From: Mycobacterium sp. 155
GTDB lineage: Bacteria > Actinomycetota > Actinomycetes > Mycobacteriales > Mycobacteriaceae
DNA: 64,000 bases
NCBI RefSeq assembly: GCF_000373905.1
Contig: NZ_KB892705.1
Span: 1,240,001 to 1,304,000 of the forward strand
Reading direction: 5' to 3'
The position numbers and the translations under genes were made by a program. Below the pieces are notes generated by a model. It was not told the DNA's origin and searched no databases. It saw nothing but the letters and a program-made list of their open reading frames with translations. The number at the start of each line of letters is the position of its first letter. The first letter of the stretch is position 1. This document shows positions 1 to 64,000 of the stretch, in pieces.

Positions 1-886
1 GCGGCGCGGCAGCCACCGGCGCCAGCTGGGTTCCGTCGGCGTCTCCGGCATCGAGCTGATGACGTAGTGCCCGAGCGAAATCCACGCAGCGTTCGAACCG
101 GTCCTTGGGATTCTTGGCCATGGCTTTGGCCAGCACCGGGTCGAGCGGGGCGAGATCGGGGTGGTTTGCGGCCAGTGCCGGCGGAGCGGATGACAGATGC
201 TGACTGATCACCACGGCGGGGTTGGAATTCTCGAACGGCGGCTTGCCGGTCAGAAGGTGAAAAGCCGTGGCTGCCAGTGCATATTGGTCGGCCCGTCCAT
301 CCAGGTGATGTCCCAGCAGCTGTTCGGGGGCGGCATAGGCCACGGTGCCGACGGTCATGTTGGTCGCGGTCAGCCCGCTGGCCTCATTGGCATAGCGCGC
401 AATACCGAAGTCGGCCAACAGGATCCGCTGTTCGTCGGGAGCTGGTTGGGCGAGCAGGATATTCGCGGGCTTGACGTCGCGGTGCAACAGATCGCGTTGA
501 TGGGCGTAGTCGAGCGCCTCGGCCACTGCGGAGATGATCTCGCACACCTGATCCTTGGGCATACCGCTGAGGTGCCGCTCTCGCAGTGCCTTGGCGGCAT
601 CGGTGCCGTCGACGTAATCCATCGAGATCCAGAGCTGCCCCTGGTGCTCGCCGCGGTCGTGGATCGCCACGATGTGCGGATGCCACAGCGACGCGGCGAT
701 GTCGGCTTCCCGGTTGAACCGTTCGCGATATTCGCCGTCGGCGGACACCGCCGTCGGCAACACCTTCAACGCATCCTGCCGAGGCAGCCGCGGATGCTGG
801 GCCAGGTACACCTCGCCCATCCCGCCGGACCCCAACAATCGGACAATCGTGTATCCCGCAAACGTCGCACCAGGGGCCAGCGGCAT
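1..886 (-). CDS. Ser/Thr protein kinase, PknF-like (3' end cut by window edge)
   Basis: Partial gene: the ATG at 886 opens a frame that stays open to the window edge, so about 295 residues of the N-terminal kinase domain are seen and the membrane and extracellular part is missing. Eukaryotic-type kinase landmarks are in order: glycine loop GSGGMGEVY (residues about 19-27), the ATP lysine in ALKVL, catalytic [13 protein letters not shown] (in LADFGIAR), a Thr-rich activation loop (TATNMTVGT) and APE. The start [15 protein letters not shown] is the typical opening of mycobacterial PknF/PknJ-type kinases. Family knowledge: these are membrane kinases that autophosphorylate on activation-loop threonines. 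Which Pkn orthologue this is cannot be settled without the extracellular domain. Confidence 0.9.
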
Positions 887-983
887 GCGCGGAATAGTAC
901 CGTCGCGCCCTACGGATCGGGCGTGAGATGGCCACCCTCTCCGGCCCGTGACACGCAGGTCAGGGTGTCGCCGGCGTCGCGGA

Positions 984-1409
984 TTAGCCCGCCGGGGTTC
1001 CCGCGCCCGGTGCGCCGGCGATCGGAACCACCGGTGTCGGCGTCACTGTGGTCACGCCGTTGGAGCCCACGTGCGGGGCACCCGGCGCCCCGCCTGAGCT
1101 CTGGGTCTCTTGCAGCTGTTCCAACGCGTGCTCGGTGCAGTCCAGCGTCAGCAGCATCCGGCCCTGAGAGGTGACCTTCTGGGCGTCCACGAGGCACTGG
1201 GACTGCGGCAATGCGCTGCCGAACGACCCGCCGAAGTACGCCTTGACACCCTGGCTCTTGAGAATCTGCAGCGCCTTCATGTACGGCTCGCCGACGACGT
1301 TGACCGCGGCGCCGGAATTGGGCTGCGAGGCCGCGGTGCCCGCGCCGAACAGGGTGATCGCGCCGGCAGCGGCGAGTCCACCACCGAGCACAAGAAGCTG
1401 CTTGTTCAC
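984..1409 (-). CDS. Small secreted protein of unknown function
   Basis: A 141-residue product. The GTG at 1409 is chosen because it begins a clean signal peptide ([11 protein letters not shown], then a hydrophobic Ala/Gly-rich core ending near TAASQP); upstream in-frame extension to 1499 lacks that feature. The mature part contains [20 protein letters not shown], which resembles one PASTA-like repeat (a short beta-alpha unit that reads sequential phrases such as 'A..iL...G'), followed by two cysteines (QCLV and LDCT) that could form a disulfide, and a Gly/Pro/Thr-rich tail. It lies 97 bp upstream of the kinase on the same strand, so co-transcription is possible. I do not recognise a named function; the PASTA resemblance is an inference from pattern only. 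Confidence 0.65.
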
Positions 1410-1491
1410 GTCAAGTCTCCGAACGTTCGGGTTGAGCTGCGAACATATCGCAGCTGTGACGATTGTGAAACCGTTGCAGCGTCGTCTGGTG

Positions 1492-3621
1492 TTACACACG
1501 CGACTGCACCAGCGCCGCCATCAGGTCGCAGAGAGTCGCCGCCCGGGCATTGCCGAACACGTCTTCGACGAGTAGGCGACGGCCGTCGGGGCCACCGAGC
1601 GGTACGCGCCAGTTGGGGTATTCGTCAGTGGTGCCTGGCTGATTTTGCGTGCGGAATTCGCCTACCGCGTCGGCCAGCGACAACGTCAACAATTTGGACG
1701 GGGTCAGCCCCAGATAGCGGTACAGCGCCGTCACGATCTCTTCGGGACCGGCCTCGGCGTCAAGTAGGCCGACCCGGCGCAGCTCGGCGAACCATGCATC
1801 CTGCGCGGCCTGGTCCTCGGCCAGCTCGACTTCGATAGGCCGCGTGAGCAGGCCGAGTTCCTGACGTAGCCGCACGTGGTCGCCGGCCAGATATCCGGCG
1901 GTCGGCGGCAGGTCATGTGTCGTGACCGAGGACAGGCAGTACTCGCGCCAGCGTTCGGCGGGCAGCGGCGCGCCGCTGTCGTCGCCCTCGAACCAGAGGA
2001 TGGAGGTGCCGAACAGGCCGCGGTCGCGCAGATAATCGCGCACCCACGGCTCGACGGTGCCGAGGTCCTCGCCGACGATGACAGCCCCGGCGCGGTGCGC
2101 CTCCAGCGCGATGATGCCGATCATCGCGTCGTGGTGATAGCGCACGTAGGTGCCTTCCGTGGGGGCCGCGCCCTTGGGAATCCACCACAGCCGGAACATG
2201 CCGATGATGTGGTCGATGCGCAGGCCACCCGCGTGCCGTAACGCCATGGAGACCAGCGCGCGGAACGGTTCGTAGGCCTGCTCGGCGAGCCGGTCCGGCC
2301 GCCACGGCGGCTGCGACCAGTCCTGACCGAGCTGGTTGAACTCATCGGGCGGTGCGCCCGCCGTGACGCCCAGCGCCATCACGTCCTGAAGGGCCCAGGC
2401 GTCGGCACCGTCGGGGTCGACGCCCACCGCCAGATCACCCATGATTCCCAGCGCCATCCCGGCCTGCACCGCGGTGGCCTGGGCGGCGGTCAGCTGGCAG
2501 TCGAGCTGCCACTGCAGCCAGCGGTAGAAATCGACGGCTGCGGGATTGGCGGCCGCGAACGCCGCGACCTCGGGGTTGTGCGGATGCTGCAACTCGATGG
2601 GCCAGTTGTGCCAGTCGTGCCCGTGTTTTTCGGTCAGCGCGCACCAGATCGCGAAATCGTCGAGCGCGCGTCCCTCCCTGGCCCGGTACGCGGTGTAGGC
2701 CAGCTCGCGGCCGGCCGACCGGGGTACGCGGTACACCTGCTTCAGCGCGGCCGATTTGGCCTCCCACGCGCTGTTGCGATCGATCAGCTCGCGGCGCCGG
2801 GCCCGCTCGGCGATGTCTACCTGCAGTTTGCGGATACGGCCGCGGTGGCGCGCGTCGGCGTACTCGGGGATGGCTTCGACCCGCAGATACAACGGGTTGA
2901 CGAAGCGGCGCGATGTGGGCAGGTACGGAGACGGCTCCATCGGAGGAGTCGGTGCGGCTGCGTGCAGTGGGTTGACCAGGATGAAATCGGCGTCGTGGGC
3001 AGCGGCTGACCACACAGCGAGATCGGTTAGATCGGTGAGGTCGCCGGCACCCCAGGAGTTCTGCGACGAGACGCTGTACAGCTGCACCGAGACCCCCCAG
3101 CCGCGCCGGTCACCGAGCCGGGGCGGCAGGGTCAGCGTGGCAGGGGAGATCACCACGGGTGTCTCGGTATGGAAGTTCCCGGCCGCGAGGTGCAGTCGGT
3201 GATAACCAAGCGGAAGATCGGCCGGTAGTTCGAAGGTGGCCTCACCGACGAGGCGGTCACCGAGATCGAACGGGGGGCGATTGTTCTCCAGCTGGTGCAA
3301 CCCGGTTCGCGTGCTGCCGTCCTCCAGGCGCAGCGTCACGTCGACGGGGTCGCCATGGGTCACATGGACCCAGAACGCCGTAGACCACCCGGCTCGGCCG
3401 ATGACGATCGGCGGCAGCGAACGCTGCCAATAGCTGCGCTCGTGGTCGCTCACCGCGGCGGCGCGGTCCTGTTCGGTCCCGGCTGCCACCCCCAACGCCT
3501 CCAGCACCGCCACCAGCGTCGATTCGGACACCGTGGTCCGGCGTCCGGTCCAGTCGTGGTACTCGGTGGCGACGCCGTAGCGCCGGGCCAGCTCCACCAG
3601 GGTCTGCGGCAATCCAGTCAT
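1492..3621 (-). CDS. malQ: 4-alpha-glucanotransferase (amylomaltase)
   Basis: GH77 enzyme that transfers alpha-1,4-glucan segments between maltodextrins in the cytoplasm; orthologue of Rv1781c. With the ATG at 3621 the protein has 709 residues, the size of the long actinobacterial MalQ that carries an extra N-terminal domain of about 150 residues. GH77 signatures are visible: SWGAGDLTDL, the nucleophile region ALRIDHIIGMFR, the acid/base region VIVGEDLGTVE and the SSVTTHDLPPTAGY stretch. Start is uncertain: a GTG at 3660 and an ATG at 3639 are in frame, and the codons between belong to an 18-bp tandem repeat, so the innermost ATG (MTGLPQTLVEL) is preferred because family similarity begins there. 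The gene points away from the following MFS gene. Confidence 0.95.
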   Translation of the reverse strand: MTGLPQTLVELARRYGVATEYHDWTGRRTTVSESTLVAVLEALGVAAGTEQDRAAAVSDHERSYWQRSLPPIVIGRAGWSTAFWVHVTHGDPVDVTLRLEDGSTRTGLHQLENNRPPFDLGDRLVGEATFELPADLPLGYHRLHLAAGNFHTETPVVISPATLTLPPRLGDRRGWGVSVQLYSVSSQNSWGAGDLTDLTDLAVWSAAAHDADFILVNPLHAAAPTPPMEPSPYLPTSRRFVNPLYLRVEAIPEYADARHRGRIRKLQVDIAERARRRELIDRNSAWEAKSAALKQVYRVPRSAGRELAYTAYRAREGRALDDFAIWCALTEKHGHDWHNWPIELQHPHNPEVAAFAAANPAAVDFYRWLQWQLDCQLTAAQATAVQAGMALGIMGDLAVGVDPDGADAWALQDVMALGVTAGAPPDEFNQLGQDWSQPPWRPDRLAEQAYEPFRALVSMALRHAGGLRIDHIIGMFRLWWIPKGAAPTEGTYVRYHHDAMIGIIALEAHRAGAVIVGEDLGTVEPWVRDYLRDRGLFGTSILWFEGDDSGAPLPAERWREYCLSSVTTHDLPPTAGYLAGDHVRLRQELGLLTRPIEVELAEDQAAQDAWFAELRRVGLLDAEAGPEEIVTALYRYLGLTPSKLLTLSLADAVGEFRTQNQPGTTDEYPNWRVPLGGPDGRRLLVEDVFGNARAATLCDLMAALVQSRV

Positions 3622-3654
3622 GGTGCCATCTTGGTGCATGGTGCCATCTTGGTT
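3619..3654. repeat. 18-bp tandem duplication spanning the malQ start
   Basis: Two adjacent copies (3619-3636 and 3637-3654), 17 of 18 bases identical, unit CATGGTGCCATCTTGGTG on the plus strand. Each copy carries an ATG in the malQ frame, so the gene has two possible ATG starts 18 bp apart plus a GTG at 3660. Confidence 0.85.
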
Positions 3655-3813
3655 GTCCACAGCCCGATCGCGTCAGTCGACATCGCGGATCAGCAGGTCC
3701 ACGGAGGCCCCGAACCGCTACCCGGTCAACGAGGCGGCGCATCCCGCCGACCTGCGGCGGGTCGGCGATCGGTTGGTGTCTACCGCCGTCTGACGGGCGG
3801 TATCGTCGCCGAA

Positions 3814-5028
3814 GTGGTTTCGGTACGGGTCGATTCGGCCCCACTGCTACGGGCCCGCGTCGCCGTCGGGTCGCTGTTCTTGACCAACGGGGCGATCTTC
3901 GCCAATCTGGTGCCCCACTATCCGCAGATCAAGGCTGACCTGCAGTTGAGCAACGCCGCCTACGGCGCTACCGTGGCGGCGTTCTCGGCCGGTGCGCTGG
4001 TCGCCGGCCTGGCCGCAGGCGTGCTGATCCGGCGCTACCGGTCGGCCCGGGTCGCCGTGGTCGCCACAGTTGCGCTGGCGGTTCTCGTGGTCGTTGCGGC
4101 GGTGACGCACAGCGCGGCCGTGCTGGCCGCTGCGCTGTTCCTGGGTGGCGCCTGCGACGCGATCACCGATGTGGCTCAGAACGCCCACGGCCTGCGGGTG
4201 CAGCGCGCCTATGGCCGGTCCATCATCAACTCGTTCCATGCGGTGTGGGCGGTCGGGGCAATACTCGGAGGACTGACCGGCGCCGCGGTGATCGCCCTCG
4301 GTGTGCCGCGCGGCACCCACCTCGCGGTGGTGGCGGTGATGGTCTGCGCAGTGGTCCTCGTCGCCGACCGCTTCCTGCTCGCAGGGAACGATCATGAGGA
4401 TCACCCCGCTGTGCGGGCCCGTGCGGTAAACCGGCCGGGCACCGGCGTCTACCTGACCCTGCTGGCGCTGGTCGTGATCGCCATCGCAGGGGCGACCGTG
4501 GAGGATGCCGGAAGCTCCTGGGCCACGCTATACCTGCGGGACACCCTGCAGGCGCCCTCGGCTGTCGCCGCGTTCGGTTACATCGCGGTAGTCGGATTCA
4601 TGTTCGTGGGCCGTCTGTTCGGGGACCGGTTGGTCGACCGGTTCGGCGAGCGGTCCGTGGTGCGCGCCGGTGGCCTCGTCACGGCCGCGGGAATGGGCGC
4701 TGCGCTCGCGTTCCCCAGCGTGCCCGCGACGATTGCAGGTTTCGCGGCTGCCGGGCTGGGGGTAGCCACCCTGATCCCGGCCGCCATGCACGGTGCCGAC
4801 CAGTTGCCCGGATTGCGGCCGGGCACGGGGCTGACGGCGGTGACGTGGCTGATGCGGGTGGGGTTCTTCGGTGCGCCGTTGCTGGTCGGCGTCGTCGCCG
4901 ATGCCGCCGGACTACGTGTCGGCCTGCTCATCGTGCCGGTGGCCGGCGTGCTGGTGATGGCGCTGGCCGGGGCGTTGGGCAGCACTCACGACGTGCTCAG
5001 TGTGCCGCAGTTGCCAGCTCGATCGTGA
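3814..5028 (+). CDS. MFS transporter
   Basis: A 404-residue polytopic membrane protein with about 12 hydrophobic segments in the layout of the major facilitator superfamily. The loop between helices 2 and 3 reads AGVLIRRYRSARV, a loose version of the family's G-x-x-x-D-R-x-G-R-R motif, and a second copy appears after helix 8 as GRLFGDRLVDRFGER, which is close to consensus. The GTG at 3814 is selected because hydrophobic sequence starts about 15 residues later; the open frame extends upstream to 3295 but that part is antisense to malQ. The stop lies inside the end of the convergent SMR gene, so the two genes overlap tail to tail by 32 bp. Substrate unknown; sugar or drug export are both possible for this branch. 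Confidence 0.8.
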   Translation: MVSVRVDSAPLLRARVAVGSLFLTNGAIFANLVPHYPQIKADLQLSNAAYGATVAAFSAGALVAGLAAGVLIRRYRSARVAVVATVALAVLVVVAAVTHSAAVLAAALFLGGACDAITDVAQNAHGLRVQRAYGRSIINSFHAVWAVGAILGGLTGAAVIALGVPRGTHLAVVAVMVCAVVLVADRFLLAGNDHEDHPAVRARAVNRPGTGVYLTLLALVVIAIAGATVEDAGSSWATLYLRDTLQAPSAVAAFGYIAVVGFMFVGRLFGDRLVDRFGERSVVRAGGLVTAAGMGAALAFPSVPATIAGFAAAGLGVATLIPAAMHGADQLPGLRPGTGLTAVTWLMRVGFFGAPLLVGVVADAAGLRVGLLIVPVAGVLVMALAGALGSTHDVLSVPQLPARS

Positions 5029-5323
5029 ACACGCCCGACACGATGAGCGCGATGCCGATCATCATGACGGGCGTGAGGGCCTCGTGGAACAAGAACCTGG
5101 CAGCGACGGCGACCAGGGCCACGCCACATGCGGTCCAGATGCCGTAAGCGATGCCGACGGGGATGCCCAACGACAACGCGAACCACAACAAGGTGAAGGA
5201 CACCACGTACCCGAGCGATACCGGCAGGATCCAGGCCTTGCGGCGAAATCCATCTGATGCCCGCAGCGCCAGGGTCGCCAACACCTCGCACAGAATCGCG
5301 CCGCTCAGCACCACCCACATCAT
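4997..5323 (-). CDS. SMR-family exporter subunit (second of a pair)
   Basis: A 108-residue, four-helix small multidrug resistance protein. The key helix-1 glutamate is kept in ILCEVLATLALRAS, and helix 3 carries the PVGIAYGIWTACG motif. The ATG at 5323 overlaps the stop of the upstream SMR gene as ATGA, which implies translational coupling and a heterodimer, as in EbrAB- or YkkCD-type pairs (family knowledge). The two proteins have clearly diverged. The 3' end overlaps the convergent MFS gene. No guanidine riboswitch features were seen upstream of the pair, so guanidinium export is not supported by context; quaternary ammonium or dye export is equally possible. Confidence 0.9.
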   Translation of the reverse strand: MMWVVLSGAILCEVLATLALRASDGFRRKAWILPVSLGYVVSFTLLWFALSLGIPVGIAYGIWTACGVALVAVAARFLFHEALTPVMMIGIALIVSGVFTIELATAAH

Positions 5324-5655
5324 CGCTGCGCGTCCTCTGCGGGTGATCCGAGCTCCACGAGCAGTACCCCGGCGATGATCAGGCCGATGCCCGCAGCGAT
5401 CGGCCAGGTGAACGGATCGCCGAACAACGCCGCGGCAAGGACCGCGGTGGTGGCGGTGCCCAGCGCACCCCAGACGCCGTAGGCCACACCGACCGGCATG
5501 CCCGCCCGCAGCACCATGGTCAGTAGCGCGAACGCACCGAGGTAGCCGACAACCACCACGAATATCCAGGCCGCATGGTCCTGGGAGGCTCGTAGTGACA
5601 GGGTGGCCGCGACTTCGGTGGCGATCGCCGCGATCAGCAACGCCCACTTCCGCAC
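5320..5655 (-). CDS. SMR-family exporter subunit (first of a pair)
   Basis: A 111-residue protein starting with GTG at 5655. It has four predicted helices, the conserved glutamate in AIATEVAATLSLRAS and the helix-3 signature PVGVAYGVWGALG. Together with the downstream gene it forms a two-gene operon joined by an ATGA overlap. Both subunits keep the proton/substrate-binding glutamate, so neither looks like a dead partner. Known family role: proton-coupled export of small cations, working as antiparallel dimers in the inner membrane. The short acidic tail (ELGSPAEDAQR) is unique to this subunit. Confidence 0.9.
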   Translation of the reverse strand: MRKWALLIAAIATEVAATLSLRASQDHAAWIFVVVVGYLGAFALLTMVLRAGMPVGVAYGVWGALGTATTAVLAAALFGDPFTWPIAAGIGLIIAGVLLVELGSPAEDAQR

Positions 5656-5765
5656 CGCACCAACCTAGCGAAAGGTCGGTGTCCTAGAGAACGAGGCCCA
5701 GTCGGGGTTCATCGCCCAGTCGGTGGCAGTACGTTGGCAGTCGTCGCATCATCGAGGAGCCGGTC

Positions 5766-7328
5766 ATGTCCGAACCCACCGTTGCCGCCGACGGCCCGGT
5801 GGTCGACACCACCTACGGACCGGTGCGCGGAACCGATGACCGAACGGTCAAGGTGTGGCAGGGAATTCGATACGCCGCCGCCCCGGTAGGAGAGTTGCGT
5901 TGGCGCGCACCCGAACCGCCTCGGCCATGGCAGGAAGTCGCCGATGCCACCGCGGTGGGCCCGGTCTGCCCGCAACTTGTCGATCCACGGATTCCGATCG
6001 ATCTCGGTGGGCCCCAGGCCGAGGACAGCCTGGTGCTCAATGTCTGGGCGCCTGCGGATGCCGAGCCGGGGGACGGTAGACCGGTGATGGTGTGGGCTCA
6101 TGGCGGGGCGTACGTCCTGGGCTCGGCCAGTCAACCGCTGTACCGGGGCCAGATGCTGGCCGCCGAGGGCGACGTGGTCGTTGTCACCGTCAACTACCGG
6201 CTGGGTGCTTTCGGATTCCTCGACCTGACCGAATTGAGCACAGCCGGTATACGTTTCGACACCAATCTGGGTCTGCGCGACGTGCTGTGCGCCCTACGCT
6301 GGGTGCGCGACAACATCGCCGCATTCGGTGGTGACCCGGACCGCGTCACCCTGTTCGGTGAATCGGCAGGCGGTGGCATCGTCACCACGCTGCTGGCCAG
6401 CCCGGCTGCCGGGGGTCTGTTCAACGCGGCGATTGCCCAGAGTTCCCCGGTCACCTCGATCTACGACGCCGAACGGTCCCGCCGGGTGGCACGTCAGGTT
6501 CTCGACGGGCTGGGCATCGCTCCCGACGACGTCGGACGGATGGCTCAGGTGCCGGTCTCGGCCGTGCTCTCGGTCTCCCGGCGGATGTTCAACTTGGTGC
6601 CGGAACAGATGCCGGGCACGTTGGCATTCGCTCCTATCGTCGACGGCGACGTGGTGCCGGACTATCCGGTGAAGCTGGCGCGCGAGGGCCGCACACTCCC
6701 GGTGCCATTGATCATCGGGACCAACAAGCACGAGGCCGCGTTGTTCCGCTGGATGAAGTCGCCGCTGATGCCAATCACCCCGGAAGCTATCCGGGCGATG
6801 TTCGACGGTATCGCCGCCGAGCAGCCCGGATTGTCGCTGCCGACGGAGGCCCAGATCGCCGCTGCGTATTCGGGCCTGCGTACCAAGGCCCGCGGTATGG
6901 GTGTGGCCCGCGACATCGGATTTCGGATGCCGTCGCTGTGGTTCGCCGACGGGCACAGTGCCGTGGCACCCGTCTATTTCTACCGATTCGACTTCGCCAC
7001 CCCGATGTTGCGGCTACTGCGACTCGGTGCCGCACACGCCACCGAGCTGCCCTTCGTGTGGGGCAATCTGGTTGCCGGTCCCAAGGACCCGACGTTCAAG
7101 CTGGGTGGGCTCAAGCACGGTCGGGCGGTGTCGGAGCGCATCCGCCGCCGCTGGACCAACTTCGCCACCACCGGTGCACCCGCAGGTGCCGCCGGGGAGC
7201 CGGTGTGGCGCCCGTACCGGCGCGACGACCGTGCGGTCCTGTTGATCGACAAGCAGGACAAGACGGTCGCCGACCCGGACCGTGACCTTCGTACGGCCTG
7301 GGGCGACGAGGTGCTGAACTTCCGCTGA
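5766..7328 (+). CDS. Type-B carboxylesterase
   Basis: A 520-residue alpha/beta hydrolase of the carboxylesterase/cholinesterase family. The nucleophile elbow is FGESAGGG (Ser near residue 203), the oxyanion segment is WAHGGAYVLGS, and the N-terminal signature GIRYAAAPVGELRWRAPEP is the usual family opening. The C-terminal catalytic His is likely in GAAHATELPFVWG. No signal peptide is seen, so it is cytosolic. The ATG at 5766 has a GAGGAG-type ribosome site at about 5753. It is divergent from the SMR pair. Substrate is not predictable; such enzymes hydrolyse diverse esters and sometimes carbamates. Confidence 0.92.
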   Translation: MSEPTVAADGPVVDTTYGPVRGTDDRTVKVWQGIRYAAAPVGELRWRAPEPPRPWQEVADATAVGPVCPQLVDPRIPIDLGGPQAEDSLVLNVWAPADAEPGDGRPVMVWAHGGAYVLGSASQPLYRGQMLAAEGDVVVVTVNYRLGAFGFLDLTELSTAGIRFDTNLGLRDVLCALRWVRDNIAAFGGDPDRVTLFGESAGGGIVTTLLASPAAGGLFNAAIAQSSPVTSIYDAERSRRVARQVLDGLGIAPDDVGRMAQVPVSAVLSVSRRMFNLVPEQMPGTLAFAPIVDGDVVPDYPVKLAREGRTLPVPLIIGTNKHEAALFRWMKSPLMPITPEAIRAMFDGIAAEQPGLSLPTEAQIAAAYSGLRTKARGMGVARDIGFRMPSLWFADGHSAVAPVYFYRFDFATPMLRLLRLGAAHATELPFVWGNLVAGPKDPTFKLGGLKHGRAVSERIRRRWTNFATTGAPAGAAGEPVWRPYRRDDRAVLLIDKQDKTVADPDRDLRTAWGDEVLNFR

Positions 7329-7612
7329 AGCGTGGCGTTCGGTGGAGCCGATTCGACGTGTGGAAACTGTTGGTGTGCTTAGATTTTGCACCCGGCGCTG
7401 CGGCAGTAACGGAGCAACGGCGGTGGGATCGTGACGTGGATGGCGGGCCGGCTCGGGTGCGTGTTTCGGCTCGCCCGGCTGAGATGTCACTGGGAGTTGG
7501 CCCGCTGTTTCGAATTGCGGTGAGCATAACGCCCCACAAGTAAATCCAAGATCAGTAAGCTCACCCGCAGCCGGGCTCGATCCGGCCGGCCGCGTAGCGA
7601 TAGGGGATCTGA

Positions 7613-8206
7613 GTGGGAGACACACTGACCGAAGGGCAGAAGCTCGAGAAGGGCGGATCGCTCACTTCCAACAACGGCGCATACACCCTGACGCTGCAGG
7701 ATGACGGCAACCTGGTGCTGTACGCGCGTGACCAGGCGGTTTGGTCGACGGAGACCAACGGACAAGACGTCGTGCGCGCCGAGGTGCAGACCGACGGCAA
7801 CTTCGTGCTCTATACGTCGGAGAAGCCAGTGTGGCACACCGACACCAAGGGCAAGAAGAACGTGAAGCTCGTCCTTCAGGACGACCGCAACTTGGTGCTC
7901 TACGCCGCCGACGGACCGGCCTGGTCGTCGAAGACCGACACCACCGAGCCGCCACCCCCGGCCCCTGAAGCCGCCGCGCCCGAGCTGGCCGCGGTCGAAG
8001 AGCCGGCACCCGCACCGGAACCCGAACCCGCCGCCCCGCCGACGGCCCCCGAGCCGCGCACCTACACGGTGGAGTCGGGCGACACGCTGTGGGCGATCGC
8101 CGAGCGGTTCTACGGCGACGGCAACCGCTATCAGGAGATTGCCAACGCCAGCGGCATCGCGAACCCGGATCTGATCAATCCCGGCCAGGTTCTGACGATT
8201 CCCTGA
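7613..8206 (+). CDS. LysM protein with mannose-binding (bulb-type) lectin domain
   Basis: A 197-residue, two-domain protein. Residues about 1-108 form a GNA-like B-lectin domain with three copies of the mannose-site motif Q-x-D-x-N-x-V-x-Y: QDDGNLVLY, QTDGNFVLY and QDDRNLVLY. A Pro/Ala/Glu linker follows, then a C-terminal LysM module (YTVESGDTLWAIAERFYG...NPDLINPGQVLTIP) expected to bind peptidoglycan or related GlcNAc polymers. No signal peptide is visible, although the domains suggest a surface role; a lectin of this same plan is known from M. smegmatis (recalled as MSMEG_3662). GTG start at 7613 preceded by AGGGGA. A strong hairpin follows the stop. Confidence 0.93.
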   Translation: MGDTLTEGQKLEKGGSLTSNNGAYTLTLQDDGNLVLYARDQAVWSTETNGQDVVRAEVQTDGNFVLYTSEKPVWHTDTKGKKNVKLVLQDDRNLVLYAADGPAWSSKTDTTEPPPPAPEAAAPELAAVEEPAPAPEPEPAAPPTAPEPRTYTVESGDTLWAIAERFYGDGNRYQEIANASGIANPDLINPGQVLTIP

Positions 8207-8230
8207 CCTGGCGGACGCCAACGTCCTGAC

Positions 8231-8266
8231 GACGATGGCCCGGACCATTCGGTCCGGGCCATCGTC
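8231..8266 (+). terminator. Strong hairpin after the LysM-lectin gene
   Basis: A perfect 16-bp stem (8231-8246 with 8251-8266) and a 4-base ATTC loop, located 25 bp past the lectin stop. There is no following T tract, which is usual for mycobacterial terminators. It probably insulates the lectin gene from the protease gene downstream. Confidence 0.75.
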
Positions 8267-8314
8267 GTCCGCCGCTAAACTCGGCGGATACCAGACCAGA
8301 TCGGAGGCACTGTC

Positions 8315-9004
8315 GTGCTCCAGCCGTGGCTGCTCCTCTCGCGGGCGTTGCTCGTGGCGGCAACGTCGATATCGGCCTTGGCCTTGTCGTCTGCGCCGGC
8401 TTCCGCCGACCCTGGAGTGTTGGTGTACCCGGGCATGGAGATTCGCCAGGACACCAACGTGTGCACCCTGGGCTTTGTCGATCCGGTGTCCCGGGTGGCC
8501 TACACCGCCGGACATTGTCGGGGTAGTGGTCCGGTGGGTGACCGTGACGGCAACTTCATCGGTCAGCAGATGTCGTTCCAAGACAACACGCCTGACGGCG
8601 CCACGGTTGATACGGATCATGCGATCGCCGATTGGGAGACGATCCAACTGGCGGGCGATGTCGCGGTGAACAACATCCTGCCTGGTGGCCGCATGCTCGT
8701 CGACGACCCGGGCGCGGTGGCGACCCCGGGCCTTCCGGTGTGTCATTTCGGCGTGATCACCGGTGAGAGTTGCGGAAACGTCGAGGCCGTCAACAACGGT
8801 TGGTTCACCATGGCCCACGGTGTGGTCAGCCAGAAGGGCGATTCGGGCGGCCCGGTGTACGTCGTTACGCCGGATGGGCGGGCCGCCATCGTCGGTGTGT
8901 TCAACAGCACCTGGGGGCAGTTCCCGGCCGCGGTGTCATGGCAGAGCGCCAGTGGTCAGGCCCGCGGCATGGTGCAGGCCTCCAGTCAGGTCGATGGCCA
9001 CTGA
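8315..9004 (+). CDS. Secreted S1-family (chymotrypsin-like) serine protease
   Basis: A 229-residue protein with a signal peptide (hydrophobic stretch [19 protein letters not shown], cleavage near ASA-DPG). The catalytic triad is recognisable: His in YTAGHC, Asp in the [10 protein letters not shown] region and Ser in KGDSGGPVY. Two disulfides are possible (CTLG/GHC and VCHFG/ESCGN). The GTG at 8315 follows a GGAGG site. Mature length of about 200 residues suits a compact trypsin-like fold with no propeptide. Mycobacterial relatives are poorly characterised; extracellular protein processing is an inference. Confidence 0.85.
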
Positions 9005-9019
9005 CGCTTGGCTACGGCG

Positions 9020-9460
9020 TTAGTCGAGCAGTTCGAAGATCGGGATGGACGGGGCTGTGGCCCGCAGTTCGACGTCCGACGATTGCGGTGTCAACCCGGC
9101 CATGTGGCCCTTGACTTCCCAGTACCACCGCGCGAGGTAGTTCCGCAGCAGTGCGGGCTTGGCTTCATCGGGAACCTCGGTCAGGCGGCGCGTCGAACTG
9201 CGCCGGCGTGTCCCGGTCTCCACCTCGCCCGCAGCCCTGGCATTGCGGACCCACTGGGTTTCACCGCGAGGTGACACCAGGAAGTCCCTGCCGCCCACCG
9301 ACATCAGGTTCACCACTACCGTGCGGGTCTGCCCCGTGCGCCGGCCTCGCACACGCAGGGCGGTGGTGCCGGCGATGCTGACACCGGCCTCGGCGAGCCG
9401 GCGGATCAGGTTGTTGCCGGTACGAGCCAGCAGGCCCGGTGCGTCGTATCGCGAGGTCAT
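9020..9460 (-). CDS. F420-dependent nitroreductase-family (Ddn-like) oxidoreductase
   Basis: A 146-residue protein of the flavin/deazaflavin split-barrel family. Family landmarks include GRRTGQTRTVVVNLMSVGGRDFLVSPRG and WVRNARAAGEVE, matching the F420H2-binding pattern of mycobacterial Ddn-type enzymes. The ATG at 9460 has an AGGAGG site. It is divergent from a TetR-type gene, and both could be controlled from the shared 108-bp intergenic region, which holds two similar operator-like sequences. Known relatives reduce quinones or nitro compounds with F420H2; the actual substrate here is not visible. Confidence 0.85.
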   Translation of the reverse strand: MTSRYDAPGLLARTGNNLIRRLAEAGVSIAGTTALRVRGRRTGQTRTVVVNLMSVGGRDFLVSPRGETQWVRNARAAGEVETGTRRRSSTRRLTEVPDEAKPALLRNYLARWYWEVKGHMAGLTPQSSDVELRATAPSIPIFELLD

Positions 9461-9487
9461 CGTCAGCCTCCTGTAGGCAGAAACAAG

Positions 9488-9545
9488 AGCAGCGCTCTCG
9501 AATTACATCGTGACACGATCGGGGCAATAATTCAAGAGCACTGAT
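9488..9545. promoter_or_regulatory. Two inverted operator-like sites between oxidoreductase and tetR
   Basis: Site 1 (9488-9504, AGCAGCGCTCTCGAATT) and the reverse complement of site 2 (9529-9545, ATCAGTGCTCTTGAATT) agree at 14 of 17 positions and face each other 24 bp apart. Site 1 also includes the short palindrome AGAGC-AGC-GCTCT. Placement between divergent genes suggests TetR-type autoregulation plus control of the oxidoreductase; this is inferred from sequence only. Confidence 0.6.
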
Positions 9546-9568
9546 CTCGGTTGTGGCAGACTGCCGCC

Positions 9569-10255
9569 GTGGGCAAACGGCAGGAGAGTCGGCAGCGCAT
9601 CGAGGCGGCCATCGTCGAGATCGGCAGGAGGCATCTGGTCACCGAGGGTGCGGCCGGACTGTCGCTACGGGCCATTGCGCGCGAGCTCGGCATGGTGTCT
9701 TCGGCGATCTACCGCTACGTTGCCGACCGCGATGATTTGCTCACACTGCTGGTAGTCGATGCCTATTCCGAACTGGCCGACGTGGTCGATCAAGCCGCGG
9801 CGGGGCTTTCTGCCGAATCAGACTGGCGGACAAGGCTGTTGGAAATGGCATGCGCGGTCCGCCGGTGGGCGATCGACCAGCCTGCGCGCTGGGCGCTGCT
9901 GTACGGGAGCCCGGTACCCGGATATCACGCACCGGCAGAGCGCACTATTGGGCCGGGGACCCGGGTGGTGGCTGCACTGTTCTCGGCGGTGGCCGATGGA
10001 ATTGCCGCCGGGGCCGTCGGAGAGTCGGGTGGTGCTGTGGCGCAACCACTTTCGGATGACTTCGATCGCTTGCGCGCGGAGTTCGATTTTCCCGGCGGTG
10101 ATGGTGTGCTGGCGAAGTGCTTTCTGCTGTGGGCGGCGCTGGTCGGTGCGGTGAGCCTTGAGGTGTTCGGTCAGTATGGTGCCGACACCCTCACGGACCC
10201 GGGGCTGGTGTTCGAGGTTCAGATCGGTCTGCTGGTCGACGTGTTGGCCACGTGA
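9569..10255 (+). CDS. TetR/AcrR-family transcriptional regulator
   Basis: A 228-residue protein with an N-terminal TetR helix-turn-helix (GLSLRAIARELGMVSSAIYRYVADRDDLL) and a C-terminal ligand domain of the TetR_C-type that contains WALLYGSPVPGY, a feature common in actinobacterial members. The GTG at 9569 is preferred over the upstream TTG at 9551 because family similarity begins at the following residues. It is divergent from the deazaflavin-dependent oxidoreductase, the usual arrangement for a local repressor. Effector unknown. Confidence 0.85.
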   Translation: MGKRQESRQRIEAAIVEIGRRHLVTEGAAGLSLRAIARELGMVSSAIYRYVADRDDLLTLLVVDAYSELADVVDQAAAGLSAESDWRTRLLEMACAVRRWAIDQPARWALLYGSPVPGYHAPAERTIGPGTRVVAALFSAVADGIAAGAVGESGGAVAQPLSDDFDRLRAEFDFPGGDGVLAKCFLLWAALVGAVSLEVFGQYGADTLTDPGLVFEVQIGLLVDVLAT

Positions 10256-10292
10256 TGCGGCTGGATAAGCGGCACGCCCCGGCCCGCCCAAA

Positions 10293-12206
10293 CTAGGCGG
10301 GAGTGCGCAGCTCGGTGAGCTGCCAACGGCCGGCGCCAAGCAGTTCGAGGCGCCGGTCGTGATGCTGTTCGACGGTGTTGCGGTGGCTGACACTCACGAC
10401 GATCGTGTCCGGCAACCGGCTGCGCAACGTCGTGTACATCGCGAATTCCTGGCCGGCATCGAGCGCCGAGGTCGACTCGTCGAGGAACACCGCCCGCGGC
10501 TCGGCCAGCAGCACGCGGGCGAACGCGATGCGTTGTTGTTCGCCGGGGGAGAGCACCTTCGACCAGTCCGAATCCTCGTCCAGTCGAGATGTCAGATGCC
10601 CCAACGAGACCGTCGCCAAGGCATCCCGGATGGCGTCGTCGCCGTACGCGCCGCTCGCCGCCGGGTAGCTGACCACCGTGCGTAGGTCGCCGAGTGGGGC
10701 ATAGGGCAATTGGGACACGAACATCACCCGGTGATCGTCGGGAAACCGGACCGTTCCCGAGCCGAACGGCCACAACTGCGCGAGGGTGCGCAGCAGCGTG
10801 GTCTTGCCGGTTCCGGACGGGCCGGTGATCACCAAAGCCTCGCCGGTCGCCAGCCGCAGATCGAGGTCGTCCAGCAGGAGCTGGCCGGTCGGTGAGCGCA
10901 CCTCGACAGCGTCGATCTCAAGCGCGCCGTCGACACTGGGGGCACCCGCCAATCTCGGTAGCGTCCTCGCCTGTTCGTTCGCGGTGACCAGTCCGTCGAG
11001 CCGGATGATCGCGGCGCGGTAGCCGGCGAATGCGTCGTAGACGGCGCGAAAGAAGCTCAATGAGCTCTGCACCGAGCCGAAAGCCCCCGCCGATTGCATG
11101 ACATCGCCCAGCCTGAGTTCTCCGGCGAACAACCGCGGGGCCTGCACCATCAGCGGTAGCGGGGAGATGATCTGGCTGATCGAGCGGTTCCAGCCGAGGA
11201 AAGCCACGCCCCGGCGCACCAGCCTGCGGTAGTTGGCGATGATCCGGGCGAAGCGCAGCGCGAGCGCGCCACGCTCGGTGTGCTCGCCGCGGTAGAAGCT
11301 CACCGCTTCGGCGGCGTCGCGGATGCGCACGAGTGCGTACCGGAACGCGGCATTAGTGAGTTCGTTGCGGAACGTCAACCGGATGATCGGGCGGCCGATC
11401 CAGAACGCCACCACGGTCGTGACCGCCACCCACACCAGGGCGATCCAGAACAACGCCTTGGGCACCGTCACTCCCAGAATCGTCAGCGGCCCGGCGAGAT
11501 TCCACAGGATCGGAGTGAACGCCACCACTGAGACGACGGAGTTCACCGAACCGAACATCAGGGTCTGGGCGGTTCCGACCGTCGGGGTGTTGGTCTCCGG
11601 TCCGGTCCCGGTAGTGAACACGTCGATGTCCTGCTGGATGCGCTGATCCGGATTGTCGACGGGTTCGCCGCCGAACGACGGCAGAAAACGGGCGCGGTAG
11701 TAGGCGCGGTCACCGAACCAGTCGCCGGTGAGATGGTCGGTGAGCCACACCCGCCAGCGAATGATGAAGTACTGCATCAGGTACAGGTCGAGCAGCGTGC
11801 GGGTGATGTCGGCCGCGACCAACAGCGCGAAGATCATGATCGAGCGCCAGAACCCGCTGACACCGGAATTGCGGACCGCGTCGTCACCCGCCGCGGCGCC
11901 CTCGAAGGCGACCTGCAAAGCCGAGGACTGGTCGTTGGCGTAGTAGCTGAACAGCACGTCCATCCGTACTGAGATCAGTACCGACAGCAGCAGGACAGAC
12001 AACAGCACCCAGGGCGTCATGCTCTGGCGCCCCGTGAAATACCCACCGGTGATCCGCCAGAACTGGCGGCCCCACGTGGTCACCCGCGCGACCACCGCCA
12101 GGACGGCCAACAGCACGAGTGCGCTGAGGGCCCATGCCTTGGCAACCCACAGCACCGACGCGAGGATCTCGTTGCCCCAGTCCAGCGTCGGGGTGAACAT
12201 CTCCAT
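10293..12206 (-). CDS. BacA/SbmA-like ABC transporter (fused permease and ATPase), downstream copy
   Basis: A 637-residue fused half-transporter of the SbmA/BacA-like family, related to Rv1819c. An N-terminal membrane domain with about six helices covers residues 1-400, including the family stretch RAYYRARFLPS...NPDQRIQQDIDVF. The ATPase follows: Walker A GPSGTGKTTL, signature [12 protein letters not shown] and Walker B AVFLDESTSALD. Known relative: Rv1819c takes up hydrophilic compounds such as vitamin B12 and bleomycin. It sits 27 bp downstream of a paralogue in the same orientation; both begin M-x-MFTP-x-LDWGNE and even share the upstream GGTACCTT sequence, so tandem duplication included the leader. 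Confidence 0.92.
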   Translation of the reverse strand: MEMFTPTLDWGNEILASVLWVAKAWALSALVLLAVLAVVARVTTWGRQFWRITGGYFTGRQSMTPWVLLSVLLLSVLISVRMDVLFSYYANDQSSALQVAFEGAAAGDDAVRNSGVSGFWRSIMIFALLVAADITRTLLDLYLMQYFIIRWRVWLTDHLTGDWFGDRAYYRARFLPSFGGEPVDNPDQRIQQDIDVFTTGTGPETNTPTVGTAQTLMFGSVNSVVSVVAFTPILWNLAGPLTILGVTVPKALFWIALVWVAVTTVVAFWIGRPIIRLTFRNELTNAAFRYALVRIRDAAEAVSFYRGEHTERGALALRFARIIANYRRLVRRGVAFLGWNRSISQIISPLPLMVQAPRLFAGELRLGDVMQSAGAFGSVQSSLSFFRAVYDAFAGYRAAIIRLDGLVTANEQARTLPRLAGAPSVDGALEIDAVEVRSPTGQLLLDDLDLRLATGEALVITGPSGTGKTTLLRTLAQLWPFGSGTVRFPDDHRVMFVSQLPYAPLGDLRTVVSYPAASGAYGDDAIRDALATVSLGHLTSRLDEDSDWSKVLSPGEQQRIAFARVLLAEPRAVFLDESTSALDAGQEFAMYTTLRSRLPDTIVVSVSHRNTVEQHHDRRLELLGAGRWQLTELRTPA

Positions 12207-12233
12207 GCCGGGAAGGTACCGGCGGACAGGCTG

Positions 12234-14165
12234 CTACTGGTCTACCAACGCGGGATTGCGAGCGGAGTTCTCATCGGTCTCGCCGAGCCGCCAGCGCCCT
12301 TCGCCGAGCAGCTCGAGGTGCTGCTCATGGTGCTGACCGACCGTGCTGCGGTGCGTGACACTGACCAGGATGGTGTCCGGCAAGTGTTTGCGAACCAATC
12401 CATAAAGCATGTATTCCAGGCCCTCGTCGAGTGCCGAGGTGGCCTCGTCCATGAAGACCGCCTTGGGTTTGGTCAGCAGCACGCGGGCGAACGCGATGCG
12501 CTGTTGTTCGCCCGGTGAGAGCACCTTGGCCCAGTCGGCGACCTCGGACAGGCGTTTGATGCATTGCGGCAGCGCGACCTGTTCGAAGGCCCAGTGCAAC
12601 GTCTCGTCGGGAATCTCGCCCGGCTTCTTCGGATAGGAAACGACGGCGCGCAGATCGCCGAGCGGCACGTAGGGCAGCTGGCACAGGAACATCGTTTCCT
12701 CGACACCCTGCGGGCAGCGGAACGTGCCGGTGGCATACGGCCACAACTGGGCCAGCGAACGCAGCAGAGTGGTCTTGCCCGCACCGGACTGGCCGGTGAC
12801 GATGAGGGTGTCGCCTGCGTGCAGGCGCAGATCGAGGTCCTCGATCAACGTCTCGCCGGTAGGCGTGTTGATGTAGACGTCCTCGAGTTCGACCAGGCAG
12901 TCGTCGCCCGCCTCGACCGTGAGCTCGGGCAATGCCCGGCTTTCCTCGTTGGCCACGACCAGGCCGTGCAGACGCATGATCGACGCACGCCAACCGGCAA
13001 AGCCGTCGTAGTTGTTCCGGAAGAACGACAGACCACCCTGGATGCTGCCGAACGCCGACGATGTCTGCGAGATGTCGCCGAGCTTGATCTGCCCGGCGAA
13101 CATGCGTGGGGCCTGAATGATCCACGGGAGCGGAACGATGATCTGTGAAATCGACAGGTTCCAGCCGTAGAACTTGACCGACCGGTTGATGAAGCGCTTG
13201 TAGTTGGCGACCACCGGGGCGAACCGTTGCCGCAGCTGCAGCCGTTCGGCCACCTCTCCGCGATAGAACGCCACAGCCTCGGCCGCGTCGCGCAACCGGA
13301 CCAACGCATACCGGAAGGCGGCGTTGAACCTCTCGTTGTTGAAGGTCAGGCGGATCAGCGGGCGGCCGATCCAGAACGCCACGATGCTGGCGACCAGAAC
13401 GTAGACGATACCGATCCAGAACATCGCCCTGGGCAACGTAAACCCGAAGATCGTCAGCGGACCGGACAGGTTCCAGAGGATGAGAGTGAACGAGGCCACA
13501 CTCACGATGGCGTCGATGGCGCCGAACAGCAACGTGCTCTTGGTGAAGGTGTTGGGATTGCTGGGCAACGGGCCGATCCCGTTGGTGAAGATGTCGATGT
13601 CGGACTGGATACGCTGGTCCGGGTTGTCGATGCTGTCATCGATGAACCGGCTGCGGTAGTAGGCCCTGCCGCTGAGCCAGTCGCCGGTGAGTCGGTCGGT
13701 CAGCCACGCGCGCCACCTCAGCGTGAAGCGTTGCATCAGGAAAAGGTCCAGCATCACGCGGACCACGTGGATGGTGGCGAGGATGCCGAAATGGACGAGG
13801 GCCCACCAGAAGCCGTGGATCCCGGAGTCCTTGACCGCCTGATTGCCCGCGCCGATCCCCTCGAAGGCCGTCTGCGCAGACGACATCAGATCGTTGCCGT
13901 AGTAGCTCATCAGCACATCGATGCGCACGCCGCCGACGACCGAGACCAGCAGGACCGCGAGCCATACCCAGACCGTGACGCTGTTCCTGCCCGTGAAGTA
14001 GGCGCCGGTGATGCGCCACCACTGCCGACCCCACGTCGTGAACCGCCCGACCAACATAAGCACGATCAGGGTTGGTATCGCCGTGTACAGCCACACCGTG
14101 GCGATCCACTTCAGCGACGCGCCCCACTCGTTGCCCCAGTCGAGTGACGGGGTGAACATGTCCAT
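12234..14165 (-). CDS. bacA: BacA/SbmA-like ABC transporter (fused permease and ATPase), upstream copy
   Basis: A 643-residue paralogue of the downstream gene with the same order of parts: membrane domain, [13 protein letters not shown] motif, then Walker [12 protein letters not shown], signature [12 protein letters not shown] and Walker [13 protein letters not shown]. Both ATPase domains look intact. Its position directly before secA2 matches Rv1819c, which is separated from secA2 only by ilvG in M. tuberculosis; ilvG is absent here. Which copy is the functional equivalent of Rv1819c cannot be decided from the sequence alone; the symbol is given to this one by position only. The two copies probably form one transcript, and could assemble as a heterodimer. 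Confidence 0.9.
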
Positions 14166-14236
14166 GCGGGCAAGGTACCCTCCGATGCCGCCACGGGCGT
14201 GGCGGACGCGGATCCGCTGCCGCGTAACGTGAACAT

Positions 14237-16570
14237 GTGCCGAAGACGTCCAGCGCCAAACCGGGGCGCTTGAGCAGCAAGTTCTGGAAGCTACTGGGTG
14301 CCACCACCGAGCGGAACGAGGCCCGTTCGCTCTCGGAGGTCACAGGTGCGGCCAAGTTCGAGGAGAAGGCCGCCGGTCTCGACGACGAGCAGCTGACCAA
14401 GGCCGCCAAACTGCTGCAGCTGGAGGACCTGGCCGAGGCTGCCGACATTCCGCAGTTCCTGGCCATCGCCCGTGAGGCCGCCGAACGGACCACCGGGCTC
14501 CGTCCCTTCGACGTGCAGTTGCTGGCCGCGCTGCGGATGATGGCCGGCGACGTCGTCGAGATGGCGACAGGCGAGGGCAAGACCCTGTCCGGCGCGATCG
14601 CCGCGGCCGGTTACGCCATCGGTGGACGCAATGTGCACGTCATCACCATCAACGACTACCTGGCCAAACGCGACGCGGAATGGATGGGTCCGCTGCTGGA
14701 GGCGCTGGGACTGACCGTCGGCTGGATCACCGAGGATTCGACGGCCGAGGAGCGCCGCGTGGCCTACGAGTGTGACGTCACCTACGCGTCGGTCAACGAG
14801 ATCGGCTTCGACGTCCTGCGTGATCAGCTGGTCACCGACGTCGCCGACCTGGTATCGCCCAACCCCGATGTCGCGCTCATCGACGAGGCCGACTCGGTGC
14901 TGGTCGACGAGGCGCTGGTGCCGCTCGTGCTGGCGGGGACGAGCCACCGCGAACAGCCCCGGGTCGAGGTCATCCGACTGGTCGGCGAACTCACCGCGGG
15001 CACTGACTATGACACCGACGACGACAACCGCAACGTGCACCTCACCGACGCCGGGGCCCGTAAGTTGGAGGCCCGACTGGGCAACATCGACCTGTACTCC
15101 GAGGAGCACGTCGGCACCACGCTCACCGAGGTCAACGTGGCGCTGCACGCACACGTGCTGCTGCAGCGCGATGTGCACTACATCGTGCGCGACAACGCGG
15201 TGCACCTCATCAACGCCTCGCGGGGCCGTATCGCTTCGCTACAGCGCTGGCCCGACGGATTGCAGGCCGCGGTTGAAGCCAAGGAGGGCATCGAGACCAC
15301 CGAGACCGGTGAGGTGCTCGACACCATCACCGTCCAGGCGCTGGTCAACCGCTATCCGACCGTATGCGGCATGACCGGCACCGCACTCGCTGCTGGTGAG
15401 CAGCTGCGTCAGTTCTACAAGCTCGGCGTGTCGCCGATCCCGCCGAACATGCCCAACATCCGCGAGGACGAAACCGACCGGGTGTATATCACCGCCGCGG
15501 CCAAGGCCGACGCGATCGTCGAGCACATAGCCGAGGTGCACGCGACCGGACAACCCGTCCTGGTCGGCACCCACGATGTCGCCGAATCCGAAGAGCTGCA
15601 CGAGAAGCTGGTCAAGGCCGGGGTTCCCGCCGTGGTCCTCAACGCGAAGAACGATGCCGAGGAGGCCGCGGTGATCGCCGAGGCCGGAAAGCTCGGATCG
15701 GTCACGGTGTCCACCCAGATGGCCGGGCGGGGTACCGACATCCGACTGGGTGGGTCCGATGAATCCGGTCACGATGAAGTGGCCGAACTCGGCGGTCTGC
15801 ACGTGGTCGGCACCGGGCGGCACCACACCGAGCGGCTGGACAATCAGCTACGCGGCCGTGCCGGCCGACAGGGCGATCCGGGCTCGTCGGTGTTCTTCTC
15901 CAGCTGGGAGGACGACGTGGTGGCCGCCCACCTAGACGGCGGCAAACTCCCGACCGAGACGGACGAGAACGGCCGGATCGTCAACCCCAAGGCAGCCGGG
16001 CTGCTCGACCACGCCCAGCGCGTGGCGGAGGGCCGGCTGCTGGACGTGCACGCCAACACCTGGCGCTACAACCAGCTGATCGCCCAGCAGCGCGCCATCA
16101 TCGTGGACCGCCGTGACACCCTGCTACGCACCGAGACCGCGCGTGACGAGCTCCGGGAACGTTCGCCGGAACGCTACGACAGTCTCGTCGAAATTCTTGG
16201 CGAGGGCAGCGAAGAGAAGCTGGTCAAGATCTGCCGGCTGATCATGCTGTATCACCTGGACCGCGGCTGGTGCGAGCATCTTGCGTACCTTGCCGATATC
16301 CGCGAGAGCATCCACCTGAGGGCTTTGGGGAGGCAGAACCCACTCGACGAGTTCCACCGGATGGCCGTGGACGCGTTCGCCTCGCTGGCCGCCGACGCCA
16401 TCGAGGCGGCCCAGCAGACCTTCGACACAGCGGACTCGATCGAGGACGAACCCGGCGTCGATCTGTCCAAACTGGCGCGGCCCACCTCGACGTGGACCTA
16501 CATGGTTCACGACAACCCGCTCAACGACGACACCATGTCTGCACTGAGCCTGCCCGGGGTGTTCCGCTAA
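14237..16570 (+). CDS. secA2: Accessory protein-export ATPase SecA2
   Basis: A 777-residue SecA family motor, clearly shorter than housekeeping SecA1 (over 900 residues), as expected for mycobacterial SecA2 (Rv1821). It has Walker A MATGEGKT at residues 109-116, the DEAD-type Walker [15 protein letters not shown], a helicase C-terminal [13 protein letters not shown] motif and [11 protein letters not shown]. The zinc-binding C-terminal tail of SecA1 is lacking. Known role: exports a small set of proteins, some without signal peptides, and works with the SecYEG channel. GTG start at 14237. The downstream pgsA2 starts 10 bp after the stop, so the two are likely co-transcribed. Confidence 0.97.
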
Positions 16571-16580
16571 GTTTTTAGCT

Positions 16581-17210
16581 ATGGACAACGCGCCTGCTCC
16601 CAAGGGCAGGCGCGCGGCTCCGGACGCGACCGCGGTGCCGGACCGGATAGTGACTGTGCCCAACGCGCTCAGCGTGCTGCGGCTGGTGCTGGTGCCTGTG
16701 TTCCTGTGGTTGCTGTTCAGCGTTCACGCGAACGCGTGGGCGGTCGCGGTGTTGGTGTTCAGCGGGTTCTCGGACTGGGCCGACGGCAAGATCGCCCGCC
16801 TGATTGCCAACCAGTCCTCGCGGCTGGGTGAACTGCTGGATCCACTTGTGGACCGGATCTACATGGTGACCGTCCCGCTGGCGCTGGCGCTGTATGGCGT
16901 GGTGCCGTGGTGGTTCGTGGCCACGTTGATCGGACGCGATCTCGTGTTGGCGGCCACCCTGCCGGTGGTGCGCAGCCGCGGGCTGACCGCCCTGCCCGTG
17001 ACTTACATCGGCAAGGCTGCCACGTTCGCGCTGATGGCGGGGTTTCCTCCGGTTCTGCTCGGACAGTGGGATGCGTTGTGGAGCAGGGTGGTTCTGTACT
17101 GCGGCTGGGCATTCCTGATCTGGGGCATGGCGCTGTATCTGTGGTCGGCGGTGCTGTATCTGATTCAGGTGGTGTTGGTGGTGCGCCACCTACCGAAGGT
17201 GCCGCGATGA
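16581..17210 (+). CDS. pgsA2: CDP-alcohol phosphatidyltransferase
   Basis: A 209-residue membrane enzyme with four to six hydrophobic helices. The family signature D-G-x2-A-R-x8-G-x3-D-x3-D is present in [20 protein letters not shown] and continues PLVDR. It corresponds to Rv1822. It transfers a phosphatidyl group from CDP-diacylglycerol onto an alcohol; the annotated product, phosphatidylglycerophosphate, is a family guess because the acceptor cannot be read from sequence. The N-terminal 20 residues are basic and proline-rich. It lies between secA2 and a DUF881 gene with short gaps, an arrangement conserved across mycobacteria. Confidence 0.92.
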
Positions 17211-17223
17211 GCCGAGAGTGCCC

Positions 17224-18144
17224 ATGAGCACTTCTGGGGCCAGCGAACTCGGGGGCTATGCCTCAGGCGCCGGGCTGAACACCCACGACGCCGACGCGCC
17301 GGCGCGTATCCCGGTGCCGTCACTGCTGCAGTCGTTGCTGTCAGAGCATCTGGACCCCGGCTATGCCGCGGCGGCCGCCGCTCGGGAGACGGGTGCCAAA
17401 CCGCGGCGCCGGCTCGGCGAATGGGCCTGGCAAGTGCTGGCCGCGCTGGCGATTGCCACCGTTTTCGCGGTCGCGGCCGCGCAGGCCCAGATCACGGCCC
17501 CGGCTGCCCGAGAGGCCCAGCACACCCTGGCCGGCCGAGTGCGGGCGGTGGAGGCCGCCACGCGACATGCCAGTGCTACGCGGGATGCGCTGACGGATCA
17601 AGTGGATGCCGAGCGACACGCCAAACTGGGTATGGACGAGAACGGCCAACGGTTGCTCAGCAATCTCGATACCGCCAATATCGTTGCCGCCGCAACACCG
17701 ATGATCGGTCCGGGTCTGACCGTCACAGTGACCGATCCGGGCATGTCGAAGGACCTCAGCGACGTGTCCAAGCAGCGGGTGGCGGGCAGCCAGCAGGTGA
17801 TCCTCGACCGTGACCTGCAACTCGTGGTCAATTCGCTGTGGGTCAGTGGCGCCGAGGCCATTGCGGTCGGCGGCGTGCGGATCGGTGCGGGAGTCACCAT
17901 CCGGCAGGCCGGCGGTGGGATCTTGGTCGACAATCAGCCGATCACGAGTCCGTATGCCATCGTGGCCATTGGCCCACCGCATGGGATGGCCGACGCCTTC
18001 GACCGCAGCCCCGGGCTGCAACGGCTGCGGTTGCTGGAGACCTCGTACGGTGTCGAGGTCAGCGTGAGCGCCGGTGACAGCCTCAGTGTGCCGGCGGTGC
18101 CGGTGCGGGATGTCAACTTCGCCAAGCAGATTGGACGACCTTGA
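17224..18144 (+). CDS. DUF881 membrane-anchored protein
   Basis: A 306-residue protein, orthologue of Rv1823. One transmembrane helix ([22 protein letters not shown], about residues 70-91) follows a cytoplasmic N-terminal region; after it come a coiled region ([20 protein letters not shown]) and the DUF881 domain, with family features such as [26 protein letters not shown] and PYAIVAIG. The ATG at 17224 is preferred to the in-frame GTG at 17218. It forms a DUF881-Sbp-DUF881 cluster with the next two genes, the same trio found next to division genes in Bacillus (ylxW, ylxX, sbp). The function is not established; a role near the divisome or cell envelope is inferred. Confidence 0.9.
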
Positions 18145-18167
18145 GATACACAGGATTGACCGGGTAG

Positions 18168-18500
18168 ATGATCGGAATCGCCGCACTTGTCGTCGGGATC
18201 GTGTTGGGTTTGGTGTTTCATCCCAGCGTGCCTGAGGTCGTCGAGCCCTACCTGCCGATCGCCGTCGTCGCTGCGCTCGATGCGGTATTCGGCGGGCTGC
18301 GCGCCTACCTGGAACGCATCTTCGACTCCAAGGTGTTCGTCATCTCGTTCGTCTTCAACGTGCTGGTCGCGGCGTTGATCGTGTACGTCGGTGACCAGTT
18401 GGGAGTGGGCACCCAGTTGTCGACGGCGATCATCGTAGTGCTCGGCATCCGGATCTTCGGCAACGCTGCCGCGTTGCGCCGCAGGCTGTTCGGCGCCTGA
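18168..18500 (+). CDS. sbp: Small basic protein (Sbp, DUF1290) family membrane protein
   Basis: A 110-residue protein, orthologue of Rv1824, made almost entirely of three hydrophobic helices with GLRAYLERIFDSKVFVISF in the middle, the family's hallmark. The ATG at 18168 follows the previous stop by 23 bp and the next gene starts 1 bp past this stop, so the three genes are tightly coupled. The family is found beside DUF881 genes in Firmicutes and Actinobacteria; biochemical function is unknown. Confidence 0.9.
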   Translation: MIGIAALVVGIVLGLVFHPSVPEVVEPYLPIAVVAALDAVFGGLRAYLERIFDSKVFVISFVFNVLVAALIVYVGDQLGVGTQLSTAIIVVLGIRIFGNAAALRRRLFGA

Positions 18501-18501
18501 C

Positions 18502-19401
18502 ATGAGTGAAGCCGAGCACCCGCAGGACGCTGATTTGCCCGCCCGCCCGCCCGAGGCGGCTCATGCTCCGGCCGGCGAGAATGCGTCCCCGGACGTCACG
18601 GAGACCGGTCTGCACAAGGCGGACCATCACGGCCGGCACGAGATGCCCGCCGACATGCCGCGCAACCGGTGGGCGAATCTTGCCGTCATGCAACGGGGCC
18701 GCTCCCAGTTGATGTTCGGCGCGCTCGGGCTGCTGCTGTGCGTGTTGCTCGGAGTGGCGATCGTCACCCAGGTCCGGCAGAACGATTCGGGTGATTCTCT
18801 GGAAACCGCGCGTCCGGCCGACCTGTTGATCCTGCTGGATTCTCTGCAGCAGCGCGAGGCATCGCTGAATACGGAGGTAGCCGATCTGCAGCGGACGCTG
18901 CAACAGCTCCAGGCGTCGGGCAGCAGCGATCAGGCAGCGATCGAGAACGCCCAGGCCCGCTTGGCCGCCCTGTCCATCCAGATCGGTACGGTCGGGGCGA
19001 CGGGCCCCGGCGTGACCCTGACCATCGCCGATACCGCGCCCGGGGTGTCGGCCGAGACCATGCTCGATGTCATCAACGAACTGCGCGCGGCTGGCGCCGA
19101 GGCCATCGAGATCCGTGGCGGTGGGGCGGATCAGCAAAGCGCTGTACGCGTCGGCGTCGACACGTGGGTGGTCGGCACACCCGGCCGGCTCATGATCGAC
19201 AACGTCGCCCTGCAGCCGCCCTATTCGGTTCTGGCGATTGGCGATCCCCCCACGCTCGCAGCGGCGATGAACATTCCTGGCGGCGCGATGGACAGTATCA
19301 AGCGGGTTGGCGGGACGATGGTGGTACAACAAGCCGAGCGGGTCGACGTGACCGCCTTGCGGCATCCGAAACCGCGCCAATACGCTCAGCCCGTCAAGTG
19401 A
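18502..19401 (+). CDS. DUF881 membrane-anchored protein (second paralogue)
   Basis: A 299-residue protein matching Rv1825. A long polar N-terminus precedes a transmembrane helix near residues 73-92 (FGALGLLLCVLLGVAIVT). After it, a coiled-coil segment (LLDSLQQREASLNTEVADLQRTLQQLQ) leads into DUF881, with GPGVTLTIADTAPGV, LRAAGAEAIEIRG and PPYSVLAIGDP. The ATG at 18502 begins right after the sbp stop. It is a distant paralogue of the Rv1823-like protein upstream, so the cluster encodes two different DUF881 partners. Function unknown. Confidence 0.9.
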   Translation: MSEAEHPQDADLPARPPEAAHAPAGENASPDVTETGLHKADHHGRHEMPADMPRNRWANLAVMQRGRSQLMFGALGLLLCVLLGVAIVTQVRQNDSGDSLETARPADLLILLDSLQQREASLNTEVADLQRTLQQLQASGSSDQAAIENAQARLAALSIQIGTVGATGPGVTLTIADTAPGVSAETMLDVINELRAAGAEAIEIRGGGADQQSAVRVGVDTWVVGTPGRLMIDNVALQPPYSVLAIGDPPTLAAAMNIPGGAMDSIKRVGGTMVVQQAERVDVTALRHPKPRQYAQPVK

Positions 19402-19445
19402 GCTTCCGAGCGACCTGACTCGACCCCTGACAACCTAGGAGCGCC

Positions 19446-19841
19446 GTGAGCGAGATCCCAGCCGAGCTGTACTACACATCTGAGCACGAGTGGGTGCAGC
19501 GCACCGGTGATGACGTGGTACGCGTGGGTATCACCGACTATGCCCAGTCGGCTTTGGGTGACGTGGTGTTCGTTCAACTGCCGGATGTCGGCACCGACCT
19601 GACCGCAGGTGACTCGTTCGGTGAGGTGGAATCGACCAAGTCGGTATCGGACCTGTATGCGCCGGTGACCGCGAAAGTCATTGCCGTCAACGGTGATCTG
19701 GAAGCCAATCCGCAGCTGGTCAACTCCGATCCGTACGGTGAGGGTTGGCTCGTGGACCTCCAGCTGGAGTCTGGTGTGCTCGGCGACGCGCTGACCGGCC
19801 TGCTCGACGCCGACGGCTACCGCGCGGTCGCGTCGGAGTAA
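19446..19841 (+). CDS. gcvH: Glycine cleavage system H protein
   Basis: A 131-residue lipoyl carrier, the normal family length. The lipoylation lysine is Lys65 in VESTKSVSDLYAP. It carries the aminomethyl group from glycine decarboxylase (gcvB, 3.3 kb downstream here) to the T protein (not in this window). Further signatures are EWVQRTGDDVVRVGITDYAQSALGD and NPYGEGWL-like NSDPYGEGWLVDL. GTG start at 19446 in GCGCCGTGAGC with GGAG upstream. Orthologue of Rv1826. It lies in a conserved run with garA, two MerR genes and gcvB, which links glycine catabolism with GarA control of central metabolism. Confidence 0.97.
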   Translation: MSEIPAELYYTSEHEWVQRTGDDVVRVGITDYAQSALGDVVFVQLPDVGTDLTAGDSFGEVESTKSVSDLYAPVTAKVIAVNGDLEANPQLVNSDPYGEGWLVDLQLESGVLGDALTGLLDADGYRAVASE

Positions 19842-20018
19842 CGAGTTGTTAGGGTTTGCATCGACCTGTTCGGCCGTACGTAACGCGCAGATTTCCACCA
19901 CATCGGATCCGGCGTTGGTGGACACAACAAGGCCCATTGCGCGGTACGGTCGACGTGACACCGACGACGGCTGGGGGCCCCGCCGGGCAACGCCACAGCA
20001 GCCAGTGAGGAGCAGCGG

Positions 20019-20501
20019 GTGACGGACAAGGACAGCAATCTGGGGGCTGACCAGACGTCTGACGAAGTTACGGTGGAGACGACATCCGTCTTCCGCGCGG
20101 ACTTCCTCAACGAACTGGATGCCCCCGCTGCGAAGAGCGCCGAAGGCACCGTCTCCGGGGTTGAGGGCCTTCCCTCCGGTTCGGCTTTACTCGTCGTCAA
20201 ACGCGGCCCAAATGCGGGCTCGCGTTTCCTCCTCGACCAGCCGACCACCTCGGCCGGGCGGCATCCGGACAGCGACATCTTCCTCGATGACGTGACCGTG
20301 AGCCGTCGCCATGCCGAGTTCCGGTTGGAGGGTGCCGAGTTCCAGGTCGTCGACGTCGGCAGCCTCAATGGCACCTACGTCAACCGCGAACCGGTCGACT
20401 CTGCCGTGCTCGCCAATGGCGACGAGGTGCAGATCGGCAAGTTCCGCCTGGTGTTCCTGACCGGCCCCAGGTCCGACGACGACAGTGGCTTGACCAGCTA
20501 G
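20019..20501 (+). CDS. garA: FHA-domain metabolic regulator GarA
   Basis: A 160-residue protein with a C-terminal forkhead-associated domain (GRHPDSDIFLDDVTVSRRHAEF, then NGTYVNREPV) and an N-terminal phosphorylation motif VETTSVFR. Counting from the GTG at 20019 places the paired threonines at 21 and 22, exactly where PknG and PknB act on M. tuberculosis GarA (Rv1827). Known role: unphosphorylated GarA binds and inhibits 2-oxoglutarate dehydrogenase and glutamate dehydrogenase and stimulates glutamate synthase; phosphorylation causes self-binding and shuts this off. Preceded by a 177-bp intergenic region. Confidence 0.97.
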   Translation: MTDKDSNLGADQTSDEVTVETTSVFRADFLNELDAPAAKSAEGTVSGVEGLPSGSALLVVKRGPNAGSRFLLDQPTTSAGRHPDSDIFLDDVTVSRRHAEFRLEGAEFQVVDVGSLNGTYVNREPVDSAVLANGDEVQIGKFRLVFLTGPRSDDDSGLTS

Positions 20502-20535
20502 CTGATGAGTGCTCGCGGACACAGCCGAAGAGCCG

Positions 20536-21270
20536 ATGACTCAGCCTGACCGCCCAGCACTTGCCGGGATGTCGATTGGTGCTGTCCTCGACCTGCTCCG
20601 CGGTGACTTTCCCGACGTGACGATCTCGAAGATCCGGTTCCTGGAAGCCGAGGGGTTGGTCACGCCGGAGCGCACAGCGTCGGGATATCGGCGGTTCACC
20701 GCGTATGACTGTGCGCGGCTGCGGTTCATCCTGACGGCGCAACGGGACCAGTACCTGCCGCTGAAGGTGATCAAGGCGCAACTGGACGCCCAGCCCGACG
20801 GCGAGCTGCCCCAGAGTGGATCCGGTTATGCCGTACCGCGTTTGGTGGCAGTGGAACCGGCTGACGGTGCAGCAGCAGTGTCGGCCGTGGCGCCGACTCA
20901 GGTGCGGTTGTCGCGCGAGGACGTGTTGGTTCGTTCAGGTGTCGAGGACGAGCTCTTGGGCGCATTGGTCAAGAACGGTGTGATCACCACCGGCCCGGGC
21001 GGGTTTTTCGACGAGCATTCTGTGGTGATCGCGCAGTGTGCCGGCGCGCTTGCCGATTACGGCGTGGAGCCCCGCCATCTGCGCGCGTTCCGGTCGGCTG
21101 CCGACCGGCAATCCGACCTGATCGCCCAGATTGCCGGACCAATGGTCAAGGCCGGCAAGGCCGGGGCCCGCGACCGGGCCGACGATCTGGCCAGGGAGGT
21201 GGCCGCGCTGGCGATCACCTTGCACACGTCGTTGATCAAGTCGGCGGTGCGAGACGTTCTCGACCGCTGA
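20536..21270 (+). CDS. MerR-family transcriptional regulator (Rv1828-like)
   Basis: A 244-residue MerR-type regulator. The DNA-binding domain is [27 protein letters not shown] at about residues 28-54, followed by [27 protein letters not shown]. The ATG at 20536 gives the start [15 protein letters not shown] that matches Rv1828; the GTG at 20509 adds nine residues with no family match. The C-terminal half is a helical domain without metal-binding cysteines, so the signal is not a metal. Its place between garA and the Rv1829 gene is conserved; targets are not evident from sequence. Confidence 0.9.
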
Positions 21271-21379
21271 GGATTAGACTCGTATTTGACAGCTATTTCG
21301 TTGAGGTGTGCCTCCGACGAATCAGCAACAGACGGATATAAGCGACGGAGCAGCACAGCGGTGCGGAGGGCAGGCACAG

Positions 21380-21874
21380 ATGGCTGAGGTTCGGGTAGTT
21401 GGCATTCGCGTGGAACAGCCGCAGAACCAGCCTGTGCTGCTGCTCCGCGAGTCCAACGGCGACCGCTACCTGCCGATCTGGATCGGGCAGTCGGAGGCCG
21501 CCGCCATCGTGCTGGAACAGCAGGGCGTCGAGCCGGCCCGACCGCTGACGCATGATCTGATCCGAGATCTCATTGCCGCACTTGGGCATTCGTTGAAAGA
21601 GGTGCGGATCGTCGACCTGCAGGAAGGCACGTTCTACGCTGATCTGATCTTCGATCGGGACATCACGGTGTCAGCCAGGCCCTCTGATTCGGTGGCCATC
21701 GCGCTGCGGGTCGGGGTGCCGATCTACGTGGAAGAGGCGGTGCTGGCCGAGGCCGGGCTGCTGATCCCGGACGAGAACGACGAGGACGCCGCCGGCACCG
21801 TCCGCGAGGACGAGGTGGAGAAGTTCAAAGAGTTCCTCGATAGCGTGTCGCCCGACGATTTCAAGGCAACATGA
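21380..21874 (+). CDS. Bifunctional nuclease family (DUF151) protein
   Basis: A 164-residue protein, orthologue of Rv1829. The family core is plain: PVLLLRESNGDRYLPIWIGQSEAAAI, then REVRIVDLQEGTFYADLIF-like sequence and SARPSDSVAIALRVGVPIYV. The ATG at 21380 is the start that fits the family (MAEVRVVGIRVEQ); the longer frame to 21308 is upstream sequence. DUF151 members have reported nuclease activity in plants and Thermotoga has a solved structure; the mycobacterial role is not known. The acidic tail (ENDEDAAGTVREDEVEKFKEFL) is common in actinobacteria. Confidence 0.9.
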   Translation: MAEVRVVGIRVEQPQNQPVLLLRESNGDRYLPIWIGQSEAAAIVLEQQGVEPARPLTHDLIRDLIAALGHSLKEVRIVDLQEGTFYADLIFDRDITVSARPSDSVAIALRVGVPIYVEEAVLAEAGLLIPDENDEDAAGTVREDEVEKFKEFLDSVSPDDFKAT

Positions 21875-22113
21875 CCGTCAGCCACGTCAGGGCACCGAGG
21901 TCACGGATGCGTCTCAACTGACCTGATGGGTGTCGACACGCGGTGTGGGTGTCATCCAAGTCCGTTTTGGGCGGCCATACTTTGAGGGCGACGAGCACTG
22001 AGGGCTCGGCGGGAAGCGTATGCTCGACACATTCGGGCTCGCGGTAAACCCGCAGCGGTGCAGGTCACGGCGGCGGTGAGGGTAGGCGGGTTCGATCGGC
22101 GAGAGGATTCACA

Positions 22114-22734
22114 GTGGGTGACACGCCACGGCAGGGAGAGTTGGATCTCACCACCGGAAGCGAGGTCGATGCGCCTGTTCGGCCGGTTGCCGAGCCTGTT
22201 CAGGGCGGGTTGTTCCCCGACGACTCTGTGCCGGACGAACTGGTCGGTTACCGCGGTCCGAGTGCCTGCCAGATCGCAGGTATCACCTACCGGCAGTTGG
22301 ACTACTGGGCCCGCACATCGCTGGTGGTGCCTTCGATTCGCGGCGCGGCCGGTTCCGGGAGCCAGCGGCTGTACTCGTTCAAGGACATCCTTGTCCTCAA
22401 GATCGTCAAGCGATTGCTCGATACCGGCATCTCGTTACACAACATCCGCGTGGCCGTGGATCATCTGCGCCAGCGCGGCGTCCAGGATCTGGCCAACATC
22501 ACGCTGTTCTCCGACGGCACCACGGTTTACGAGTGCACCTCGGCCGAGGAGGTGGTCGACCTGCTGCAGGGCGGCCAAGGGGTGTTCGGTATCGCCGTAT
22601 CGGGTGCCATGCGCGAACTGACCGGCGCCATCGCGGACTTCCCGGGAGAGCGGGCCGACGGCGGTGAGTCGATCGCCGCCCCGGAGGACGAACTGGCTTC
22701 CCGGCGCAAGAGCCGCGACCGCAAGATCGGTTGA
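22114..22734 (+). CDS. MerR-family regulator (Rv1830/ResR/McdR-like)
   Basis: A 206-residue regulator with a MerR wing-helix domain starting at about residue 48 ([25 protein letters not shown], then [29 protein letters not shown]). GTG start at 22114. It is orthologous to Rv1830, reported to affect cell growth and division and recovery from antibiotics (ResR/McdR). The protein is preceded by a 239-bp intergenic region with its own likely promoter, so it is probably not simply in an operon with the DUF151 gene. Effector unknown. Confidence 0.9.
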
Positions 22735-22820
22735 GTCGCTCGATTTCGCCGGCAACGGCGGTGCAGCGCCCGTTCGCGGTGGTCGCTGCCGGTCGGTAGA
22801 ATCGACCGCGCATCGCCCTT

Positions 22821-23010
22821 GTGCGGGAGAGTTCCGTGGTTGCCAGCCACGGACGCCGAAGGAGCAACACCTCTCCGTCAACCTCTCAGGCACCCAGGAC
22901 CGCACAGGCCCCGATGCCTCTGGAAAGTGGTGCTCCCCGCGAGTGCCCGCCCATGGGGAAAGATGCCGGCCGATAGCCGGTGTCGAATCTCTCAGGCGCC
23001 CGGGACCGGG
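22821..23010 (+). promoter_or_regulatory. Tandem (two-aptamer) glycine riboswitch of gcvB
   Basis: Two consecutive glycine aptamers. Aptamer 1 (22821-22905) is closed by GTGCGG/CCGCAC and contains the conserved GGGAGAGTTC, CGCCGAAGGAGCAA and CCTCTCAGGCACCCAGGAC blocks. Aptamer 2 (from about 22911 to 23010) has CTCTGGAAAGTGG, CGCCCATGGGGAAA and AATCTCTCAGGCGCCCGGGACCGG. It lies upstream of the gcvB start with a further 96-bp segment that contains GC-rich hairpins (expression platform). Known class: activates glycine-cleavage genes when glycine is plentiful. Confidence 0.93.
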
Positions 23011-23106
23011 TTGACGACAGAGGGAGAGGGAGTGCAGCTCGTCGTCTGCGGACGGGGCTGCCGTCTCGACCTGCCGCGGCGGCGCGGCGCAACCAGGGAG
23101 CCTTGA

Positions 23107-26010
<2,904 letters not shown>

Positions 26011-26013
26011 CGG

Positions 26014-26577
26014 CTACCGCGCCGTAGTGCGCTGCCAGTCGACGGTGTTGCCGCGGCCGACGTAGCTGAGTTGGATGCTGGTGTCGGTGATCTCCAGCGG
26101 CAAGTAGACCAGGTCGAGATTGCCGGTGTCGGCAATCCAGTGCAGCCACAGCACACAGGAATTCGGTGCCGAGGACGGCTTGCTGCTCTTGGCCGGCGTG
26201 GTGTCCCATGGCGTGAACTGCCAGGTGCCGAACTCCTTCTGACTGCCGGAATCCGATTCCAACGACCCGTGCTGGGACAGCGTAGTGACGGTCGGGTCAC
26301 CCACCTCCTGCCAGGAACCGATGAACTGCTCGACCTTGAATTCCGAACCAGGACACTGCTCATCGGGAGACACCTCGGGCCGCACGGTGGTGGTGGCGAC
26401 AGCTGTCGCGTCAGGTTCGGACTGCACCACCACCGTGCGGGGCGCCGTCGGCACCACCTCGGTGGTCGCGGAGACTGCCGGTTCCGACTGCGGTGACGTC
26501 GACGAGGCGCATGCGGCGATGCCGGCGGCGAGGCCTGGAACAGCGCACAACACAGCAAGTTTCGAATAGATGCTCAT
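26014..26577 (-). CDS. Putative lipoprotein of unknown function
   Basis: A 187-residue product convergent with gcvB (3-bp gap). From the ATG at 26577 it begins MSIYSKLAVLCAV and reaches a lipobox at GIAAC (cysteine near residue 22), so a membrane-anchored lipoprotein is predicted. A Thr/Pro/Val-rich linker is followed by a C-terminal domain with Trp-rich stretches (GSWQEVGD, FGTWQFTPWD, LWLHWIAD) and two cysteines (EQCPG and NSCVLW). I do not recognise the family by name. Confidence 0.75.
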   Translation of the reverse strand: MSIYSKLAVLCAVPGLAAGIAACASSTSPQSEPAVSATTEVVPTAPRTVVVQSEPDATAVATTTVRPEVSPDEQCPGSEFKVEQFIGSWQEVGDPTVTTLSQHGSLESDSGSQKEFGTWQFTPWDTTPAKSSKPSSAPNSCVLWLHWIADTGNLDLVYLPLEITDTSIQLSYVGRGNTVDWQRTTAR

Positions 26578-26627
26578 ACCCCCGGTCAATCGTCGCTAGC
26601 GAGAGTCGCGATGCACTTTTTCGCGGG

Positions 26628-28646
26628 TCAGCTCAGCATGGTGGCCACAGCGGCGACCAGTTCAGGGGAAGCCGAATCGGTCAGATGTTGATATTTGCCA
26701 CCGGTGGTCCGGGCGACAGCTTCCCAGGTGGCTCGGTCGGTGTCGCCACCGAAGTCGATCACGTTGACTGCAACCGGGTGGGCCGGGTCGAATGCGCCGC
26801 GGATGTAGTCCTGCAGGCCCTGCCCGCCGAGACTCTGGTCGGTGTGCGGGCCCGTGGTGATCACCAGGATCGAATTATCCTTGCCATCAAGGAAGTTCGA
26901 TGTCGCATTGGTGTAGATCAGGCGCAGCGTCGTGAACGAGACCGCACCGCCACCCGATGCCGTCTGCTCGTCGAGAGTCGAGCTGAGTGCCTGCGAGCGC
27001 GGCTCGCCACCAACCTGATCGGACAACGGGCCCCTCGACACCGCGGACCGCCCCTCGGCGCCGTCGAACGTCCACAGCCCGACTTCGGAGGTCGACGGAA
27101 GTGCATTGAGCCGGGAGTCAAGGGCCGCAGCCACATTCGCCAGCCGGGATTTACCGCCCTCCTGGGTGGGCATCGACTGGTCCAGCATGATCGTCACCGC
27201 CTGGCTCTTCGACGGCGTGGCCATCGAGTTGGCGAGTGTGACGCGCATCGTGTCGTCTCCGACCGACAGCGGTGCGTTCACCGGTGCGAACTGGGTCACG
27301 TCACTCGACGGTGCCGTGGCGCCTTCGGCGCGGAAACCGGCTTTGGCGAACTCGTCGAGCTGTTCGGGTTTACGCATGAAACGGGCGAATTCGCTGGCGG
27401 CGGTGACTTGTTCCTGCGACAACCAGTCGCCGTCCAGCAGCACGGTGGGGTAGTCGGCCAGCGCGGTAGGGCCGGGAGGTAGCCAACCGGCGAGATCGCT
27501 CTTGGCGTCGCTAAGCGATGCGGCACGCTGGAACAGTTGTTGCTCGGTGGTGGCCACCGCGTGCACCGGCGCACTGGCCGGGTCCGAAGCATTGAGCAGC
27601 GCGTCGAATGCCGTTCCCAACTCGCCGTTGTCGAGTTTCGGTTGTCCGCCGATGAGTGTGTTTACGGCGTCGAGACCGGCGCTCGCAGGTGACCCCGACG
27701 GTGCCGCCGCGGCGGCCACCGCCTCACCGGCCAGGTATGCGGTGTCACCGTTATTGCGCGTGGGCAGGGCCAGTTTCAGCGGGCCCCAGCCGTTCAGTTT
27801 CAGGTCGGCCAGGGCGGTCGGATTGCTCTGCAGGTCCGGCAGCGTCGACCAGTTCTGCTGTGCCAGTGCATCTTTGAGCTGTGGCGGCACTGCGAGCAGT
27901 ACGGGTGAGGTGACCAGGGAGCGGCTGTCACTGACGGTTTTGGCGCCCGCGGTGGCCTCCAGTCGCGCTTCGGACACACCGCTCGCCGGGATCCACAGCG
28001 CCGGCCGATCACCGAGATCGCCGGGCCACGCATTGGCGAAACCGTTGAGCACCTGGTCGGATTCGGCAGATTTCACCTGCACCTTGACACAGTGATCACC
28101 GATCGGGTTCGCCGAGTCGTTGTACTTGCCGGCCAGTGTCTGGACGGTCGGCGAGATGGTGGGATCGGCGATGACAGCCACCGCGAGGTCGCCGTCTACG
28201 CAGCGCGCCGCGGCGGCTTCCTTGCGGCTGGACAGCGCATCGCCGAAGAAGCGCCACAGGATGACCACGGCGACCACCGCGACGATACCGACGAGCGCCA
28301 CGATCACCCCGACACTGACACCGCGCCTTCCGGTTGTGACGGCGCGGTGGCTGCCTGTCCATTCCCCACCGTCCCAGTCGCCACCGTGTTGGCGGCCACC
28401 TGGCTGACGCGGGCCGACCGCGCTGAACTGTGCTGTCGGCGCGCCACGATCGACGTAGTCCTCGTCGTAGTCCTCGTAGCCAGTGTCGTCGTGCTCGGAA
28501 TCCTCGTCCGGATCCTCGTAGTCGTCCGACTCGTGACCAGGATCGTCGTGATCATCCGGGTCGTGGCCGGCCGAGTCATACCGACCCGACTGGTGCTCGG
28601 GTTCGTCGGCCGAGTCGTCGGGGCCGGGAATGCTGTGTCTGCCCAT
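26628..28646 (-). CDS. Membrane-anchored protein with substrate-binding-like and vWA domains
   Basis: A 672-residue protein resembling Rv1836c. The first 90 residues are cytoplasmic and strongly acidic (rich in Asp-Asp-Tyr runs). A single helix (VSVGVIVALVGIVAVVAVVILW, about residues 109-130) anchors it. The outer part contains a periplasmic-binding-protein-like domain (about 150-430), then a C-terminal von Willebrand factor A domain. The metal-site motif reads DQSMPTQ instead of D-x-S-x-S, so ion binding may be weakened. Known relatives are unstudied. It precedes glcB in the mycobacterial order but is separated by a 58-bp gap and could have its own promoter. Confidence 0.85.
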   Translation of the reverse strand: MGRHSIPGPDDSADEPEHQSGRYDSAGHDPDDHDDPGHESDDYEDPDEDSEHDDTGYEDYDEDYVDRGAPTAQFSAVGPRQPGGRQHGGDWDGGEWTGSHRAVTTGRRGVSVGVIVALVGIVAVVAVVILWRFFGDALSSRKEAAAARCVDGDLAVAVIADPTISPTVQTLAGKYNDSANPIGDHCVKVQVKSAESDQVLNGFANAWPGDLGDRPALWIPASGVSEARLEATAGAKTVSDSRSLVTSPVLLAVPPQLKDALAQQNWSTLPDLQSNPTALADLKLNGWGPLKLALPTRNNGDTAYLAGEAVAAAAAPSGSPASAGLDAVNTLIGGQPKLDNGELGTAFDALLNASDPASAPVHAVATTEQQLFQRAASLSDAKSDLAGWLPPGPTALADYPTVLLDGDWLSQEQVTAASEFARFMRKPEQLDEFAKAGFRAEGATAPSSDVTQFAPVNAPLSVGDDTMRVTLANSMATPSKSQAVTIMLDQSMPTQEGGKSRLANVAAALDSRLNALPSTSEVGLWTFDGAEGRSAVSRGPLSDQVGGEPRSQALSSTLDEQTASGGGAVSFTTLRLIYTNATSNFLDGKDNSILVITTGPHTDQSLGGQGLQDYIRGAFDPAHPVAVNVIDFGGDTDRATWEAVARTTGGKYQHLTDSASPELVAAVATMLS

Positions 28647-28704
28647 TCCTAACCCCTGTACTCGTCGCGTCGACCCAACGTCCGGTTCCGCCGCCGAAGT
28701 CTAG

Positions 28705-30939
28705 TCACTGCGCAGCGGTACTAGCTTTGAGCTCGCGGCGGCGGCGGTGCAGGATCGGTTCGGTGTAACCGTTGGGTTGCGCCGCGCCCGACAGGATCAG
28801 CTCCTGGGCGGCCTGGAATGCGATGCTGGCGTCCGGATCCGTCGCCATCGGCAGGTAGTCGGGATCGCCCGCGTTCTGCTCGTCGACCACTGCTGCCATC
28901 CGGCGCAGGCTGGTTTTGACGTCGTCGGGGGTGATCACGCCATGGCGCAGCCAATTGGCCAGCAGCTGGCTGGAAATCCGCAGGGTGGCCCGGTCCTCCA
29001 TGAGGGCGACGTTGTGGATGTCAGGCACCTTCGAGCAACCGACACCGGCGTCGATCCAGCGGACCACATAGCCGAGGATCGACTGACAGTTGTTGTCGAC
29101 CTCCTCGTGGATCTCCGTGGACGACCAGGTCAGCGATGAGTCGGCCAGCGGTATGGTCAGCAGGTCATCGATCGATGCGCGCTCGCGGCCGGCCAGTGCC
29201 TTCTGCACCTCGAACACATCGACGGCGTGGTAGTGCATAGCGTGCAGCGTCGCGGCGGTCGGCGACGGCACCCACGCGGTGGTCGCGCCGGCCTGCGGCT
29301 GGCCTATCTTCTGCTCGACCATGTCGGCCATCAGCTCGGTCATGGCCCACATGCCCTTGCCGATCTGCGCTTTGCCCGACAATCCGGCGGCAAGGCCCAC
29401 GTCGACGTTGTTGTCTTCGTAGGCCTTGATCCACGGCTGCGACTTCATCGCACCCTTGCGGATCATCGGGCCGGCCTCCATCGAGGTGTGGATCTCGTCG
29501 CCGGTGCGATCGAGGAAGCCGGTGTTGATGAACACCACCCGGTCGGCAGCCGCCTTGATACACGCCTTGAGATTCACCGTGGTGCGGCGCTCCTCGTCCA
29601 TGATGCCGACTTTGAGCGTGGCCTCGGGCAGACCCAGCACGTCTTCGACCCGGCTGAACAGCTCGCACGTGAACGCGACCTCGTCGGGGCCGTGCATCTT
29701 GGGCTTCACGATGTAGACCGAGCCGGTGCGGCTGTTCTGCAGCGGTCCATTGACAACTGGGCCGTCACCGTCCGCCTTCAATCCGTGCATGGCGATCAGG
29801 CCGGTGAACAGCGCGTCCTGGATACCCTCGAACACTTCGGCGCCTTCGGCGCCGTCATTGTCGAAGACGATGGCGTCGTTGGTCATCAGGTGCCCGACGT
29901 TGCGGACGAACAGCAGGCTGCGACCGGGCAGGGTCAACTCGCCCTCGCCGTCCGGGGTGGTGAACGTGCGGTCCTCGTTGAGGATCCGCGTGAACGTCTT
30001 GCGGCCCTCCGGAGTCGATTTAGTGACCTCTTCGGTCAGGTCGCCCTTGTTCAGGCCAAGCCAGTTGCGATAACCGAGCACCTTGTCGTCGGCGTCGACG
30101 GCGGCCACGGAGTCCTCGAAGTCCATGATCGTGGTGATCGCGGATTCCAGCACGACGTCCTTGATGCCGGCGGCGTCAGCGGCGCCCACGGGGGAGTCGG
30201 GGTCGATGAGGATCTCGATGTGCAGCCCGTGGTGCTTCAGCAGTACAGACCACTGGTGCTCGCCGAGCTTGCCCGTGTAGCCGACGAACTCCTCGGGTGT
30301 TGCGAGCCCGGCCGACAGGCCGTCGCCGTATTCGACCAGCAGCTGGCCCTCGTCGATCTTGAGCCCGGTGGCGTCGCTCCACGAGCCGGCGGCCAGCGGC
30401 ACCACTTCATCGAGGAACGTGCGCGCGTAGGCGATCACCTTGTCGCCGCGGATCCGGTTGTAACCGGATCCCTTCTCGGCGCCATCGGTCTCAGGGATGA
30501 CGTCGGTGCCGTAGAGCGCGTCATACAGCGAGCCCCAGCGGGCGTTGGCGGCGTTGAGCGCAAACCGCGCATTGAGGATCGGCACCACCAGCTGCGGGCC
30601 CGCGGTGGTGGTGATTTCGTCGTCCACTCCGGTGGTGGTGATGCTGAAATCAGCAGGCTCCGATTGCAGATAGCCGATATCGATAAGGAACTGCTTGTAG
30701 GCCTGTACCTCGAAGGGCTCGATGACGTGGGCGCGGTGGTACTTGTCGATCTGCGCCTGCAGACCGTCACGACGGGCCAGCAGCTGTTCGTTCTTCGGAG
30801 TGAGGTCGGCGACCACCTTGTCCACACCTGACCAGAAGGCGTCCGGATCAACACCGGTGCCGGGCAACGCCTCATTGGTGATGAAGTCGTGTAGCACCTT
30901 GGCGACCCGTAGGTTGCCCACCTTCACGCGATCGGTCAT
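28705..30939 (-). CDS. glcB: Malate synthase G
   Basis: A 744-residue enzyme that condenses glyoxylate and acetyl-CoA to malate, the second step of the glyoxylate shunt; orthologue of Rv1837c. Family blocks include [53 protein letters not shown] and [22 protein letters not shown]. The length is typical of isoform G. ATG at 30939. Glycine catabolism through glyoxylate and this enzyme are metabolically connected, fitting the neighbouring gcv genes, but no shared regulatory site is visible. Confidence 0.98.
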
Positions 30940-31065
30940 CAGTTCTCAGTCCTTGTCCCGGGATAGCGGCAATCTATCCATCGTAACGGTCAGTATCTGC
31001 GGTGATGACGGGCGCGGCGCCGCCCGGGGGCTCATCGCGCGCCGGTCTCCCTTGGTTTGGGACGG

Positions 31066-31533
31066 CTACTGGGCGACGGGCTGAATGGACGACATGACGC
31101 AGGCAGGGCTGGGCGCCTCGCCTTGCCAGTAATGGACTACCAGGGTGTTTGCCGGCAACGACACGGCCAGATCGTTCAGGGAGCGGGGCGCGAAGGCCTG
31201 GCTTTTTGCGTGGCCGTACCAGTTCGGGTCATCGGGTGCGATCGGGACCTTCGCCTGATCAAGGGTGTCGTCCCACTGTTTGATGACGGCCGGTGGGTTG
31301 TCCCCGAAGCCCTCCGATCTCTGGTAGGCATCCAGCGGACCGGTCAGCGTTATCGGTGCGCCACCGCCGACCGGGGAGCCGGTGATGGTGCCATCCGTGC
31401 TGTCCGCTGTCACCGAGACCAGCCTGACGGTGGCAGGCGCGCATCCCGGAGCGGAGTGAGCCGGGGCGATGCCGACAGTGCCGGCCGTACCCAGCAACAG
31501 CGCCGTCACTGCGGTCACGGTCGTTGTGCGCAT
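31066..31533 (-). CDS. Small secreted protein of unknown function
   Basis: A 155-residue product. From the ATG at 31533 (MRTTTVTAVTALLLGTAGT) a signal peptide is obvious with cleavage near AHSAPG; a longer reading to 31581 is unlikely. Mature part has two cysteines at the ends (GCAP and PACVMS) and a Trp-Tyr segment (DPNWYGHAKSQAF). It lies 32 bp from the next gene's stop in the same direction, so it could be the tail of that operon. No family recognised. Confidence 0.65.
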   Translation of the reverse strand: MRTTTVTAVTALLLGTAGTVGIAPAHSAPGCAPATVRLVSVTADSTDGTITGSPVGGGAPITLTGPLDAYQRSEGFGDNPPAVIKQWDDTLDQAKVPIAPDDPNWYGHAKSQAFAPRSLNDLAVSLPANTLVVHYWQGEAPSPACVMSSIQPVAQ

Positions 31534-31573
31534 CGGTGCCCTCCCTGACTCGAGGTGAGCGGCGAATCTGCGC

Positions 31574-32503
31574 TCAAGCATGCTTAGTTATCGCAGCTGA
31601 CGCCGCGACGTTTCGGTAGTCGACGGCGGACTCGGTGTGCAGCGCGTCCATCAGCAGGTCACAGTGGTCGATCAGCCTGGCCCGCAACGGTGCGGCTCGC
31701 TCGGCGATATCCTGCTGGGCGCGGACGTATTCAGCACGGCCGGCTGGGGTTTCGATGGCGATCGGTGCAAAACCGAAGTCGCGCAGGTCGTAGGGGCTGG
31801 CCCGCATATCCACCGCCCGCGCGTCGGCAGCGAGTTCGAGCGCATCCATCACCAGCTCGGCGGCCAGCAGCGGGCCCAGCTTGTAGGCCCACTTGTAGCA
31901 GTCCATGGCCGCGTGAATACAGCCGGGCTGCTCGGTGCTGATCTGCGTTTCGCGGGTCAGCCGCTGGTCGTTGCGGGCGACGGCCGGTTCGGTGAAGAAC
32001 CGGAAAGCGTCGAAGTGGCTGCAGCGCAGCGGCATCGAGTCGACCACCGCGTCGGTTCCGGCAGCACCGAGCCGCAGCGGCACCTGGCCGTGCCGCTTCT
32101 CGTGTGCGCGGTACACCATCGCCCACTCGTGCAGGCCGAAACAGTTCAGCCGCGCCGGCCGGCTCGTGGTCGCGCGTAGCAGCCGCGCGACGAACCGCAC
32201 GGTCTCGGCGCGGGACTGCAGATGCTCGCGGGTGACACCGACACCGCCGGGAAGGCTGCCGTATCCGCTGGCCCCGAGATAACGCCGGGCTGTCAGCCCG
32301 TCCAGCACCACGCCGAATCCCGGATGCCAGCGGCGCAGCTGGCGCGGCCGCAGGCTGTAGTAGGTGAACAGGAAGTCCCACACCGGATGGGCCTGGCCCT
32401 GTTCCCGGCGGCGCAGGTGCGGGGTCAGGAAACCGTCGACCCGGTCGCGGTGACGACGTTCCCGGTCGGTCCAGTCCTGCTCGTCGAGCACCGATTCAGA
32501 CAC
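31574..32503 (-). CDS. Conserved actinobacterial protein often labelled 3-methyladenine DNA glycosylase
   Basis: A 309-residue cytosolic protein. Sequence blocks such as HPVWDFLFTYYSLRPRQLRRWHPGFG, LNCFGLHEWAMVYR and CIHAAMDCYKWAYKLGP are conserved among actinobacteria, and public annotation often calls it a 3-methyladenine DNA glycosylase. I see no helix-hairpin-helix and no AAG-type active site, so the enzymatic name is not supported by what is visible. It starts with ATG at 32503 and overlaps the end of the upstream membrane gene by 8 bp, which suggests a functional link with the CBS/DUF21 pair rather than with DNA repair. Confidence 0.7.
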   Translation of the reverse strand: MSESVLDEQDWTDRERRHRDRVDGFLTPHLRRREQGQAHPVWDFLFTYYSLRPRQLRRWHPGFGVVLDGLTARRYLGASGYGSLPGGVGVTREHLQSRAETVRFVARLLRATTSRPARLNCFGLHEWAMVYRAHEKRHGQVPLRLGAAGTDAVVDSMPLRCSHFDAFRFFTEPAVARNDQRLTRETQISTEQPGCIHAAMDCYKWAYKLGPLLAAELVMDALELAADARAVDMRASPYDLRDFGFAPIAIETPAGRAEYVRAQQDIAERAAPLRARLIDHCDLLMDALHTESAVDYRNVAASAAITKHA

Positions 32504-33554
32504 GGTGGGTTCCGTCGCGCACGGTACCGACGAGATCCTCTACGAGGTCTTCCAGCGCGACCATCGCCGTGACGGCGCCGCCGGCCGCATCATCGGTGAC
32601 GAGGGCCAGGTGGCTGTTGCTGCGCCGCAGCCGCGACAGCGCGTCGGGCAGCGGTAGGGAGGCGGGCACTTGTGGCAGTGGCCGCACCATGGATACGTCG
32701 AGCACGGCGTCGGGGTCGTTGACCTCCGGAAGAACATCCTTGATGTGCAGGTAGCCGATGAATTCCCCGAACGAATCGGCCACCGGGAAACGGGAGTAGC
32801 CGGTCTCGGTGAGTGCCTGCTCGACGGCGCCGACCGTCGGTCCCGAGCCTGGGGCGGCGACGCGAATGGCATGCATCTCCTGCAGCGGCATCGCGACGTC
32901 GGACACTTTCCGGGTCCGGGTCTGCAGCGCCCGGGTCAGGCGGAGGTGCTCCTCGGCATCCAGCAGGCCCTCCGACAGGGATTCAGCAATCATCTCCGAC
33001 AGTTCGGAGGTAGAGACTGCGGATTCCAGCTCGTCGCGAGTCTCGACCCGGAACAGCTGAAGTGTGGCGTTGGCGCACCAGTTGTAGAACGCGATGAACG
33101 GCCGGGCTGCGCGGATGTAGACCAGATAGGTCGGGATCAGCAGCATGGCCGCTGATTCAGGGCCGGCGATCGCGATGTTCTTCGGCACCATCTCGCCCAG
33201 CAGCACATGCAGCGTCACGACGATCGCCAGCGACACCACGAACGAGACCGTGTGCAGCACAGTGTCGGACACCCCGACCAGCTCGAATGGTTTGGACAGC
33301 AGATGGGCGACCGCGGGTTCGCCCACGCGGCCCAGCAGGATCGAACACACCGTGATGCCCAGCTGTGAGCCCGCCAGCATCAGCGACAGGTTCTCGCCCG
33401 CCCGGATCACGGTCACCGCACTGCGTTTGCCCTGCTCGGCCAGCGCCTGCAACCGGTCCCGGCGGGCCGAGATGAGGGAGAATTCCGAAGCCACGAAGAA
33501 CGCGTTGGCGGCCAGCAGCAACATCGTGAGCAGCACGCCGAAGACATCACCCAC
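32496..33554 (-). CDS. CNNM/DUF21-CBS membrane protein (Rv1841c-like)
   Basis: A 352-residue protein with an N-terminal DUF21 (CNNM-type) domain of about four helices ([52 protein letters not shown]), followed by two CBS motifs (about residues 220-345). It lacks the CorC/HlyC C-terminal domain of its partner. Family knowledge: divalent cation (magnesium or cobalt) efflux or regulation in the membrane. It starts with GTG at 33554 and overlaps the upstream paralogue by 8 bp. The two are unequal paralogues and may form a heterodimer. Confidence 0.92.
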
Positions 33555-34920
33555 GATTTTCGTCCCCCTGTTCAGAGCGCCGGCCCAGTGCGGTCAGCTC
33601 GAGCAGGTCGATGCGACGGCCGTCCATGCGGACCACTGTCGCCAGCCAACGCGCCGGCTCGTCGGTCGGGTGGTCCGGGTCGAACGCGGCCAGCTCGACG
33701 GCTTCGCCGGTCTCCGGAATGTGGCCGAGCTCCTGCAGCAAGAGACCGCCGATTGTCTCGTACTCACCCTCGGGGGCACGGAACCCAGTCTCAGCCGCGA
33801 CCTCGTCGATGCGTAGCAGACCCGAGACCTGCCAGCCGCGGCCCGCCGGCACTACATCCGGCGTCGCGTCGTCGTGCTCGTCACGCACATCGCCGACGAT
33901 CTCTTCGATCAGGTCCTCGACGGTCACCATGCCCGCGGTGCCGCCGTACTCGTCGACGACCAGCGCGGTCTGAAGTCCGTTGGCGCGTATCTGGGCCATC
34001 ACCGCGTCGCCGTCGAGCGTCGAGGGAACCCTTGCGACGGGCAGGGCCAGCGCGGCCAGCCGGATCCGGGCGCGTTCGTCCCGCGGGACAGTGAAGATCT
34101 GTTTGATGTGCACGACGCCGATGGTCTCGTCGAGGTCGCCTTCGACGATCGGAAAGCGTGAGTAGCCGGTGCGTATAGCGAGCTCCAGCAGGTCGGCGAC
34201 CGTTTCGTGGGCCTCCAGTGCTTCGATCTTGGACCGCGGCGTCATGAGTTCCTCGGCGGTGCGCTCGCCGAACCGCAACGACCGATCCACCAGCAGCGCT
34301 GTGGTCGGGTCGAGGGAGCCGCTGCGGGCCGAATTGCGCACCAGCGACATCAGTTCCTGGGCGGAACGCGCCGATCGGAGTTCCTCCGCGGGTTCGATGC
34401 CCAGCCGGCGCAGGATCCAGTTCGCGGTGCCGTTGGTCACGCGGATGACAGGAGTGAACACCGTCGAGAACAGCACCTGGAACGGCGCCGCGGCGCGGGC
34501 CGTCGGAACAGGGCGGGCCACCGCGAGATTCTTCGGAACCAGCTCGCCGAACACCATCGACAGCGAGGTCGCGATCAGTATGGCGAAGAACAGCGACAGG
34601 CCACCGGCGATGTTGGCAGGGATTCCCAGCGCGTCCAGCCCGGGCCGGACCAGCCGTCCGACGACGGGTTCCGCGAGATAACCGGTAGCCAGCGTGGTGA
34701 TCGAGATGCCGACCTGGGCGCCGGAAAGCTGGAAAGACAGGGTCCGGTGGGCGCGCCGAACCAGCTGGTCGCGGCGGTCACCGCTGCGGGCGTTGGCCTC
34801 GACGGTGCTGCGTTCCAGGGCGGTCAGCGCGAACTCGGCGGCGACGAACACGGCAGTGCCCACGGTCAGCAGCACGATCGCCAGGATCGAGAGCAGCGAA
34901 TAGACCAGCTCGGGGCTCAT
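33547..34920 (-). CDS. CNNM/DUF21-CBS-CorC membrane protein (Rv1842c-like)
   Basis: A 457-residue protein: DUF21 domain with helices at residues about 8-190 ([45 protein letters not shown]), a CBS pair (about 215-345) with [23 protein letters not shown] and [25 protein letters not shown], then a C-terminal CorC_HlyC domain (about 360-440). Orthologue of Rv1842c. Expected role: membrane transport or homeostasis of divalent cations. It is the first full gene of a three-gene overlapping unit (8-bp overlaps). A 47-codon frame overlaps its start codon. Confidence 0.93.
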
Positions 34921-35060
34921 CGGGTGCTCGCCAGGGGAGCGCCGGGCAATGAGCCCGGCCGACTAGTAGAGGGGTCGCCTGTGTCGGCGTCCGACGATGT
35001 CTGCTGTTCCGCGGAGAAGGCCGGTTCAGAACCGGAGGCCTCAGCGGGCGCCTGCGGCAC
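34917..35060 (-). CDS. Possible small ORF coupled to the Rv1842c-like gene
   Basis: A 47-residue frame from GTG at 35060 (GAAAGGG six bases upstream could be a ribosome site) to a TGA that overlaps the ATG of the CNNM gene as ATGA. The product would be hydrophilic and rich in Pro, Ala, Ser and Glu ([15 protein letters not shown]). GC at third positions is about 70%, somewhat lower than real neighbours. It could be a translational leader, a small protein or chance. Confidence 0.3.
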
Positions 35061-35153
35061 GTGAACCCTTTCGGTCGGTTGGCGCAGCGAGATCTGGCCA
35101 GCAGTGAATGCGATAGGCGTCCATCTTATCGCGGCTGCCGATGGTCGGCTGCG

Positions 35154-38113
<2,960 letters not shown>

Positions 38114-38129
38114 GCAGCAGCCTTTCGTT

Positions 38130-38147
38130 GTTTTGTTGTTGCAAAAC
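38130..38147. promoter_or_regulatory. Inverted repeat upstream of gnd1
   Basis: Perfect GTTTTG-TTGTTG-CAAAAC repeat, 17 bp before the gnd1 start codon. Its AT-rich arms stand out in this GC-rich setting and could be an operator or the hairpin of a 5' leader. No regulator is identified. Confidence 0.4.
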
Positions 38148-38183
38148 GTAATTCTGTCTGCGGTGCGATCCCGGATAGCAGTC

Positions 38184-39158
38184 TTAACCGGTGAACAGCC
38201 GGCGCAGTTCGGTCAACCAGGGTACAGCCACCGCGACGGTGGGTATGACGAGGACGGCGACCGCAGTCAGGTATGCGGTCACGGCGAGTGGCACGCTGTT
38301 GGGTTTTCCGCCGAGCCGACGCACGCGGATCACCGTCGTCGGTCCGCCCGCAGCCAGCGCCCCCGAAGGGGTGCTGCCCGAGGCGCACACTACCAGGGCG
38401 CGCGCCAGCGGCGTGGGCCCGGCTGCGCGCACCGCAGCATCGTCGGCTAGGAGTTCGATCAGCAGCCGGACCGCGTCGAGTGCGCTGCCACTACGGACGA
38501 ACCGGGGGAATGCGGCGTGCACCGCGGTGAACATCTCCAGCACCAGATCGTGGCGGGCCCGTAAGTGTGCTCGCTCATGGGTGATGATGGCGGCGATCTC
38601 ACTGTCGCACAGCGTGGTCAAAGTGCCCTCGCTGACCACCACGCGACTGCGCACGCCTGGCAGACAGTAGGCCAGCGGCTGGGGGACATCGAGGATGCGA
38701 AGGCCGGCGCGCTCGAGCGGGAGCGACGCACCGGCAGAGGTGCAGAGATGCGGTGGTAGCCCGTCGCGCGATTTGCCGAGCAGGTCGACCATCATGCGGT
38801 GGTACGCGCGCCTGCGTCGGGTGGCGATGGCAACCCGCAGCACGGCGAGGCACAGTCGGGCGCCGATGAACAGGGTGACGGTGAACACCACGACGTAGGT
38901 CAGCCAGAGCGGCCAGCCCAGTGCGTCAATCTCCCCGGTCACGGTGGCCGTCGGACGTCCGTCGGGGCCGGGCACGAACAGCCTGCTGGCGATGGCGATT
39001 CCGGCCGAGAATGCCGACAGCACGGCAGCCAGCGCGATGGACTGCCACAACACGATCGCCGCGCGTGGTGCGCGCAGTGGCCAGGACGCTCGCGCCAGCA
39101 TCGCGGGCACTGGTCCAACCAGAGCCAGCGCGACGAGGGTGAAGGCCAGCGCGGACAC
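38184..39158 (-). CDS. M56-family (BlaR1-like) membrane metalloprotease
   Basis: A 324-residue protein like Rv1845c. It has about four to five membrane helices and a zinc motif HERAH in ITHERAHLRARHD (family H-E-x-x-H), with further zinc ligands likely in the ELLADDAAV segment. There is no C-terminal penicillin-binding sensor domain, unlike staphylococcal BlaR1. Family knowledge: it probably cleaves or controls the adjacent BlaI-type repressor in response to cell-wall or respiratory stress. It starts with GTG at 39158 14 bp after the blaI stop; the order is blaI then this gene. Confidence 0.9.
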   Translation of the reverse strand: MSALAFTLVALALVGPVPAMLARASWPLRAPRAAIVLWQSIALAAVLSAFSAGIAIASRLFVPGPDGRPTATVTGEIDALGWPLWLTYVVVFTVTLFIGARLCLAVLRVAIATRRRRAYHRMMVDLLGKSRDGLPPHLCTSAGASLPLERAGLRILDVPQPLAYCLPGVRSRVVVSEGTLTTLCDSEIAAIITHERAHLRARHDLVLEMFTAVHAAFPRFVRSGSALDAVRLLIELLADDAAVRAAGPTPLARALVVCASGSTPSGALAAGGPTTVIRVRRLGGKPNSVPLAVTAYLTAVAVLVIPTVAVAVPWLTELRRLFTG

Positions 39159-39172
39159 GCCGTAAGTCTCCC

Positions 39173-39589
39173 TCAGGAGATGCCGGAATTGCCAGCAGGT
39201 GGAGGGATTCGGTCCTCGCTCTCCAGCTCGGCGAGGGCGCGGCGTAGGGCTTCGGCTTCGTCTGCGCCGACACGTTCGACGAAATTAACGAGTGCGGCTT
39301 GACGGCTACCGGAGTCCGCGGCCTGATCAAGGGCATCGACCATGAGACCGGCGACCAGCTCATCGCGGCCGTGGGTGGGCGCATAGCGATGCGCCCGATC
39401 GTCACGATGCTGCACAACGAGGTTCTTCTTGGCGAGTCGTTGCAGTACGGTCATGATCGTGGTGTAGGCCAAGTCGCGGCGGGCGGCCAGCGCCTCGTGG
39501 ACTTGGCGAACCGTTTGGGGTTCGGGTGCAGACCACAGGTGGTCCATAACCTCGCGCTCCAGCTCCCCGAGGCGCGTCAGTTTGGCCAT
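39173..39589 (-). CDS. blaI: BlaI-family transcriptional repressor
   Basis: A 138-residue winged-helix protein like Rv1846c. Family features: LGELEREVMDHLWSAPEPQTVRQVHEAL, then RDLAYTTIMTVLQRLAKKNLV with the DNA recognition helix. The C-terminal part is the dimer domain (residues about 80-138). Known relatives repress beta-lactamase and, in mycobacteria, also ATP synthase and cell-wall genes; BlaR1-type cleavage inactivates them. ATG at 39589, upstream of which the divergent 223-bp region also holds the IdeR box of the gene on the other strand. Confidence 0.92.
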   Translation of the reverse strand: MAKLTRLGELEREVMDHLWSAPEPQTVRQVHEALAARRDLAYTTIMTVLQRLAKKNLVVQHRDDRAHRYAPTHGRDELVAGLMVDALDQAADSGSRQAALVNFVERVGADEAEALRRALAELESEDRIPPPAGNSGIS

Positions 39590-39623
39590 GTTCCGTTCAC
39601 TCTCCTGAGCAGTAAAACCAGGG

Positions 39624-39640
39624 TACTACGGGGTTACTAC
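39624..39640. promoter_or_regulatory. Direct TACTAC repeats upstream of blaI
   Basis: TACTAC at 39624-39629 and again at 39635-39640, one turn of DNA apart, about 35 bp upstream of the blaI start. They might be part of a BlaI or other operator; an inverted arrangement, which BlaI sites normally need, is not clear here. Confidence 0.2.
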
Positions 39641-39767
39641 CGCGTGTCGTATCGATTCTTCGGTGGCCTGCGTATGGCGGTTTTCGGGCGGTTAGCCCAA
39701 GGTCAGCGCACGTTCTGTGAGGCCTGTGAAACCAGTCACAGGTACTGGCCCATGGTCACCAAATAGA

Positions 39768-39786
39768 TATAGTAAGGCTAACCTAA
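39768..39786 (+). promoter_or_regulatory. IdeR (iron box) site
   Basis: TATAGTAAGGCTAACCTAA agrees at 15 of 19 positions with the mycobacterial IdeR consensus TTAGGTTAGGCTAACCTAA; the right half is perfect. It stands 27 bp upstream of the start codon at 39813 and should confer repression by iron-loaded IdeR. Confidence 0.8.
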
Positions 39787-39812
39787 CTCATTTGGGAGCC
39801 TTGGGAGGTGTC

Positions 39813-40583
39813 ATGACGGTCGTGGTCGAAGACCCGCTGATCGCGGGTATGGCCATCAGGCGGACGCTGCCGCTGCATCAATCCAGTCGACGCTTGCGTG
39901 AGCTGTATCCGGAGTGTCCGCGGGTTTACGGCGTGGCCGTGATGCGGGACTTGTCGCGGCGGCGGTGGTGGCCTCTGGCCGAGGCTCTCACGGCCGATCG
40001 GCTGCAGCGCATGTTCGACGCGGCCATTGCCGAAACGGACAACCGTGCGGCTGTGACGCAACAATTGGCGGCAACGTTGGCACACGTGGTCGTCGGCCGG
40101 GTGGTACCGCTTCTGGTGTTGGAGGGCCGGGCCTGGGACACGGGGCTGGAGAACCTCTGGGTGCACGTCGACTCGGAGGGGGCCATCGACTGGGTCGGAG
40201 TGGTCGACCCGATCCTTCGGGCGCTGCCCGACGACGCCTACTTCAGCGGCCGGCAGGCCCGTATTGCCGACTCGGCACGCGACGGCATCGTGGCGCTGCC
40301 CAACGAGGCCGCGCTGACCACCTGGGTGGCGCATCGCAGTCACCGCGCACTGGAACCGCTGTTCGATCGACTGATCGAGATCAGTGGCGCTGCCATATCG
40401 GGTGTGGCCATGTGGCACATGGTCGGAGCTGCGGTCGTCGGCGCCGCTACGCAGGTGCCGCTGCTGGCGGGATCCAGTGAGCTCGTCAGCATGCGGAGGG
40501 GTCAAGCAGTGCTGGATGCGCTGGCAGGGTTCGGGTTGCCGGTTCGTGGCGCCGGGCGGGCGGGGAAGGTCTTGCTTAATTAG
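39813..40583 (+). CDS. Iron-regulated conserved protein of unknown function
   Basis: A 256-residue protein. The ATG at 39813 is preferred over an earlier in-frame start (39717) because the IdeR box and a GGGAGG ribosome site lie directly before it. The protein is mostly helical with WPLAEALTADRLQRMFDAAIAE and a central LWVHVDSEGAIDWVG segment. Its length and layout suggest a relative of FhuF-like siderophore-iron reductases, but it has only one cysteine (PECP) and no C-terminal iron-sulfur cluster motif, so that assignment is weak. IdeR control suggests a role in iron acquisition or use. A second iron box overlaps its stop codon. Confidence 0.75.
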   Translation: MTVVVEDPLIAGMAIRRTLPLHQSSRRLRELYPECPRVYGVAVMRDLSRRRWWPLAEALTADRLQRMFDAAIAETDNRAAVTQQLAATLAHVVVGRVVPLLVLEGRAWDTGLENLWVHVDSEGAIDWVGVVDPILRALPDDAYFSGRQARIADSARDGIVALPNEAALTTWVAHRSHRALEPLFDRLIEISGAAISGVAMWHMVGAAVVGAATQVPLLAGSSELVSMRRGQAVLDALAGFGLPVRGAGRAGKVLLN

Positions 40584-40598
40584 GGCAGGCTTGCCTAT
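40580..40598 (+). promoter_or_regulatory. IdeR (iron box) site upstream of the MrsI locus
   Basis: TTAGGGCAGGCTTGCCTAT matches the IdeR consensus at 14 of 19 positions and is nearly palindromic. It starts inside the stop codon of the preceding gene and overlaps the TATTAT -10-like element (40596-40601) of the proposed small RNA. Confidence 0.75.
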
Positions 40599-40606
40599 TA
40601 TTTAGT

Positions 40607-40705
40607 GACAAGCTAACGGACCGTGCCGGAGTCCTGAGGGCTGCAGAGACCCCCGGTCCGCTCGAAGGGCGGGTCCCGCGTGTAGCGCGGGACCCGCCCG
40701 CTCCT
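40607..40705 (+). ncRNA. mrsI: Iron-responsive small RNA, MrsI-like
   Basis: The 154-bp gap between an iron-regulated gene and the Rv1847-like thioesterase holds an IdeR box, a TATTAT -10 element, and a likely transcript start near 40607-40608 (ending about 40705 after a strong hairpin). In M. tuberculosis the IdeR-controlled small RNA MrsI (ncRv11846) lies in exactly this place, between Rv1846c and Rv1847 on the plus strand. An internal hairpin (GGACCG, 40618-40623, with CGGTCC, 40654-40659) plus the terminator support a structured RNA. MrsI is known to lower expression of nonessential iron-containing proteins during iron shortage. Identity is by position and control elements, not by alignment. 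Confidence 0.75.
40667..40699 (+). terminator. Rho-independent-type hairpin of the small RNA locus
   Basis: A perfect 14-bp GC-rich stem (40667-40680 with 40686-40699) and TGTAG loop, followed by GCTCCTTTG. Strong terminator for the MrsI-like RNA and insulation of the thioesterase gene. Confidence 0.85.
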
Positions 40706-40737
40706 TTGCGGCGGTTCACCGTGTAGACACGAGGACT

Positions 40738-41142
40738 GTGACCACAAGCGTGCCCGAGGATCTGGTTAGAGGATTCGACAACGAGATCGGACTGAAGTTC
40801 GTCGACCTCAGTCCTGACGGCGGTCAGGCACAGCTGAACATCACCGAGAAGCTGTTGCAGCCGTGGGGAATCACGCACGGCGGCGTCTATTGCACGATCA
40901 TCGAGAGCCTTGCCAGCGTGTCTGCCCACATCTGGCTGTCCGAACACGGCGGCGGGACGGTGGTGGGCGTCAACAACAACACCGACTTCTTGCGCGCGAT
41001 CGGATCCGGCACCGTCACGGCGGTTTCCACGCCGATCCACAGAGGCCGCCGCCAACAGCTCTGGCTGGTCACCATCACCGACGAGAACCACAAGCCGGTC
41101 GCGCGCGGCCAGGTACGGCTGCAGAACCTTCCGCCCGAGTAG
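40738..41142 (+). CDS. PaaI-type hotdog thioesterase (Rv1847-like)
   Basis: A 134-residue hotdog-fold protein. Family signature is HGGVYCTIIESLASVSAHIWL, with the active-site region preceded by LLQPWGITHGG, and VNNNTDFLRAIGSGTVTAVSTPIHRGRR. Orthologue of Rv1847. It hydrolyses acyl-CoA; the substrate is not predictable. GTG at 40738 with GAGG seven bases upstream. The urease genes that follow Rv1847 in M. tuberculosis are not present here; ndh follows instead. Confidence 0.92.
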   Translation: MTTSVPEDLVRGFDNEIGLKFVDLSPDGGQAQLNITEKLLQPWGITHGGVYCTIIESLASVSAHIWLSEHGGGTVVGVNNNTDFLRAIGSGTVTAVSTPIHRGRRQQLWLVTITDENHKPVARGQVRLQNLPPE

Positions 41143-41209
41143 TCCGCGCACGGTGTACAGAGACAGCCAGGCCACCTGGCGAGGTGACCGGCTGTCTACC
41201 GGCTCGATG

Positions 41210-42583
41210 CTAGGAGGCTGCCTTCTCGGTCTCTTTGGCCGACGCGGCGATTTCCTCGAGTTCCTCGATCCTGGTTCTGGCGTAGGCCTGCTGCTCGGTG
41301 ATGGTGAGCTGCCCGCGCTGGCGGCTCAGGAACGTCACCGCCCAGGACATCAGGGTCGCGACCTTCGTCTTGAAGCCCACGAGGTAGATCAGGTGTAGAC
41401 CTAGCCAGGCCAGCCAGGCGAAGAACCCGCTGAACTCGAGCTTGCCGATCTTGGCGACGGCGTTCCACTTCGAGACCGTGGCCATCGAGCCCTTGTCGAA
41501 GTATTTGAACGGCGTCCGGATCTTCGGGCTGGTGCCGTCGACCTCGCGCTTGATCAACTTGGCTGCGTAACGCCCACCCTGGATCGCGCCCTGTGCCATA
41601 CCCGGTACGCCGTCCACCGCCGCCATGTCGCCGACGACGAAAACATTGGGGTACCCCGGGATGGTCAGATCGGGCAACACCTTGACCCGTCCGGCCCGGT
41701 CCAGCTCCACGCCGCACTGGGCGGCCAGATCCTCACCGAGCGGGCTGGCTGAAACCCCGGCCGACCACACCTTGCAGGCCGAGTCGATTCGGCGGAGGCT
41801 GCCGTCTTTGTCCTTGATGGTGATGCCGTTTCGATCGACATCGGTGACCATGGCGTTGAGCTGGATCTCGACGCCCATCTTCTCCAAACGGGCTTTGGCC
41901 CGCTGGCCGAGCTTCTCACCCATGGGCGGCAGCACGGCGGGCGCAGCGTCGAGCAGGATGACGTGCGCCTCGGTGGGGTCGATGAGACGGAAACTGCCCT
42001 TGAGTGTCTGGTCGGCGAGTTCCTGGATCTGGCCGGCCATCTCGACACCGGTGGGGCCGGCGCCGACGACGATGAACGTGAGCAATTTCTTGCGCCGCTC
42101 GGGGTCGCTCGACCGCTCGGCCTGCTCGAACGCGCCGAGGATGCGCCCACGCAACTCAAGGGCGTCATCGATGGACTTCATCCCGGGTGCGAACTCGGCG
42201 AAATGGTCGTTGCCGAAGTAGGACTGTCCGGCGCCCGCGGCGATGATCAGGCTGTCGTACGGCGTTGTATAGGTGTGCCCGAGCAGCATCGAGTCGACGG
42301 TCTGCTTCTCCAGGTCGATATGGGTCACGTCACCCAGCAGAACCTGCACGTTGTGCTGCTTGCGCAGGATCAGGCGGGTGGGCGGGGCGATCTCACCTTC
42401 CGAGATGATGCCGGTGGCCACCTGGTACAGCAGCGGCTGGAACAGGTGGTGAGTCGTGCGCGCGATCAATTTGATGTCGACGTCGGCATGCCTGAGGGCC
42501 TGCGCGGCGTTCAAACCACCAAAACCCGACCCGATGATAACGACCTTATGCCGATCCGATGCCGTAGCTACGGGATCGCTCAT
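41210..42583 (-). CDS. ndh: Type II NADH dehydrogenase
   Basis: A 457-residue single-subunit respiratory enzyme, orthologue of Rv1854c. FAD motif VVIIGSGFGGLNAAQAL and NADH motif FIVVGAGPTGVEMAGQI are intact, and the C-terminal region contains a membrane-binding helical segment (FSGFFAWLAWLGLHLIYLVGF). It transfers electrons from NADH to menaquinone without pumping protons. ATG at 42583. The acidic C-terminal tail (ASAKETEKAAS) is usual for mycobacterial Ndh. Confidence 0.97.
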   Translation of the reverse strand: MSDPVATASDRHKVVIIGSGFGGLNAAQALRHADVDIKLIARTTHHLFQPLLYQVATGIISEGEIAPPTRLILRKQHNVQVLLGDVTHIDLEKQTVDSMLLGHTYTTPYDSLIIAAGAGQSYFGNDHFAEFAPGMKSIDDALELRGRILGAFEQAERSSDPERRKKLLTFIVVGAGPTGVEMAGQIQELADQTLKGSFRLIDPTEAHVILLDAAPAVLPPMGEKLGQRAKARLEKMGVEIQLNAMVTDVDRNGITIKDKDGSLRRIDSACKVWSAGVSASPLGEDLAAQCGVELDRAGRVKVLPDLTIPGYPNVFVVGDMAAVDGVPGMAQGAIQGGRYAAKLIKREVDGTSPKIRTPFKYFDKGSMATVSKWNAVAKIGKLEFSGFFAWLAWLGLHLIYLVGFKTKVATLMSWAVTFLSRQRGQLTITEQQAYARTRIEELEEIAASAKETEKAAS

Positions 42584-42738
42584 TCACTGCTCCTCGCCGA
42601 CGTTTGGCTTTCAATAGAATCAATCAATACAACCGACAGGGTAGTCCGCAGCCTTCCCATCAGCTCGGTGAGATAGCTCATGGCACCGACTGTTTACCCT
42701 GATGTCGACGGTTCGAATGCTTCGCCGACGCTGGTATT

Positions 42739-43413
42739 TCAGGCGAAGCCCGCAAGGGCGCCCCGACCGACGTGCATCGTCTGGCCGGTGATGTGGCGGG
42801 CGGCCGGTGTGGTCAGGAACACCGCGAGCCGCGCGATCTCGTCGGCCACCGATTGCGGGGTGCTGCTCAAGCCGTCGTAGCCGGGATTCGAGCCGCGGCC
42901 CGGAGCGACGGCGTTGATCGTGATCCCGCGGGCGCCGAAATGACCCGCCTGACCGGCGGTCCAGTCGGCCAGCGCGGACCTGATAGCGGCCTCCGCGCTG
43001 CCCTCGCGAGGGGTCTCGGCGACGATGTTGACGATGGTGCCGCCCGAACGCAGGTGATCGCCGATGATTTGGATCGTCAGCGCCGCCGACACCACCGTGG
43101 CATCGAGCGCTTCGCGCCACGCGGCAGCGTGGTCAGCCAAGGTGAAGGTGCGCGGATCCTTGGCGTCCCAACGGGGTGCCGGGACATTGACCAGGGTGTC
43201 GATGTGGTGCGGGAACTGCGGTCCGGCTTCTTCGAGGCTGGCCGGGTCGGTGGCGTCGAAGACGATCGACTCGACTTCGAGTTCCTTGGCGGCGACCTCC
43301 AGGTCGTCACGGCGACTGCCGGCGATTATCACGTTGTGGCCGGCGTCCTTGAACCCCGTCGCGATTACGCGACCAAGCTCGGTATCGCCACCGGTGACCA
43401 GCACCTCCGCCAT
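42739..43413 (-). CDS. SDR-family protein with degenerate active site (Rv1856c-like)
   Basis: A 224-residue Rossmann-fold protein. The nucleotide motif is TGGDTELGR, an altered T-G-x3-G-x-G. The usual catalytic Y-x-x-x-K is missing: the region where it should be ([23 protein letters not shown]) has no Tyr. The end of the fold ([15 protein letters not shown] and [18 protein letters not shown]) is well preserved. It matches Rv1856c in position. The lack of a catalytic Tyr suggests a binding or regulatory role rather than a dehydrogenase. ATG at 43413 with GGAGG upstream. Confidence 0.85.
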
Positions 43414-43544
43414 GATGTACCTCCATGTACCTGGGGATCGCCGCCCGGGCGGGGACGATCACCCGTCGATGTTACTGGAGGGTAGCAATCTGGCGAAACC
43501 TGACGCGCGTCTATCCGGCGGTGGGTTCCCCTATGGTTTGTGCC

Positions 43545-43580
43545 ATGACGCGGACCATTGCGGGTTCGGCCCGGTCGTGA
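43545..43580 (+). CDS. Short leader ORF overlapping modB start
   Basis: An 11-codon frame ([11 protein letters not shown], stop TGA) whose stop overlaps the modB GTG as GTGA. It stands where modA would be expected. It may be a translation-coupling leader or a remnant of a lost modA. Confidence 0.3.
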
Positions 43581-44371
43581 ACACAAGTCCCGGCCTGCCG
43601 CGGTGGATCTATCTGCCGGCCGCGCTCGGAGCCGCCTTCGTGGTACTGCCACTGCTGGCGGTGCTCGTGAAGGTGGACTGGACCCGGTTCTGGACGCTGA
43701 TCGCCAGCGATTCGTCCACGGCAGCGTTGCTGCTCAGCCTCAAGACCGCGACCGCCAGCACGCTGCTGTGTGTGCTGTTCGGCGTCCCACTCGGGCTGGT
43801 ACTGGCGCGCAGCGAGGGCCGGGTCGTGCGGCTGACCCGTCCACTGATCCTGCTGCCGTTGGTGTTGCCGCCGGTGGTCGGCGGAATCGCGCTGCTGTAT
43901 GCGTTCGGTCGGCTCGGCATCATCGGCCGCTACCTGGAGGCTGGCGGCGTGCATATCGCCTTCACCACGACGGCTGTGGTGCTGGCGCAGACCTTTGTCT
44001 CGCTGCCGTTCCTGGTGATCTCGTTGGAAGGAGCGGCGCGTACCGCGGGAGCCGAGTTCGAGGTGGTGGCCGCGACCCTCGGGGCGCGGCCCAGCACGGT
44101 CTGGTGGCGGGTGACGCTGCCTCTGCTGGCACCTGGCCTGTTGTCGGGTGCGGTGCTCGCGTTTGCCCGGGCGTTGGGGGAGTTCGGTGCCACTCTGACG
44201 TTCGCAGGTTCGCGTCAGGGGGTGACCAGGACCTTGCCATTGGAGATCTACCTGCAGCGGGAGAGCGATGCCGATGCTGCCGTGGCGTTGTCCGTGGTGT
44301 TGGTCGTGGTGGCCGCGGTCGTGGTGGTCGGGCTGGGTGGCCGCAGGTTGCGCTCGGGGGCATGGGCATGA
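43577..44371 (+). CDS. modB: Molybdate ABC transporter permease
   Basis: A 264-residue membrane protein with five to six helices and the permease signature [20 protein letters not shown] (EAA loop). GTG start at 43577. Orthologue of Rv1858. It is coupled to modC by an ATGA overlap. In M. tuberculosis modA lies directly upstream; here the upstream gene on the plus strand is missing and only an 11-codon frame remains, so the periplasmic molybdate-binding protein must be elsewhere or replaced. Confidence 0.93.
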
Positions 44372-45450
44372 CGGGGCTGGCCGCACGTGCGGTGGTCGCC
44401 CGCCGGGGGCTCGACCTCGAGATGACGGTGCCACCCGGTGAGGTACTGGCGGTGCTCGGCCCCAATGGCGCGGGTAAGTCGACGACGTTGCACGTCATCG
44501 CCGGTCTGGTCGAGCCCGACGCGGGTTGCGTCCAGATCGGCGATCGGGTGGTCACCGACACCGACACCGGTATCCACGTGCCGACCCATGCGCGTCGGGT
44601 CGGGTTGATGCTGCAGAACCCGCTGTTGTTCCCACATCTGAGCGTCGGTGCGAACGTGGCGTTCGGTCCGCGCAGTCGGCATCGGATGGGCAGGGCAGCC
44701 GCGCGTGCTTGCGCTCTGCGTTGGTTGACCGAGGTCGACGCCGGTGATCTGGCCGACCGCACACCACGTCAATTGTCCGGCGGCCAGGCGCAGCGGGTGG
44801 CGTTGGCCCGCGCATTGGCCGCTGAGCCCGATGTATTGCTGCTGGACGAGCCGATGGCAGGGCTCGATGTAGCGGTGGCTGGTGCGATGCGCAAGGTGTT
44901 GCGTCGGGTTCTGACCGTGGACGGACGGTGTGCGGTGCTGATCACCCACGACCTGCTCGACGTGTTGACGCTCGCCGACCGGGTGGTGGTGATCGAGGCC
45001 GGCCATATCGTCGAGAGTGGTTCTGCGGCAGCGGTGTTGGCGGTGCCGAAAAGCCGTTTTGCGGCACATTTCGCCGGCGTCAACCTCGTCGCAGGCGTCG
45101 CGGCCGGTGCAGGTGACCTGACGACGGCATGGGGTGCGAGCTGGCACGGCACACCGACCGGGGATGTGGTGCCGGGTCGCCCGGCGGTCGCGGTGTTTGC
45201 GCCGTCGGCGGTGGCGGTGTACCGCGACGAGCCGCACGGCAGCCCCCGTAATACCGTCGCGGTCACCGTCGCCGAGCTGGACAGCCGTGGGCCAGGGATC
45301 CGGGTGCGCGCTGATGAGCAGCCTGACGGGGCACCCGGGCTGGCCGCCGACGTCACTGCGGAATCGGCCGCCGAGCTCCGGCTGACGCCGGGGGAGCGGG
45401 TCTACTTCACAGTCAAGGCGCAGGAGATTGCGGTCCATTCCGCGCCGTAA
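44368..45450 (+). CDS. modC: Molybdate ABC transporter ATPase
   Basis: A 360-residue protein: ATPase domain with Walker [10 protein letters not shown], signature [13 protein letters not shown] and Walker [12 protein letters not shown], followed by a C-terminal MOP/TOBE domain (residues about 290-360, with AEFELDS-like [14 protein letters not shown]) that senses molybdate in relatives. ATG at 44368 overlaps the modB stop. Orthologue of Rv1859. Import of molybdate supplies cofactor for nitrate and other molybdoenzymes. Confidence 0.94.
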
Positions 45451-45660
45451 CGGTACTTGCTGCACAGGCGATAACCGGTGAGATCGAGGCCTGCTCAGGC
45501 CCCGCCGCGGGTCCGGCGTGGCGCCTGCGGCCTTGCCATGTCAGCAATGCGGTAACTATGTGCTGACAAGCGTATTAATGATGTGTAGCAATCGTCGGAT
45601 TAAACACTTTGAGAGCAACGCACACTTGCGTCACGGCGGTAACACGGTAGTTTCTTCCCC

Positions 45661-46725
45661 ATGGACGAGTCGGACGCGATGTCTCCTCGACGCAGGGGTC
45701 TGTCGAAAAAGCTGGCACTGGCCGCGGTGACCGGTGCGACCGCGGTGGCTGTGGCGCTGCCAGCAGTGGCGCAAGCCGATCCTGAGCCGCCGCCTCCGCC
45801 CCCCGGCAACACGTCCCAGCCCGCGGCTCCCGCCGACCCCAACGCGCCGCCTGCCGCGCCTGCTGCGCCTGCGGACCCTGGTGCACCCGCCGCCCCGGCC
45901 GCTGCGCCTCCGGCACCCGGCGCGCCGGAACCGGCACCCGCCGATCCGAACGCGCCTCCTGCGCCGGCGGCACCCGCGCCGGAGCCAGGCCGCGTGGACA
46001 ACGCGGCGGGCGGTTTCAGCTATGTCGTTCCGCAGGGCTGGAAGGTCTCCGACGCCACCCAGTTGTCCTACGGGCAAGCCCTGCTGACGAAGATTCCGCC
46101 GGAGGGCACGCCGGAGCCGCCCAACGACACCAGCGTGCTGCTCGGCCGGCTCGACCTCAAACTGTTCGCCGGTGCCGAAGCCGATAACGACAAGGCCGCG
46201 GTCCGGTTGGCGTCGGACATGGGTGAGTTCTTCATGCCGTTCCCGGGGACACGTGTCAACCAGGAGACCGTTCCGCTCGATGCGAACGGATTGGCTGGCG
46301 CCGCTTCGTATTACGAGGTGAAATTCACCGACGCCAACAAGCCCAACGGCCAGATCTGGGCCGGGGTGGTCGGCAATCCCACACCCGCGGGCGCGCCGCG
46401 TGGCCAGCGCACCCCGGAACGGTGGTTCGTAGTCTGGCTCGGGTCGGCCGATCACCCGGTAGACAAGGACGCCGCGGTGGCCCTGGCCAATTCGATCCGG
46501 CCGTGGACGCCGCCCGCCGCGCCGCCGCCGGACCCGAATGCCCCGGCCGCGCCGCCTGCTGACCCGAACGCCCCGGCTGCGCCGCCTGCTGACCCGAACG
46601 CCCCGGCTGCGCCGCCTGCTGACCCGGCCGCGCCGCCGCCACCGAACGCTCCGCCGGCGCATCCTGCGGTCGGTGTACCGGTTCCGGTCACCAACGCCCC
46701 GCCGGAGATGATGCCGCCGTCCTGA
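45661..46725 (+). CDS. apa: Alanine- and proline-rich secreted glycoprotein Apa
   Basis: A 354-residue secreted protein, orthologue of Rv1860 (also called the 45/47-kDa antigen or fibronectin attachment protein). A signal peptide ([19 protein letters not shown], cleavage near AQA-DP) is followed by a long Ala-Pro-rich region, a folded domain (about residues 115-280, with [11 protein letters not shown] and [22 protein letters not shown]), and a C-terminal Pro-rich tail of three ten-residue repeats. The related protein is O-mannosylated and binds fibronectin. ATG at 45661; the upstream 210-bp gap isolates it from modC. Confidence 0.97.
46531..46620 (+). repeat. 30-bp repeats in the apa tail
   Basis: Three copies at 46531-46560, 46561-46590 and 46591-46620, the last two identical and the first with two differences. 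Each encodes [10 protein letters not shown]. Confidence 0.95.
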
Positions 46726-46740
46726 CGGGCGGTCTGGGGC

Positions 46741-46998
46741 CTACGGACCGACATACGGCACGTTGCCGGCCAGGTTGTTGATGTTCATGAGGTAGCAGTT
46801 GGTGCCGCCGAAGCCCATCGCTCCTGCTGTCACACACCGCTGGAACGTGCCGTCCTGCCCGACTGGCCCGTCACAGGTCGTACCGCCGCCCCACGGCGTC
46901 CATCCGCCCTGGCAGCCGGCAGCGGCCGGGGACGCCGTCGTCAGTGCGATACCGCTTGTCGCCAGTACGGTGACTGCCAGCCCAATGAGAGCCTTCAT
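46741..46998 (-). CDS. Small secreted CDGP-motif peptide
   Basis: An 85-residue product from ATG at 46998 (MKALIGLAVTVLATSGIAL...) with GAGGAGAGG upstream. Signal peptide cleavage is likely after SPAAA. The mature 57 residues contain GGTTCDGPVGQDGTFQRC, an example of the CDGP-type motif found in small mycobacterial secreted proteins, with four cysteines in total (GCQGG, TTCDG, QRCV, NCYLM) that could make two disulfides. The longer frame upstream to 47343 has no support. Convergent with apa (15-bp gap). Function unknown. Confidence 0.8.
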   Translation of the reverse strand: MKALIGLAVTVLATSGIALTTASPAAAGCQGGWTPWGGGTTCDGPVGQDGTFQRCVTAGAMGFGGTNCYLMNINNLAGNVPYVGP

Positions 46999-47457
46999 CG
47001 TCCTCTCCTCGTGGAGCCCGCGGGTTGCGTTTGCTGGCGCCGCAGTGTGACAGGTGGTGCGAATGTGATGAAAGTGGCTGGTGTGAGATAGCTGGTAAAG
47101 CAGCCGAACATCCAGTACCGCGAGGGTGGGTGGTTGATCCGAATCGCTTACCCGGAATATCTGTGCTGTACATTGCGACCTCCGTGCCCCTGAGGCGTCG
47201 CATCCGCGTGGCGCCGCACCTGATCCACGGCGAGTTGCCAGATAAAACAAAGGATAGCTGCGCAACGACACGCCGACAATGTGATAACGATTTGCTCGAC
47301 CGCATATCGATGCCGGGGCAAATAGTCCTGGTAGACCGGCCATCGTCGGCCGATCGTGCTCAATTCGTCAGATGAATTGTTATTTTCGGTTGGTACACCT
47401 GAGAGAGGCCCCGCGGGCCCCGCTGGGCTGAGCCAGCGACAGGCAGGAGAAACTGCA
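46999..47457. other. Divergent intergenic region between CDGP peptide and GlsB-like gene
   Basis: 459 bp with no coding frame I can support; base composition is more AT-rich than the genes around it. It must hold the divergent promoters. A perfect inverted repeat (CAATTC, 47361-47366, and GAATTG, 47374-47379, with a 7-base gap) and a GGCC-containing hairpin (47340-47355) could be operators. The last 60 bp carry AGGCAGGAG, the ribosome site of the following gene. Confidence 0.6.
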
Positions 47458-47760
47458 ATGGATGTAATGGCGGCGACTGAGTTCCTCGCCCGCTCCACGA
47501 CGCTGACCAGTGTTGGCTGGATCGGCTATGTAATCATCGGCGCGCTTGCCGGTTGGATCGCAGGCAAGATCGTCAAGGGTGGCGGCTCAGGCATTCTGAT
47601 GAACGTCGTCATCGGGATCATTGGAGCGTTGATCGGCGGCTTCTTGCTGAGCTTCTTCCTCAACACCGCCGCGGGTGGTTGGTGGTTCACCCTGTTCACG
47701 GCAATCCTCGGGTCGGTGATCCTGCTCTGGATCGTCGGGTTGGTCCGCAAACGCAGCTGA
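47458..47760 (+). CDS. GlsB/YeaQ/YmgE-family membrane protein (Rv1861-like)
   Basis: A 100-residue protein with three hydrophobic helices; family phrases are [21 protein letters not shown] and [19 protein letters not shown] at 47458 with AGGAG upstream. Known as transglycosylase-associated proteins but with no proven activity; several relatives are stress-induced. Orthologue of Rv1861. The ADH gene begins 11 bp later, so they are co-transcribed. Confidence 0.9.
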
Positions 47761-47771
47761 CAGCTCTCCCG

Positions 47772-48788
47772 ATGACCAGTGGGAGCATGGCCGCGTGGCA
47801 GGTCGCCAATCCCGGCCCGGTGAGCACGAACCCGCTGCAGCGGGTGACGGTTCCGATTCCGGAGCCGTCACCCGGTGAGCTATTGGTGGCGGTGCGCGCC
47901 TGTGGCGTGTGCCGCACCGATCTGCATGTCGCCGAGGGTGACCTGCCTGTGCACCGGCCGCGGGTGATCCCCGGGCACGAGATCGTCGCTGAGGTGGTCG
48001 AGGTCGGCCCGGACACCGACGGTGGTTTTGTCCCGGGCGATCTTGTGGGCGTCGCCTGGTTGCGGCATACCTGCGGACAGTGTGCTTACTGCCGTCGCGG
48101 CAGAGAGAATCTGTGCCCGCAGTCGCGGTACACAGGATGGGACGCCGACGGCGGATACGCCGAATTCGCCACCGCGCCGGCATCTTTTGTTCACCGGCTG
48201 CCCGAGGGCTACTCCGATGCCGAACTGGCACCGCTGCTGTGCGCCGGCATCATCGGATACCGCGCGCTGCGGAGAACGGACCTGCCGCCGGGTGGCCGGC
48301 TGGGCATCTACGGTTTCGGCGGCAGTGCACACTTGACCGCCCAGGTGGCAATGGCTGAGGGTGCCACGGTCCATGTGATGACGCGCGGCGAGGAGGCACG
48401 TGAGCTGGCGCTGGCGCTGGGTGTGGCGTCGGTGCAGGGCAGCGCCGACCCGCCGCCCGAGCCACTCGACGCCGCGATCCTGTTCGCGCCGGTGGGGGAG
48501 TTGGTCCTGCCGGCGATGGAGGGATTGGACCGCGGCGGGATCCTGTCGATCGCCGGCATCCACCTCACGGACATCCCGGTGCTGAACTACCAGCGGCACC
48601 TGTTCCAAGAGCGCGAGATCCGGTCGGTGACCGCCAACACCCGCGACGACGCCCGAGAATTTCTGGCCTTCGTCGGCGCCCACCGAGTCGAGGTCACCAC
48701 GCCCCGATATCCGATGAACCGTGCCGCCGACGCGCTTGCCGATCTGGCCGCCGGGCGGATCGCCGGGGCGGCGGTGCTGCTGCCCTGA
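47772..48788 (+). CDS. adhA: Zinc-dependent alcohol dehydrogenase (AdhA-like)
   Basis: A 338-residue medium-chain dehydrogenase. Catalytic-zinc motif is [12 protein letters not shown] with ligands in CGVCRTD; structural zinc is carried by the four cysteines in [15 protein letters not shown]. The nucleotide motif is [16 protein letters not shown]. Orthologue of Rv1862. ATG at 47772 preferred (an ATG at 47787 is possible). It oxidises primary alcohols or reduces aldehydes with NAD(P)H; substrate not determined. Confidence 0.92.
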
Positions 48789-48793
48789 CGAAT

Positions 48794-49552
48794 CTAGGCC
48801 GACAGATGCCAGACCAGCGCCGCGGCCAGCGCACCGAGCCCGTTCAACGACCAGTGCAGAGCGATCGGCGCCAGCAGGCTGCCGCTGCGTCGACGCAACC
48901 AGGTGAACACGAACCCGGCAAACCCGGTTGCCACCACCGCCATGACGACTCCGGCCACCATGCCGAAGATTCCGCCGCCCAACAAGCGGGTGAATCCCAC
49001 ATTGCCGCTGGTCAACCCCAGCGAGCTGGCGATGTGCCAGAGACCGAACAGCAGCGAACCACCCGCGGCGACACCGCGGAAACCCCAGGCCCGGTCGAGC
49101 GCGCCGTGCAGGACGCCGCGGAAGGCCAACTCCTCGGGAATCACCGTTTGCAACGGGATGATCACCATCGAGGCGATCAATGCGCCCGAAATGGTCGCGT
49201 AGTGGTTGTTCATGAACATCGGCCGCGTCCATGGCAGTAGCGCGCCGACGGCGATAACCGTCAACACCACGGCGACCGCCGCCAACGCGTAACCGGCACC
49301 CGAACGCCAGTGCTCGCGGCTAAGACCCAGCTCGGCCCAACCCAGACCGCGTGCCCGCACAAGGACTAGCAATCCGAGTGCCGCCGCGGGCACGGTCGCG
49401 ACACTGGCCCACGGTGTGGTGAAGTGCGCAATCACATTCGTCAGCGTCAGCACCACGATCACGACCCCGATATCGGCGTAGATACGGAAGTGGTGCAACG
49501 CCGACAGCTGGCCCACCAGGGGATGCTCTGCTACCGCGGCGTGGTCAGACAT
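48794..49552 (-). CDS. CPBP-family intramembrane metalloprotease
   Basis: A 252-residue membrane protein with about eight helices. The family motifs EE-x-x-x-R in IPEELAFRGVLHGAL, F-x-x-x-H in FGLWHIASSL, and H in ALHWSLNGL are conserved, so the abortive-infection (Abi)/CAAX-type protease site is intact. Start ATG at 49552; the frame to 49612 has no support. Orthologue of Rv1863c. It lies 38 bp downstream of xfp in the same direction and may be in its operon. Confidence 0.9.
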   Translation of the reverse strand: MSDHAAVAEHPLVGQLSALHHFRIYADIGVVIVVLTLTNVIAHFTTPWASVATVPAAALGLLVLVRARGLGWAELGLSREHWRSGAGYALAAVAVVLTVIAVGALLPWTRPMFMNNHYATISGALIASMVIIPLQTVIPEELAFRGVLHGALDRAWGFRGVAAGGSLLFGLWHIASSLGLTSGNVGFTRLLGGGIFGMVAGVVMAVVATGFAGFVFTWLRRRSGSLLAPIALHWSLNGLGALAAALVWHLSA

Positions 49553-49590
49553 AACTTGCCCAGTATACCGGCGTGGCGCAATAGCCCAGG

Positions 49591-51960
49591 TCACATCCGT
49601 TGCCAGGTCCACTCCGAGATCGCCGGATCGTCCTCACCGTGTTCACGCGTGTAGCTGCGCGCAGCCAACCGGGCATCGACCATCTCCTGCCGCAGGCCCG
49701 CGGCGCGAGCCGACAAACCCTCGACCCGGTCGATGACGTCCATAACCAGGTGGAACCTATCCAGGTCGTTGAGCATGACCATGTCGAACGGCGTCGTGGT
49801 AGTGCCCCGCTCCTTGAATCCACGCACATGGAGCTGGTCATGGTTGGCGTGTCGGTAGGCCAACCGGTGGATCAGCCACGGGTAGCCGTGGTAGGCGAAG
49901 ATAACGGGCCTGTCGGTGGTGAAGACCGAATCGAATTCGCGCTCGGACATTCCGTGCGGATGCTCAGATTCAGGTTGCAGCCGCATGATGTCGACGACGT
50001 TGACCACGCGGACCTTCAGTTCGGGCAGGCGGCGGCGCAGGATGTCGGCCGCGGCCAGGATTTCGAGCGTCGGGATGTCACCGGCACAGGCCAGCACCAC
50101 ATCGGGTTCTTCGGAACCAGTACTGGCCCATTCCCAGATCCCCAATCCCCGGGTGCAGTGTGCGATGGCCTCGTCCATCGTCAGATAGTTCAGCGCCGGT
50201 TGCTTCCCGGCGACGACGACGTTGACGTAATCACGGCTGCGCAGGCAGTGGTCGGCGACCGAGAGCAGGGTGTTGGCATCCGGCGGCAGGTACACCCGCA
50301 CTACCTCGGGCCGTTTGTTGGCCACATGATCGATGAATCCGGGGTCCTGGTGCGACGCGCCGTTGTGGTCCTGGCGCCAGACATGCGAGGTCAGCAAGTA
50401 ATTCAGCGACGCGATCGGCCGCCGCCACGGCAGGTGCGAACTGCTGAACAGCCATTTGGCGTGCTGGTTGAGCATCGAGTCGACGATGTGCACGAACGCC
50501 TCGTAGCAGTTGAAGAGGCCGTGGCGGCCGGTCAGCAGGTAGCCCTCCAGCCAGCCCTGACACAGGTGTTCGGAGAGCACCTCCATAACCCGGCCGTCGG
50601 GCGCCAGATGGTCGTCGCCGGGTTCGATCTCGGCCAGCCAGGCCCGGTCAGTCGATTCGAACACCGATGCCAACCGGTTGGACGCGGTTTCGTCGGGGCC
50701 CATCAACCGGAACCGGTCGGGGTTGCGGGTGATCACGTCGCGCAGGAAGCCGCCGAGTACGCGGGTCGCCTCCGCGGTCTCGGTTCCAGGTCGGTCCACA
50801 GCGACGGCATAGTCGGTGAAGTCGGGCAGGTCGAGGTCACGCAACAGCAGCCCGCCGTTGGCATGCGGGTTCGCACTCATCCGCCGATTGCCGGTGGGTG
50901 CGGCGGCCCGCAGCTCCTCTCGCAATGCGCCGGTCTCGTCGAACAGCTCCTCGGGACGGTAGCTGCGCAGCCACTCGTCAAGTTGTGCGAGGTGCGCGGG
51001 GTTGGTGCGGGTTTCCGACAGGGGCACCTGGTGCGAGCGCCAGGTGCCCTCTACCTGCTTGCCGTCGACCTCCCTCGGGCCGGTCCAGCCTTTCGGCGTG
51101 CGCAGGACGATCATCGGCCACAACGGCCGGCCGGGTTCGCCGTCGAGCCGCGCCGCGCGCTGGATCGCGGCGATCTGGTCGAACGCGTCATCGAACGCCG
51201 CAGCCAACTGCTGATGGACATCTGCCGGGTCGTCGCCGGCGACCGTGATCGGCCGATAGCCGTACCCATACAGCAACGAGTCGAGTTCCTCGGCGGGAAT
51301 GCGCGCAAGCACAGTGGGATTCGCGATCTTGTAACCGTTGAGATGCAGGATCGGCAGCACCGCGCCGTCGGTGACCGGGTTGAGGAATTTGTTCGAATGC
51401 CAACTCGCCGCCAGCGGTCCGGTCTCGGCTTCACCGTCGCCGATCACGCAAGCCACCACCAGGTCAGGGTTGTCGAAAGCCGCGCCGTACGCGTGCACCA
51501 GCGCATAGCCCAGCTCGCCACCCTCGTGGATGGAACCCGGTGTCTCGGCCGCGACATGACTGGGAATGCCGCCGGGAAAAGAAAACTGCCGGAACAGCTT
51601 CTGCAGTCCGTCGGTGTCCTCGCCGATTCCGGTGTAGACCTCGCTGTAGGTACGTTCCAGGTAGGCGTTGGCCACCAGTCCCGGGCCGCCGTGTCCTGGC
51701 CCGGTGATGTAGATCACATCGGAATCGCGCTCGCGGATGATGCGGTTGAGGTGGGCATAGATGAGGTTCAGTCCCGGGGTGGTGCCCCAGTGGCCGAGCA
51801 GGCGGGGTTTGACGTGCTCGGCGACCAGCGGTTCCCGTAGCAGCGGATTGTCCAGCAGGTAGATCTGCCCGACCGACAGGTAATTGGCGGCGCGCCAGTA
51901 AGAATCGATAAGCGTCAGTTCGTCATCGGACAGCGTCGAGGTGAGTGCCTGTGCAGTCAT
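49591..51960 (-). CDS. xfp: Xylulose 5-phosphate/fructose 6-phosphate phosphoketolase
   Basis: A 789-residue thiamine diphosphate enzyme. Family blocks include [63 protein letters not shown] and [16 protein letters not shown]. It splits xylulose 5-phosphate (or fructose 6-phosphate) with phosphate to acetyl phosphate and a shorter sugar phosphate. ATG at 51960 chosen; ATGs at 51969 and 51972 add only a few residues. It is divergent from a polyol dehydrogenase, and together they could channel pentitols to acetyl phosphate once a kinase acts. Confidence 0.97.
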
Positions 51961-52067
51961 CTGTCCCATCATGGTGGTGCCCGGTAAACAACGGGTAAGA
52001 ATTATTGACGCCGACGGCAGCGATATCGCGAAAAAATAGTGCTCACCGGCCGAACGGAGACAGTCAG

Positions 52068-53105
52068 ATGAACACCACCACCACCGGGGCGCCCGCCACC
52101 ATGCGGGCCAGTGTGATGACCGGCGTAGGCACACTGAACATCGAAGACCGGCCCGTGCCGGCACCCGCGCCGCATGAGGTGCTGGTCGAGGTCGCTGCTG
52201 TCGGCGTGTGCGGCTCTGACGTGCACTACTACCGGCACGGGCGCATCGGAGACTTCGTCGTCGAGGAACCGATGATCCTCGGGCATGAACTGTCCGGGAG
52301 GATCATCGTCGTGGGCGATGGCGTCGACCCCGACCGGGTCGGTCAGCGGGTCGCTGTCGAGCCGCAGCACCCGTGCCGGCGCTGCAAGCAGTGCCTGGCC
52401 GGTCGGTACAACCTGTGCCCGGAGATGAAGTTCTACGCCACCCCGCCCGTCGACGGTGCGTTCTGCCGATATGTCACCATCGACGACGACATGGCGCACG
52501 CTGTACCGGATTCCGTGTCCGACGAGGCCGCGGCGCTGCTCGAGCCGCTCTCGGTCGCCATCGCCACGATGCGCAAGGCGCGCGTGGTTCCTGGTTCGTC
52601 GGTCCTGATCGCCGGGGCCGGGCCAATCGGCGTGATCTGTGCGCAGACCGCGCGCGCGTTCGGCGCGGCCCGCATTGTGGTCACCGATCCGGTGGCCGCA
52701 CGGCGCGAGCGGGCGCTGCAGTTCGGCGCCACCGAGGTGCTCGATCCTATGGTCGTCGATGTCACCGCGATCGATCCTGTCGACGCGTTTGTCGATGCCA
52801 GCGGTGCACCGGTGGCCGTCGTGAGCGGCATCAAGGCCGTGGGCCCAGCCGGTCACGTCGTGCTGGTCGGCATGGGCGCTGACGAGTACGCGCTGCCGGT
52901 CAGCCACATCCAGAACCTGGAGATCAACGTCACCGGCGTGTTCCGCTACACCGACACCTGGCCCGCCGCAATACATCTGGCGGCCAGCGGTGCCGTCGAC
53001 CTCGATGCGATGGTCACCGGCCGCTACGACCTCGAACACGTCGGCGAGGCCCTCGACGGTGACAGCGACCCCGCCAGCCTCAAGTCCATTGTCCGCCCGC
53101 AGTGA
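52068..53105 (+). CDS. NAD(P)-dependent polyol (xylitol/sorbitol) dehydrogenase
   Basis: A 345-residue medium-chain dehydrogenase with [16 protein letters not shown], the typical polyol-dehydrogenase opening, GHELSGRI, a structural-zinc motif [15 protein letters not shown], and coenzyme motif [17 protein letters not shown] at 52068 preceded by GGAGA. Pfam-level identity points to sorbitol/xylitol dehydrogenases that make fructose or D-xylulose. Divergent from xfp with 107 bp between start codons. Confidence 0.9.
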
Positions 53106-53157
53106 GTGACCGGCCGCGCCGCCCTGGTGACCGGTGGTAGGGCCGGCCCCCAAATGC

Positions 53158-56100
53158 CTACCTGGGAGCCAGCTTTCGCTGGGCGAGGGCCAACACTTCC
53201 TCGGTGGTCGGCGGGCTCGCGGGATGATGCGACAAGGACCACGGCGTCTTGATCTTGTGGAACGCTTCGCCTTCTGCCGCGACATAGAAAGTGCCGGCCC
53301 GCAGCCTGCTGATATCGGGCACCTCGCCGCCCTTGACCCGGGCGAACTCGACGGCGGTTGCGATCTGGGCCGGTGAGTTGAGGAAGCCGTAGACCTGTGT
53401 GGCGGCGTTGCTGGGAATCCCGGTGTTGATGCCCTTGGGCATCTGGGTGGCGTAGAGCAGCCCCAGTCCGTACTTGCGGGCCTGTGAGGACAGGGCCAGC
53501 GTGCTGCGAAGGCTGACGGTGGAGCGTCCCGAGGGCGCGAAGTTCTGCGCCTCGTCCATCACCAGCAGGCCCCCCAGCGGGCGGTCACCGGCGGGATGCC
53601 GCTTGATCCACGAGAACAGGGCCATCTGTAGCTGATTGACGAATGCCTGCTTCTGTTGGTCGCTGATCAGGCCGATCATGCTGATCACCGATACCCGCGC
53701 CCGATAGCCGTGCGACGGGGTCAACAACACTCCAGGGTCGGCGGATTCGCCCGCACCGCCGAACATATTGTCGTTGATCATCGCGACGCGCAGATTCGTC
53801 GCCAACTCCGCGGCCCGTTCCCGGGCGCCGGTCAGTGTGCTGGCTTCGTCAGGGAGGTCAGCCAGGACCCCGATGAACTCTTTCAAATCGCTGCCGGAGC
53901 GGCGTCCGTACCACTGCAGTGCCTCCTTGAGCACCGCTTGAGCGTGGGCGATCTTCGACTTGCTCCCGGTGATCAGTGCTCTGGGTTCCAGGGCGGCGAC
54001 AGCGGATTCGACTGCTTCGTTGAACTCGTCGGGAGTGTCGACGACGCTGCCGAAATCGGGCAGTGGCTGAAAAGCCAACGGACGCCCGCTCATCCGGTTC
54101 GGTGTCCACACCACCACCTCGGTGTTGTCGAGATAGTCGTGGGCCCGCGGGGTGTCCTGCGGGTTCCAGCCCGGCGGGGTTTCCGGCCACGCCACCCCGA
54201 GCCGGGACAGGTCGTTGTTCACGTCGAGGACGATCGACGACACACCGCGCAGCGCGCATTCCTCCACGATGCGCCGCAGCAGCACCGTTTTGCCCGATCC
54301 GGAACCCGCGAAGATCGCGACATGTTTGCGCAGTGCGACAAGGTCGACAGTACGAATGACCCCGCCGATGTCGTCGACGCCGAGCGGGATGGCGGTGAGA
54401 GCGATAGGTGCCTCGAAAACCGGTGCGGTTGTGGGCTCGTCGACCGCCACGTGTTCGCCCGACTCGGGTATCGGTGGTGGTGTGTCGCCGGCCTCGTCGC
54501 CGAGCGCCTCCCGCAGCAACGCGACACCGTGCGCGGGCCTGCGGGACGCAAGCCAGGCGGGCAGATGCGGGGGATTCTCATTGATCAGGTCGCGCAGTGC
54601 GGCCATGGTGCGCACGTCGTCGTCGGACATGCGCAGGGTGCGTCCGCCCGCCGCCTCGAGTTCGGCGATCATCTCCACCATCTTCTTGCCGCTCGGCCAC
54701 GCCGTATTGCGCAGGAAAAACAGCTGGCGACGCTTCGCGTCGGCGCCGAATCCTGTTGCACTCCAAGCATTTCGAATGCGACTCTGAGCTGCGACGGCGT
54801 TTGGAGCCGCGATCGCGCGAAACGCCCAGTGCCGTTCATCGTCGGTGGTGGAGTCCAGGCTCTGCCGCAGCCTGGCGTGCAGCACGGCCTTGGCGCCGGG
54901 CCCGGGGTCGACCCGGAACTCTTGCTCGCCGCCGTCGCGTTCGACGATCCAGGCGCTCAGCGCTGCCCCGAGCAGCTCGGGCACCGTGGTGTCTTCGCCC
55001 TCGGGGTCGAAGGCAGCGACGGTGACCGCCCGCCGGCGGTAATCGGCGAACCGTGCGTCCAGCGTCGCGGTTTCGTCGTCGGTCAGCACGGGCTCCGGCG
55101 GCGCTTCGTGATGCGATGACACCTGCGGGTCGGCGGTCAGGGCACGTAGCTCCTCGACGGCCCCACCGGCCAGGCACCCCCGGATGTGCGCATCGGCCCG
55201 CTTGAGTAATTGCCGCGGAGTGTAGGCAGGGGCGTCGGCGAAGGCCTCGGGCAGAATCGGCCAGCTCGGGTAGGGCGGGGCAAACCCGACAGTGGCGTAG
55301 TCGGAGGCGAACCGCCGTTCCAGGATGGCCCGACCGACCTCCGGGGTGGGCAGGCCTTGCAGCGGCGAGGTTTCCCGGAACCGGTCCTGCACCGTCGAGG
55401 TGGCGTGGCGGCGAATGCTCTCCCAGGCGGTCGGCAGGCAGGCCACGACGCCGACAGTGCGGCGCATCGTCTGCCTGATCGACATCAACCCGTGGGCGAC
55501 GTGCTCGATGTCGCGGTTGTCGGTACGTTCGTTTGCCGATTCCGTACGTTCCGTGGATTGCGCCAGCAAGGTGTCGATCTGGTCGACCGCCAGTACCGAG
55601 GGGCCCGCCAATGCCACCACCCTGGAGATGTCGCGCACGACTTCCTGGGGGGTGCCCGCCGGAGCCGGCAGCCCCCACGTGGCTCGCTCACCGGCAGGGC
55701 TGTCGGTCCCGTTGAGATAGGCGTCGCCGATGTCCTGGAGGCCGAAGTCGTTCGAGCCGGACAGCACCAGGGCACGGACCATGTGCCGGCACTGCCTCAT
55801 GGTTTCCCGGTCTACCTTGCTCAACGCGGTGATGAACCCGTCGAGCGTTTCGGGTGACACGTCGTCCTCACCGGCGATTGCGCGGCGGTCTGCCCGTGAC
55901 ACGTGCGCCAGCGACGCTAACGCCCACAGCAGATCCTTGAGCTGAGTCTCGCGGGTGCCGGGGCGTCCGAGGCTCTCCAGCATGCCTGCTCGGGCCGACT
56001 GCCAGAAGCTGGTGGCATCGAGAAGTTCGACGATGAAGAAGAAGCCGCCGCCGGTCTGCACCCGTTCCCGCACCTGACCGAGCATGTGCGTCTTACCCGA

Positions 56101-56307
56101 GCCGGCCGGACCGCGCAGTGCCACCCCGAGCGGGCTGACGTCGGGGTGGCGGACGGCGTCGGTGAACGCCGCCATCACCTCGCCGAGCGGGCCCTCGTTC
56201 AAGCCGGACACGTGCAGCGCGCCCTGGGGTCGCCATAGGTCGTCGGTGGTCGGTGCCCAGGTCAGACGCAGCGCACCGAGCGCTTCGCGGTGTACCGGAT
56301 CCATCAC
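53158..56307 (-). CDS. Large protein with two ATPase domains (AAA and HerA-like DUF87)
   Basis: A 1049-residue protein with two P-loop domains. The N-terminal AAA-type domain has Walker A GPAGSGKT (66-73) and Walker B LAVDQID (about 239-245). The middle third (about 320-640) is helical and unclassified. The C-terminal HerA/FtsK-like domain has Walker A AGSGSGKT (667-674), Walker B LLVMDEA (914-920) and the downstream YATQMPKGI motif typical of HerA-type helicases. GTG start at 56307 overlaps the stop of the upstream winged-helix gene by four bases (ATG at 56304 is also possible). No catalytic residue is missing. Expected activity: ATP-driven DNA translocation or loading, probably with the nuclease encoded upstream. 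Confidence 0.88.
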   Translation of the reverse strand: MMDPVHREALGALRLTWAPTTDDLWRPQGALHVSGLNEGPLGEVMAAFTDAVRHPDVSPLGVALRGPAGSGKTHMLGQVRERVQTGGGFFFIVELLDATSFWQSARAGMLESLGRPGTRETQLKDLLWALASLAHVSRADRRAIAGEDDVSPETLDGFITALSKVDRETMRQCRHMVRALVLSGSNDFGLQDIGDAYLNGTDSPAGERATWGLPAPAGTPQEVVRDISRVVALAGPSVLAVDQIDTLLAQSTERTESANERTDNRDIEHVAHGLMSIRQTMRRTVGVVACLPTAWESIRRHATSTVQDRFRETSPLQGLPTPEVGRAILERRFASDYATVGFAPPYPSWPILPEAFADAPAYTPRQLLKRADAHIRGCLAGGAVEELRALTADPQVSSHHEAPPEPVLTDDETATLDARFADYRRRAVTVAAFDPEGEDTTVPELLGAALSAWIVERDGGEQEFRVDPGPGAKAVLHARLRQSLDSTTDDERHWAFRAIAAPNAVAAQSRIRNAWSATGFGADAKRRQLFFLRNTAWPSGKKMVEMIAELEAAGGRTLRMSDDDVRTMAALRDLINENPPHLPAWLASRRPAHGVALLREALGDEAGDTPPPIPESGEHVAVDEPTTAPVFEAPIALTAIPLGVDDIGGVIRTVDLVALRKHVAIFAGSGSGKTVLLRRIVEECALRGVSSIVLDVNNDLSRLGVAWPETPPGWNPQDTPRAHDYLDNTEVVVWTPNRMSGRPLAFQPLPDFGSVVDTPDEFNEAVESAVAALEPRALITGSKSKIAHAQAVLKEALQWYGRRSGSDLKEFIGVLADLPDEASTLTGARERAAELATNLRVAMINDNMFGGAGESADPGVLLTPSHGYRARVSVISMIGLISDQQKQAFVNQLQMALFSWIKRHPAGDRPLGGLLVMDEAQNFAPSGRSTVSLRSTLALSSQARKYGLGLLYATQMPKGINTGIPSNAATQVYGFLNSPAQIATAVEFARVKGGEVPDISRLRAGTFYVAAEGEAFHKIKTPWSLSHHPASPPTTEEVLALAQRKLAPR

Positions 56308-56957
56308 TGCTCGATCGCGATGAGGTGCTTGTCCTGATCACCGATCGCCACCGCGGCCGATCTGTCATCGCCGGTGAGTACCTTCTGGTTCTCCTCGGGG
56401 ATCAGGTGGACGCCGGGCAGGCGATACATGTGCCGCAGTGCGGCGTCCAGCTCCATCGGGGCGAGCTGGGGGATCTCGGCACGTAGGCGTACCAGCGCAA
56501 CCCACCCCCCGGGTCGCTGTGCCAGGCGGGCGTACGCTTCGCGCACCAACTGTTCGGCATCGGCGACCGGTGACGATGCGGGGGCATCTTGCGGCCCGGT
56601 GGCCGGCGGTGCGGCGAAGACTTCCGACAGCGGCACGTCGGACCCCGAGAGGTAACGGGCCAGGCCGCGCAGCACGGTGTAGAGCGCCTTACCCTGGCCG
56701 GAGGACGACGCCGGAGCGTCACTGCCGATGATGCGGCGACACGTGGCCCAGCCGTCGTCGGTCAGTTCGTGCACCCAGCTCCGCCCAGACCGGCTGGATT
56801 CCACCAGACCCTTCTCGTTGAGCTTCACCCTGCTGTCCTTGTCAAGCCTGGGGCCCAGCTTCTCGAGCTCAGGGTTGGGCACCGCCCGGCATTCGGCCAT
56901 GAGCACCAGCAGCACCGCCTGCTGGACCCCGGTCAGCTCATCCCGATTGGTCTTCAC
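56304..56957 (-). CDS. Winged-helix protein linking nuclease and ATPase genes
   Basis: A 217-residue protein. The N-terminal helix-turn-helix resembles a MarR-like winged helix (QQAVLLVLMAECRAVPNPELEKLGPRLDKDSRVKLNEKGLVES, then SWVHELTDDGWA), and the C-terminal part (about residues 125-190) may form a second winged helix with REAYARLAQRPGGWVALVRLR and MELDAALRHMYRLPGVHLIPEENQ. No enzyme motif is seen. GTG at 56957 and its stop both overlap the neighbours by four bases, so it is made in fixed ratio with them. It could be the DNA-recognition or assembly subunit of the complex. Confidence 0.8.
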   Translation of the reverse strand: MKTNRDELTGVQQAVLLVLMAECRAVPNPELEKLGPRLDKDSRVKLNEKGLVESSRSGRSWVHELTDDGWATCRRIIGSDAPASSSGQGKALYTVLRGLARYLSGSDVPLSEVFAAPPATGPQDAPASSPVADAEQLVREAYARLAQRPGGWVALVRLRAEIPQLAPMELDAALRHMYRLPGVHLIPEENQKVLTGDDRSAAVAIGDQDKHLIAIEQ

Positions 56958-57964
56958 TGCGTATTCCCTTCAGCTCGTCTGACCGCCAGCATCCGTTCGA
57001 TCATGCCAACCACCCGTGACACATCCGCGGCTACCTCGTCGTTGGTGAACCGCAACACCGTGAAGCCGTCCAGTACCAAGGTGTTGTCGCGCCACCGGTC
57101 GGCGGCGTACTTCAGTGCGCCACGATGGTCCGGTCCGTCGATCTCGACAACGCACCGTGCCTGTGGCCACAGTAGGTCGACGCGGATGGGCCGAGCCAGC
57201 GAATGCGGCTGATAGACCTGGTTCCAGGTGCGTTCGGCCGCCCAGCCGCACCGCGCCAAGGCCTTTTCGAGGGCCTGCTCGGCGGCGCTGGCGGGGTGTG
57301 GGAGCCCGAGCAACGGCGGAAACTCGACGCGGTCGTCGGCATCGGCGGTCACTGGGCGGCACCCGCCGGGCAGCGTGACGGTGGGGAAGCGGTCCACCGA
57401 TGCCATGGCGCCGGCGAGAAGCCACACTCCAAAGCCCCCGTGAGTGGTAAGCCACTTCAGTGCTGTCGCACAGGACGCCTCATCGACGTCCTCGTCGGCC
57501 GACGCGTCGATCAGTACGGCGACATCGTCCGTGCCATATGCGGCGCACAGTGCGCGTCGCAGTCCCCGCGCCTGTAGTTCCGGGTCGTGGCGCTCGCGCA
57601 TGGGCCGGCCCAGCAGCGCAGCCTCGGCCAGGTCGGCGAGGAAAGGACCGAAATGTTCGCTGGCGGCGGCGTGCCTGCGCGCCAGCGCGCGGACCACCCG
57701 ACAGTCGAGGTCACTGGTGTGCAACATGTCAGCATCGGGAAGCCAGGACGGAAATAGCTGGCACGCAACGGTTTCCAGATGGTCGAGGAGACTGTCGACG
57801 ACGACGCGGGCAGCGCCGGGGCGCAGCCGGCAGTGGATCACCACCGGTGCTCCGGCCGGGAGTGGATCGAGCGCAACCGCGAGTTCCTCTGCGGTTGGCC
57901 CGGCCAATCGCACGACTTGACCACGAGGTATCGCAGCCCAGGGAATCGGGGCGGCAGGCCTCAC
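56954..57964 (-). CDS. DUF559/Vsr-like (PD-(D/E)XK) nuclease-domain protein
   Basis: A 336-residue protein from GTG at 57964. This start overlaps the oxidoreductase stop as GTGA; a frame continues to 58066 but runs inside the oxidoreductase. The C-terminal ~100 residues match the DUF559 endonuclease-like family: VDLLWPQARCVVEIDGPDH, then RWRDNTLVLDGFTVLRFTNDEV, giving the D...E-x-D...H pattern of the restriction-endonuclease fold. The first ~230 residues (with DLAEAALLGRP, RALCAAYGTDDVAVLIDASADED) are unclassified. It probably cuts or nicks DNA; no methyltransferase lies nearby. Confidence 0.8.
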   Translation of the reverse strand: MRPAAPIPWAAIPRGQVVRLAGPTAEELAVALDPLPAGAPVVIHCRLRPGAARVVVDSLLDHLETVACQLFPSWLPDADMLHTSDLDCRVVRALARRHAAASEHFGPFLADLAEAALLGRPMRERHDPELQARGLRRALCAAYGTDDVAVLIDASADEDVDEASCATALKWLTTHGGFGVWLLAGAMASVDRFPTVTLPGGCRPVTADADDRVEFPPLLGLPHPASAAEQALEKALARCGWAAERTWNQVYQPHSLARPIRVDLLWPQARCVVEIDGPDHRGALKYAADRWRDNTLVLDGFTVLRFTNDEVAADVSRVVGMIERMLAVRRAEGNTQ

Positions 57965-59205
57965 GCGGTCGGAGCGCTCAGCGGCCGCTGTGGATCCGCC
58001 AGGTGTTGCGGATCGACTTGGGTTCCCGACCGGATCAAGGTCTTGATGTCGTCGAGCACGTCCCACACGTTCACGTTCATGCCGGCCAGGACGCGGTTGT
58101 CGGTGGAGAGCCAGAAGGCGACGAACTCAAGCTTGGCGACGTTCCCGCGGAACACCACCTGCTCGTACGCGGGGGCGTATCCGACGTACTCCATGCCAAG
58201 GTTGTACTGGTCAGTGAAGAAGTACGGCAGTTCGGTGTATTCGGTGGGTTTGCCGAGCATGCCGGCCACGGCGGTAGCAGGTTGCTTGAGTGCGTTGGCC
58301 CAATGTTCGGTCCGGATCCGCGCGTCGAACACCGGGTTTTGAGCGGCGGCGATATCGCCGACGGCGTAGATGTCAGGATCGCTGCTGCGCAGGGTCGCAT
58401 CGACCTGCACGCCGCCGTCGGCGATGGTCAGGCCTGCTTCTTCGGCCAACGTGATGTTGGGCGCCGCGCCGACCGCGACCAGCACCGCGTCGGCCGGCAC
58501 GGTCGACCCGTCGCCCAGTTTCAGGCCGGTCGCGCGGCCGTCGGCGACCGTGATCTCCTGCACCGTTTCGTTCAGCCGCAGGTCGACACCGTGGTCGCGG
58601 TGCAGCTGGGCGAACACCTCGCCGACCTCGGCGCCGAGCGAGCCCAGCAGCGGCAGCTCCGCGGACTCGACGACGGTGACGTTCACGCCGCGTTCGCGGG
58701 CGCCCGCGGCGACCTCGAGGCCGATCCATCCCGCGCCGACGATCGCGAGCGAAGCCCCCTCGGTCAGCGTGTCGCGTAGGGCCGCAGCGTCGTCGACGGT
58801 GCGCAGATAGTGCACGCCAGCCGTGTCGCCGCCGGGGATCGGCGGGCGTCGCGCGGCCGATCCGGTGGCGAGCAGGAGCTTGTCGTAGCCGACGGTGCTG
58901 TCGTCGGGCAGGGTGACGGTGTGGTCGCCGGGGTTGACGGCGGTCACCGTCGTGCCCACCCGCAGGTCGATGTGGTGGTCGCGGTACCAGTCGGCGGGGT
59001 CGACGGTGAAATCTGCGAGGGCCTTTTTGCCGGCCAGATACTCCTTGGACAGCGGTGGGCGTTCGTAGGGTAGATGATCCTCGGCGGCGAAAAGTATGAC
59101 CTTTCCGCCAAAGTCATTGTCCCGCAGCGCTTCAGCGGCTTTAGCGCCAGCCAAGCCACCGCCGACGATCACGAAAGTGGATGACTGGGACGTGGATTGG
59201 GTCAT
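57961..59205 (-). CDS. FAD-dependent NAD(P)H oxidoreductase (rubredoxin/ferredoxin reductase-like)
   Basis: A 414-residue two-dinucleotide-domain flavoprotein. FAD motif is IVGGGLAGAKAAEAL, NAD(P)H motif is IVGAGWIGLEVA, and the third FAD motif is DIYAVGDIA. C-terminal domain resembles ferredoxin/rubredoxin reductases. Orthologue of Rv1869c by position and length. ATG at 59205. It is the first gene of the overlapping four-gene set that continues with the nuclease and the ATPase; a functional link with them is not obvious, but the GTGA overlap argues for shared translation. Confidence 0.93.
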   Translation of the reverse strand: MTQSTSQSSTFVIVGGGLAGAKAAEALRDNDFGGKVILFAAEDHLPYERPPLSKEYLAGKKALADFTVDPADWYRDHHIDLRVGTTVTAVNPGDHTVTLPDDSTVGYDKLLLATGSAARRPPIPGGDTAGVHYLRTVDDAAALRDTLTEGASLAIVGAGWIGLEVAAGARERGVNVTVVESAELPLLGSLGAEVGEVFAQLHRDHGVDLRLNETVQEITVADGRATGLKLGDGSTVPADAVLVAVGAAPNITLAEEAGLTIADGGVQVDATLRSSDPDIYAVGDIAAAQNPVFDARIRTEHWANALKQPATAVAGMLGKPTEYTELPYFFTDQYNLGMEYVGYAPAYEQVVFRGNVAKLEFVAFWLSTDNRVLAGMNVNVWDVLDDIKTLIRSGTQVDPQHLADPQRPLSAPTA

Positions 59206-59279
59206 GCCAACTCAGCGTACTCGCGCCGAGGGCAACCGCTTGAGCGTTCGGGCATTGCACACTGCATGACCCTCGAGGT

Positions 59280-59404
59280 CGGGTAGGAACCGGCGTACAG
59301 CTCATCACGACATACGCCGCGTCGTACCGCTGCAGTAGCTCATAGACCGCCAGCACGCCGGTCCAATGGTCGTATGACCAGCCCGACGTGCCGATCCGGA
59401 TCAT
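59280..59404 (-). pseudogene. Remnant of a DUF72 (YecE-like) gene
   Basis: A frame on the minus strand opens MIRIGTSGWSYDHWTGVL at 59404, the diagnostic N-terminus of DUF72 proteins (about 240-270 residues). It then jumps to LAVYELLQRYDAAYVVM, which resembles a segment from the family's middle to C-terminal part, and degenerates. The central two-thirds of the gene appear deleted. The remnant sits between the oxidoreductase and a lipoprotein gene. Confidence 0.7.
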
Positions 59405-59413
59405 TCCTTCTCG

Positions 59414-59983
59414 TTAAGGGATGTCCGTGTACTGCGGAGTGAACGTTTCGCCCGAGAACGTGAATCCTTTGCCGGTCAGTTCGCGCACGCACGATATGCC
59501 GGAGGATTCCTGCACATTGCACCGAAATCCCGCTACCGCAAGCACTTTGCCGAAGGGCAGTGTCTTTGCGTCGTCCACGGAGAACTCGGGTTCGGTCAGC
59601 GCGATGAATCCGGCGTCGTGGTCGCGGTCGACGGCGATCGCGTTGGGTGTAGTGGTGCCGCCGCTGCCGTCGGGCACCGCGGTGGGGGCGCCGCTGACGG
59701 CGATGGTCGACAACCCGTTCGCGGACTGGCAGCCCGCCTTGTCACGGGGCAGGATTGCGCATCGCCAGCGTCCGCTCGGGGTGCTGAAGTAGTACCCGGT
59801 GCGACCGTCCACCTCGGTGGCGTAGGCGGAGCCGTCGACGAGGTTCGCGGTGCTGTACTGCGGCACGGCTGTCGACGTGGTCGTAGGGATCTGCGGGGGT
59901 GCGTCACCGGTGTTGACAACCGTGCCGGAGGAACATCCGACCAATGCTGCAGCTGCCGCGGTCAGGACTGCACAACGCCTCAC
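59414..59983 (-). CDS. Putative lipoprotein of unknown function
   Basis: A 189-residue protein. From GTG at 59983 (MRRCAVLTAAAAALVGC) a lipobox LVGC places the lipidated cysteine at residue 17; the TTG at 59992 extends it by three residues. A Thr/Pro-rich linker precedes a globular part with four more cysteines (WRCAIL, AGCQSA, RCNVQ, SCVREL), suggesting two disulfides. No family recognised. Confidence 0.75.
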   Translation of the reverse strand: MRRCAVLTAAAAALVGCSSGTVVNTGDAPPQIPTTTSTAVPQYSTANLVDGSAYATEVDGRTGYYFSTPSGRWRCAILPRDKAGCQSANGLSTIAVSGAPTAVPDGSGGTTTPNAIAVDRDHDAGFIALTEPEFSVDDAKTLPFGKVLAVAGFRCNVQESSGISCVRELTGKGFTFSGETFTPQYTDIP

Positions 59984-60077
59984 GACGCGCAACCATAGCC
60001 CGCGGACTGAAGGTTTCTCATCCCGTCACGCGCATGTCGCCGGCGAAACGGTGGCGGCGGCCAAGCGGCCGGCCGGA

Positions 60078-60716
60078 TCACTGCCCGTCGGTCAGCTCGG
60101 CACGCAGGCCGGTATCCAGCGATACCCGGATCAGTGCCGCGGCGAGTTTCGCAGTATCGTGCGGCACCAGCCGACCCAGTTCCTCCGACGTGTCGGGTAG
60201 TCCGAGGTTGGCTGCGGCCGCGCGCGCCCGGTCGTCGAAGTACGGCCGGGCCCACGGCCAGGTGTCCTGTACCTCCCGCAGGAAGATGTCGGCGCCGGTG
60301 TCTCCGATTCCTTTGAACCGCATCAGCAATCGCTTGGCCTCGGTGGTGTCCTGCCCGCTCTGCTCGGCGAGGCGGCGCAGATCGCCGCCATAGTCGTCAG
60401 ACACCGCCGTCGCGATCGCCGACATGCGCGTCGCGGAGCTTTCGTCGTAGCGCGCGTAGTGGGCCCGTCCGAAGGCGTCGATCATCGTCTGCCGGTCGCA
60501 GTCAAGAACGGCCTGCGGTGTGCGCAGCCCACAGCGGAACAGTTCGCGGGCCGCCTGCGTCGCGATCCCGGCGTCGATCGGTTTACTCGCGAGCATGCAC
60601 ATCGTCAGCAGCTCGAACAGTGGCATCGGCTTGTCCCGCAGGTGAATCCCGGCTTGTTCGGCGTATGTCGTCCCGGCGGTGTCCAGCAGACGCCGGACCA
60701 GATCGTCGTTGGCCAT
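60078..60716 (-). CDS. Endonuclease III-like (HhH-GPD) protein
   Basis: A 212-residue protein with a helix-hairpin-helix in LMRFKGIGDTGADIFLREV and a following Asp in PYFDDRARAA that may be the GPD-type catalytic Asp. The iron-sulfur cysteines at the C-terminus of true endonuclease III are absent. Mycobacterial relatives are annotated as endonuclease; activity is not proven. ATG at 60716. Lon lies 51 bp upstream of it in the same orientation. Confidence 0.75.
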   Translation of the reverse strand: MANDDLVRRLLDTAGTTYAEQAGIHLRDKPMPLFELLTMCMLASKPIDAGIATQAARELFRCGLRTPQAVLDCDRQTMIDAFGRAHYARYDESSATRMSAIATAVSDDYGGDLRRLAEQSGQDTTEAKRLLMRFKGIGDTGADIFLREVQDTWPWARPYFDDRARAAAANLGLPDTSEELGRLVPHDTAKLAAALIRVSLDTGLRAELTDGQ

Positions 60717-60767
60717 ACTGGTCGCGTACCCGCCGGTGCGCTTCGGAAACCGGGTATTACTTGGGCA

Positions 60768-63119
60768 TTACGCCGCAGCCGCCGCGAACTGCTCGGCCGG
60801 CTCGAGCGCCTGCGCGATGATGTCGGCCACGTCGGTCATCGGCTTGACCTCCAGTGCCTCGAGCACCTCGGCGGGCACCTCATCGAGATCGGGCTCGTTG
60901 CGTTGCGGGATGAAGACCGTCTTCAGCCCCGCCCGTTGTGCCGCAAGCAGTTTCTGCTTGACGCCGCCGATGGGCAACACGCGGCCGTTCAGAGTGACCT
61001 CACCGGTCATGCCGACATCGCCGCGGACCTGCCGCCCGGTTGCCATCGACACCAGAGCAGTCACCATCGTGACACCCGCCGACGGGCCGTCCTTGGGCAC
61101 CGCCCCGGCGGGTACGTGGACGTGAATCTGCCGGTTGAGCGCCTTGGGGTCGACGCCCAACTGCTCGGCGTGCGCACGCACGTAGGACAGTGCGATCTGC
61201 GCTGATTCCTTCATCACGTCACCCAGCTGACCGGTCAGCTTCAGCCCTGGCTCGCCATCGTTGGCGTTCGCCTCGATGTAGAGCACGTCGCCACCCAGAC
61301 CTGTGACGGCCAGACCGGTCGCCACCCCCGGCACCGCGGTGCGCTCGGTGGATTCCGGCGTGAACCGCGGACGGCCCAGGTACTCGACCAGATCCGGCTC
61401 GTCGATCACGATCGGGGCCTCGGCCGAGTCCCTGCGGGAAAGCACCGTCGTGACCTTGCGCAGTGCCTTGGCCAGCAGCCGCTCGAATTGCCGCACACCC
61501 GGCTCTCGGGTGTAGTCCGCGGCGATCTTGCGCAAAGCTGCGTCAGTGACCGTAACCTCATCGGCCGTCAGTGCCGCGCGCTCGGCCTGCCGGGGCAACA
61601 GATAGTCCCGTGCGATGGCGACCTTGTCGTCCTCGGTGTAGCCGTCGAGCTGGATCAGCTCCATCCGGTCCAGCAGCGCCGACGGGATGTTTTCGATGAC
61701 GTTGGCGGTCGCCAGGAAGACGACGTCGGACAGGTCCAGATCCAGCTCCAGGTAGTGGTCGCGGAACGTGTGGTTCTGCGCGGGGTCAAGCACCTCCAGC
61801 AGCGCGGCCGACGGGTCGCCGCGGTAGTCGGAGCCCACCTTGTCGATCTCGTCCAGCAGCACAACAGGATTCATCGAGCCGGCCTCGCCGATGGCCCGCA
61901 CGATACGGCCCGGCAGCGCGCCGACATAGGTACGCCGGTGTCCACGGATCTCGGCTTCGTCGCGCACGCCGCCCAGGGCGACGCGCACGAACTTGCGGCC
62001 CAATGCGCGAGCGACGGACTCACCCAGGGACGTCTTGCCGACGCCCGGAGGACCGGCCAGCACCATTACGGCACCGGACCCCCGTCCGCCGACGACGGCC
62101 ATGCCGCGCTGGGTGCGTCGCGCTCGCACGGCCAGGTATTCGATGATGCGGTCCTTAACGTCGTCCAGCCCGTGGTGGTCGGCGTCGAGAATCTCTCGGG
62201 CACCCTTGAGGTCCGTCGAATCCTCGGTCTTGACGTTCCACGGCAGCTCCAGCACAGTGTCCAGCCAGGTGCGAATCCAGCCGCCCTCTGGGCTCTGCTC
62301 GCTGGACCGTTCCAGCTTGCCGACCTCGCGCAGCGCGGCTTCGCGCACCTTCTCCGGCAGATCGGCGGCTTCGACGCGCGCCCGGTAGTCGTCGACGGAA
62401 CCGGCGTCGTGTTCATCCGATTCACCCAGCTCCTTGCGGATGGCGGCCAGCTGCTGGCGCAGCAGGAATTCCTTCTGCTGCTTGTCCATCCCGGCCCGGA
62501 CATCCTCGGCGATCTTGTCGTTGAGTTCGACCTCGGCAAGGTGTTCGCCGGTCCAGTCGATCAGTACACGCAGCCGTTCGGCCACGTCGGCGGTCTCCAA
62601 CAGCTGACGCTTCTGGACGTCGGTCAGGTACGACGCGTAGCCGGCGGTGTCCGCCAGGGCGGATGGGTCGGTGATCTTGTTGACCACGTCGACAATCTGC
62701 CACGCCTCGCGGCGCTGCAGCATAGCCAGCAGCAGCTTCTTGTATTCGGCGGCCAGCGCCTTGGTCTCGTCGGTGGCCTCGGGCTCAGGCGCCTCATCCA
62801 CCTCGACCCACAGGGTGGTACCGGGTCCGGTGGTGCCGGGCCCGATGTGAGCGCGCCGCTCGCCACGGACGACGGCGCCGGCACCGCCACCGGGCATGCG
62901 GCCAACCTGCACGATCGACGCGATCACGCCATGGGTGGGGTAGCGGTCATCCAGGCGTGGCGCGATCAGCAGTTTGCCGGACTCTCCGGTCGGAGCTGCA
63001 GCTTGTGCTGCTTCGATAGCCGCGCGCGCAGCGTCGTCGAGCTCGATCGGCACCACCATGCCAGGCAGCAGGATCGGTTCTTCGACGAACAACACCGGCA
63101 CAGAAATTGGTTCGGACAT
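60768..63119 (-). CDS. lon: ATP-dependent protease Lon
   Basis: A 783-residue Lon protease: N-terminal LAN domain ([21 protein letters not shown]), a long middle coil, an AAA+ domain with Walker [10 protein letters not shown] and a C-terminal protease domain with catalytic Ser in [12 protein letters not shown] and Lys in the [14 protein letters not shown] region. The ATG at 63119 is used (the ORF opens one TTG earlier). M. tuberculosis lacks lon; rapid growers keep it, so it helps place the organism. An HspR-type HAIR element lies just upstream. Confidence 0.97.
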
Positions 63120-63131
63120 CAAACCTCCAAA

Positions 63132-63152
63132 GTTCAGTCTGATGCACTCAAC
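63132..63152 (-). promoter_or_regulatory. HAIR-like HspR operator upstream of lon
   Basis: On the lon strand the sequence reads GTTGAGT-GCATCAG-ACTGAAC, which agrees with the HspR box CTTGAGT-N7-ACTCAAG at 11 of 14 arm positions with the correct 7-base spacer. It lies 13 bp before the lon start codon. Known from Streptomyces: HspR represses lon, dnaK and clpB, so heat shock control is likely. Confidence 0.7.
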
Positions 63153-63227
63153 CCTGTCAGGCGCTGGTTTGTTCCCGGAGATGAATTCGGCCCTGCCGGA
63201 GCCTGCCTTTGCGGCCGCAGGAGTGGG

Positions 63228-64000
63228 TCAGGTGTAGGCGACGTGGACGCGCTGGATGTGGCCTTCGAACGGGAACGGTGCGCGTTCGCGGTAGTCGAGC
63301 GATACCGGCGAACCCAGGCAGGTGCCGATGTCGAGGCAGTCGTTGGCCGTGAACAGCAGCGGTGCACTGATCGGTACCTGACCGCTCGCAATCATTTCAC
63401 CGTTGCGCGCGATGCTGATGTTCAGTGGGCCGGCTGGGCGCGGTTCGGCATATTGCGTCGTGACGGTGAGAGTGGCACGTCCCGGTGGCACCTTTTCGGC
63501 TGAGCGGATCTTGGTGCGCGACAGGATGAACAGGTTGTACTCGTAGCAGAGGTAGCCGTCGTCGAGATAGAGAGTCAGCCCGCCTGCCGCGGCGCCGAGG
63601 GCGTAGAGCACTCCGTTGGCGGCGGCGGGGATGTCGACATCGATGGTGACGACGTTGTTCTTGTTGCCCAGTGCCGGTGCGCAGAACTCCGGCATGCGTA
63701 CCGTGTCGCCGGAGAACTCCCACTGCTGATACGGGGGAGCGATGCGCAGCTCGGGGTGATAGACGGGTACCCACAAGCCGCCACCGATGGGCAACACCGC
63801 ATTACGGGCGGCTTCGACGATGAACATCTCCCGCAGCTGGGCGAGTTTCTCGGGTATCTGGTCGGCGAGATCATTGGCCTGTGACCAGTCCTCGTCGAGG
63901 TGGTATAGCTCCCACTGGTCGTTGTCGGGGGTCCAGGTGGCGATGCCTTCAGGCATTCCGGGTAGCCACGGGAGCCGCGGGCCGCGGGCGCAGGCCATCC
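63228..64000 (-). CDS. Arylsulfatase (C-terminal part only)
   Basis: 257 residues of the C-terminus remain; the frame continues off the window. The segment WELYHLDEDWSQANDLADQIPEKL is the typical sulfatase pattern that follows the metal-binding domain, and the long beta-rich tail (LTLYLDDGYLCYEYNLF and VPPGRATLTVTTQY) is that of large mycobacterial AtsB/AtsD-type sulfatases. The active-site Cys-x-Pro-x-Arg would be in the missing part. Release of sulfate from esters is expected; partial gene so substrate cannot be judged. Confidence 0.85.
   Translation of the reverse strand, partial: MACARGPRLPWLPGMPEGIATWTPDNDQWELYHLDEDWSQANDLADQIPEKLAQLREMFIVEAARNAVLPIGGGLWVPVYHPELRIAPPYQQWEFSGDTVRMPEFCAPALGNKNNVVTIDVDIPAAANGVLYALGAAAGGLTLYLDDGYLCYEYNLFILSRTKIRSAEKVPPGRATLTVTTQYAEPRPAGPLNISIARNGEMIASGQVPISAPLLFTANDCLDIGTCLGSPVSLDYRERAPFPFEGHIQRVHVAYT

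What the first reader, a model, noticed from the sequence alone, without database searches (positions are those of the whole stretch)
53158..57964. Undescribed-looking operon: DUF559 nuclease, winged-helix protein and double-ATPase HerA-like protein
Three genes overlap by exactly four bases each (GTGA at 57961-57964, 56954-56957 and 56304-56307), so they are made together. Together they supply a nuclease fold (D...E-x-D...H of DUF559/Vsr type), a DNA-binding adaptor, and a 1049-residue motor with an N-terminal AAA module and a C-terminal HerA-type translocase. This combination resembles defence or DNA-repair machines (HerA-nuclease, BREX-type ATPases) but I do not recognise it as a named system. 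The set is inserted between xfp/polyol dehydrogenase and an Rv1869c-like gene, where M. tuberculosis has other genes.
Basis: partly seen in the sequence, partly recalled or inferred. Interest (0 to 1): 0.82.

Follow-up and report, generated by a model that had tools for sequence, protein, structure and literature searches.

The report
Core DNA motor with swappable effectors
A mycobacterium carries a two-gene DNA-motor core with a nuclease attached, and in related bacteria the same core stands beside other known or suspected anti-virus proteins instead, which suggests a modular defence machine whose function could not be tested here.

The parts
53158..56307 (-). 1049-aa ATPase: Orc/Cdc6-type AAA+ module, middle domain, HerA/FtsK translocase
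   Evidence: ORF; Pfam; AF2 model mean pLDDT 82.6, pTM 0.57; fold matches; motifs
55126..56286 (-). Orc/Cdc6-type AAA+ module, residues 8-394
56086..56112 (-). Walker A of the AAA+ module (residues 66-74)
   Evidence: K72 in 149 of 150 aligned sequences, 1 gap
55573..55596 (-). Walker B of the AAA+ module (residues 238-245): the usual Glu (recalled) is Gln
   Evidence: D242, Q243 and D245 in 150 of 150
54490..55080 (-). middle domain, about residues 410-606; elements of 438-558 run helix-strand-strand-strand-helix-strand; candidate inactive REase
   Evidence: DSSP of AF2 model; not folded or searched alone; family assignment is inference
53200..54426 (-). HerA/FtsK translocase, residues 628-1036
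56304..56957 (-). 217-aa protein, probable winged-helix DNA-binding protein (two copies by reading of the alignment)
   Evidence: ORF; weak DUF6293_C winged helix E 0.14 and 0.0011 in the Methylobacterium relative; alignment; next to the ATPase in 154 of 154 loci
56954..57964 (-). 336-aa nuclease: N-terminal P-loop-NTPase-like domain without Walker A, C-terminal DUF559 nuclease
   Evidence: ORF, start read; AF2 model mean pLDDT 91.5; fold matches
57356..57964 (-). N-terminal domain of the nuclease protein (residues 1-203), AAA+/STAND-like fold lacking a P-loop
56972..57295 (-). DUF559 nuclease domain (residues 224-331) with D263, E274-x-D276, H280
56304..56307 (-). overlap of the 217-aa gene's stop with the ATPase start
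   Evidence: ORF coordinates
56954..56957 (-). GTGA overlap, nuclease stop / start of the 217-aa gene
   Evidence: read
57961..57964 (-). GTGA overlap, ferredoxin-reductase-like gene stop / nuclease start (that neighbour is not part of the system)
   Evidence: read

Best explanation
An anti-invader machine built on a fixed two-gene core, here armed with a DUF559 nuclease. Proposed mechanism: the winged-helix protein and the Orc-type AAA+ module load the complex on DNA; the AAA+ module binds ATP but, with Gln in place of the Walker B Glu, hydrolyses it poorly and acts as a latch; the HerA/FtsK module translocates or grips DNA; the loaded complex activates or feeds an exchangeable effector. In this window that effector is a DUF559 nuclease docked through its pseudo-NTPase N-terminal domain. 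Shown here: gene order, domain folds by prediction, motif conservation, partner exchange, repeated nuclease loss. Inferred: complex formation, DNA loading, latch behaviour, trigger, and defence as the outcome.
Against: No functional data. No relative in 50,697 phage records or in IMG/VR by these scans. In mycobacteria the neighbours look like housekeeping genes, and the six genes flanking the operon in the window match no PADLOC model at 1e-10 except Lon, which matches BrxL over its protease end. Of 101 chosen neighbours of non-mycobacterial loci, none of the 25 PADLOC families shown matched more than one protein (the trypsin/STAND genes were not among the 101), so there is no strong defence-island signal. 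In 46 loci with enough upstream sequence and no partner found, 43 of them mycobacterial, the core persists; ATPase dN/dS is 0.05-0.12 in the ten pairs without nuclease, so it may do something without a linked effector. In three core-less relatives fetched, only L215 shows a tight junction; in L213 and L214 another gene lies beyond the reductase. The partner association might partly reflect the wealth of defence genes in the family of G050, and the partner labels are inherited in clades, so they are few independent events.
Confidence: 0.66

Rival explanations
1. A DNA end-processing or recombination machine like HerA-NurA: the motor pulls DNA ends and the DUF559 nuclease resects them, for the host's own repair.
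For: Best motor matches include archaeal HerA and HerA-NurA complexes; few chromosomal places in mycobacteria; purifying selection without the nuclease.
Against: Patchy: 9 of 37 genus genomes, 6 of 396 phylum genomes. The nuclease is lost repeatedly, and elsewhere trypsin-like/STAND-like, AIPR and Abi_2 proteins stand in its place, which a resection machine does not need.
Confidence: 0.14
2. Machinery of a mobile element (loading, transfer or segregation of an integrated element), not defence.
For: Orc/TnsC-type AAA+ and HerA/FtsK motors occur in transposons and conjugative systems (recalled, and PMC10853773 sections 22-23); sites with and without the core exist.
Against: No integrase or recombinase family is among the 25 of 120 Pfam families shown for 101 neighbours; few places, largely inherited with the tree; 3 of 72,556 plasmid records hold it, one of them 11.85 Mb long and one carrying the ribosomal protein cluster.
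Confidence: 0.08
3. In mycobacteria the core is a remnant or has been domesticated for another job (for instance regulation by the DNA-binding protein); the window's nuclease is a relic.
For: The D559 label in 12 of 51 rows of the clade that holds the window includes two broken copies, L047 and L074; scars in L044, L047, L069 and L081 need at least three separate losses on the tree.
Against: The window's nuclease is intact with all four catalytic residues and groups with two other D559-positive loci; the core is conserved.
Confidence: 0.12

Closest known systems
HerA/FtsK capture systems with Orc/CDC6 ATPase (PMC10853773; sections 21, 22 and 23 read in full; authors recalled: Aravind group)
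   Same: Orc/Cdc6-type AAA+, HerA/FtsK, a probable wHTH and an active REase-fold nuclease in one operon; a middle domain where an inactive REase is described
   Different: Orc and HerA fused in one chain with a DQ Walker B; the nuclease is DUF559 with a pseudo-NTPase domain; standing-in of trypsin-like/STAND-like, AIPR/AbiU, PDC-M55 and PDC-M02 is not in the sections read. The inactive REase was not confirmed. Supplementary data could not be read, so members may be listed there.
DndFGH restriction system
   Different: DndH averages 1700 residues with REase and inactive methylase domains (section 21); not so here
MADS (mad8)
   Same: C-terminal motor matches PADLOC mad8 at 1e-18, residues 639-1013
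   Different: no other mad model on the three proteins or on the six flanking genes at 1e-10
HerA-DUF4297 and SIR2-HerA (Nezha)
   Same: HerA motor plus effector
   Different: there HerA is a separate protein without an Orc module and without a wHTH partner (recalled)
HerA-NurA
   Same: HerA motor with a nuclease
   Different: NurA is RNase H-like, no Orc module, a repair system (recalled)
BREX-related capture (BRC) systems, PMC12839542 (passages only)
   Same: HerA/FtsK with Orc/Cdc6 ATPase and a DNA-binding wHTH-type protein
   Different: seven components including PglZ, DUF6079 and DUF4007; none of these among the Pfam hits of the three proteins

Membership tests
HerA/FtsK capture system, Orc/CDC6 class | Orc/CDC6-family AAA+ ATPase | tested here: met
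HerA/FtsK capture system, Orc/CDC6 class | HerA/FtsK domain | tested here: met
HerA/FtsK capture system, Orc/CDC6 class | wHTH component | tested here: inconclusive
   217-aa neighbour in all 154 loci; winged-helix assignment rests on DUF6293_C at E 0.14 / 0.0011 and on reading the alignment; no structure predicted
HerA/FtsK capture system, Orc/CDC6 class | active REase of one of two named families | tested here: inconclusive
HerA/FtsK capture system, Orc/CDC6 class | inactive REase inserted between AAA+ core and C-terminal wHTH | tested here: inconclusive
   element order of residues 438-558 fits a PD-(D/E)XK core without D..ExK; no profile link to the DUF559 domain; not folded and searched alone
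DndFGH | DndH of about 1700 residues with REase and inactive methylase | tested here: not met
   1049-aa protein; only a weak DndH match in PADLOC, E 0.026 over residues 909-959; description of DndH
MADS | multi-gene mad set around mad8 | tested here: not met
   no mad model other than mad8 on the three proteins; none at 1e-10 on the six flanking genes; genes further away not tested
BRC | PglZ, DUF6079, DUF4007 | tested here: not met
   none among Pfam hits of the three proteins at E up to 1 nor a PglZ model among the flanking genes

The most novel reading that the evidence does not exclude
A general sensor-loader for bacterial immunity: a two-protein core (winged-helix protein plus Orc-HerA double motor with a naturally latched DQ Walker B) into which unrelated effectors are plugged: a DUF559 nuclease, a trypsin-like/STAND-like receptor with WD40 repeats, AIPR/AbiU, PDC-M55 with or without Abi_2, PDC-M02. 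One genome can hold several differently armed copies (G514 has M55, M02 and DUF559 versions), and mycobacteria keep effector-less cores after deleting the nuclease.
Probability: 0.42. Interest if true: 0.8.

Novelty: new variant of a known kind. Interest (0 to 1): 0.62.

Why it matters
If true, several candidate defence families that PADLOC lists apart (PDC-M02, PDC-M55, AbiU) could be driven by one common core, which gives a direct way to find out what they sense. The invariant E-to-Q change in a conserved AAA+ module is a simple, testable statement about mechanism. The repeated loss of the nuclease in mycobacteria would show what an immune core costs or does without its effector. Annotators of mycobacteria, Rhodococcus and Micromonosporaceae would have a named unit instead of hypothetical proteins.

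Tried and rejected
Obligate triplet: rejected, D559 is in 70 of 154 loci. MADS, DndFGH and BRC membership: rejected on gene content of the operon and its six flanking genes. HTH-TPR-like protein as an alternative effector: rejected as such, since in L193 and L208-L210 it lies upstream of D559 in the same orientation, so the four loci with it but without D559 look like D559 losses. Link between middle domain and DUF559 domain by profile comparison: nothing. Viral origin: no relative. Defence-island enrichment: PADLOC on 101 neighbours gave no family shared by two proteins among the 25 shown of 85. The 101 were my choice from the 212, by nearness, with one added (L104:8321-9334); the trypsin/STAND genes and some loci (among them two in the ribosomal cluster) were left out. 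One neighbour matched PD-T4-6 and one mad6 strongly; not traced further. VIA lists were not used as evidence of absence.

Not obtained: the Foldseek search of the nuclease model (only the VIA second look, came back); the genus-wide search with 400 genomes. The family search of G050 failed three times and worked at n=80. Of its places, those in G502, G466, G491 and a partial second match in G513 were not fetched. Six short rows were dropped from the tree (L188, L190, L193, L194, L202, L208), and nine rows without a label were not in its group counts. In one search ATPases under 700 and nucleases under 200 residues were left out. In one search the reading frames are the longest ORFs, so some carry extra codons at the start. 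Literature searches; I saw titles and the openings of abstracts. None that was listed names this partner exchange, but preprints and most subscription papers are outside the library.
Full report
What is there. The window holds, on the minus strand, a nuclease gene (57964-56954, 336 aa), a 217-aa gene (56957-56304) and a 1049-aa ATPase gene (56307-53158), each overlapping the next by four bases, and the first overlapping the stop of an upstream ferredoxin-reductase-like gene in the same way. Base composition does not stand out from the surroundings. The six flanking genes match no PADLOC model at 1e-10 except Lon, over its protease end, to BrxL.

Conserved motifs. In 150 aligned ATPases (149 from the loci, duplicates included, plus the window), the AAA+ Walker A lysine is kept in 149 (1 gap), the HerA Walker A lysine in 150, the HerA Walker B D-E in 148 (2 gaps). 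The AAA+ Walker B reads D-Q-x-D in all 150: the usual catalytic glutamate (recalled) is glutamine throughout. D263, E274, D276 and H280 of the nuclease are kept in 66 of 69 (3 gaps; copies under 200 residues left out).

The conserved unit. By equal contig lengths at least four places are present twice (L019/L038, L022/L081, L025/L063, L108/L163). The 217-aa gene is next to the ATPase in 154 of 154. DUF559 is in 70: 5 of 14, 36 of 80, 29 of 60; L047 and L074 among them are broken.

What stands in its place. In 14 loci a head-to-head gene codes for a protein of about 1350 aa that I read as trypsin-like protease plus STAND-like NTPase from its motifs; WD40 repeats were confirmed by Pfam in the two tested, L091 and L103, and no protease or STAND family was among the 25 families shown for these. 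The protease motifs are altered or not found in some copies (L101, L153, L156, L158, L188, L190). In 7 loci an AIPR protein (Pfam and PADLOC AbiU in the two tested, L182 and L200) lies downstream on the same strand. In 6 loci PDC-M55A/B is upstream, five divergent with an Abi_2 protein, one (L211) on the same strand without Abi_2. In 2 loci (L189 and Kribbella L104) PDC-M02A (DUF4365) and PDC-M02B lie upstream on the same strand. These five partner types never coincide within 3 kb of the core in the 154 loci. In 4 loci only an HTH-TPR-like protein is present, which in four others precedes D559, so I count it as accessory. In 51 no partner was recognised; five of these (L025, L051, L063, L172, L191) have under 1.5 kb upstream, and a few have short downstream sequence. 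Fourteen of the 44 fetched genomes have two or three copies; by the labels twelve of the fourteen carry differently labelled ones (ten if HTH-TPR is not counted as a type), e.g. G514 with M55, M02 and D559.

Evolution. On a tree of 78 ATPases the trypsin/STAND type is one clade (support 100), M02 one (94), HTH-TPR without D559 one (100), M55 needs 2 changes, AIPR 3, D559 3; all six together 6 changes against a shuffled mean of 25.0, as low in 0 of 200; with partnerless rows counted as a state, 11 changes. So the exchanges are few and inherited. On a tree of 92 rows D559 presence needs 9 changes (8 forced by well-supported branches) against 31.1 for shuffled labels. In mycobacteria some losses left scars: nuclease fragments in L044, L047, L074 and L081 (and L022, the same place as L081) and a 17-residue trace in L069, with flanks still aligned in the pairs compared; L044 and L047 may share one loss, so these are at least three events. 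The core stays intact there, with ATPase dN/dS 0.05-0.12 in ten pairs without nuclease; the 217-aa gene evolves faster in most pairs (0.04-0.47).

Places. Many mycobacterial loci lie by the reductase, lon and phosphoketolase genes; other mycobacterial loci lie elsewhere. In L215, a relative without the core, the reductase and the gene that follows in L019/L020 (thiolase-like by my reading) are 10 bases apart; in L213 and L214 another gene lies beyond the reductase. In Tsukamurella the operon lies in the ribosomal protein cluster between rplN and rpsQ, and ribosomal protein genes, named by my reading, flank the Gordonia and ten Rhodococcus loci. Full-length copies are in 9 of 37 genus genomes (weak partial matches left out), 6 of 396 phylum genomes and 48 of 81 genomes of the family of G050. 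A relative with 35% identity is on a Methylobacterium plasmid record, with DUF559 and a 217-aa-type gene.

How it most likely works. The core loads on DNA through the winged-helix protein and the Orc-type module; the DQ Walker B suggests ATP binding without fast turnover, a latch; HerA moves or clamps DNA; the effector is switched on. In this window the effector cuts DNA. Only the anatomy, conservation and exchange are shown; loading, latch, trigger and outcome are inferred. The partners carry the defence argument: AIPR/AbiU, Abi_2, PDC-M55 and PDC-M02 are annotated as defence or candidate defence families, a family name being annotation and not a test.

Compared with what is known. PMC10853773 (sections 21, 22 and 23 read in full; passages elsewhere) predicts HerA/FtsK capture systems that combine Orc/CDC6, inactive REase, active REase, HerA/FtsK and wHTH, with the idea that they intercept invader DNA. 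The window fits that kind on Orc and HerA and has an active-looking nuclease; the nuclease's family, the inactive REase and the winged helices are open. The exchange of whole effector modules and the invariant DQ are not in the sections I read. PMC12839542 and PMC7159879 were seen as passages only. I therefore rate it a new variant of a known kind that has so far been predicted from genomes.

Limits. Partner families were found with models built from these same loci and confirmed by Pfam or PADLOC on representatives only. Association could partly follow from defence-rich genomes. Nothing here measures function.

Noticed in passing
L083, L085, L086, L089, L093, L094, L098, L099 (downstream of the ATPase): In eight Rhodococcus loci a gene of one family lies on the same strand, median 34 bases downstream of the core; the one tested, in L086, is TerD + AIM24. 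TerD is a stress/conflict domain (recalled).
   Followed up: partly
L083:1128-9579: Two pairs of the 217-aa-type gene and the ATPase in tandem in one Rhodococcus locus, one with DUF559.
   Followed up: no
L030:13281-18249: In Tsukamurella the operon sits in the ribosomal protein cluster between rplN and rpsQ beside VapBC and a DEAD-box helicase; Gordonia (L110) and ten Rhodococcus loci have ribosomal protein genes beside it too.
   Followed up: partly
L102:14026-16653: An Eco57I-type methylase gene about 0.8 kb beyond the ATPase, on the other strand, in Paractinoplanes deccanensis.
   Followed up: no
L066:8289-9353, and L023, L056: In one mycobacterial group the core lies between a DUF7159 gene (Pfam on L066) and a macrodomain-like gene (by reading).
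   Followed up: no
L166, L204, L205, L207: HTH-TPR-like protein of about 700 aa upstream of the core where DUF559 is missing; in L193 and L208-L210 it precedes DUF559; role unknown.
   Followed up: partly
L192:1943-3481: A CBS-domain protein of 512 aa directly downstream of a core with no recognised partner; possible further partner type.
   Followed up: no
window:60768-63122: The Lon gene next to the operon matches the BrxL model (1.4e-16) over residues 613-774 only, the shared protease end; not a BREX sign by itself.
   Followed up: partly
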